A stretch of DNA of 36,522 nt from Clostridiales bacterium (GCA_007120165.1 SKOH01000069.1:1-36522), one strand, 5' to 3'; positions 1 to 36,522 are shown, counted from the first letter of the stretch. Notes: generated from the sequence alone by a model not told the origin. Program-made: numbers and translations.

Positions 1-95
1 AAGGCGGATACGCTGAAGGGGTACAGTATTACCTGGGAACCTCCGATCCTGCGACACTTTACTGCAAAACTAAAGCCTATGATCTAAATACATGA
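1..95 (+). CDS. 3' end of an unidentified gene (partial)
   Basis: The window opens inside a gene. Reading from base 3, an open frame of 30 codons ends at TGA 93-95, and its last residues are LYCKTKAYDLNT. A second frame from base 1 ends at TAA 85-87 and cannot be excluded. Both stop just before a terminator hairpin, so a gene clearly ends here. The frame ending at 95 gives the more protein-like composition. The fragment is too short for me to assign a family. Confidence 0.4.
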   Translation, partial: GGYAEGVQYYLGTSDPATLYCKTKAYDLNT

Positions 96-99
96 GCAG

Positions 100-128
100 A
101 AGCCGGAGATTCTTCTCCGGCTTTTTTT
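100..128 (+). terminator. Rho-independent terminator
   Basis: A GC-rich stem AGCCGGAG (101-108) pairs with CTCCGGCT (115-122) around a 6-base loop and is followed by a run of seven T. It ends the partial gene upstream and separates it from the IclR gene. Confidence 0.9.
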
Positions 129-145
129 AAAAGGGGGGTACATTA

Positions 146-892
146 ATGAGTAAAGAGAGCATTCAGTCCGTCGTGAAAGCGCTGAAAATTTTAGAACTTT
201 TTACAGAAAAGCCGGGCTGGAGCATTACGGAAATCGGGGAAAAATTGGCTTATCCCAGCAGCACCGCCCACCGGCTAATAATTACCTTGGAAGAAGCGGG
301 ATATCTTTACCGGGAGGATGAGACGAAAAAATATTTTCTGACGATCAAACCCTATTTAATCGGAAGCAAAACCGAAACCGTAAGTCAGCTGGAAAAACAG
401 GCTCAGCGGGTGATTCAATTACTGGCCCAGGAAATCAATGAGAGTGTGAATGTTTCCATTGCCCAGGGAATATATGCGGTGACGGTGTTAAAAGCAAATC
501 CCGAACGAAAGTTCTCCGCCGTGCCGAATATCGGCGATAAACGTCAGCTTCATGCCACTTCTGTTGGCAAATGCTTGTTGGCCTTTAACAGCAACGGCTG
601 TTACGATCAGTTGATGAATTCGAAGGAATCCCTGCTCGCCTATAACAAACGGACGGTTACGGATCGGGTGCGGATTGGGGAAGCATTAAATACCGTAAGA
701 GAGAACGGCTTTGCCATCGATCGGGAAGAAGTGGAAGACGGCCTTACCTGTTTCGGGGCACCGATATTTGATGAAATGCGGCATTGTATTGCGGCAATCA
801 GTATTTCGGTACCAACCTTTCGAATAGAAAATGAGAAGGTTTTTATTGATAAAGTGATTCAAACCGCTTCAGAAATTACGTCGAAATTCTAA
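146..892 (+). CDS. IclR-family transcriptional regulator
   Basis: A 248-aa protein with the two-domain IclR layout. An N-terminal winged helix-turn-helix (about residues 5-65, including SSTAHRLIITLEEAGYL) is followed by an IclR effector-binding domain (about 80-245), with the typical segment LHATSVGKCLLAF in the middle and EVEDGLTCFGAPIFD towards the end. IclR proteins are dimeric DNA-binding regulators, often of catabolic genes, whose C-terminal domain binds a small-molecule effector. The start follows a GGGGGG-rich ribosome binding site. The next gene downstream is diaminopropionate ammonia-lyase on the same strand, a plausible target, but a terminator lies between them. The effector is not deducible from sequence. 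Confidence 0.93.
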   Translation: MSKESIQSVVKALKILELFTEKPGWSITEIGEKLAYPSSTAHRLIITLEEAGYLYREDETKKYFLTIKPYLIGSKTETVSQLEKQAQRVIQLLAQEINESVNVSIAQGIYAVTVLKANPERKFSAVPNIGDKRQLHATSVGKCLLAFNSNGCYDQLMNSKESLLAYNKRTVTDRVRIGEALNTVRENGFAIDREEVEDGLTCFGAPIFDEMRHCIAAISISVPTFRIENEKVFIDKVIQTASEITSKF

Positions 893-895
893 AAG

Positions 896-937
896 CCTCC
901 AAAAAAAGAGAAAATCTCTTCTTTGGAGGTTTTTATT
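896..937 (+). terminator. Rho-independent terminator after the IclR gene
   Basis: CCTCCAAA (896-903) pairs with TTTGGAGG (922-929). An inner AGAG/CTCT helix extends the stem, and a T-rich tail follows. Confidence 0.85.
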
Positions 938-965
938 ATTCTTCCATGGAAATAAAGGAGGATCG

Positions 966-992
966 ATGGTTCTTGTCGAAATGGTAAGATAA
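966..992 (+). CDS. Possible 8-codon leader ORF (MVLVEMVR)
   Basis: An ATG at 966 opens an eight-codon frame (MVLVEMVR, stop TAA 990-992). It is preceded at 954-961 by an excellent Shine-Dalgarno AAAGGAGG with 4-base spacing. It lies between the IclR terminator and the ammonia-lyase start, 66 bases upstream of that start. It could be a translated leader or a remnant of a lost gene. It has no recognisable attenuator signature, and chance is a fair alternative. Confidence 0.2.
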   Translation: MVLVEMVR

Positions 993-1058
993 AGCAAATA
1001 TCATCCGGACTTTACAATGCAATAGCAGAACATCCGGTTAAAAGGAGGAAAATTTATA

Positions 1059-2255
1059 ATGGATATAAAGTTTATTGATAATCAGAAAAAACAACAAAAA
1101 GCACCGTTAATTCAATTCGGCGTAGAAAAAGCAACAAAAGCAAGAACCTTTCTTGAAAGTGTTCCGGGATATTCGATCACACCCCTCACCGAGCTTCCGG
1201 AACTATCGATGTTCTTAGGCGTTCATCGTATTTATATTAAAGACGAGCGTTCCCGGTTTGGTCTCAATGCCTTTAAGGCCCTTGGAGGCTGTTACTGTAT
1301 CGGCAGATATATTGCAAAGAAATTGGGCCTGGACATTGAAGAACTGTCCTTCCAGAAATTACAAAGCAAAAGCGTAAAAGATCAGATCGGGGATATTACC
1401 TTTGTTACCGCTACCGATGGAAATCATGGCAGAGGCATTGCCTGGGCAGCAAAAAGCTTGGGATATAAAAGCGTGGTGTATCTTCCGAAGGGAAGCGCCG
1501 AGGAGCGGTTAACAAACATCCAAACCCTGGGAGCTAAGGCTCATATTACGGATTTAAATTATGATGATACCGTGCGCTTTGCAAAGGATCAAGCGGAACA
1601 AAACGGCTGGGTGCTGGTGCAGGATACCGCTTGGGAAGGTTACGAAGAGATCCCCGGCTGGATCATGGAAGGGTATACTGCCATGGGACTGGAAGCTGTA
1701 GAACAGTTGAAGGACATCGCTTTTACCCATATATTTCTTCAGGCGGGGGTCGGGGCCATGGCCGGCGCATTAACCGGTTTTTTTAGGGATTATTACAGGG
1801 AGACGGATCCGCCGATCATTACCATTGTGGAACCGGACAAAGCTGACTGCGTCTTTAGAACCGCCGCCGCTAAGGATGAGACGCTGCACCGTGTCTCGGG
1901 GGATCTGAATACAATCATGGCAGGACTCGCCTGTGGAGAGGTCTCTACCAGCGGCTGGAAAATTTTAAAAGACTGGGCCGATAATTTTATGTCCGTGCCG
2001 GACTATTTGGCGGCTAAAGGGATGCGTATCCTTGGGAGCCCCTTAGGGGGTGACCCCAGGATCATCTCCGGAGAAAGCGGCGCCGTAACCCTGGGAGTTG
2101 TGGCGGAGGTCTTACTACGTAAGGAAATGAAGGGTCTGAAGGAGAAACTGGGCTTAGATGAAAAATCGGTCATTCTTTGCATTTCCACCGAAGGAGATAC
2201 CGATCGGGAGAGTTACCGAAAAATCCTCTGGGATGGAATGTATCCAAGTCTTTAA
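1059..2255 (+). CDS. dpaL: 2,3-diaminopropionate ammonia-lyase
   Basis: A 398-aa fold-type II PLP enzyme of the DpaL/YgeX family, which eliminates ammonia from D- or L-2,3-diaminopropionate to give pyruvate and two ammonia. The PLP lysine is K73 in RFGLNAFKALGG. D120 in TATDGNHGRG matches the acidic residue that in the E. coli enzyme is known to allow use of the D-isomer. QAGVGAMAGA is the phosphate-binding loop. Length matches the family. The start at 1059 follows AAAGGAGG. It stands alone after an IclR regulator, which may control it. In some anaerobes this gene sits in clusters with selenium-dependent molybdenum hydroxylases; no such cluster is visible here. Pathway use as a carbon or nitrogen source is inference. 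Confidence 0.93.
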   Translation: MDIKFIDNQKKQQKAPLIQFGVEKATKARTFLESVPGYSITPLTELPELSMFLGVHRIYIKDERSRFGLNAFKALGGCYCIGRYIAKKLGLDIEELSFQKLQSKSVKDQIGDITFVTATDGNHGRGIAWAAKSLGYKSVVYLPKGSAEERLTNIQTLGAKAHITDLNYDDTVRFAKDQAEQNGWVLVQDTAWEGYEEIPGWIMEGYTAMGLEAVEQLKDIAFTHIFLQAGVGAMAGALTGFFRDYYRETDPPIITIVEPDKADCVFRTAAAKDETLHRVSGDLNTIMAGLACGEVSTSGWKILKDWADNFMSVPDYLAAKGMRILGSPLGGDPRIISGESGAVTLGVVAEVLLRKEMKGLKEKLGLDEKSVILCISTEGDTDRESYRKILWDGMYPSL

Positions 2256-2279
2256 AATCTCAGGGCCAGGGAAGAGAAA

Positions 2280-2344
2280 AATTCTGGTAATTATAAACAG
2301 AATTATCGGAAAGTTTTATTTATCTATGATATAATTGGTTATAA
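2280..2344 (+). promoter_or_regulatory. katG upstream region: -10 box and inverted repeats
   Basis: A perfect -10 hexamer TATAAT lies at 2330-2335, with no good -35. It is embedded in the inverted repeat ATATAAT-TG-GTTATAA (2329-2344). This resembles a PerR box (TTATAAT-N-ATTATAA), but the spacer is one base too long and each arm has one mismatch, so PerR control is only suggested. Just upstream AATTCTG (2280-2286) pairs with CAGAATT (2298-2304); this might be a weak terminator of dpaL. Confidence 0.4.
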
Positions 2345-4633
<2,289 letters not shown>

Positions 4634-4704
4634 GAAGGTTTGAAACTCGCAGTAAAGAATGAAGATTTTTATAATCTAATCGTACCGTAAAATCACTCTC
4701 AAAA

Positions 4705-4737
4705 AAAAGGGAACTCCTTGCTAGGAGTTCCCTTTTT
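4705..4737. terminator. Bidirectional terminator between katG and the GDPD gene
   Basis: GGAACTCCT (4710-4718) and AGGAGTTCC (4723-4731) form a stem with a 4-base loop, flanked by A-run and T-run. It serves katG on + and the convergent phosphodiesterase gene on -. Confidence 0.92.
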
Positions 4738-4738
4738 A

Positions 4739-6520
4739 TCAGTCTTCGTCCAAGGGCTCCTCGATGCTGCGGCCTAAAATTTCCCTGGCTAGAAGCGGCT
4801 GATTGGTAATGAGCCCATCAATATCATATTGGAGGGCTTCTTTAATTGCCTCTTCGGTATTGACCGTCCATACCAGGATCCCTTTATTATTCTGTCTCGC
4901 TCTTCTGACAAAGCTGTGACTCAACATCCCGTGATGTACCGTGTAAAAATCCACATCTAAAGTGGCGAGGTTGCCTAAACTGTAATACAAAATCTGACTT
5001 GTAATAATCTCCGGGTTCATCTGCTGGACATGACGTACAAGAGTGTTGCTGAAGGATTGGATATAAGCCTTTTCTTCCATACCGTGGGCTTCAATAACCC
5101 GCGCAAGCTCCCGGGCAAAGGCTTCATCATTGTCATTGGTTTTCACGTCAATAAGAAGGGCTGTATCTCCCCCGGTGGTGTCAAAGGCTTCCCCCAGGGT
5201 GGGCAGCGGAGGATCCTCCGGGGGAAACCCCGGCGGGAGGGTTACGTCCAGTTCCAATATTTCCTCATAGGTTAAATCCCCGACAAAATCCGGCAGACCG
5301 AAGGTCCGTTGTAAACTGTAATCATGATGCAGGACAATTACCTGATCGGCGGTCATCATCACATCAATTTCCACAAGATCGATCTCCGCTTCCATGGAAG
5401 CTCGAATACCCATCAAAGAGTTTTCAAACTCCTCCGTAACGATGCTTCGGTGGGAAATAACGGCCACGTCCCGCCCTGCATATATGGTGCTTTGATTGAT
5501 AAAATATCCGGCGAAAAATGTTGCAATGATACTGACAATCAGCATCGACGGAAAAAGGATGCTTTTCCTCTTCAGCTGCACAAAGATTTTATTTTCAATA
5601 ACGGTAAAAGCTTTTAAATTATAAGTTTTCATGTGGTCCTCCCGTAAGGAAGCCCCCTTCGCCTGGGTATAGAGTTTGGTAATGAAAATAATATTTAACG
5701 GAATCAGGATCATGGAGTAAATATAGGTCAAAAAACTGGATAAGGTCACCAGATAACTGCGGATAATATAATTCACTTCCATGTCTAATAATTGGGGGAT
5801 GGAAGAGAGGGCGGTGAAAAAAAGTGCCCCCAGGGAAAATACCACGATGTCGAAAATCAGCAGTTTAAAAAGGAGCGTAAAACTGATCTGTTTTGTCAGT
5901 TTCATACTGGTTTTCATTCCCGGCCACACTCTTTGATCTTCGATTAATACTTCGTGCAGGGTGAAAATCAACCTGAGAAGCAGATAAATAAACAGCCCCA
6001 CCACCAGGAAATATAAGAGCCGTGTCAAAATGTTTCCCATGATACTGTCCATCAGAAGCTGAGGAAAGTTAACAAGTTCGGATAACTCCGGCATGACCGG
6101 TATATTGACAATCGGAATAATCAGGAAAAAAAGCAAAGCCAGATAGAGGGCTCCCAAGCCCAGCATCCTTCTGATGGAAGCCAGGGACGTGAGGATTCCT
6201 TCCGAAACGAGAATTTCCTTACCAAAATTATTTTTATGGGCCAGAATAATTAAGGTCCCTACCTGAATAAAAGTGAAGCTTACTGCTAAAGTGGACAGCA
6301 GCACCAGACCGATGATTCCTCTGGGATCCAGAAGAAGGGAAAATGCCCCGGAATTGATAAGGACTCCGGAACTGACAACCAGCAATAAGCGATTTAAAAA
6401 ATACCCTAAAAAGGGAATCAGTACATAACTGCTTAAAAGCAAATAAAAAAAGCTGAAAAGCAGGTATTTCCTCCAGGATTTTCTAAAATCCCAAAGGCTG
6501 CTTATAATTAATCTGAACAT
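4739..6520 (-). CDS. Membrane glycerophosphodiester phosphodiesterase
   Basis: A 593-aa protein with a multi-helix membrane domain (about residues 1-330, matching the GPDPase_memb family in layout), a further helix near 350, and a C-terminal catalytic GDPD domain. It should hydrolyse glycerophosphodiesters to glycerol-3-phosphate and an alcohol, possibly acting on lipid or teichoic-acid fragments at the membrane surface. Catalytic motifs are SHRSIVTEEFENS (usual HRG...PENT), the metal ligands EIDVMMTADQ, and HHDYSLQRT. The HRG glycine is serine here, an unusual change. The start at 6520 is fixed by GGAGGG just before it; an in-frame codon at 6691 has no ribosome binding site and would overlap the divergent promoter region. 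Confidence 0.9.
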   Translation of the reverse strand: MFRLIISSLWDFRKSWRKYLLFSFFYLLLSSYVLIPFLGYFLNRLLLVVSSGVLINSGAFSLLLDPRGIIGLVLLSTLAVSFTFIQVGTLIILAHKNNFGKEILVSEGILTSLASIRRMLGLGALYLALLFFLIIPIVNIPVMPELSELVNFPQLLMDSIMGNILTRLLYFLVVGLFIYLLLRLIFTLHEVLIEDQRVWPGMKTSMKLTKQISFTLLFKLLIFDIVVFSLGALFFTALSSIPQLLDMEVNYIIRSYLVTLSSFLTYIYSMILIPLNIIFITKLYTQAKGASLREDHMKTYNLKAFTVIENKIFVQLKRKSILFPSMLIVSIIATFFAGYFINQSTIYAGRDVAVISHRSIVTEEFENSLMGIRASMEAEIDLVEIDVMMTADQVIVLHHDYSLQRTFGLPDFVGDLTYEEILELDVTLPPGFPPEDPPLPTLGEAFDTTGGDTALLIDVKTNDNDEAFARELARVIEAHGMEEKAYIQSFSNTLVRHVQQMNPEIITSQILYYSLGNLATLDVDFYTVHHGMLSHSFVRRARQNNKGILVWTVNTEEAIKEALQYDIDGLITNQPLLAREILGRSIEEPLDED

Positions 6521-6673
6521 GCAATATCCCTCCAAGCGTTTTCCATAGATTTCTGTCCAGTCTAGCTTAATTATACCCCAGATCAGGGAATAATGCACAG
6601 GGTAAAGGTTTTTACGGCACGGCTGAAGGGTAAAGCGTAAACATTGGTAAAGAAGAATGTTTATGAAATATGA

Positions 6674-6679
6674 TATAAT
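6674..6679 (+). promoter_or_regulatory. Probable -10 box for the aminotransferase gene
   Basis: A TATAAT hexamer lies 49 bases upstream of the ATG at 6729, in the region divergent from the phosphodiesterase gene. No convincing -35 is visible at the right distance, so the promoter call is tentative. Confidence 0.4.
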
Positions 6680-6728
6680 ATCTATGAACAATAAAGGCTA
6701 CAGTACAATCAAAAATGGAGGGGAAGTT

Positions 6729-7913
6729 ATGAAATTTGCAAAACGTATGGATTCGCTTAAGGCTTCTGAAATTCGGGAGATATTAAAACTGATTGAAAAC
6801 CCGGAGATCATTTCCTTTGCCGGAGGCCTGCCGGCACCGGAATTATTTCCTGTGGAGGAGATGAAAGAAGCCGCTCGGGCTGTTCTGGAAGAAGACGGAC
6901 AAAAAGCCCTTCAATACAGCAGTACGGAAGGTTATTTACCCCTGAGGGAAAAAATTGCCGGCAGAATGGAAGAGGTTGGGGTTAAAACCACAGCGGATAA
7001 TATTCTTATAACCAGCGGCTCCCAGCAGGGGCTGGATCTTTCCGGGAAAGTTTTTATAAACGAAGGGGACGTGGTGGTCTGTGAGAGCCCCAGCTATCTT
7101 GGGGCAATAAACGCATTAAAGTCCTACTCTCCCAAATTTGTGGAAATTGATACCGATGACGATGGAATGGATATGGAGGCGTTGGCGAAGGTACTGAAGG
7201 AAACCGAGCATGTTAAAATGATCTATGTGATTCCGGACTTTCAAAATCCTTCCGGCAGAACCTGGTCCGTAGAAAGACGGAAACAATTAATTGAACTGGC
7301 CAACGAGTTTGATCTTCCCATAGTAGAGGACAACCCTTACGGAGAACTTCGATTTGAAGGAGAGCGGCCGCCGTCGATTAAATCCTTCGATACCCAGGGC
7401 CGGGTAATTTATCTTGGAACCTTCTCGAAAATCTTTTGTCCCGGACTAAGGGTCGGCTGGACCCTGGGAGATGGGGAAATTCTGCAAAAATACATTTTTG
7501 TAAAGCAGGGAGCGGATCTTCACACCAACACCCTTACCCAGCGGGAAATCAACAAATTTATGGAAGTCCACAGTATTGATGAGCATATTGAAAAGATTAA
7601 AAACGTTTACCGGAAAAGACGGGATGTGATGATGGAAGGGATTCGGGAACATTTCCCCAAGGCCGTGAAGTATACATACCCCCAGGGGGGCCTTTTTACC
7701 TGGTGTGAGCTTCCGGAGGAAATGGACGCGAAGGAAGTCTTTAAAAAGTCCATTAAAGAAAATGTGGCCTTTGTACCGGGGGGATCCTTTTACCCCAATG
7801 GTGGAAAAGAAAATACTTTCCGCCTGAATTACTCGATGATGTCGGAAGAAAAAATCCGGGAAGGAATCAAACGGTTAGGAAAAGTATTGAAACAGGAAAT
7901 TGAAACAAGATAA
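6729..7913 (+). CDS. PLP-dependent aminotransferase (class I/II, 2-aminoadipate/MocR-type fold)
   Basis: A 394-aa fold-type I aminotransferase without a DNA-binding domain. Visible motifs are IISFAGGLPAPELFP at the N-terminus, TSGSQQGLDLSGKVFI, the VIPDFQNPSGRTWS stretch, EDNPYGELRF, the Schiff-base lysine in GTFSKIFCPGLRVGW, and the carboxylate-binding arginine in FRLNYS near the end. Relatives include LysN and 2-aminoadipate or aromatic/branched-chain aminotransferases; substrate cannot be assigned from sequence. The start at 6729 follows GGAGGGG; an in-frame ATG at 6657 would sit upstream of the likely -10 box and lacks a ribosome binding site. Monocistronic, closed by a terminator. Confidence 0.9.
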   Translation: MKFAKRMDSLKASEIREILKLIENPEIISFAGGLPAPELFPVEEMKEAARAVLEEDGQKALQYSSTEGYLPLREKIAGRMEEVGVKTTADNILITSGSQQGLDLSGKVFINEGDVVVCESPSYLGAINALKSYSPKFVEIDTDDDGMDMEALAKVLKETEHVKMIYVIPDFQNPSGRTWSVERRKQLIELANEFDLPIVEDNPYGELRFEGERPPSIKSFDTQGRVIYLGTFSKIFCPGLRVGWTLGDGEILQKYIFVKQGADLHTNTLTQREINKFMEVHSIDEHIEKIKNVYRKRRDVMMEGIREHFPKAVKYTYPQGGLFTWCELPEEMDAKEVFKKSIKENVAFVPGGSFYPNGGKENTFRLNYSMMSEEKIREGIKRLGKVLKQEIETR

Positions 7914-7948
7914 ATCAGGAAATTTTTTGCAGCACAAAGAATTACGAG

Positions 7949-7982
7949 GAAAACCGATCAGCGTAAACTGATCGGTTTTTTA
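7949..7982 (+). terminator. Rho-independent terminator
   Basis: AAAACCGATCAG (7950-7961) pairs with CTGATCGGTTTT (7969-7980), followed by T residues. Confidence 0.92.
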
Positions 7983-8008
7983 ATGATAAAAATTAAGGGA
8001 AGCTGCGG

Positions 8009-8037
8009 TTGACATTCAAAGGAACGGGGACTATAAT
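8009..8037 (+). promoter_or_regulatory. Consensus sigma-A promoter of the metal-resistance operon
   Basis: A perfect -35 TTGACA (8009-8014) and a perfect -10 TATAAT (8032-8037) are separated by the ideal 17 bases. Predicted transcription start is about 8044. Such a strong promoter fits a gene held off by a repressor. Confidence 0.93.
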
Positions 8038-8046
8038 AAACTTAAC

Positions 8047-8066
8047 ATATGAATACTTGTTCATAT
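8047..8066 (+). promoter_or_regulatory. ArsR/SmtB-type operator
   Basis: The inverted repeat ATATGAA-TACTTG-TTCATAT begins just past the predicted transcription start. TGAA...TTCA with AT-rich flanks is the core of SmtB/CadC/ZiaR operators. Binding by the CadC-like regulator encoded next would block the promoter. Confidence 0.8.
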
Positions 8067-8090
8067 ATTAAATTATAGGGAGAGAAGATT

Positions 8091-8465
8091 ATGAAAACAT
8101 CCAAACCAAGACTGGAAAAATGTGATTGTACCATCATTCATCAAGAGGTGGTAAACAGCGTAGCTGAGAACATGCCGGAAGAGGAAAGTCTGTATGATTT
8201 AGCGGAGCTGTTTAAGGTTTTCGGCGATACCACCAGAACCAAAATATTATATGCCTTATTTGCCGCAGAAATGTGCGTATGCGATATTGCAGTGCTTCTC
8301 AATATGACCCAATCTGCGATTTCCCATCAACTGCGGGTACTGAAGCAGGCAAGGCTGGTAAAGTTTCGAAAAGAGGGAAAGATCGTTTATTATTCCCTGG
8401 ATGATGAACATGTAAAAGAAATTTTTGAAAAGGGCTTAATTCATATCAATGAAATGAAATCCTGA
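8091..8465 (+). CDS. cadC: ArsR/SmtB-family metal sensor, CadC-like
   Basis: A 124-aa winged-helix repressor. Two N-terminal cysteines (C11, C13 in KCDC) and the pair C62 and C64 in MCVCDIA on the recognition-proximal helix form an alpha3N-type site for soft metals such as Cd, Pb or Zn. The last helix carries D105, H107, H118 and E121, resembling the alpha5 zinc site of SmtB, so both site types appear present. The HTH helix is TQSAISHQLRVLKQARLV. It precedes the P-type ATPase by 27 bases and is expressed from a consensus promoter with an overlapping operator, so it should repress its own operon until metal binds. Metal choice is inference. Confidence 0.92.
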   Translation: MKTSKPRLEKCDCTIIHQEVVNSVAENMPEEESLYDLAELFKVFGDTTRTKILYALFAAEMCVCDIAVLLNMTQSAISHQLRVLKQARLVKFRKEGKIVYYSLDDEHVKEIFEKGLIHINEMKS

Positions 8466-8492
8466 TAACGATAGGGCAAAGGAGAAGAGGAC

Positions 8493-10625
8493 ATGAAGGA
8501 TAAAATCATCAAAAAGGAATGGGCCCTGGAAGGTCTGGGTTGTGGAAACTGTGCGGAAAAAATGGAGTACCGGATTAGTAAGCTGCCGGGGGTGGAGCGG
8601 GCAAGAGTGGATTTTATCGCCGGCAAACTAACCCTGGAAGTGGATAAAAAGCAGGAAATAACAGAAATCCTACAAAAAGCCGCGGGCATCATCGATCATA
8701 TTGAACCGGGGGTGCAGGTAAAAAACTATCCGGACAAAGGCAGTAAACCGAAAAGCTTCGCTGTCGGTGCGGAGGATTCCGAGTCAAATAAAAATCGAAT
8801 AAGACTGCTGATCGGAGGCGGAATTTTCGCCCTGGCAATGTTGCTGAATCTCTCTGAAAACTTGAGTCTCAGCCTCTTTCTTTTTAGTTACGTAATTGTG
8901 GGGGGAGGAATACTTTTAAGAGCCGGGAAAAACATCCTTCGAGGACAGGTGTTTGACGAGAACTTTTTAATGGGGATTGCCACCTTGGGGGCCGTGGCCA
9001 TCGGCGAATATCCGGAGGCCGTGGCGGTAATGCTCTTTTACCGTGTAGGAGAGTATTTTCAGGACTTAGCCGTAAACCGTTCCAGAAAATCCATCGGTGA
9101 ACTGATGGATATACGACCGGATTTTGCCCATTTAAAAACCGGCGGGGGCCTTAGAAAAGTGGACCCGGAGGCGGTTCGAATTGGAGACGTGATCGTTGTT
9201 AAACCGGGAGAGCGGGTGCCCCTGGACGGGAAGGTCCTGGAAGGAACCTCCGCCGTAGACACCTCCGCCTTAACCGGGGAATCCCTGCCCCGGGATGTAG
9301 AAATTGGAAGCCGGGTACTCAGCGGCTTTATTAATAATAGCGGGGTACTTACCATGGAAGTGTTAAAGGAATTTGAGGACTCCACCGTAGCTAAAATCCT
9401 GGATTTAGTGGAAAATGCCAGCAGTCGGAAAGCTCCGACGGAAAATTTCATAACAAAATTTGCCCGGTATTATACTCCGGTTGTGGTGATTACCGCATTA
9501 CTCCTTGCCGCGATTCCTCCAATGGTAATTCCGGGTGCGTTGTTTTCTGAATGGATTTATCGGGGTCTTGTTTTTCTTGTGATATCCTGTCCCTGCGCCC
9601 TGGTGATCTCAATTCCCCTCGGATTTTTCGGCGGGATTGGGGGCGCCTCCAAAAGAGGAATATTAATTAAAGGAAGCAACTATCTTGAAGCCCTGAATAA
9701 CGTGGAAACCGTGATATTTGATAAAACCGGAACCTTGACGGAAGGAAAGTTTAAGGTAAGAAAACTGGTTCCCGCTGAAGGCTTCACCAAGGAGGAACTT
9801 CTTGAATATGGGGCCTATGCCGAGGGCTTTTCCAATCATCCTATAGGACGATCCATTCTAGAGGCGTACAACCAGCCGGTGGATACTGCAGAACTGAGGA
9901 ATTATCAGGAAATTCCGGGACTGGGAATTAAGGTGGACTATAATAATAAAAATATTCTAGCAGGAAACAGTAAACTGATGGACCGGGAAAACATCCACTA
10001 TATATCAGCAAAAACCCTGGGGAGTATTGTTTATATTGCCGTAAACCGACAATACATCGGGTATATTGAAATTGCCGATGAGATAAAAAAAGACAGTAAA
10101 AATGCGGTCCGTTCCTTAAAAGCTTTAGGGGTTAAAAATACCATCATGCTGACCGGGGATCGTAAAAATGTGGGAGAAGAAATCGGAAGAAAGCTGGGAC
10201 TGGATACGGTTTATGCAGAGCTGCTGCCGGATCAGAAAGTGCAAAAGCTTGAGGAAATTGAAGGCGAAAGAACCACGAAGGGAAAAGTACTGTTTGTCGG
10301 AGACGGTATCAATGATGCGCCGGTATTAGCGAGGGCGGATGTGGGCGTTGCCATGGGCGGGCTTGGTTCCGATGCGGCCATCGAGGCTGCGGATGTGGTA
10401 ATTATGAATGATGAACCTTCAAAGATCGCCACGGCCATAGGAATCGGAAGAAGGACCCGAAGGATTGTATGGCAAAATATCATTGTCGCCCTCGGGGTAA
10501 AACTGATTTTTTTAATCCTGGGGGCCATGGGGATCGCTACCTTATGGGAGGCGGTGTTTGCCGATGTAGGGGTTGCGCTGCTGGCGATCCTGAATGCCAT
10601 GCGGGTGATGCAGGTCAAAAATTAA
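8493..10625 (+). CDS. cadA: Zn/Cd/Pb-exporting P1B-type ATPase
   Basis: A 710-aa heavy-metal pump. An N-terminal HMA domain binds metal through C17 and C20 (GCGNC). The membrane metal site is C366-P-C368 (ISCPCALV), and a further conserved aspartate lies in the last helix (ADVGVALLAILNAMRVM). The actuator has TGES at 261-264, the phosphorylated aspartate is D410 in DKTGTLTEG, the nucleotide domain has the HP motif (SNHPIG, H449), and the hinge motif is GDGINDAP. The last-helix aspartate together with CPC is typical of ZntA/CadA rather than copper pumps. It should use ATP to expel Zn, Cd or Pb. It is the second gene of the operon with the CadC-like repressor, with RBS AAAGGAGA ahead of the start. 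Confidence 0.95.
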   Translation: MKDKIIKKEWALEGLGCGNCAEKMEYRISKLPGVERARVDFIAGKLTLEVDKKQEITEILQKAAGIIDHIEPGVQVKNYPDKGSKPKSFAVGAEDSESNKNRIRLLIGGGIFALAMLLNLSENLSLSLFLFSYVIVGGGILLRAGKNILRGQVFDENFLMGIATLGAVAIGEYPEAVAVMLFYRVGEYFQDLAVNRSRKSIGELMDIRPDFAHLKTGGGLRKVDPEAVRIGDVIVVKPGERVPLDGKVLEGTSAVDTSALTGESLPRDVEIGSRVLSGFINNSGVLTMEVLKEFEDSTVAKILDLVENASSRKAPTENFITKFARYYTPVVVITALLLAAIPPMVIPGALFSEWIYRGLVFLVISCPCALVISIPLGFFGGIGGASKRGILIKGSNYLEALNNVETVIFDKTGTLTEGKFKVRKLVPAEGFTKEELLEYGAYAEGFSNHPIGRSILEAYNQPVDTAELRNYQEIPGLGIKVDYNNKNILAGNSKLMDRENIHYISAKTLGSIVYIAVNRQYIGYIEIADEIKKDSKNAVRSLKALGVKNTIMLTGDRKNVGEEIGRKLGLDTVYAELLPDQKVQKLEEIEGERTTKGKVLFVGDGINDAPVLARADVGVAMGGLGSDAAIEAADVVIMNDEPSKIATAIGIGRRTRRIVWQNIIVALGVKLIFLILGAMGIATLWEAVFADVGVALLAILNAMRVMQVKN

Positions 10626-10654
10626 CAAAAAGCGGACCGTTAATCCCTTATGCT

Positions 10655-10697
10655 CTCCCCCTTGTCCCCTTGTTGCAGTGGAACTTGGGGGATTTTT
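10655..10697 (+). terminator. Probable terminator after the P-type ATPase gene
   Basis: A C-rich segment (10656-10668) can pair with TTGGGGGA (10685-10692), followed by TTTTTATT. The pairing is imperfect, with alternative registers, but the T-run placement is typical. Confidence 0.65.
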
Positions 10698-10768
10698 ATT
10701 GATATTTATTCCTTGGGGTGATATTCTTAAACGTAACGTTCGCAATTGAAGATGCTAGGAGGGTTAAG

Positions 10769-11635
10769 ATGACAGAATTGGAAGGGAAGGGCTGTCCCCA
10801 GATCATGCCCCAGGAGAGCCGAAAATCCCTTGAAGAAATAGAAAAGCTTATTATTACCAAATACCGAAAAAAGCTTTGGACGAAATTCATCAAAGCCGTT
10901 AAGGATTATCAGTTAATCCAGTCCGGTGATAAAATCGCCGTGGCGATTTCCGGGGGAAAGGACAGTCTGGTAATGGCAAAACTTTTTCAGGAACTCAGAA
11001 AGAACGGCATTGCCAATTTTGATTTGGAATTCATTGCAATGGATCCGGGATATCATCCCAGTATTAAAGAATTACTGGTGGATAACTGCAATCACTTAAA
11101 TATTCCGGTCCATATTTTTGAATATAAGGTTTTTGAAATTGCCCAGGAAAAAGGGAAGGATTATCCCTGCTACCTCTGCGCGAAGATGCGAAGAGGCGCC
11201 CTGTATGGGAAGGCGGAAGAATTAGGGTGCAATAAAGTAGCCCTGGGACATCATTATAATGATGTGATAGAAACGACGATGCTCAATTTATTTTATACGG
11301 GGAATTTCAAAACCATGCTGCCGAAACTCAGAGCCCAGAATTTTAAAAATATGGAACTGATTCGGCCCCTGTATCTGATCGAAGAAAAGGACATCTCCGA
11401 TTTTACAGGGAACTGCGGAATATGGCCTTTGAACTGTGCCTGTATGGTGGCATCGAAAAAAATCGGAAGCAAAAGGGAAGAAATGAAGACGTTTATCGAA
11501 GGGATAAAACAAACTTTTCCCCATGTGGATCGAAAAATTTTCCGAGCGGGGCATAATGTGAATATGGACTGCATCATCGGGTGGCAAAAAGATGGAGAAA
11601 AGCATAGTTATCTGGAGGCCTACGAAAAAGATTAA
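10769..11635 (+). CDS. TtcA-family tRNA sulfur-transfer protein (PP-loop ATPase)
   Basis: A 288-aa protein. The PP-loop SGGKDS (in VAISGGKDSLVMA) activates the target base with ATP, and PCYLCAKMRRG carries the CxxC pair that with a later cysteine (in NCACM) would hold the iron-sulfur cluster of TtcA-type thiolases. The family includes TtcA, which makes 2-thiocytidine at tRNA position 32, but several relatives act on other uridine or cytidine positions, so the exact product is open. The start at 10769 follows AGGAGGG; an in-frame ATG at 10718 has no ribosome binding site. It is a single gene between two terminators. Confidence 0.85.
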   Translation: MTELEGKGCPQIMPQESRKSLEEIEKLIITKYRKKLWTKFIKAVKDYQLIQSGDKIAVAISGGKDSLVMAKLFQELRKNGIANFDLEFIAMDPGYHPSIKELLVDNCNHLNIPVHIFEYKVFEIAQEKGKDYPCYLCAKMRRGALYGKAEELGCNKVALGHHYNDVIETTMLNLFYTGNFKTMLPKLRAQNFKNMELIRPLYLIEEKDISDFTGNCGIWPLNCACMVASKKIGSKREEMKTFIEGIKQTFPHVDRKIFRAGHNVNMDCIIGWQKDGEKHSYLEAYEKD

Positions 11636-11679
11636 TATGAGCAGTTTTAGAAAAATTTACTGGAATCAAACAAATTTTA

Positions 11680-11715
11680 CTTGAAACCGACCTGCAGGGT
11701 CGGTTTCAAGCTTTA
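11680..11715 (+). terminator. Hairpin terminator
   Basis: A 13-bp perfect stem, CTTGAAACCGACC (11680-11692) with GGTCGGTTTCAAG (11698-11710), and a 5-base loop. The T-tract after it is short (CTTTAT), so termination may be less efficient than at other sites. Confidence 0.75.
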
Positions 11716-11772
11716 TAAAGGGGTATAAATATACCAGGAAATACTTTTTATTAAGGAAGGACGGATGGGATC

Positions 11773-13545
11773 ATGAAGCTATCTCAGCGAATCAAACTAA
11801 GTATGGAAGGACTCATTCAAGCCATAAAGCGCTACCCTGTAACCAGTCTTTTTCTGATACTTGCGGCAGTGGTTAACGGTTTTAGTATTCAGCGCTCAGG
11901 ATTTGATCAATATGATCGTTTATTGGCCGCTTGTATTATCGGCGCCCTGCTTGGTCTGGCTGTCCAAAGTATTTATGAACGCTTTTTTACCGATAAAACT
12001 AAGCGGTGGCTCCTGGCAGCGGGAGCGGTTATTATAACCGGGCTATATTATCTAACCTTGTTAAGGTCCCCGGATTTCAGTCTGATTATTTCTGTTCGCA
12101 CGACCGTTTTAGTATTTGCACTGATAGTAGGATTTATTTGGATTCCAACGATCCAATCTCGATTTCACTTGGACCAGAGTTTTTTGATCGTATTCAAAGG
12201 GGCCTTTACTTCATTATTTTTTGGTGCGGTGATTATGTTAGGGGTAAGTCTGATAATAGCAGCCACAGACCAGCTGCTTTTTGATGTGGGCTACCGGACA
12301 TATCCCCACGGGGCGAATATTATATTTGTCCTCTTCGCCCCTATGTATTTTTTATCCCTGGTTCCCAATTATAATGCAGCCCCCGGGGTAGTGGAGGAAA
12401 GACTGCAATGGAGTCGTTTTCTGGAGGTCCTGGTGGCCTATATTATTATTCCCCTGGTTACGGTTTTTACCGTAATACTGGTCCTTTATATTGTTACCAA
12501 TATTGGGGATCAATTTTGGACCGACAATCTACTGGAGCCGATGCTGGTGACCTACTCCATTACTGTGATCTTTGTTTATGTACTGTCTGGAACGTTGGAA
12601 AACAAGGCGGCTTATCAATTCCACAGAATTTTTCCGAAAGTTCTTGTGCCCATTGTGCTTTTTCAAACGGTGGCATCCGCTCTTAAAATACAGGAAGAGG
12701 GGTTAACCCATGGACGCTATTTTGTAATTCTTTATGGAATTTTTGCAATCATCAGCGGGGTTTTGTTCAGTATCTACAAAGGGAAAAAGAACGGTATGGT
12801 AGCCCTTCTGCTGATCGTGTTTTCGATTATTTCGATTATGCCTCCGGTAGACGCCTTCGGTGTAAGCCGAAGAAGTCAAATCAATCAATTGGAAAGTGCG
12901 CTGGTTGATAATGGTATGCTTATGGACGGAGAAATACAACGGGCCGGGGAAATCTCTGAAGAGGCCCAAAGAATCATCAGCAGCACCACGGCCTATATCT
13001 ATCGAATGAACTACACTGAAGATATTTCCTGGATTCCGGAGAACTTTGATTATTACTCGGATTTTGAACAGGTATTTGGATTTACGCCCTCCGGCCTCCG
13101 GGGGCCCATCGATGGTCCGGTATACCGAAGCTTTTACAGAAACCAGGAGGTACCGATGGAAATTGGAAATTTTGATTATATGATTCAGACCGCGTTCTCC
13201 ACCACCGAAGGCCAAAATGCCGGACAGGAATCCGGCTCCCGGGCAATCAGTTTCCAAGAGGAAGCTTATACAGCAGGCTGGGAGGGTACCGGAGAAACAA
13301 AGGGTTTTTATTTAAGGGATTCCCGGGATAATCAAGTGCTTTTTATTGATATTAATGAAATCAGCACCCGATTTGAGGAGATAGAGGCGGAAAATCCTGA
13401 AATCTCTCAACAGCAGGCCGCCTTTTCTGTAACGGATAATGGAAAACACATGGCAGTGGTTCTTAATTTTGTAGATATCCATTATCAAAATGACGAACCG
13501 GCTCTCAATGGAGACGGGTATATTCTAATTGGGGATGACAGCTGA
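11773..13545 (+). CDS. DUF4153-type polytopic membrane protein
   Basis: A 590-aa protein. About residues 20-370 contain many hydrophobic helices (for example LFLILAAVVNGF, LLAAGAVIITGLYYLTLL and ALLLIVFSIISIM). About residues 375-590 form a soluble, acidic C-terminal part expected outside the membrane. The overall layout and the N-terminal region match DUF4153 proteins, which have no established function. The start at 11773 follows AAGGAAGGA; the ATG at 11765 runs into a stop after three codons. It lies between two terminators, so context gives no functional hint. Confidence 0.75.
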   Translation: MKLSQRIKLSMEGLIQAIKRYPVTSLFLILAAVVNGFSIQRSGFDQYDRLLAACIIGALLGLAVQSIYERFFTDKTKRWLLAAGAVIITGLYYLTLLRSPDFSLIISVRTTVLVFALIVGFIWIPTIQSRFHLDQSFLIVFKGAFTSLFFGAVIMLGVSLIIAATDQLLFDVGYRTYPHGANIIFVLFAPMYFLSLVPNYNAAPGVVEERLQWSRFLEVLVAYIIIPLVTVFTVILVLYIVTNIGDQFWTDNLLEPMLVTYSITVIFVYVLSGTLENKAAYQFHRIFPKVLVPIVLFQTVASALKIQEEGLTHGRYFVILYGIFAIISGVLFSIYKGKKNGMVALLLIVFSIISIMPPVDAFGVSRRSQINQLESALVDNGMLMDGEIQRAGEISEEAQRIISSTTAYIYRMNYTEDISWIPENFDYYSDFEQVFGFTPSGLRGPIDGPVYRSFYRNQEVPMEIGNFDYMIQTAFSTTEGQNAGQESGSRAISFQEEAYTAGWEGTGETKGFYLRDSRDNQVLFIDINEISTRFEEIEAENPEISQQQAAFSVTDNGKHMAVVLNFVDIHYQNDEPALNGDGYILIGDDS

Positions 13546-13567
13546 CTGAATAGGGAGGAAAACTAAA

Positions 13568-13604
13568 AAAAGTCCATCGGAGTATTCCTTCGGTGGACTT
13601 TTGG
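13568..13604 (+). terminator. Rho-independent terminator
   Basis: AAAAGTCCATCG (13568-13579) pairs with CGGTGGACTTTT (13591-13602) through one G-U pair, loop of 11 bases. Confidence 0.85.
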
Positions 13605-13736
13605 AATGAATCCCGGTGGCCTGCGATTAAATAATATGTTAGCGGGTATTAGAACTCTATAGCAGTGTAAATTAATTATTAAACAAGGAGTTGTATGGAT
13701 GGCTTGCTATTAAAAGAAAAAGGGAGGAAGGGTATT

Positions 13737-15083
13737 ATGTTTTTTAAACAAATTGAAAGCGAAGGTTTGGCTCACTATTCCTATATGATAGGAGAGGGAA
13801 AAGAAGTTGCAGTAATTGACCCCAGAAGGGATATCGGAGTTTATCTGGAAGAGGCCCGCAGGGAAGGAATGCAGATCAAATGCATTTTTGAAACCCATCG
13901 AAATGAAGATTATATTATTGGATCCAGGGAACTTGCAGAACGAACCGGAGCAGCAATCTATATTTCCGGCCATGAGGACGTAGGACATGTATACGGAGAA
14001 AAAATCTTTGATGGCGACAAATTCAACGTTGGCTCACTGACCATTCAAGGGGTGCACACCCCGGGACATACCCTGGGGCATATGAGCTATGCCGTTTATG
14101 AAGAAAACAGAGAAAAGGCCTATATGGTTTTTACCGGGGACTGTCTTTTTATGGGGGATCTGGGACGTACAGATTTTTACGGTGAGGAGAATCTGGAAAA
14201 GATGACCGGTCTTTTATATGACAGTGTATTTGAAAAGCTTATGCCCCTGGGGGATGAAGTACTGGTATTTCCCGCCCATGGTGCCGGTTCCGCCTGTGGG
14301 GAGAGCATGGAGGAGCGCCCCTATTCCATGCTCGGTTATGAAAAAGCGTATAATTCTGAGCTGCAGGTTGACTCTAAGGAGGAATTTATTAAAAATTTTG
14401 CCAGGATGCGTATCAAGCCCAGATATTTTGAGAAAATGGAAGAGGCCAATGTTAAAGGGGCAGAATTTGTAGGAGAGGAAGTAAGACTGGAACCCCTATA
14501 TTTAGAAGATATTAAAAGCCAAGGCATCACGATCATTGATGGAAGAACGAAGGAAGCCTTTTTCGGCGGACATATCCCCGACGCCCTGTTTTTCAGCCCG
14601 GATAATTTTTCGACCTATATCGGGACCTTGCTGGATACCGATACGCCCATTGCATTTTTGGTTGAAGGGAATGAAAGCGAAGAACTGGAAAGGCTGTATT
14701 GGTACGCCCGGAGAATCGGCTTTGAGAATGTCAAGGGATATATTGCCGACGGAAATCTCCAATGGGAAAGTATGGAAAAGGATTTGGAGCGGCTCCCTAC
14801 CGTGACTGCAAAAGAATTTTTAAATTTGGAACAGGAAGACTATATCCTATTGGATATCCGAAAACCCGAAGAAATTTCCTCAAAGGATCCCTCCGATAAC
14901 CGCATAAATATTCCGCTGCAGCTGCTGTACAACGAGTACGGGAAACTTTCAAAGGATCAGCCGATTTATGTGCTCTGCGGAGCGGGGTATCGTTCGGCTA
15001 TTGGAGCTTCCTATCTTAAAAGCAAAGGCTACGATGCCAGAGTTATCGCCGGAGGAATGATGACCTTAAGCTCCCTTTTATAA
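13737..15083 (+). CDS. Metallo-beta-lactamase/rhodanese fusion, persulfide dioxygenase-like
   Basis: A 448-aa, three-part protein: an MBL domain (about 1-230), a rhodanese-like domain lacking the catalytic cysteine (about 255-350), and an active-looking rhodanese domain with C414 in LCGAGYRS. The order resembles CstB-type proteins, which oxidise low-molecular-weight persulfides and move the sulfur to sulfite. The two histidines and one aspartate that bind iron in ETHE1-type dioxygenases are kept (H54, H111, D135). The usual HxHxDH signature reads HRNEDY, so the second metal site is lost. I chose the ATG at 13737, preceded by GGGAGGAAG, because MFFKQIESEGLAHYSY is the usual family start; an ATG at 13695, which also has AAGGAG, would add 14 residues. 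First gene of the sulfur operon. Confidence 0.87.
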   Translation: MFFKQIESEGLAHYSYMIGEGKEVAVIDPRRDIGVYLEEARREGMQIKCIFETHRNEDYIIGSRELAERTGAAIYISGHEDVGHVYGEKIFDGDKFNVGSLTIQGVHTPGHTLGHMSYAVYEENREKAYMVFTGDCLFMGDLGRTDFYGEENLEKMTGLLYDSVFEKLMPLGDEVLVFPAHGAGSACGESMEERPYSMLGYEKAYNSELQVDSKEEFIKNFARMRIKPRYFEKMEEANVKGAEFVGEEVRLEPLYLEDIKSQGITIIDGRTKEAFFGGHIPDALFFSPDNFSTYIGTLLDTDTPIAFLVEGNESEELERLYWYARRIGFENVKGYIADGNLQWESMEKDLERLPTVTAKEFLNLEQEDYILLDIRKPEEISSKDPSDNRINIPLQLLYNEYGKLSKDQPIYVLCGAGYRSAIGASYLKSKGYDARVIAGGMMTLSSLL

Positions 15084-15153
15084 GAGAATGTTTTTTCGGT
15101 TACCCAAGGCATGGTAAATCCAATGGAAAAATGGAAGCAGGGGGGAGGATCTC

Positions 15154-16938
15154 ATGACTCAGGAAATTGCAATAACCTATGGGATATTATTATTGGCCAT
15201 TGTATTATTCGTAACAGAAAAACTGCGAACAGACCTTGTGGCGATACTGGTCATGATTCTCCTTGCCTGGTCCGGGGTAATTTCCATTGAGGAAGCCTTC
15301 TCCGGTTTCGCTTCAAATGCCGTGATCGCGATTATGGGGGTTATGATTTTAGGATATGGGATAGACCGCTCCGGGCTTATGAACATGCTGGCGAAAAAAA
15401 TTACCAATACAGTGGGAAACAATGAAAAGCGGATTATGGTATCGGTATCGGCAACGGTGGGGATTCTCTCCTCCTTTATGCAGAATATCGGGGCGGCGGC
15501 ACTGTTTCTCCCCGCCCTCAGAAAAATCGGCAAACAAGCCGATATCCCCGGGGGCCGACTGATTATGCCCATGGGTTTTGCAGCAATTCTCGGGGGAACC
15601 TTAACCATGGTCGCCTCAGGGCCGCTGATTGTTCTGAACGATTTGCTGGAGGATGGAGGGTACGACGGGTTTAACCTTTTTAGCGTGACGCCCATCGGCC
15701 TGGCGCTCCTTGCTGCGGGGATTGGCTTATTCTACTTTTTTGGAGGGGTTATTCTGCCCAGTGCCGGAAAGGAAGAGGAAGGGGAGAGGAAAAAAGATCT
15801 TCAAAAGCTTTATGACTTGCCCAAGGAGCTGCGGGAGATTCGAATCCCGAGAGAAAGTCCTTTAGCGGGAAAAAATATTGAAGAGATTAAAATTTGGGAA
15901 AACTATGACCTTCATATTCTTGGTATTTGCGAAGAAGACAGTATCATTTATGTACCGTGGAGAAAAACCACACTGAAAGAAAATCAGAGCTTGGTAATTC
16001 TTGGAGAAGAGGAAAAACTGGAGACCTTCATCAAACAGAAAAAGCTGATAGAAAAAGAACAGCTGGAACATTTCTCGGAACTCAGCCAGGAGGAGTATGC
16101 CGGATTTGCAGAGATTATTGTACCGCCGAGATCGGCAGCGATCGGGAAAACCTTAGGGGAGGTGGCCCTTAGGAAAAATTTCAAAGTGGAACCCATTGTC
16201 TATATCCATCAACAGGGACACCAGACCAATCTGCTGGATAAGCCTTTGGAAGCAGGTCTGGAGATGGTGGTCTTCGGCAGATGGGAAGATTTAAAACAAA
16301 TGAGATCTTCCCAGGATTTTGTCATTATGTCGGAACTCCAAACCCCTGAAAAAAAGGGGAAGGATAGAAAACTCCAGGCGCTGTTTTCCATGGGTATGGC
16401 GCTGGTGCTGGTAATTATCGGTTTTTCCCTGCCCCTAAGCTTTTTTTCCGGGGCCCTTTTGATGGTATTTTTAGGTGTGGTACCCAAGGAAGAACTATAC
16501 CAGGCTATTGGATGGAGAACAGTTTTTTTACTTGCAGGACTGATTCCTTTGGGAATTGCCTTTGAAAAAACCGGCGGTGCGGAACTGGCGGCAAGCTGGA
16601 TGATGGAAATCGTAGGGGGATGGGGAAAACTTCCTATTATATTGGCCATTGCTTTGTTGGCTATGATATTTTCTCTTTTCATGTCCAATGTAGCGGCAAC
16701 GGTATTATTGGTACCCCTGGTCCTGATTATTGGAGAAAACTTCGGAATGGACCCCAGAGCCCTGGCCTTACTGGTCGCAGTAGGTACCGATAACTCCTTT
16801 GTTTTACCCACCCATCCGGTAAATGCCTTTACCATGGGACCCGGAGGTTATCGAAATAAGGATTATATGAAAGCTGGAGGATTGATGAGTATTTCATTTT
16901 TAGTAGTGCTGGTTACCATGATTTACTTCTTTTATTAA
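15154..16938 (+). CDS. SLC13/DASS-family permease with two RCK_C domains
   Basis: A 594-aa membrane transporter split by a cytoplasmic insert. Residues about 5-205 and 405-594 are hydrophobic helices with DASS motifs (SSFMQNIGAAALFLPALRKI and SNVAATVLLVPLVLIIGENF; NAFTMGPGGY near the end). Residues about 225-400 hold two TrkA-C/RCK_C-like regulatory units, each starting with a phrase like IRIPRESPLAGKNIEEIKI or IIVPPRSAAIGKTLGEVAL. Members carry sulfate, dicarboxylates or other anions with sodium. Position between a persulfide-type enzyme and YeeE/YedE proteins suggests a sulfur oxyanion or sulfonate, by inference. The start follows GGGGGGAGGA. Confidence 0.88.
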   Translation: MTQEIAITYGILLLAIVLFVTEKLRTDLVAILVMILLAWSGVISIEEAFSGFASNAVIAIMGVMILGYGIDRSGLMNMLAKKITNTVGNNEKRIMVSVSATVGILSSFMQNIGAAALFLPALRKIGKQADIPGGRLIMPMGFAAILGGTLTMVASGPLIVLNDLLEDGGYDGFNLFSVTPIGLALLAAGIGLFYFFGGVILPSAGKEEEGERKKDLQKLYDLPKELREIRIPRESPLAGKNIEEIKIWENYDLHILGICEEDSIIYVPWRKTTLKENQSLVILGEEEKLETFIKQKKLIEKEQLEHFSELSQEEYAGFAEIIVPPRSAAIGKTLGEVALRKNFKVEPIVYIHQQGHQTNLLDKPLEAGLEMVVFGRWEDLKQMRSSQDFVIMSELQTPEKKGKDRKLQALFSMGMALVLVIIGFSLPLSFFSGALLMVFLGVVPKEELYQAIGWRTVFLLAGLIPLGIAFEKTGGAELAASWMMEIVGGWGKLPIILAIALLAMIFSLFMSNVAATVLLVPLVLIIGENFGMDPRALALLVAVGTDNSFVLPTHPVNAFTMGPGGYRNKDYMKAGGLMSISFLVVLVTMIYFFY

Positions 16939-17034
16939 TTGTTTACGGCGATCACTGCTCGTAGCAGAATACGTCAGCAGGTAAAAATACCACTTGAAAT
17001 TCATATGAAGCACAGCAGAAAGGAGGAGGAGTGA

Positions 17035-17547
17035 ATGGGAATTTTCACAGCGACAGCGTGGTCTCCCTATGTAGTAGGGGGCTTGATCGGACTTTTAAAT
17101 ATCGCGGCATTACTGATTTCCAACAAACCCCTATCGGCATCCACCACTTATCTGAAAGTAAGCGGAATGATCAGAAAGATATTTCAACGGGAAAAAGTAC
17201 AGCAGAATGAGTATTACGGCCAGAAAACTCCGGAGGTGGACTGGGGGGTTATGATGGTATTTGGAATTATTCTCGGATCTTTCCTCTCCGCATCCTTATC
17301 AGGAGACTTTCAGCTTACCCTGGTTCCGGAAATGTGGGCAGCCAACTTCTCGGATGCCTTTTTACCGAGATTTATCACCGCCCTATTTGGGGGTATCATT
17401 TTAGGGATCGGCGCCCGATGGGCCGGGGGCTGCACCAGCGGTCACGGGATCAGTGGAGCGAGCCAGCTCTCAATTATCAGCTGGGTTGCCGCCATCGCCT
17501 TTTTCATCGGGGGTATCATCACCGCTTTGATCAAGTACAGTATATAG
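17035..17547 (+). CDS. YeeE/YedE-family half transporter, N-terminal part
   Basis: A 170-aa membrane protein with the family signature GARWAGGCTSGHGISGASQL, in which the cysteine is the kind that passes thiosulfate through TsuA-type channels. Full-length YeeE/YedE/TsuA proteins of about 350 residues join two such halves; here they are separate genes, a known arrangement. The other half begins 15 bases downstream. The start follows AAAGGAGGAGGAG. It probably moves a reduced sulfur species, consistent with the neighbouring rhodanese fusion, although some YedE relatives are tied to selenium. Confidence 0.9.
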   Translation: MGIFTATAWSPYVVGGLIGLLNIAALLISNKPLSASTTYLKVSGMIRKIFQREKVQQNEYYGQKTPEVDWGVMMVFGIILGSFLSASLSGDFQLTLVPEMWAANFSDAFLPRFITALFGGIILGIGARWAGGCTSGHGISGASQLSIISWVAAIAFFIGGIITALIKYSI

Positions 17548-17562
17548 GAGAGGAGGGAGAGT

Positions 17563-18120
17563 ATGGAGAGACAATATGAGAATAAAAAACTTCAGCTGTG
17601 GCTGGGGCTGCTGATCGGAATCGTCTTCGGATTTTTACTGCAAAAAGGCGGCGCTACCAAGTACGACGTGATTTTGGCCCAGTTAAGACTGATGGACTTC
17701 ACCGTTTTAAAGATCATGTTATCCGCAGTAATCGTAACAATGCTGGGAATCAGTTTTTTGTATCCCAAGGGAAAAATCCAGCTTCATCCAAAGCCCGGTT
17801 CCATTAAAAACTCGGTGGTGGGAGGTTTACTATTCGGTGTGGGCTTTGCAATCCTCGGATACTGTCCCGGAACTATTGCGGGAGCCGTAGGAAACGGATA
17901 CCTGGACGGACTTCTTGGAGGAATGATCGGAATTATTCTGGGTTCGGGGATTTTCGCTTCCATGTACAGTACACTGAAGAAAAGGAATTTCATAGAGGAT
18001 GACCATTTCAGCGAGGTATCATTATTCCAAAAAATGAAAGGCACACCTTTTAAATACACCATACCCTTTGCACTGGTTTTGACAGGATTTATGGTGATGC
18101 TTGAATGGGCAGGACTATAG
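17563..18120 (+). CDS. YeeE/YedE-family half transporter, C-terminal part
   Basis: A 185-aa membrane protein with the second YeeE/YedE signature, GYCPGTIAGAVGNGYLDGLLGG, again containing a conserved cysteine. Hydrophobic segments cover about residues 12-30, 45-65, 85-105, 112-135 and 160-183. It starts 15 bases after its partner with RBS GGAGAGGAGGGA, and both should be made together as the two halves of one transporter. Last gene of the sulfur operon, followed by a very strong terminator. Confidence 0.9.
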   Translation: MERQYENKKLQLWLGLLIGIVFGFLLQKGGATKYDVILAQLRLMDFTVLKIMLSAVIVTMLGISFLYPKGKIQLHPKPGSIKNSVVGGLLFGVGFAILGYCPGTIAGAVGNGYLDGLLGGMIGIILGSGIFASMYSTLKKRNFIEDDHFSEVSLFQKMKGTPFKYTIPFALVLTGFMVMLEWAGL

Positions 18121-18147
18121 GATAAATTATTAAAGAATCGGACACAG

Positions 18148-18191
18148 AAAAAGGAAGGAAAGAGATGAAAAAGTCTCTTTCCTTCCTTTTT
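18148..18191. terminator. Strong bidirectional terminator
   Basis: An 18-bp perfect stem (18148-18165 with 18174-18191), with an A-run on one side and T-run on the other, sits between convergent genes and can stop transcription on both strands. Confidence 0.95.
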
Positions 18192-18207
18192 CAGCAGAAG
18201 GCTAAAT

Positions 18208-19317
18208 TTAAACCTTGCCTCTTCGAAGTCTTGATAAAATCACGTTGATTTCTCCCCCGATGATAAGGATAATGCTGCTGATGAAAAGCCATAAAATAAC
18301 CACGATGATGCTTCCCAGGCTTCCATAGACATTGGAATAATTAGAAAAATTGTTGACGTAAATGGAGAATCCCAGGGAGGCCAATAACCAAAATACCACC
18401 GTAAAGAGGGACCCCCAAAAGACACTTTTAAATTTCAGTTTCAGGCTCGGAGCCAATTTATAAAACAGCATGAAAAACAAAATCATAACAACAATGGGTA
18501 TCGGGAATCGTATCCAGTTCCAAAGATCAATAAAATTGTCCGATAACCCGAAAAAGTCGAAAACATAGGTCCCGATAACCTCACCGAACACAATAAAGAA
18601 AAAGGAGAGAAGGATCACGACGGGTACCCCAATGGTGACCACCAGGGCAACCGCCTTCACATGGAAAAAGTTCCGGGTTTCTTCTACGTTATAGGCGGTG
18701 TTGGTGGCCTTGATTAAGGCCTGAGCCCCTTTCAGGGAACTCCAAAGTGCGCCGATCACACTGAAGGACAGCAGGGCGCCGCTGGTATTGGTAAATACCT
18801 CTTCGATGGTATCAAGAATCAGTTCCTGGCCCTCATCCGGGAGTAAGCCCTCGATATTCCCAATAAGGGTTTCGTAATCCAGCGGGGTATACTGAAGGAC
18901 GCTTAAGAGGAAAATAAGAAAAGGAAACAAGGCCAGAATAAGATAAAAGGTTGTCTGAGCCCCCAGGTCCGGCACGTTATCCTCTTTTACATTGTGGATC
19001 AGAGCCTTAAAGAAGGTTTTAGAATTCTCTTTAAGATCCTCGTCGGACTCCTCCGGTTCCTGATCATAGGCATAAACGCTTTTCTCTCCCGGGGAGGGGC
19101 TGGAGGTATCTTTATGAACGGCAGATACATTTTTTTCGCTTTGCGGTTTTTCCGGTTTCCTCTGGACAGCGCCGGTATCGGGATTTTGGAAAACCTTAAT
19201 ATTGCGTTTGAGATTAAAAAGCTTCAATACAAACAGAAGGAGGGCTCCCAGCAACAGGGCGAGACCCAGAAAAAACAGAGCCCACAAAATATTATCCAAA
19301 GAGATGGTATCAAACAT
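18208..19317 (-). CDS. YihY/BrkB-family membrane protein
   Basis: A 369-aa protein. An N-terminal helix (about residues 8-30) is followed by a charged, low-complexity cytoplasmic stretch (about 40-90), then the BrkB/YihY domain (about 95-365) with TTFYLILALFPFLIFLLS, the segment ALWSSLKGAQALIKATNTAYNV and a C-terminal helix ending in GGEINVILSR. YihY proteins were once called ribonuclease BN by mistake; their true role, perhaps transport, is unsettled. I take the ATG at 19317 with AAGGAG seven bases before it; a TTG one codon earlier is too close to that site. It follows the HTH-TPR regulator by 30 bases and is probably in its operon. Confidence 0.88.
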   Translation of the reverse strand: MFDTISLDNILWALFFLGLALLLGALLLFVLKLFNLKRNIKVFQNPDTGAVQRKPEKPQSEKNVSAVHKDTSSPSPGEKSVYAYDQEPEESDEDLKENSKTFFKALIHNVKEDNVPDLGAQTTFYLILALFPFLIFLLSVLQYTPLDYETLIGNIEGLLPDEGQELILDTIEEVFTNTSGALLSFSVIGALWSSLKGAQALIKATNTAYNVEETRNFFHVKAVALVVTIGVPVVILLSFFFIVFGEVIGTYVFDFFGLSDNFIDLWNWIRFPIPIVVMILFFMLFYKLAPSLKLKFKSVFWGSLFTVVFWLLASLGFSIYVNNFSNYSNVYGSLGSIIVVILWLFISSIILIIGGEINVILSRLRRGKV

Positions 19318-19347
19318 CAAATCACTCCTTTTTCTTTGATAAGTAGT

Positions 19348-20259
19348 TTAGATGGCGATATTAAAAACCTTCCGGCAGTTTTCCAGCATTTTTAAGGATA
19401 GTTTCGGATGTCCAAAAGCCTTGGAAAGGGTTAGGGCAAGGTTTAATGAATCCAGATAATCCTCATGTTTCAGCCGGAACTTAATGATTCCTTTGTTATA
19501 GTAAAGCAGGTTTAAACCATTATAGTTTCGATTGTTCTGACAGGACAGAATCCCTTCGTTTACAATGGATAAAGCTTTAAGATCCTCCTTTGAGCGTATG
19601 TATACCGTGGATAGATTATGGCAGATCTTCGGGTAGATTCCATCGTTTTTATCCGAGGACTGCTGACAAAACTCCAAAATTTCGATATAGGCATCGGCAT
19701 CTCCCAACTGATTCAATACAAACGCCACATTCATCAGTATTCGAATTTCAAGAGTGGAATATACAAAATCGGAAAAGGTGCCAACTGAAAAAGCGGGAAG
19801 GGTACGCTGCAGCCCCCGGACCAGTTCCTCCAATGCCTTCGATGGGGCTGTTTCTTTTTTATAGAGTATTACCGCTTTGGAAAGATGGATCAGCTGCTGA
19901 ATTTGAACCTTGAAATAGGACTGGGTGGAGTTCTTCAGCAAGGATTCAAGTTCCAGTATCTCCTTTTCCAGTGAGTCGATTTCGTCCCGGTCGAATTTCA
20001 GTTCCAAACGGTTATACACCTCGTTAAACAGCAGGCTGTGGTCAATTCGGTACTGGGAAAACACCAGCAGTAAATCCTCTTTGTACAGGGAGGATAAGAT
20101 TTCCAGGGTTTCAAATTTGGGAATTACTTTTCCTCCCTCCAAACGGCGAAGGGTGGAAGGGTTGATGCCGGTTTTTTCATACACTTCATTTTGACTTAAT
20201 TCATACTTAAGGCGTATATCCCGTATTTTAATGCCGAAATTCCTAAGATTAAAATCCAT
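19348..20259 (-). CDS. HTH-TPR regulator of RRNPP (PlcR/Rgg-like) architecture
   Basis: A 303-aa protein. An XRE-type helix-turn-helix spans about residues 8-60 (LSQNEVYEKTGINPSTLRRLEGG), followed by about 230 residues of paired helices with TPR-like spacing (such as AYIEILEFCQQSSDKND and GLNLLYYNKGIIKFRLKHE). This size and order match peptide-sensing regulators such as PlcR and Rgg, whose TPR domain binds a short re-imported peptide. It is transcribed away from a gene for a 66-aa exported peptide with a repeated octapeptide, which is its likely partner. RBS AAAGGAGA precedes the ATG. It probably forms an operon with the BrkB gene. That it senses this peptide is inference from architecture and position. 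Confidence 0.85.
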   Translation of the reverse strand: MDFNLRNFGIKIRDIRLKYELSQNEVYEKTGINPSTLRRLEGGKVIPKFETLEILSSLYKEDLLLVFSQYRIDHSLLFNEVYNRLELKFDRDEIDSLEKEILELESLLKNSTQSYFKVQIQQLIHLSKAVILYKKETAPSKALEELVRGLQRTLPAFSVGTFSDFVYSTLEIRILMNVAFVLNQLGDADAYIEILEFCQQSSDKNDGIYPKICHNLSTVYIRSKEDLKALSIVNEGILSCQNNRNYNGLNLLYYNKGIIKFRLKHEDYLDSLNLALTLSKAFGHPKLSLKMLENCRKVFNIAI

Positions 20260-20504
20260 AACAGTCTCCTTTACTCATAGGTTTATCTATAACATATTTA
20301 CCTTAAAAATCTGATTTGAAACAAATTATAAGAATTAATAACCCGCCATAAAGAACCGATGCTCCCGATATACAAATCCTTATAGCAAGAATCGTGCCAA
20401 GATCAGCCTTCCCCACCGTGCATTGATGCCTGCTGTAATATCATCAGAACTGTTATATTATATAATCAAGCAAATTATATACATTAGTAAAGGAGGCTGT
20501 CTCA
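20260..20504. promoter_or_regulatory. Divergent control region between the HTH-TPR and peptide genes
   Basis: This 245-base AT-rich region holds no credible ORF. Toward the regulator, a minus-strand TATAAT (20325-20330) overlaps the palindrome ATTTG-AAA-CAAAT (20314-20326). Toward the peptide gene, TATAAT at 20461-20466 ends the palindrome ATTATATAAT (20457-20466) and lacks a recognisable -35. Instead, TGATG (20424-20428) and CATCA (20442-20446) form an inverted repeat roughly centred on the -35 position. A missing -35 with an inverted repeat in its place suggests an activator-dependent promoter; this is inference. Confidence 0.5.
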
Positions 20505-20705
20505 ATGAAAAGACTGATTGCTTTTAGTATGATCGTTACCGGTTTGATGTTTACAATTGTTGGTGGGGGGATGGAGATGAATAGTGGAAAAGCAGATGAC
20601 GGGCTCTTCGAATGGAATAGCTTACCTATGGAAGAGGAGGGGATAGCAAAACCGGATGATGGACTGTTTGAATGGAACGATTTTACCGATGAAGAGTACT
20701 CTTAA
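20505..20705 (+). CDS. Exported small peptide with duplicated DDGLFEWN motif; candidate signalling precursor
   Basis: A 66-aa product. MKR followed by about 20 hydrophobic residues (4-22) looks like a Sec signal peptide or single anchor. The rest is acidic and contains two copies of DDGLFEWN, at residues 31-38 and 51-58, each preceded by K-A or K-P and followed by an acidic spacer. The DNA of the copies differs at five of eight codons, every change silent. The RBS is AAAGGAGG with 8-base spacing. The layout (export signal, propeptide, repeated mature unit, divergent HTH-TPR regulator) fits a peptide pheromone precursor of the RRNPP class. I do not recognise the sequence as any named pheromone. 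Translation looks real; the signalling role is inferred. Confidence 0.75.
   Translation: MKRLIAFSMIVTGLMFTIVGGGMEMNSGKADDGLFEWNSLPMEEEGIAKPDDGLFEWNDFTDEEYS
20595..20678 (+). repeat. Two-copy 24-base coding repeat inside the peptide gene
   Basis: Copies at 20595-20618 and 20655-20678 encode identical octapeptides 20 residues apart. Third-position differences occur in the second Asp, Gly, Leu, Phe and Asn codons, with no amino-acid change. The repeat is therefore old at the DNA level but conserved as protein. Confidence 0.9.
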
Positions 20706-20749
20706 TCAAAACCTGAGGAATTAGTACAGGGATAGCGGGAGGGGATGGC

Positions 20750-21439
20750 ATGGGACAGATCATTGAAGAGTATTATCCCAATCCTCAGGGAAACGGGAGC
20801 AGCTTAAGAAATTCTTCGAATGAACGGATCCTTAGAAATGTTTTCTCTTTCTCTGAAAAACCGAAGGTGAGCAGGGTTGACAGAAGACTGGTTATTCAGC
20901 ACACCCTGGATACAGACAGTCTTCGTATTGAAGGACAGGAAAGGCATATGGATTATGTGGAGGGCTATAGCATAGCCATTGGCAAAATCTTATTCATCAC
21001 GGGAGATCAGCTGAGGGATTTAGCCCTGGCTGCTAAACTCCATGATGTGGGAAAGGCTTTTTTAAAACCGGGGATTTTAGATATGCCCCGTAAACTCAGT
21101 GATAAAGAAATGGAAGAAATAAAAAAACATCCTGAAATCGGCTATTGGCTGCTGAAATCCGATAGCCGCTATCAGAAAGTGGCAGAGTATGTAAGACATC
21201 ACCATGAACGTTGGGACGGGCTTGGATATCCGGGGGGATTAAAGGGCGGAGAAATACCACTGTTTTCAAGAATTATTGCAGTAGCCGATGCCTACGATGC
21301 AATGACATCAAAACGGGTCTATCAAAAGACGAAAAGCTGTCCGGAAGCGGTCCGGGAATTAATCAAGCATTCCGGCAGCCAGTTTGATCCGAATATCGTA
21401 AAGATTTTTGTGGAGAAGGTTTTGTGGATAAAGCCCTGA
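20750..21439 (+). CDS. HD-GYP domain protein, likely c-di-GMP phosphodiesterase
   Basis: A 229-aa protein. After a non-conserved N-terminus (1-60), the HD-GYP domain fills the rest: RHMDYVEGYS, the metal pair in AAKLHDVGKAFLKPGIL, KKHPEIG, VRHHHERWDGLGYPGGLKG with the GYP signature, and SRIIAVADAYDAMTS. HD-GYP enzymes hydrolyse cyclic di-GMP; the metal-binding residues look intact. No sensor or receiver domain is attached, so activity is probably set by expression. It starts 44 bases after the peptide gene with no terminator between, so both should share a transcript. RBS is GGGAGGGG. This links the peptide locus to c-di-GMP turnover. Confidence 0.92.
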   Translation: MGQIIEEYYPNPQGNGSSLRNSSNERILRNVFSFSEKPKVSRVDRRLVIQHTLDTDSLRIEGQERHMDYVEGYSIAIGKILFITGDQLRDLALAAKLHDVGKAFLKPGILDMPRKLSDKEMEEIKKHPEIGYWLLKSDSRYQKVAEYVRHHHERWDGLGYPGGLKGGEIPLFSRIIAVADAYDAMTSKRVYQKTKSCPEAVRELIKHSGSQFDPNIVKIFVEKVLWIKP

Positions 21440-21492
21440 GCTTAAGGGGTGCTGTGAAATTAGCTCCTCAAAGCGGGTACTGCATTTTTCAT

Positions 21493-21540
21493 CAACAGGA
21501 ACTCCTAAGAAAAGACTGATTTTCTTGGGAGTTCTTGTTG
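21493..21540 (+). other. Long imperfect hairpin after the HD-GYP gene
   Basis: Arms of 21 bases (21493-21513 and 21520-21540) pair throughout, with two G-U pairs and a 6-base loop, but there is no T-run on either side. It may act as an mRNA 3' end or processing structure rather than a classical terminator. The rest of 21440-21701 shows only a TATAAT at 21621-21626, a possible -10 for the next gene, and an 8-base direct repeat TGCAGCGG (21579 and 21606). Confidence 0.6.
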
Positions 21541-21701
21541 TGGAAAATAGTTTGAAAATAGACAACATAAGAACTTTTTGCAGCGGAAAAATATTCCTTT
21601 CCCCCTGCAGCGGTTCAGCGTATAATAAGTAGGGTATGTAAAAAAGGCAGATCATTTAATTTAATAATGATAAGGCTATCGAAACAAATGGAGGGAACCC
21701 T

Positions 21702-22334
21702 ATGTTTGGTGTGGAATGGATTGAATGGGTCGGTTATACGGCATCGGTGCTGATTTTAGTATCCCTGTTAATGAGCTCGATCGTTAGACTTCGCTGGATC
21801 AATTTGATTGGGGCGGGGATTTTTTCCCTATATGGATTTACCATCGGCGCCCTTCCCGTAGGGGTGATGAATCTGGGAATTGTACTCATTAATATTTACT
21901 ATCTCAGAAAAATCTATGCAAGAAAAGAGTATTTTCAAATGGTTCCGGTGGATAAAGACACCCAGTACTTTAATTATTTTCTGGAATTTTATAAGGCGGA
22001 TATCGAAAAATATTTCTCCCACAACAATTTTCAAGTCAATGAAACCACAGTTGGACTGTATATTTTAAGAAATATGGTGCCCGCGGGGGTATTTCTCGCC
22101 ACAGAAAAGGATACGAATATCCTCCAGGTACAATTGGACTTTGTAATTCCGGAATATCGGGATTTTAAAATCGGAAATTATATTTTTGAAGACCGAAAGG
22201 ATTATTTTTTGAATCTCGGATACAACACCTTTCACAGTTATGCGGTGAATGAAAAACACGAAAATTATTTGGGAAGAATGGGGTTTGTAAAAATCGATCG
22301 AAAAAAGAATCTCTATGAAAAAGTGATTCAGTAA
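21702..22334 (+). CDS. YgjV-like membrane domain fused to a GNAT-like domain
   Basis: A 210-aa protein. Residues 1-70 contain three closely spaced helices with the YgjV-like pattern (VGYTASVLILVSLLMSSIVRLRWINLIGAGIFSLYGF). Residues about 85-208 look like a GNAT acyltransferase fold: LDFVIPEYRDFKIGNYIF resembles the acetyl-CoA-binding region, and YAVNEKHENYLGRMGFVKI the final strand and helix. Substrate is unknown. RBS is GGAGGG before the ATG. The next gene, a probable selenoprotein, starts 24 bases downstream, so the two are likely co-transcribed. Confidence 0.75.
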   Translation: MFGVEWIEWVGYTASVLILVSLLMSSIVRLRWINLIGAGIFSLYGFTIGALPVGVMNLGIVLINIYYLRKIYARKEYFQMVPVDKDTQYFNYFLEFYKADIEKYFSHNNFQVNETTVGLYILRNMVPAGVFLATEKDTNILQVQLDFVIPEYRDFKIGNYIFEDRKDYFLNLGYNTFHSYAVNEKHENYLGRMGFVKIDRKKNLYEKVIQ

Positions 22335-22358
22335 TTTTTCCATAAGGAGATGACAAAG

Positions 22359-22757
22359 ATGTTAACGGAGCACGTGGTCAGTTACTATCAAAAAGGACAT
22401 AATTGAGCCGAAGCAATGTTGCTGGGCGGCAACGAGTATTACAGTCTTGGATTAAGACCGGAGACTTCTAAAATATTTGCAGGTTTTGGAGGCGGTTTCA
22501 ACGCCGAAGAGTTATGCGGCGCTCTCAGTGGCGGGGCAGGGGTTCTGGGACTGGTGTTTACCCGGGAAAATGGATATGAGGCCGGTGTTGTTAACGAGGC
22601 CACAAAGGAATTTGTTGAGACCTTTAAAGCAGCGTTAAGCGCTACAAATTGCAAAACCATAAAAGAAAGTTTTCGTAAAGATGACATAAAATGCACCCCG
22701 GTAGTAATAAAGAGTGCAGAAATTCTGGAGAAGATCATAAAAAAGTATCAAAGATAG
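22359..22757 (+). CDS. C_GCAxxG_C_C family redox protein with in-frame UGA, probable selenocysteine
   Basis: A 132-aa product if UGA at 22404-22406 (codon 16) is read as selenocysteine. The family has four invariant cysteines: one in a GxNC motif near the N-terminus, one in a CGA motif, and two near the C-terminus. Here they appear as GHN-U16, LCGALSGG, NCK and KCT, so the UGA replaces exactly the first conserved cysteine while the rest of the reading frame is intact. The start at 22359 follows AAGGAGA with 8-base spacing. A start at 22416, after the UGA, has no ribosome binding site and would lose the motif. A SECIS-like hairpin follows the UGA. The family is thought to be redox-active; its substrate is not known. 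The alternative is a one-base nonsense mutation. Confidence 0.85.
22407..22434 (+). promoter_or_regulatory. Candidate bacterial SECIS element
   Basis: Directly after the UGA, GTTGC (22418-22422) pairs with GCAAC (22429-22433), extendable by a U-G pair, around the six-base loop UGGGCG. The loop begins 16 bases after the UGA and has G as its second base. These match the known bacterial rules: a loop 16-37 bases from UGA, with a guanine among its first two positions. SelB-dependent readthrough is inferred; no sel genes lie in the window. Confidence 0.75.
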
Positions 22758-22770
22758 AATCAGATCCAAG

Positions 22771-22813
22771 AAAAACAGAGGATCCCAAAGTTTAGGGATT
22801 CTCTGTTTTTTTA
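22771..22813. terminator. Bidirectional terminator
   Basis: AAAACAGAGGATCCC (22772-22786) pairs with GGGATTCTCTGTTTT (22795-22809) through one G-U pair, with T-runs following on + and A-run preceding. It lies between the selenoprotein gene and the convergent tldE. Confidence 0.92.
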
Positions 22814-22837
22814 TTCTTTGCAGTGTAGCGTTTAAAA

Positions 22838-24154
22838 TTATTTCCCTACAATGGAAGCTTCTTTAAACAGTACCATGGGGGAATAACCCATATGATAAAA
22901 AATACTGCGCATAACTTCGTAATGGGTTCCGACGGCCTCCACATTTTTAAACATATCATAAATGTTTCCTGCAATCATTGCCCCTTTAACCTGGCCTTTC
23001 AGCTCACCGTTCTCAATAAGATAGCCCGAAGAAATATTCAATGAGAAATCCCCCCGATTGATATTTCCGGTGTGGGCTCCCATAACCCCGGTAATCAGCA
23101 ATCCCCGTTTTATGCCTTTTATTATCAGCGCATCTTCCTGATGATCTCCCTCAATCACCAGATTGGTATCAAAGATTGACGGGGTGTCTTCGATTTCCTT
23201 GGAAAAGAGCGTACGTTTTAAGGCATTCCCTGTAGGGGCCTGGTTCAGCTTATTGCCTTGTTCGATATTGACCAGGTAATTCTTCAGCACTCCCTTTTCA
23301 TAGAGTACCGTGTTTTTCGCTGGGGTACCTTCATCATCAAATAAACAGGTATTGACCCCAAAGGCCATTTTTCCGTCGTCCCGGATGGTAATTTTTTCGG
23401 AAAAAAGCTTTTTACCGATCTGATCTTTAAGAGGGGACGTGCCTTTTAACACATTGCCGCCATGAACGCCCCCCAGGACTCGAAGCATCAGGGCTCCCAT
23501 GACATTGCCGGAAAAAATCACCGGCATTTTTTCATTTTCCATATGAATGGCGGTATTGCCCAGACGGTGGCGTTGAATCAGCTGGTCCAGATCCCTATCG
23601 GAAACTTCCGGAACTTTTCCCGAGGAATACTCCTTTGAGCTTCCCATAAACCCTTTTTCCGTCAGGGTATTAAGGGAGATCGAAAGATTGGAGTAATCAT
23701 AGGTTTCGTTGAAACCCGCACTGTTCAGTAGAGATATCCGCTTAATATTTTTTTGAACACGGACCCCCGTGGGAATATCCGGTGCTTTTTCCTTAAGCCG
23801 GAGGGAGAGGCTAAAGGCCATTTCCGTTAACCCTTCGGTGCTCAACTGGTCTACCTCCGGAGAGAAGGAAAACACCATCCGGGGAGGCTCGCTGGGAAAT
23901 TCGACGGCATCGGACTTTTGATTCTCCAGCGCAATCAGTGCGCGGTCCACTAAGGTGTCGTCTTCTAAGGAGGTGGAGACCGAGGTCCCCATTAGTCCGT
24001 CCCTGGTAAGCCTTAGGGACACTTCCCGTTTCTTTTCGCCGCTGATATCCTTTAGCTTTCCCAGCTTAACGGATACAGAAGTACTGTGGATATCCCGTTT
24101 ATAAACTTCAGCCCCATCCCCTGCGGCCAGAGCTTTGTTTAATAATTCTCGCAT
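22838..24154 (-). CDS. pmbA: TldE/PmbA, subunit of the TldD-TldE metalloprotease
   Basis: A 438-aa protein of the TldE (PmbA) family, the partner of TldD in a heterodimeric zinc protease that degrades unfolded peptides and matures some modified peptides. It lacks the HExxxH motif, as expected for TldE. Typical segments are SFSPEVDQLS, VIFSGNVMGALMLRVLGG, FGVNTCLFDDEGTPAKNTVL and MGAHTGNINRGDFSLNISSGYL. Its ribosome binding site AGGAGGAC lies within the end of tldD, one base separating the two genes, so translation is coupled. No peptide substrate gene for this protease is obvious beside it. Confidence 0.93.
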   Translation of the reverse strand: MRELLNKALAAGDGAEVYKRDIHSTSVSVKLGKLKDISGEKKREVSLRLTRDGLMGTSVSTSLEDDTLVDRALIALENQKSDAVEFPSEPPRMVFSFSPEVDQLSTEGLTEMAFSLSLRLKEKAPDIPTGVRVQKNIKRISLLNSAGFNETYDYSNLSISLNTLTEKGFMGSSKEYSSGKVPEVSDRDLDQLIQRHRLGNTAIHMENEKMPVIFSGNVMGALMLRVLGGVHGGNVLKGTSPLKDQIGKKLFSEKITIRDDGKMAFGVNTCLFDDEGTPAKNTVLYEKGVLKNYLVNIEQGNKLNQAPTGNALKRTLFSKEIEDTPSIFDTNLVIEGDHQEDALIIKGIKRGLLITGVMGAHTGNINRGDFSLNISSGYLIENGELKGQVKGAMIAGNIYDMFKNVEAVGTHYEVMRSIFYHMGYSPMVLFKEASIVGK

Positions 24155-24155
24155 A

Positions 24156-25508
24156 TTACTGTCCTCCTATTCCCATATTTTTGATTTTAATCGGAGCGGA
24201 ACCCTTTCCCGACTGAATTAAAATCTGGCCCCCTTTACCGCAGCCCCCGGCCTTGGAAAAGGTTACGTCACTGCCGACCATTTCAATGTTTTTCAGGGTG
24301 GTAAACAGGTGACCGGTAAGGGCAAGGTCCCGGACCATATGGGTGATTTTCCCTTTTTCGATTCGGTAGCCCCCCTGTACGGCAAAGGTGAAGGTCTCTC
24401 CGCTGGTTTGTCCTCCGGCGGAGCCGAAGAGGTAAAGTCCGTCATCGATGGAGGCGATCATATCCTCTAAAGAACTGTTTCCCTGATCAATATAAATATT
24501 TCCCATGCGAACGATCGGCGTAAAACCAAAGTTTTTTGCCCGGGCATGGCCGGTGGGTTCTTCGTCCATAAAGCTGGCGCTTTCCAGGGAGTGGAGCCGG
24601 CCGGTTAATTTTCCCTCATGAATTAACGATACCGGTCGTGCTTTGGTTCCTTCGTGGTCATAGATATAGCTGCCCGGGTGGCCCTTTCGGGTCGGGTCGT
24701 CTATTACATTAAAGTTCTCCATAGCAAAGGATGTTCCAAGGCTCATGGTGCTGCTGAGACTTTTATTCCCAATCAGATTATCAGCTTCGCTAAGATGACC
24801 GAAGGCCTCATGAATAAAAAGACCCCCTACATCGCTGTCTAATATCACATCGTAATTCCCGCCTTTAACCGGTTCGGCGCTGAGAAGGTCCACGGTCTGC
24901 CGAACCTTCGCAAGAACTTCCTCGTCTTTATCCAAAAGTTCGCGGTAATCTTCATTCCCGCCAAAGGAAAGTCGGGTCAGTTGGGTCAGATCCCCCCGTT
25001 TTGCTGTAATTCGAAAGGTCATCCCGCAGATCAGTTCCTCCTGATGGATGTCGCCCCCCTGGTTGTTAAGAATCAGCGTGTCGGTAAACTGCTCATAGTA
25101 CTGGGATTCAAGGTCCGCGATTTCCGGGTGCTGAAGTATTAGTTTTCGGTATTTTTCCAACAGTTCTTTTTTCTGGGAAATAGCCTGTTGTCTGGGATCC
25201 ATTGTGGGAGAGACCGTTACCCGGGCTGTATTTTTCGGGATGCGTTTTAGTTGTTCTTTTCCGGGATTTAAGTCGCTGGCGGTTTTGGCTTCCCGAAAAG
25301 CGGTGGCAATATCCTTCGGGTCGGTAAAGGCGAAACTTCCGAAACCGCCGCCGGAGAGCACCCGAACATTTCCACCGCTTTTTCTTACTATAGATACTTC
25401 GTCAATCTCATCCCGGCCGCCTTTAATAGCGGTATGGGAGAAGTCTTGATATCGAAGATCACAGAAATCATCGGTAAGTAAGGCTTGCTTGAAAAACTGC
25501 TTATCCAT
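24156..25508 (-). CDS. tldD: TldD, catalytic subunit of the TldD-TldE metalloprotease
   Basis: A 450-aa protein. The zinc-binding active site HEAFGH is at residues 233-238 (HExxxH), and the third ligand is expected to be the cysteine in KAGGCGKGGQ near the C-terminus. LDSDVGGLFIHEAFGHLSEAD and RMGNIYIDQGNSSLEDMI are characteristic. It partners TldE immediately downstream. Two adjacent ATG codons (25511 and 25508) follow AAGGAGG; the second has better spacing, so I used it, but the first cannot be excluded. A further upstream codon at 25547 has no ribosome binding site. Confidence 0.94.
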   Translation of the reverse strand: MDKQFFKQALLTDDFCDLRYQDFSHTAIKGGRDEIDEVSIVRKSGGNVRVLSGGGFGSFAFTDPKDIATAFREAKTASDLNPGKEQLKRIPKNTARVTVSPTMDPRQQAISQKKELLEKYRKLILQHPEIADLESQYYEQFTDTLILNNQGGDIHQEELICGMTFRITAKRGDLTQLTRLSFGGNEDYRELLDKDEEVLAKVRQTVDLLSAEPVKGGNYDVILDSDVGGLFIHEAFGHLSEADNLIGNKSLSSTMSLGTSFAMENFNVIDDPTRKGHPGSYIYDHEGTKARPVSLIHEGKLTGRLHSLESASFMDEEPTGHARAKNFGFTPIVRMGNIYIDQGNSSLEDMIASIDDGLYLFGSAGGQTSGETFTFAVQGGYRIEKGKITHMVRDLALTGHLFTTLKNIEMVGSDVTFSKAGGCGKGGQILIQSGKGSAPIKIKNMGIGGQ

Positions 25509-25547
25509 CATTTTCCTCCTTTTGCCCGGGGATATCCCGAGCCTCAT

Positions 25548-25865
25548 TTGTTCCTATTTAATTGTAACACGACGAATTATTGAGAACCAGAAAATATTCT
25601 AATTATTTTAAAGATGAAGAAAACTTCCGATAATAAGAAAAAAGTTCGAGGGCTAAATTTACTATATATGATACAATATTAATAAGTATTTTTTCACTTA
25701 TGGTTCAAGAAGTGGATCAATAAGATTTTTCCGTCCGGGGGTGGAGGACTACTCCTTCCAAGGACGCTGTTATTTCCTTTTGATAACAGATACAATAAGG
25801 GGTGAAGTATTTTCAGTTGAAGGCTGAAATTATACAGATATCAGGAAGATAAAGGAGAGGATTGT
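25548..25865 (+). promoter_or_regulatory. hflX upstream region with a structured leader
   Basis: This 318-base region lacks genes. A possible -10 TACAAT is at 25672-25677, with no clear -35. From 25693 on, the sequence can fold: TTCACTTAT (25693-25701) pairs across to ATAAGGGGTGAA (25795-25806) with a two-base bulge. Inside that, CGTCC/GGACG (25732-25736 with 25762-25766) encloses a GGAG/CTCC hairpin and directly abuts CTGTTAT/ATAACAG (25767-25773 with 25783-25789). A last hairpin, TTTCAG/CTGAAA (25811-25829), precedes the ribosome binding site. It does not match a riboswitch I know. 25548-25670 shows only AT-rich sequence. Confidence 0.5.
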
Positions 25866-27137
25866 ATGAGTAATAAACATAAGGCCCTGATTGTGGGGGT
25901 AAATTTAAATTCCCGATCGAATTTTGAAGAGTCTATGGAGGAGCTGAAAAATTTAACGGAAGCCTGTGACTACCAAGTGGCCGGGCGCATGGAACAAAAC
26001 CTTAAATCCATTCATCCCGCTTTTTATATGGGAACTGGAAAAGTGCAGGAATTAAAACCTTTTTTAGAGGAATTGGAAATTGATGTGGTGGTATTTAATG
26101 ATGAACTGAGTTCGATGCAGCTGAAAAACATTGAAAAAGTACTGGATACCATCGTACTGGACCGGACCAGTCTGATCCTGGAAATCTTCGCGAAAAGGGC
26201 GAAAACCAAGGAAGCGAGACTGCAGGTGGACGTCGCTCAGCTGCAATACCTCCTGCCGAGACTTGCGGGAGCCTATGAAGCCCTGGGCCGCCAAGGGGGC
26301 GGTGCGGGACTGAAGAACCGTGGAGCCGGGGAGAAGAAAATCGAGCTGGACCGAAGAAGAATTGAAGACCAGATTACCGATCTTCAAAAACGGCTAAAGG
26401 AGATCAGTAAAAAAAGAGAGGTTCAGCGGAAACGACGGGCAAAAAGCGGACTGCCCATGGTCGCCCTGGTAGGCTATACCAATGCGGGAAAATCCACGTT
26501 GATGAATGAAGCGGTGGAAATGTATGGGGGTGCGGATTCGAAAAAAGTATGGGTAAAAGATATGCTCTTTGCGACACTGGATACCTCTACCAGAAAAATT
26601 GAGCTGCCGAATCAAAAATCCTTTTTGCTGTCCGACACCGTGGGGTTTGTCAGCAATCTGCCCCATAATTTAATAAAAGCCTTTCACTCTACCTTAGAGG
26701 AAGTACGGGAAGCGGATCTGCTTTTACATGTGATTGATATCTCCAATCCCGATTATCGGGAACAGATGAAAATTACGGAAGATACGCTGCAAAAGATCGG
26801 TGCTGTGGATATCCCGATACTGGATGTATATAACAAGGCAGACTTAACCGATATTGAAATTCCTTTAATGATTGAGGATAAAGTCTATATCTCTGCGAAG
26901 GAACAGGTGGGAATGGATATTCTGATGGAAGCCATTGAACGAAAGGTATTTAAAGATTATAAAAAGGTTACCTTCTTAATTCCCTTCGATGAAGGCGATG
27001 TGGTGTCCCACTTAAATAAGCATGCCACGGTCCGTGGCCAGGAATACAAACCGGAAGGCACCTTGCTGGAAGTAGAGTGTAAAGTGCAGGACTGCGAAAA
27101 ATACCGGAAATATATCGTAGCCGAGGAAACAGAGTAA
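25866..27137 (+). CDS. hflX: GTPase HflX
   Basis: A 423-aa ribosome-associated GTPase that splits or rescues stalled 70S ribosomes under stress. An N-terminal HflX domain (about 1-160, with FYMGTGKVQEL and the RLQVDVAQLQYLLPRL segment), a glycine-rich linker and a coiled linker (about 155-195) precede the G domain: GYTNAGKST near residue 203, the switch region around LFATLDTST, DTVGF, and NKAD. The C-terminal domain (about 360-423) completes the usual layout. RBS AAAGGAGAGG is close to the ATG. The preceding leader looks structured, which could tie expression to translation stress; that is inference. Confidence 0.96.
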   Translation: MSNKHKALIVGVNLNSRSNFEESMEELKNLTEACDYQVAGRMEQNLKSIHPAFYMGTGKVQELKPFLEELEIDVVVFNDELSSMQLKNIEKVLDTIVLDRTSLILEIFAKRAKTKEARLQVDVAQLQYLLPRLAGAYEALGRQGGGAGLKNRGAGEKKIELDRRRIEDQITDLQKRLKEISKKREVQRKRRAKSGLPMVALVGYTNAGKSTLMNEAVEMYGGADSKKVWVKDMLFATLDTSTRKIELPNQKSFLLSDTVGFVSNLPHNLIKAFHSTLEEVREADLLLHVIDISNPDYREQMKITEDTLQKIGAVDIPILDVYNKADLTDIEIPLMIEDKVYISAKEQVGMDILMEAIERKVFKDYKKVTFLIPFDEGDVVSHLNKHATVRGQEYKPEGTLLEVECKVQDCEKYRKYIVAEETE

Positions 27138-27141
27138 ATAA

Positions 27142-27175
27142 TATAATTTAAGTACTCAGTCAAACTGAGTACTTA
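27142..27175 (+). promoter_or_regulatory. PadR gene promoter and perfect palindromic operator
   Basis: A TATAAT hexamer (27142-27147) is followed at once by a perfect inverted repeat with 12-base arms, TAAGTACTCAGT (27149-27160) and ACTGAGTACTTA (27164-27175), spacer CAA. The repeat covers the expected transcription start and touches the ribosome binding site AGGAGG, so the PadR protein encoded next very likely represses itself here. Confidence 0.8.
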
Positions 27176-27187
27176 GGAGGTGATATA

Positions 27188-27712
27188 TTGAATCGAGATC
27201 CCTACTTGCCGTTAACGGAAACCACATATTATACGCTGGTTGCATTACTAGAGCCCTGTCATGGGTATAAAATACTTAGTGAGGTTAAAAAACTCAGCAA
27301 CGGCCAGGTGCATCTTGCACCGGGAACCTTGTACGGAGCGCTGGAAAATCTGGAAAAGCAGGGTTTAATAACCCTTGTGGAAGAAGAGGGCCCAAGAAAG
27401 AAGATTTTTCAAATTGCAAAATCCGGGCTGGAAGTACTGAAAAAAGATCAGCAGCGACTTCTTCATATGGCTAATCTCTTGGGAAAGGACCTCCAGGGTG
27501 ACTTTTCGAAGGATAAAGACACAACTCGTGATAACGCTGACAGCCATGAAAGCCCCCCGGCTGCAGAAAAACGAAATAACCCGGGTTTCATAGTAATAAA
27601 AGACCAGGATGAAAAAGAACAAAAGCAATACATAAACAGCAGTAATACCGGAAAAAAGATCAACCGGCCTAAACCGGAGAGGAAAAAAAGAGAAGAGGAT
27701 TTGTTTTATTAA
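27188..27712 (+). CDS. PadR-family transcriptional regulator
   Basis: A 174-aa protein starting at TTG 27188, supported by AGGAGG seven bases upstream and by the family N-terminus RDPYLPLTETTYYTLVALLE. The winged-helix PadR domain covers about residues 5-95 (HGYKILSEV, LAPGTLYGALENLEKQGLI). Instead of the usual two-helix dimerisation tail, residues about 110-174 are charged and probably disordered, rich in E, K, N and P. It sits between hflX and an LTA-synthase-like gene, and a perfect palindrome lies at its own promoter. The signal it senses is unknown; PadR regulators often respond to phenolics, drugs or cell-envelope stress. Confidence 0.9.
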   Translation: MNRDPYLPLTETTYYTLVALLEPCHGYKILSEVKKLSNGQVHLAPGTLYGALENLEKQGLITLVEEEGPRKKIFQIAKSGLEVLKKDQQRLLHMANLLGKDLQGDFSKDKDTTRDNADSHESPPAAEKRNNPGFIVIKDQDEKEQKQYINSSNTGKKINRPKPERKKREEDLFY

Positions 27713-27794
27713 GGGGAACTTTCAAAGGGCAGGAAACGTCTTAAGTAATAAGGGACAGCCTTAGACAATAATGGGAAAGATAGGATGGTTCTAA

Positions 27795-29894
27795 ATGGAA
27801 AATAAAAGAGATCAAAACCGAAGAGAAGATTACCGCAGAAGAAACAGCAAAGAGAAGCGTAAGCCTGTGGACCTTTCAAAATACGTATTGTTTTTTTATT
27901 TATGGGCAAGTATTTTCTTTTTGGAGACCCTGATCCGCATCAGTACTACCGGAAATTTATTTACTATCGCACTGCTTTTTTCGTTCATTTTCGGAGGGGT
28001 GCTGGCGCTGATTATATATGGGTTGGCGGTGCTGTTCGGACCCAAGCTTCGAAGAGCCCTTCTTGGCATTATTCTTTTTATCTTCGGGTTTATATTTGCC
28101 TTCCAATCAGTGTATTATTATATGTTTGGCACTTTTAATACCATCTACTCGGTAAGACATGCAGGGCAGACCACGGAGTTTTGGCGGGAAGCTTTGTATG
28201 GCATCGGGAACACCTGGTATTTTGTAGTGTTGGCATTTTTGCCCTTTGTCCTTTTTTTGGTTATCGGTAAAAAAATCAACCGTGCTCCCAAAAGAACCCC
28301 CCTCAGCTTCGGTGTGATTTTAATATTCGCTGTGATGCTTCATTTTGTAGGGGTGGGTTTGGTCCATTCCCAGAACCAGGGGGAGAATTCCCCTTATAAT
28401 CTTTATTATAACATTCATTATCCTCAGTTTTCTGTGGATAATTTAGGTCTTGTTACCTATACCCGCCTGGATGCCCAACGACAAATTACCGGATGGAATC
28501 CGGGGTTTGTGGGAGAGATGCCCGAGGAACTGCAAGAGGACTTTGAAGAAAGACCCGAGGAAACCCAAGGGGATCAGACCGGAAGCGGAGAAAATGTCAA
28601 CGGGGAGGAAGATTCCGAATCCCGGCTTCCTGAAGAAGAACCGGAAGAGCTGGGCTACAATGTTCTGGATATTGATTTTGATGAACTGATCGAAAAAGAA
28701 AGCCGGGAAGAGGTTCTGGAACTTCACCGGTATTTCAGCAACCTGGCCCCCAGTCAGAAAAATGAATACACCGGTAAATACGAAGACTACAATTTAATCG
28801 TCATTACCGCTGAAGCCTTTTCCCATTTGGCCCTGAATGAAGAGGTCACCCCCACCCTTTACAAACTGGTCCATGAAGGCTACCATTTCGAGAATTTTTA
28901 CACGCCGATTTGGGGAGTCAGTACCCTGGACGGAGAGTACGTGGCCAATACGGGATTAATTCCGAAAAGCGGCGTATGGAGTTTCCGTCAATCCAGCAGC
29001 AATGCCATGCCCTTTGCCCTGGGCAATCAGTTCAGCGAACTGGGTTATGAAACCCGGGCCTATCATAATCATACCTATACCTACTATGACCGTCATTTAT
29101 CCCATCCCAATCTCGGGTACTTCTATCAGGGGATTGGAAACGGGCTGGATATTACCCGGCACTGGCCGGCATCGGATTTGGAAATGATGGAGGTAAGCAT
29201 ACCGGAATATATTGAAAATGAGCCCTTTCATACCTATTATCTGACCATGAGCGGACACCTCTTATACAGCTTTGAGGGTAACCATATGGCGCTGAAAAAC
29301 CGGGACGTGGTGTCCCATCTTCCCTATTCCACCCAGGCAAGAGCCTATCTGGCCACCCAGGTGGAACTGGACCGGGCAATGGAACATCTCCTTAATGAGC
29401 TGGAAGAACAGGGTATTGCAGAAAATACATTAATTGTTATGAGTTCGGACCACTACCCCTACGGGCTGGAGCATGAAACCATTGAAGAGCTTCAGGGTGG
29501 ATCGGTGGACCGGAATTTTGAGCTGTACCGCAACGCCTTCGTGCTGTACAATCCGGGAATGGAGGGGGAGGTATTCAGTGAACCGGCCTCGAGCCTGGAT
29601 ATTATGCCGACGGTTTCCAATCTGATGGGACTGGAATACGACTCCCGACTTTTTATGGGGCGGGATTTATTTTCCGATACAGAACCGCTGGTAATATTTC
29701 AAAATAGAAGTTTCATAACCGAGAACGGAAGATACAATGCTGAAACCGGTGAATTTATACCTGATGAAGGGGTGGAAGTGCCGGATAATTATCAGGAGCA
29801 GATTTCCAATCGAATCAGTGCAAAATTTTATTTCTCCGCAAGAGTCCTTGATCTGGACTACTATGGCATTATTCAAGAGGCCTTGGAAGAGTAG
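27795..29894 (+). CDS. LTA synthase-like membrane sulfatase-fold phosphotransferase
   Basis: A 699-aa protein. Five hydrophobic helices (about residues 29-180) anchor an extracytoplasmic catalytic domain (about 325-660) of the alkaline phosphatase/sulfatase fold. The nucleophile is predicted to be the threonine in WGVSTLDGEY, matching the LtaS active-site threonine; ITAEAFSHLA and MSSDHYPYG hold metal ligands. Such enzymes transfer glycerol-phosphate from phosphatidylglycerol to make lipoteichoic acid or related polymers. A strongly acidic linker (about 245-290) between membrane and catalytic parts is longer than usual in the family. The start ATG at 27795 has only a modest AGGA upstream. It may be co-transcribed with the PadR gene. 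Confidence 0.88.
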   Translation: MENKRDQNRREDYRRRNSKEKRKPVDLSKYVLFFYLWASIFFLETLIRISTTGNLFTIALLFSFIFGGVLALIIYGLAVLFGPKLRRALLGIILFIFGFIFAFQSVYYYMFGTFNTIYSVRHAGQTTEFWREALYGIGNTWYFVVLAFLPFVLFLVIGKKINRAPKRTPLSFGVILIFAVMLHFVGVGLVHSQNQGENSPYNLYYNIHYPQFSVDNLGLVTYTRLDAQRQITGWNPGFVGEMPEELQEDFEERPEETQGDQTGSGENVNGEEDSESRLPEEEPEELGYNVLDIDFDELIEKESREEVLELHRYFSNLAPSQKNEYTGKYEDYNLIVITAEAFSHLALNEEVTPTLYKLVHEGYHFENFYTPIWGVSTLDGEYVANTGLIPKSGVWSFRQSSSNAMPFALGNQFSELGYETRAYHNHTYTYYDRHLSHPNLGYFYQGIGNGLDITRHWPASDLEMMEVSIPEYIENEPFHTYYLTMSGHLLYSFEGNHMALKNRDVVSHLPYSTQARAYLATQVELDRAMEHLLNELEEQGIAENTLIVMSSDHYPYGLEHETIEELQGGSVDRNFELYRNAFVLYNPGMEGEVFSEPASSLDIMPTVSNLMGLEYDSRLFMGRDLFSDTEPLVIFQNRSFITENGRYNAETGEFIPDEGVEVPDNYQEQISNRISAKFYFSARVLDLDYYGIIQEALEE

Positions 29895-29973
29895 TTATAA
29901 TATGGGAGGGTTTATTAGGAATCCTTTATGGTAGAGATCAGGAGCATAGGGTAAGAATTTAAGGAGATTAAAA

Positions 29974-29988
29974 ATGAAAGGAGCTTGA
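29974..29988 (+). CDS. Possible 4-codon upstream ORF (MKGA)
   Basis: ATG-AAA-GGA-GCT-TGA has its own AAGGAG at 29961-29966 and ends three bases before the oxidoreductase ATG. Its AAAGGAG is also the ribosome binding site of the next gene, so translating ribosomes would stop next to that start. It could couple or buffer initiation, or be accidental. Confidence 0.2.
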   Translation: MKGA

Positions 29989-29990
29989 TT

Positions 29991-30983
29991 ATGGAAAAAA
30001 GTTTTAAGGCCTTACGGATTATCGAAGAGGGGGATCGCTATCTTAGAAAGATTGAAAATCGAAAAGTTTCGGATTTGCCCGAAGGAGACACCCTGATTAA
30101 GGTCCGGTACTCCTCCCTGAACTACAAAGACGCCCTTTCCAGTGCGGGCAATAAAGGGGTAACCAGAAACTATCCCCACACCCCGGGCATTGACGCCGCC
30201 GGAACAATTGTAACGAGCAGCGAAAAAACTTTTTCTGAAGGGGAGGAAGTAATTGTTACCGGATACGATCTCGGGATGAATACCGAGGGAGGTTTCGGAG
30301 AATATATCCGGGTCCCTTCGAAATGGGTGGTTAAAAAGCCGGAAGGCCTGAATCTCAAAGAGAGTATGATTTACGGAACCGCAGGTTTTACCGCAGCCCT
30401 TTCGGTTTACAAATTAACCGAAACCGTGGATAAAGATGCAGGGGAGATCCTGATTACCGGAGGAACCGGCGGGGTGGCAAATATTGCATCGAAGATTCTG
30501 GTTAAACTGGGTTATGATGTGGTGGTGGCCACTGGAAAAGTGGACAGCCAAAAAGAGGAACTGTTAAAGCTCGGTGTGAAATCGGTAATTTCCCGAAAAG
30601 AGATTCAGGATGAAAAAGGAAAAGCCATGTTAAAATCCCGGTGGGCCGGCGTGATTGATACTGTGGGAGGCGCTACCCTCGGAGACGTGATCAAAAGTGT
30701 AAATTATAACGGAGCCGTGACCACCTGTGGAAATGTCGGGGGAGATAAATTTGAAAGTTCCGTATATCCTTTTATTCTCAGAGGCGTCACCTTATATGGT
30801 ATCGACTCGGTTCAGTGTCCGATGGACTTACGACTGAAAATCTGGGAAAAGCTGGCGGGACCCTGGAAAGCCGAGAACCTTCAGGAAATGATTTCCATAG
30901 TCAAGCTGGAGGAATTGGAACAGAAAATCGATGAAATGCTGGCGGGTAAAAAAGCCGGGCGCATTATATTAACCCATGAGTAG
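29991..30983 (+). CDS. YhdH/YhfP-family quinone or acrylyl-CoA oxidoreductase
   Basis: A 330-aa zinc-independent medium-chain dehydrogenase/reductase. An N-terminal GroES-like fold (NYKDALSSAGNKGVTRNYPHTPGIDAAG) precedes the Rossmann nucleotide site ITGGTGGVANIASKILVKLGYDVV. SVYPFILRGVTLYGIDSV and the C-terminal GRIILTH fit the YhdH/YhfP (acuI) group, which reduces acrylyl-CoA or quinones with NADPH. No zinc-binding cysteine cluster is present. I placed the start at ATG 29991, seven bases after AAAGGAG; a TTG at 29985 is too close to that site. Its physiological substrate cannot be told from sequence. Confidence 0.92.
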   Translation: MEKSFKALRIIEEGDRYLRKIENRKVSDLPEGDTLIKVRYSSLNYKDALSSAGNKGVTRNYPHTPGIDAAGTIVTSSEKTFSEGEEVIVTGYDLGMNTEGGFGEYIRVPSKWVVKKPEGLNLKESMIYGTAGFTAALSVYKLTETVDKDAGEILITGGTGGVANIASKILVKLGYDVVVATGKVDSQKEELLKLGVKSVISRKEIQDEKGKAMLKSRWAGVIDTVGGATLGDVIKSVNYNGAVTTCGNVGGDKFESSVYPFILRGVTLYGIDSVQCPMDLRLKIWEKLAGPWKAENLQEMISIVKLEELEQKIDEMLAGKKAGRIILTHE

Positions 30984-31038
30984 TAAAAATAGACCCAAGG
31001 ATTATACCTTCAGCGATCTTCAACAGGAGATCTAGAAA

Positions 31039-31080
31039 ATAAAAGCCATGACCGCCGCTTCAGATGGTCATGGCTTTTAT
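31039..31080. terminator. Bidirectional terminator
   Basis: A 15-bp perfect stem, 31039-31053 with 31066-31080, lies between convergent genes; the arms carry A- and T-rich ends. Confidence 0.88.
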
Positions 31081-31119
31081 ATCGATATACGATGAACTTT
31101 TCCCATCGGGGTAAAAGAA

Positions 31120-31641
31120 TTAAGAGATTTTTTCCGGTTCCGGATAATCCTCTCCAAAGGTATCCACCGTTACTGATTGGAGGCGCTGTTCCTCTAAGGG
31201 GCGGTCCATGGAATTTCTTTTTACTTTAACGATTTCCTCCGCATGCTCAAAACCTTCAATGATTTTTCCAAAGGCTGCGTACTCTCCATCCAGATGGGGC
31301 GAGCGTGCCACCATGATGAAAAACTGGGAGCCGGCGGAATCGGGATCCTGGGCTCGGGCCATGGACAGAACCCCCGCTTCATGTTTCAGATCGTTCTTAA
31401 AACCGTTGGAACGGAATTCCCCTTTAATAGAATATCCGGGGCCCCCCATGCCGGATCCTTCGGGATCTCCCCCCTGAATCATAAAACCGGGGATCACTCG
31501 GTGAAAGATTAACCCGTCATAAAAGTTTTTTTCAACTAAAGAAATAAAATTACGAACGGTATCCGGGGCGGTTTCCGGATAAAGCTCAGCCTTCATACTA
31601 TTGCCGTTTTCCAGCGTGAAAGTTACCAATGGATTTTTCAT
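31120..31641 (-). CDS. Cyclophilin-type peptidyl-prolyl cis-trans isomerase
   Basis: A 173-aa single-domain cytoplasmic cyclophilin that speeds proline isomerisation during protein folding. Typical segments are FISLVEKNFYDGLIFHRVIPGFMIQGGDPEGSGMGGPGY with the catalytic arginine, and AGSQFFIMVARSPHLDGEYAAFGKI. It has no signal peptide. The ATG at 31641 is preferred, with AAAGGA nine bases upstream; a TTG two codons earlier is closer to that site than is usual. It has its own promoter, divergent from purC. Confidence 0.95.
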   Translation of the reverse strand: MKNPLVTFTLENGNSMKAELYPETAPDTVRNFISLVEKNFYDGLIFHRVIPGFMIQGGDPEGSGMGGPGYSIKGEFRSNGFKNDLKHEAGVLSMARAQDPDSAGSQFFIMVARSPHLDGEYAAFGKIIEGFEHAEEIVKVKRNSMDRPLEEQRLQSVTVDTFGEDYPEPEKIS

Positions 31642-31696
31642 TTGCAATCATCCTTTCAAAATAATAAATTCTAACCGGTAAGGTCAGGTTTCTTCT

Positions 31697-31725
31697 ATTA
31701 TAGTAACGTTTCCTTTAATTTACAA
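31697..31725 (-). promoter_or_regulatory. Promoter of the cyclophilin gene
   Basis: On the minus strand TTGTAA (31725-31720) and TATAAT (31702-31697) are 17 bases apart. Confidence 0.75.
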
Positions 31726-31743
31726 GGGAGCGGGGAAATATAT

Positions 31744-31772
31744 TTGTGAGGGATTGGAATTAATGATAAAAT
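31744..31772 (+). promoter_or_regulatory. Promoter of the purC-like gene
   Basis: TTGTGA (31744-31749) and TAAAAT (31767-31772) are separated by 17 bases, 41 bases before the ATG. Confidence 0.7.
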
Positions 31773-31813
31773 AAATCCACTGAAACAATAACTCATCATA
31801 AGGAGTGAAGCCA

Positions 31814-32503
31814 ATGGAATTGATGTATCGGGGAAAGACCAAGGATGTGTACCAGCTGACCGATGGAAATTATCTTTTACAGTTTAAAGACGATATGACC
31901 GGCACCGACGGGGTTTTCGATCCCGGGTCCAACGAAGTGGGTCTGACGGTGGAGGGCGCCGGAAGAGCGGGCCTTGCCTTAACCAAATTCTTTTTTGAAA
32001 AATTAAAGGATAAGGGGATCCGTACCCATTATATTGATGCGGACCTGGAAGGGGCCAGCATGACCGTAAAACCGGCGGTGGTTTTCGGGAAGGGTCTGGA
32101 GGTTATCTGCCGGTACCGGGCGGTGGGAAGTTTTTTGCGACGCTACGGGGCTTATATTAGTGAAGGGGAAAAACTCGACGGCTTTGTGGAGGTGACCCTT
32201 AAGGATGATGAGCGGGGAGACCCGCCGATTTCCAAAGATGCCCTGGCAATGCTGGGACTTTTGACGAAGGAAGAGTACGAAAGGGTAAAAAGCCTTACGT
32301 TGGAAATCGCGGAACTGGTAAAATCTCAGTTGGCAGCAAAGGACCTGGAACTCTATGATATCAAGTTTGAATTCGGAAGAGACCTCACTACCAAAGAAAT
32401 TATCTTAATCGATGAAATATCCGGAGGAAATATGCGGGTCTTTAACGGAAAAACACCGGTAGAACCCCTGGAACTGGAAAAAATCATGCTGGACAAAATG
32501 TAA
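31814..32503 (+). CDS. purC: SAICAR synthetase-like protein (PurC family, divergent)
   Basis: A 229-aa ATP-dependent enzyme of the PurC fold, which joins aspartate to CAIR in purine synthesis. It keeps YRGKTKDVYQL, CRYRAVGSFLRRYG, LKDDERGDPPIS and DIKFEFGRD. The usual DEISPDxxR motif reads DEISGGNMR, and VRNVxAGS reads CRYRAVGS, so parts of the substrate pocket differ. It stands outside any purine gene cluster, with its own promoter. It may be the organism's PurC or a paralog with altered substrate. The ATG at 31814 is used, eight bases after AAGGAG; a GTG at 31805 overlaps that site. Confidence 0.75.
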   Translation: MELMYRGKTKDVYQLTDGNYLLQFKDDMTGTDGVFDPGSNEVGLTVEGAGRAGLALTKFFFEKLKDKGIRTHYIDADLEGASMTVKPAVVFGKGLEVICRYRAVGSFLRRYGAYISEGEKLDGFVEVTLKDDERGDPPISKDALAMLGLLTKEEYERVKSLTLEIAELVKSQLAAKDLELYDIKFEFGRDLTTKEIILIDEISGGNMRVFNGKTPVEPLELEKIMLDKM

Positions 32504-32567
32504 AGCCATAACAAAGTCCCGGAACCGGGAAATCAAATTTTATAAGCAGTAAGGAAAGGTTGATTGG

Positions 32568-34748
32568 ATGAGTAAAATATTAGTATTGGCGGAAAAGCCT
32601 TCCGTGGGAAGAGACATCGCAAAGGTCCTTCGGGCGAATAACAACAACCACAGCTATATGGAAGGACAGGAGTATATCGTCACCTGGGCCCTGGGTCATC
32701 TTGTGACGCTCCAAAGCCCTGAGAAATATGACAAGCGCTACCAACAGTGGAAACTGGAGGATTTACCGATGCTTCCGGAACCGATGAAACTGGAAGTAAT
32801 CCCCCAAACCTCCAAGCAGTTCGCCCAGGTTAAAAAGCTGATGCATCGAAAGGATGTCAAAAGTATTGTAATCGCCACCGATGCAGGACGGGAAGGGGAG
32901 CTGGTGGCCCGGTGGATTATTCAGCTGGCCGCAGTAAAAAAGCCGATTAAGCGTTTATGGATTTCATCGGTTACCGATGGCGCGATAAAAAAAGGTTTTG
33001 CCAGCTTAAAAGACGGGAGAGAATACCAGAACCTGTTTCAGTCCGCCGCGGCCCGTTCGGAAGCGGACTGGATTGTTGGAATGAATGCTACACGGGCGCT
33101 GACCTGCAAATATAATGCCCAGCTTTCCTGCGGCCGGGTACAGACGCCGACCCTGGCCATGATCGGTCAGCGGGAAGAGGAGATTCAAAACTTTATCCCG
33201 AAACCCTATTACGGATTAAAGCTTTCAGCCAAAGGGGTAAACTTTACCTGGTTTGATGAAAAAAGCAGTTCCAACCGAAGCTTTAACAGCGATAAAATTC
33301 AAGAGCTGTTTCGCAAACTGCAAAATGAAAAAGCGAGGGTTGGGGAAATCCGTAAACAGAAGAAAAATCAAATGCCTCCGGCCCTATATGATTTGACAGA
33401 GCTGCAAAGAGAGGCCAATAAACGCTATGATTTTTCCGCGAAGGAAACCCTGCGGATCATGCAGGGCCTATATGAAAGCCATAAAGTGTTAACGTACCCG
33501 AGAACCGACTCCCGCTACTTATCCACTGATATTGTGGAGACCTTAAAAGAGCGTGTAAAAGCCGTAGCCCTGGGAAACTACCAAAGCACGGCGAATAAAA
33601 TCCTGCAAAAACCGATTAACGGTAATAAAAACTTTGTCAATGACGGGAAAGTATCGGATCATCACGCTATTATTCCTACGGAACAGCGGGTACAGATCAG
33701 TAAAATGAGTGAGGGGGAAAGAAAAATCTATGACCTGGTGGTTAAAAGATTTTTAAGTGTATTACTGCCTCCCTTTGAATATGAGGCAAATACGGTAAAA
33801 CTCACAATAGCGGGGGAAAGTTTTTATGCCAAAGGAAAAAAAGTACGCTCCCTTGGATGGAAATCCGTAGAAGAGGATACAGAGGAGGATGACCGGGAGG
33901 ATCAGAAACTGCCGGAATTTGAAAAAGGGGAAGTGCTGCTCCCGAAGGGACTTCAAGTCAGTGAAGGAAAGACTGCTCCACCGGGATACTTTACAGAAGG
34001 GACCTTGCTCTCCGCCATGGAAAATCCGAAAAAGTATCTTACAGGCAGCGAAAAGAGTTTGGAAAAGGCGTTGACCGAAACCGGAGGTCTCGGCACCGTT
34101 GCCACCCGGGGAGACATTATTGAAAAACTTTTTAATACCTTTTTAATAGAGAAAAAAGGAAAGGATCTTCGGATAACGGCTAAAGGGAAACAGCTGCTGA
34201 CCCTGGTTCCGAAGGAGCTGAAGTCCCCGGACCTTACAGGAAAATGGGAGCAGAAGCTTTCGGATATTGCAAAGGGGAAACTTTCCAAAACCGACTTTGT
34301 ATCGGAGATGAGGGAATACACCAAAATCGTTGTCAAAGATATCAAAAATAGTGATACCACCTTTAAACACGACAATATTACCGGAAACCGCTGCCCTGAA
34401 TGCAGCAAATACCTTTTAGAGGTAAAGGGTAAAAGAGGAAAGATGCTGGTTTGCCGGGACCGGGAATGCGGCTATCGCAAAAATATTGCTAAGGTAACCA
34501 ATGCCCGGTGTCCCAACTGCCATAAAAAGATGGAACTTCGGGGCGAGGGGGACGGCCAGATATTCGTCTGTGTCTGCGGTCACCGGGAAAAACTGTCGGC
34601 TTTTCAAAACCGAAAAAAAGAACAGGGAGATCGGGCTTCCAAAGGGGAAGTGCAGAAATTTCTAAAGCAGCAGCAAAAAGAAAAGGAACAGCCGATCAAT
34701 ACCGGACTTGCGGATCAGCTGGCCAAATTGAAACTAAAAGATGATTAA
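32568..34748 (+). CDS. topB: DNA topoisomerase III
   Basis: A 726-aa type IA topoisomerase that passes single DNA strands to resolve replication and recombination intermediates. The TOPRIM domain at the N-terminus has LAEKPSVGRDIAKVL and TDAGREGELVARWI with its acidic metal ligands. The catalytic tyrosine is in LTYPRTDSRYL near residue 309. GTVATRGDIIEKLF belongs to the conserved core. The C-terminus adds two zinc-ribbon-like units, CPEC...C...C (about 605-635) and CPNC...CVC (about 643-665), then a charged tail. Length and order match TopB of Firmicutes. The start follows AAGGAAAGG. Confidence 0.96.
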   Translation: MSKILVLAEKPSVGRDIAKVLRANNNNHSYMEGQEYIVTWALGHLVTLQSPEKYDKRYQQWKLEDLPMLPEPMKLEVIPQTSKQFAQVKKLMHRKDVKSIVIATDAGREGELVARWIIQLAAVKKPIKRLWISSVTDGAIKKGFASLKDGREYQNLFQSAAARSEADWIVGMNATRALTCKYNAQLSCGRVQTPTLAMIGQREEEIQNFIPKPYYGLKLSAKGVNFTWFDEKSSSNRSFNSDKIQELFRKLQNEKARVGEIRKQKKNQMPPALYDLTELQREANKRYDFSAKETLRIMQGLYESHKVLTYPRTDSRYLSTDIVETLKERVKAVALGNYQSTANKILQKPINGNKNFVNDGKVSDHHAIIPTEQRVQISKMSEGERKIYDLVVKRFLSVLLPPFEYEANTVKLTIAGESFYAKGKKVRSLGWKSVEEDTEEDDREDQKLPEFEKGEVLLPKGLQVSEGKTAPPGYFTEGTLLSAMENPKKYLTGSEKSLEKALTETGGLGTVATRGDIIEKLFNTFLIEKKGKDLRITAKGKQLLTLVPKELKSPDLTGKWEQKLSDIAKGKLSKTDFVSEMREYTKIVVKDIKNSDTTFKHDNITGNRCPECSKYLLEVKGKRGKMLVCRDRECGYRKNIAKVTNARCPNCHKKMELRGEGDGQIFVCVCGHREKLSAFQNRKKEQGDRASKGEVQKFLKQQQKEKEQPINTGLADQLAKLKLKDD

Positions 34749-34782
34749 CGGTATCGTTGAGTAAAACTGCTGAATATTCAAG

Positions 34783-34816
34783 GCCGGAGACTTCCCTTAG
34801 AAGCTCCGGCTTTTTT
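34783..34816 (+). terminator. Rho-independent terminator after topB
   Basis: GCCGGAG (34783-34789) pairs with CTCCGGC (34804-34810), followed by six T. Confidence 0.9.
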
Positions 34817-34841
34817 ATTTCTCGATTTCCTTCGGGAAGGC

Positions 34842-34870
34842 TTTACAAAGGAGAAGATTTTCGGTATACT
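34842..34870 (+). promoter_or_regulatory. Promoter of the S4 gene
   Basis: TTTACA (34842-34847) and TATACT (34865-34870) are separated by exactly 17 bases. Predicted transcription start is about 34877, giving a short leader of about 50 bases. Confidence 0.82.
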
Positions 34871-34884
34871 GGGAGTACTGAAAA

Positions 34885-34899
34885 TGATATTCGTTATCA
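34885..34899 (+). promoter_or_regulatory. Fur/Zur-family-like operator in the S4 leader
   Basis: TGATATTCGTTATCA matches the 7-1-7 Fur-family consensus TGATAAT-N-ATTATCA at 12 of 14 defined positions, and AT flanks extend it. It begins about 8 bases past the predicted transcription start, where a bound repressor would block elongation. Because the gene encodes a zinc-free S4, Zur is the most attractive ligand-sensing partner; that is inference. Confidence 0.55.
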
Positions 34900-34927
34900 T
34901 ATAACATTTAGGAAAGGAGGAACGCAA

Positions 34928-35521
34928 ATGGCAAGAAATTTAAATCCCAGATTTAAAGAATCCCGACGCTTAGGGGTAAATATCTATGGGCATCCCAAAG
35001 CGATGGATCGATATAGAAAGGGCATGGGAAGAGCAGACAAGAAGCTTTCCACGTATGGAGAGCAGCTCCTTCAAAAACAGCGCTTAAAAGCCTATTACGG
35101 GGTACTGGAAAAGCAGATGCGGCGGTATATGGACCAGGCGAAGAAAAGCGCGGATATTACCGGTGATGAGCTGGTTCGGCTGTTGGAGACCAGACTGGAT
35201 AACATGGTATACCGTATGGGCTTTGCAAGCTCCATTCGTCAAGCGAGACAAATGGTTGTCCACCGTCATATCCTGTTAAACGATAAGCGGGTGGACCGTC
35301 CGTCCCATCGGGTAAGTATCGGGGACCGGGTTACCCTGAAGGAAAGCTCCAGAGAAAACGAAGGTTTCAGAGATAACTTTCAGCAGTTAAAAGCCCATCC
35401 CTCTTATATTACAAGGGATGTGGAGAGCTTTACCGCAACCTTAACAAAAAGTCCTGATCGGGAAGAAATCCCCGTTGAAGTAGACGACCAATTAGTAGTA
35501 GAGTACTACACCGCATTATAG
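34928..35521 (+). CDS. rpsD: 30S ribosomal protein S4 (cysteine-free form)
   Basis: A 197-aa S4. The N-terminal region MARNLNPRFKESRRLGVN lacks the cysteines that bind zinc in C+ S4 proteins. The S4 RNA-binding domain follows (LDNMVYRMGFASSIRQARQMVVHRHILLNDKRVDRPSHRV), and the C-terminal VDDQLVVEYYTAL is typical. S4 starts 16S rRNA assembly and in many bacteria represses its own synthesis. The gene is alone, away from the alpha operon, so a second S4 copy may exist elsewhere. The start at 34928 is fixed by AAAGGAGG; an in-frame upstream codon (34757) would read through the promoter. The leader is too short for the usual S4 autoregulatory fold. Confidence 0.96.
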   Translation: MARNLNPRFKESRRLGVNIYGHPKAMDRYRKGMGRADKKLSTYGEQLLQKQRLKAYYGVLEKQMRRYMDQAKKSADITGDELVRLLETRLDNMVYRMGFASSIRQARQMVVHRHILLNDKRVDRPSHRVSIGDRVTLKESSRENEGFRDNFQQLKAHPSYITRDVESFTATLTKSPDREEIPVEVDDQLVVEYYTAL

Positions 35522-35599
35522 GAATGGTGTAAATTTCTGCAAACACAGTTGCTGCAGGACCTGGCTAACACCCAGGCAATCATAGTACATCAGTTAACG

Positions 35600-35634
35600 T
35601 AACCGATCAATAATTAATTGATCGGTTATTTTTA
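35600..35634 (+). terminator. Rho-independent terminator after rpsD
   Basis: TAACCGATCAAT (35600-35611) pairs with ATTGATCGGTTA (35617-35628), followed by TTTTT. The remaining intergenic sequence to 35771 is AT-rich without a gene. Confidence 0.92.
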
Positions 35635-35771
35635 TGGCTTTTTGAACGTCAAGGATGAAAATTTTATACCGGAAACAATATGATTAAAATATTTTAATAA
35701 ATTATACCGATACAATTAAATTAAAATCAAAAACCGTATTGCGATAAGGGATGAAACAGATTATGATTATA

Positions 35772-35792
35772 CCAGTAAATAATACTGGGAGG
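35772..35792 (+). promoter_or_regulatory. Inverted repeat overlapping the phnD ribosome binding site
   Basis: CCAGTA (35772-35777) and TACTGG (35783-35788) are perfect arms with a five-base loop. The right arm shares GG with the ribosome binding site GGGAGG (35787-35792). It could be an operator or a hairpin that limits translation. Confidence 0.45.
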
Positions 35793-35800
35793 TAGCTAAT

Positions 35801-36522
35801 TTGAAAAAAGGAATAGCAGGAATTATTTTAATGAGCATATTCGCAACAATTTTACTTATGGGTTGTTCCAATGAGGAAGAGGTACTAACCATGGGGTTTG
35901 TACCGATGCGGGACGGAGAACAGCTGATTGAGTCTTTAGAGCCATTAGAAGAGATGCTCTCGGAAGAAATGGGAATAACCGTGGAAGCCTTCACCGCCAC
36001 AAACTATGTTGGAGTGGTGGAGGGTCTGGGCTCCGGGCAAGTGGACTTTGGCTTTATTCCTCCCTTTGCCTATGTATTGGCCAATTCGGAAAATGGCGCC
36101 CGTGTAGCTATGACGGTGTTAAATGCCAGTGGGGAAAGCAGTTATCGATCCCAGTTTTTAGTCGGTGAAGATTCGAATATCGAAAACTTTGAAGATCTTT
36201 ATGGAAAAACAGTAGCCTTTGTGGATCCCTCATCCACTTCCGGTTATTTATTCCCCGGTGCCCATCTATACGACCTGGGGATTGATATCGAACAGGACAT
36301 TACCTATTTATACAGTGGAGGCCATGATCAATCCCTTCAACTGCTGCTAAGCGGCGATGTGGATGCAGCAGTGACCTTTGTGGATGCAAGGGATCGGTTT
36401 AAAGAGGATTTTCCGGAAGCTATGGAAAATACCCGGGTCCTCGGCTATACCAGAGACATCCCGAATATCAGTGTAACCATCAGTAATTCTATGGAAACAG
36501 AAATGGAAGAAAGGCTTCAGGA
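35801..36522 (+). CDS. PhnD-type phosphate/phosphite/phosphonate-binding lipoprotein (partial)
   Basis: The gene runs off the window end, giving at least 240 residues. It starts at TTG 35801, eight bases after GGGAGG. A signal peptide (KKGIAGIILMSIFATILLMGC) ends in the lipobox LMGC, so the mature lipoprotein would be anchored by its cysteine. The rest matches PhnD-type substrate-binding proteins of ABC importers: LTMGFVPMRDGEQLIESLEPL, SGQVDFGFIPPFAY, and the signature TVAFVDPSSTSGYLFPGAHL. Partner permease and ATPase genes would be expected beyond 36522. Ligand is likely an oxyanion such as phosphonate, phosphite or phosphate; the sequence does not decide. Confidence 0.9.
   Translation, partial: MKKGIAGIILMSIFATILLMGCSNEEEVLTMGFVPMRDGEQLIESLEPLEEMLSEEMGITVEAFTATNYVGVVEGLGSGQVDFGFIPPFAYVLANSENGARVAMTVLNASGESSYRSQFLVGEDSNIENFEDLYGKTVAFVDPSSTSGYLFPGAHLYDLGIDIEQDITYLYSGGHDQSLQLLLSGDVDAAVTFVDARDRFKEDFPEAMENTRVLGYTRDIPNISVTISNSMETEMEERLQ

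Follow-up and report, generated by a model that had tools for sequence, protein, structure and literature searches.

A candidate Clostridia branch of PlcR-like (RRNPP) quorum sensing, with what may be the first HD-GYP output of such a system

We analysed a 36,522-nucleotide stretch of DNA from a Clostridiales bacterium (GCA_007120165.1 SKOH01000069.1:1-36522), hereafter the window. A regulator gene, a divergent gene for a 66-residue peptide and a stand-alone HD-GYP gene lie together within it and very probably constitute an RRNPP-type (PlcR-like) quorum-sensing module with peptide feedback and an HD-GYP output. The original prediction, made from sequence alone, had proposed such a module, and all three genes were found where it had placed them. 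Its core RRNPP reading was supported by the predicted fold of the regulator, the recurrent pairing of regulator and peptide, an operator in phase with the promoter in part of the family and the link to HD-GYP in a diverged paralogous locus.

Results

The regulator has a predicted PlcR-like fold

The regulator gene (19348-20259, minus strand) encodes a 303-residue protein, predicted to be a peptide receptor and transcription activator. Domain searches identified an HTH_3 domain (E 2.4e-9), and the RNPP_C profile scored 15.8 bits on the single sequence, under the cut-off of 26.5. A profile built from the family matched PlcR over its whole length (PlcR residues 3-287, E 1.3e-9). The AlphaFold2 model (pLDDT 92, pTM 0.74) consisted of an HTH, five TPR-like helix pairs and a capping helix. 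The top PDB match of this model in Foldseek was the PlcR-PapR7-DNA complex 3u3w (TM 0.69/0.73); ComR and Rgg came next, and PrgX ranked lower. Structure prediction, proposed earlier as a check, thus returned a PlcR-like HTH-TPR fold where an HTH followed by helical repeats had been claimed. Length (within 250-500 residues), TPR domain and N-terminal HTH are those of RRNPP receptors. The predicted fold places the regulator among the RRNPP receptors of the PlcR clan, but it is distinct from PlcR in the orientation of the peptide gene, the operator and the sub-threshold family score.

A sigma-54 type -24/-12 promoter element, TGGCACGATTCTTGCT (20384-20399, minus strand), points toward the regulator gene. 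This pattern occurs at 8 sites genome-wide, against 0 for a reversed control pattern; the element is present in 5/5 genus loci and the genome encodes rpoN. It was absent upstream of the family's regulators outside the genus, and a family-wide sigma-54 promoter was therefore rejected. One of the seven other sites precedes an operon for an Opp-type binding protein, four of which are encoded in the genome; import and receptor may therefore share control, which we offer as a lead only.

Downstream of the regulator by 27 nt, and inside the range covered by the original prediction, lies a gene for a YihY/BrkB membrane protein (18208-19320, minus strand; Pfam Virul_fac_BrkB, E 8e-71), unrelated to the switch. 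This neighbour is kept in the genus, as is the whole region; it is perhaps carried on the regulator transcript, but lies outside the switch.

The putative peptide precursor carries two constrained octapeptides

The putative pheromone precursor gene (20505-20705, plus strand) is preceded by a ribosome-binding site, AAAGGAGG (20489-20496, plus strand), that is conserved in the genus alignment. The precursor has a basic, hydrophobic N-terminus followed by a repeat region with two copies of DDGLFEWN, at residues 31-38 (20595-20618, plus strand) and 51-58 (20655-20678, plus strand). The claimed length and the two octapeptides were therefore confirmed. The claimed export signal stood in part: the N-terminus is basic and hydrophobic in all genus peptides, but lacks a textbook A-X-A motif or other clear signal peptidase I site, export being judged here from composition. 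The peptide matches no family, in keeping with the earlier remark that it resembles no named pheromone.

The genus comparison comprised five syntenic loci, the fifth of them at the end of a contig, where the regulator is cut off. Each of the five peptides has a length of exactly 66 residues, and the repeats always occupy residues 31-38 and 51-58. The unit reads DDGL(F/I)EWN; position 5 is F in two genomes and I in three, and the two copies within a peptide always switch together. A single second-copy unit departs from this pattern, with N replacing the first D. Across the genus, pN/pS was 0.07 and 0.05 in the first and second repeats and 0.05 in the tail, against 0.28 for the linker and 0.40 for the N-terminal portion. 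In the window the two copies differ by 5 synonymous codon changes while encoding the same residues, indicating that they are not a fresh duplication. The conservation and the pN/pS values indicate a real, constrained product in which both units are held to the same sequence.

Receptor and peptide genes are recurrently paired across a family

Homologs of the regulator were found in 31/394 sampled genomes of the order, spread over 15 genera and often several per genome; a profile search of the order likewise recovered 31 genomes. Searching beyond the order at class level added only three genomes, and no clear divergent peptide was seen beside the relatives they encode. Nothing was found when phage and viral contigs were searched with the window regulator and plasmids with a relative (L071), and a phage or plasmid origin was rejected.

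Related genomes had been named as a check on the pairing, and manual reading identified a divergent exported peptide at 35/55 full-length homologs and at 6/8 held-out regulators, a recognised peptide being missing at about a third of homologs. Secreted propeptides have been reported beside 40-89% of receptors in the Rap, AimR, NprR and PlcR subfamilies (PMC9765709), a range within which the present rate falls. By automatic criteria, a small ORF that is divergent, exported and equipped with a ribosome site was present at 29/55 family regulators (including one long PlsY-like gene), at 3/176 other genes in those loci (one of the three being a pheromone-like family ORF displaced by an IS element) and in 0/550 shuffles, indicating that the layout did not arise by chance.

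The divergent ORFs are short (41-204 residues), with a basic N-terminus containing a hydrophobic segment and an acidic tail. Typical tails read GEDIPRLY, GENDIPRVY, GDDDVNYPKI, EDLPRLF and ADDDIPK. The typical acidic core is (D/E)D-(I/L/V)-P, and in several peptides the core is repeated in tandem: NDIPRILG occurs about 18 times, and GDEDIPGVW, AGDEDIDIIPL, DDIWDLT and DDGLFEWN twice each. PDLEYEWTDY, from the closest relative outside the genus, resembles DDGLFEWNDF of the window. A motif expression fixed beforehand matched strictly in 4 of the true peptides of the held-out set, two others having a looser acidic core; as it also matched 15% of shuffled tails, counting the motif is by itself weak evidence, and the argument is carried by the pairing and the repeats. 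Peptide similarity tracked receptor similarity. The correlation of distances was higher with the TPR part (r 0.37, P 0.0002, 34 non-redundant pairs) than with the HTH (r 0.22, P 0.01), relatedness being only partly controlled.

An HD-GYP gene follows the peptide gene

The gene downstream of the peptide (20750-21439, plus strand) encodes a 229-residue stand-alone HD-GYP phosphodiesterase, the predicted output of the module. Its proposed identity was confirmed by an HD_5 match (E 8e-33) and by the active-site motifs: HDxGK, HHE..DG.GYP-type and DAM motifs are conserved in six aligned copies, and the HD, H, HH and D ligands and the GYP motif are all retained. The protein matched the solved structures 4mcw/4mdz and 5z7c. 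It may hydrolyse c-di-GMP, although the substrate is not certain because the best PDB match is a 3'3'-cGAMP phosphodiesterase.

No terminator-like site was found in the 44-nt gap between the peptide and HD-GYP genes, as had been noted originally, and the two genes are predicted to be co-transcribed. The HD-GYP gene directly follows the peptide gene in 5/5 genus loci. One genome (G001) encodes a second regulator, 27% identical, that also faces an exported peptide and has an HD-GYP gene further downstream, separated from the peptide by about 500 nt and one small ORF. The HD-GYP protein of this paralogous locus is 63% identical to that of the window, orthologs being 62-69% identical, and the next closest HD-GYP protein in the genomes compared, from outside such a cassette, reaches 49%. 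No HD-GYP gene adjoins regulators elsewhere in the family. Since only the genus loci and one diverged paralogous locus have it, HD-GYP appears to be a lineage-specific output.

It is conceivable, though unlikely, that peptide and receptor form a real quorum-sensing pair while the HD-GYP gene lies beside them by coincidence and is controlled separately. Synteny of the whole region in the genus weakens adjacency as evidence, the paralogous locus has intervening sequence between peptide and HD-GYP, and other family members lack the gene. Against this stand the short, terminator-free gap, the invariant order in the genus and the fact that the nearest relative of this HD-GYP protein outside the orthologs sits at the locus of so diverged a regulator.

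A probable operator occupies the position of a -35 element

Inverted repeats were counted without supervision in the DNA separating regulator and peptide genes across the family, which returned CCCGA-N6-TCGGG. This palindrome or a variant with up to two mismatches was present at 18 regulators, against 0.5 expected. Its sequence covaried with the recognition helix: base 4 is G when D precedes TLR in the helix and A when E does (11:1 vs 0:4), and at base 5 LRK goes with A and LRR with T (12:0 vs 0:2), these counts not being independent events because the regulators are related. The -10 element of the peptide gene starts 30-31 bp past the operator centre in 12/13 cases, against 0.85 expected. At this offset the operator takes the place of the -35 element, a position that resembles that of a class II activator site and suggests that the regulator activates the peptide gene directly.

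The window genus, in which the recognition helix reads PSTLRR, has no CCCGA-N6-TCGGG; this palindrome was rejected as its operator, another dyad lying in its place. The candidate operator of the window, ACCGTGCATTGATGCCTGCTGT (20415-20436), contains the dyad GCAT-NN-ATGC at 20420-20429. In 5/5 genus loci it conforms to ACCG-N-GCAT-NN-ATGC-CTG, with invariant half-sites and a free spacer, and no other copy was found in the five genomes at up to two mismatches. The -10 element of the peptide/HD-GYP promoter, TATTAT (20456-20461, plus strand; overlapping TATATT at 20454), has an offset of 31 relative to the centre of the dyad in all five genus loci, and no good -35 element was found upstream of it. 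As the family palindrome is absent here, we infer from conservation and position that this dyad is the operator of the window regulator.

These data leave some room for a different role of the peptide. The regulator could bind the operator and sense another molecule, the peptide being a target product with a surface or stress function; the operator evidence marks the peptide gene only as a likely target, some family regulators have no peptide, and the peptide is assigned as ligand by inference. We consider this improbable, as the regulator has an RRNPP fold, peptide divergence follows that of the TPR domain more closely than that of the HTH, and the acidic unit recurs inside the precursor in identical copies, as is typical where a pheromone is encoded several times over. 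A toxin-antitoxin pair, suggested by a short hydrophobic peptide facing an HTH gene that would encode an antitoxin-like repressor of a membrane-active product, is highly implausible and was rejected, because conservation sits in the repeated acidic tail and not in the hydrophobic segment, the full-length fold is PlcR-like, and the operator substitutes for a -35 element instead of covering a good promoter.

Discussion

Collectively, the data favour a module in which the regulator, transcribed from its sigma-54 promoter, would act in the cytoplasm as a receptor for the peptide and as a DNA-binding activator. The 66-residue precursor would be exported and carries two copies of the predicted pheromone unit, DDGL(F/I)EWN or a heptamer inside it. 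The trimmed peptide would be re-imported, probably through one of the four binding proteins of Opp type, and would bind the TPR groove of the regulator. Bound to the dyad, whose centre lies some 30 bp upstream of the -10 element at the place of the -35, the receptor would then activate the peptide-HD-GYP transcript. The signal would in this way feed back positively on itself, a c-di-GMP-type phosphodiesterase would be produced in a density-dependent manner, and c-di-GMP would be expected to fall at high density.

The closest known system is PlcR/PapR of the Bacillus cereus group, which shares the HTH with five TPR-like pairs, gives the best structural and profile matches and likewise has a small exported precursor adjoining the receptor. 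In the PlcR subfamily the peptide gene lies immediately downstream of the receptor (PMC9765709), whereas here the precursor is divergent, in the window as in the paired homologs. The present family also differs in its RNPP_C score under the cut-off, its operator, the frequent presence of several paralogous pairs per genome and the HD-GYP output. The PapR7 heptamer ADLPFEF (PMC6568020) resembles the family core D-(I/L)-P, with a mean score ranking 50th of 2520 permutations; the similarity of the window peptide to this heptamer was not significant by permutation, and close kinship of the two was rejected.

Clostridium acetobutylicum Qsr/Qsp also combines HTH-TPR regulators with cognate exported small peptides, the active part of which can be internal to the precursor (PMC7376267). 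It differs in that qspB lies downstream of qsrB, seven TPRs are predicted as a rule, and the C-terminus of the Qsp peptides conserves L, P and W (PMC7376267) where the peptides described here have an acidic D-x-P core. Rgg/SHP and ComR/ComS use very short hydrophobic pheromones exported by PptAB, unlike the present longer precursors with their acidic tail. RRNPP_detector has yielded 21 novel high-confidence candidate clusters (PMC10075063; tree in PMC12700828), which similarly pair an adjacent propeptide with a TPR receptor of 250-500 residues. The window family may be one of them, although HD-GYP, the operator and a DIPR-type core do not figure in the accessible part of their description (PMC10075063).

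In the DSF system of Xanthomonas, too, cell-cell signalling has an HD-GYP enzyme, of the RpfG type, as its quorum-sensing output. That system differs in relying on a two-component response regulator and a fatty-acid signal, where the present module would rely on transcription control by a peptide receptor. No RRNPP paper was found that gives HD-GYP such a role, those covering both RRNPP and c-di-GMP being judged from titles and abstracts.

To our knowledge, little peptide signalling has been described in the relevant part of Clostridia. The family may be a new Clostridia branch of RRNPP quorum sensing. The balance tips slightly toward its being an undescribed PlcR-like branch in which the receptor switches on a divergent pheromone gene from a fixed operator position with a helix-to-base code, and in which one lineage, with an HD-GYP enzyme on that transcript, holds the first RRNPP circuit wired directly to cyclic-dinucleotide breakdown. 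If true, this would contribute 42 receptor/pheromone pairs that form a coherent set, with several often present in one genome, and in Gram-positive bacteria it would connect signalling by peptides with the turnover of cyclic dinucleotides. Both the pheromone cores and the operators are predicted in enough detail for direct testing, and the multi-copy precursors, together with the covariation of operator and helix, would open the specificity of signal and of DNA binding to tests on a large natural collection.

TldD/TldE-type metallopeptidases and paralogous loci

Immediately downstream of the switch, the window carries two TldD/TldE-type metallopeptidase genes (22838-25547, minus strand), whose position next to the switch is kept across the genus, where the whole region is syntenic. 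Because enzymes of this type trim peptides in other systems, a part in pheromone maturation is conceivable, an argument weakened by the synteny of the whole region.

A paralog of the regulator, in which the TPR part alone remains, was found in the window's own genome (L018, G000:C75, 1548-2114, minus strand). No HTH was seen in the frames just upstream; this paralog may be either a decayed regulator or an HTH-less peptide binder. In the paralogous HD-GYP locus (L020), the peptide and HD-GYP genes are separated by a short ORF (8650-8962; about 103 aa) that belongs to no family and has coiled-coil-like matches only, all of them sub-threshold.

Precursors of the regulator family and putative control sites

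At locus L071 (G169:C2; regulator 2948-3895), the divergent peptide gene encodes a 204-aa precursor in which the NDIPRILG unit is repeated in tandem approximately 18 times, unusually often for a precursor of a pheromone. At L078 (G006:C1, 1116-4053), a DDE transposase gene (1371-2873) splits the regulator (3079-4053) from its likely peptide gene (1116-1271).

The intergenic region of L051 (G129:C4) contains two copies of the candidate operator CCCGA-N6-TCGGG, suggesting double binding. In the window's own genome, an oligopeptide-transporter operon is preceded by a sigma-54 promoter site (L198, G000:C44, 3527-3542) adjoining a PAS-type activator gene; peptide import and the receptor are possibly under common control.
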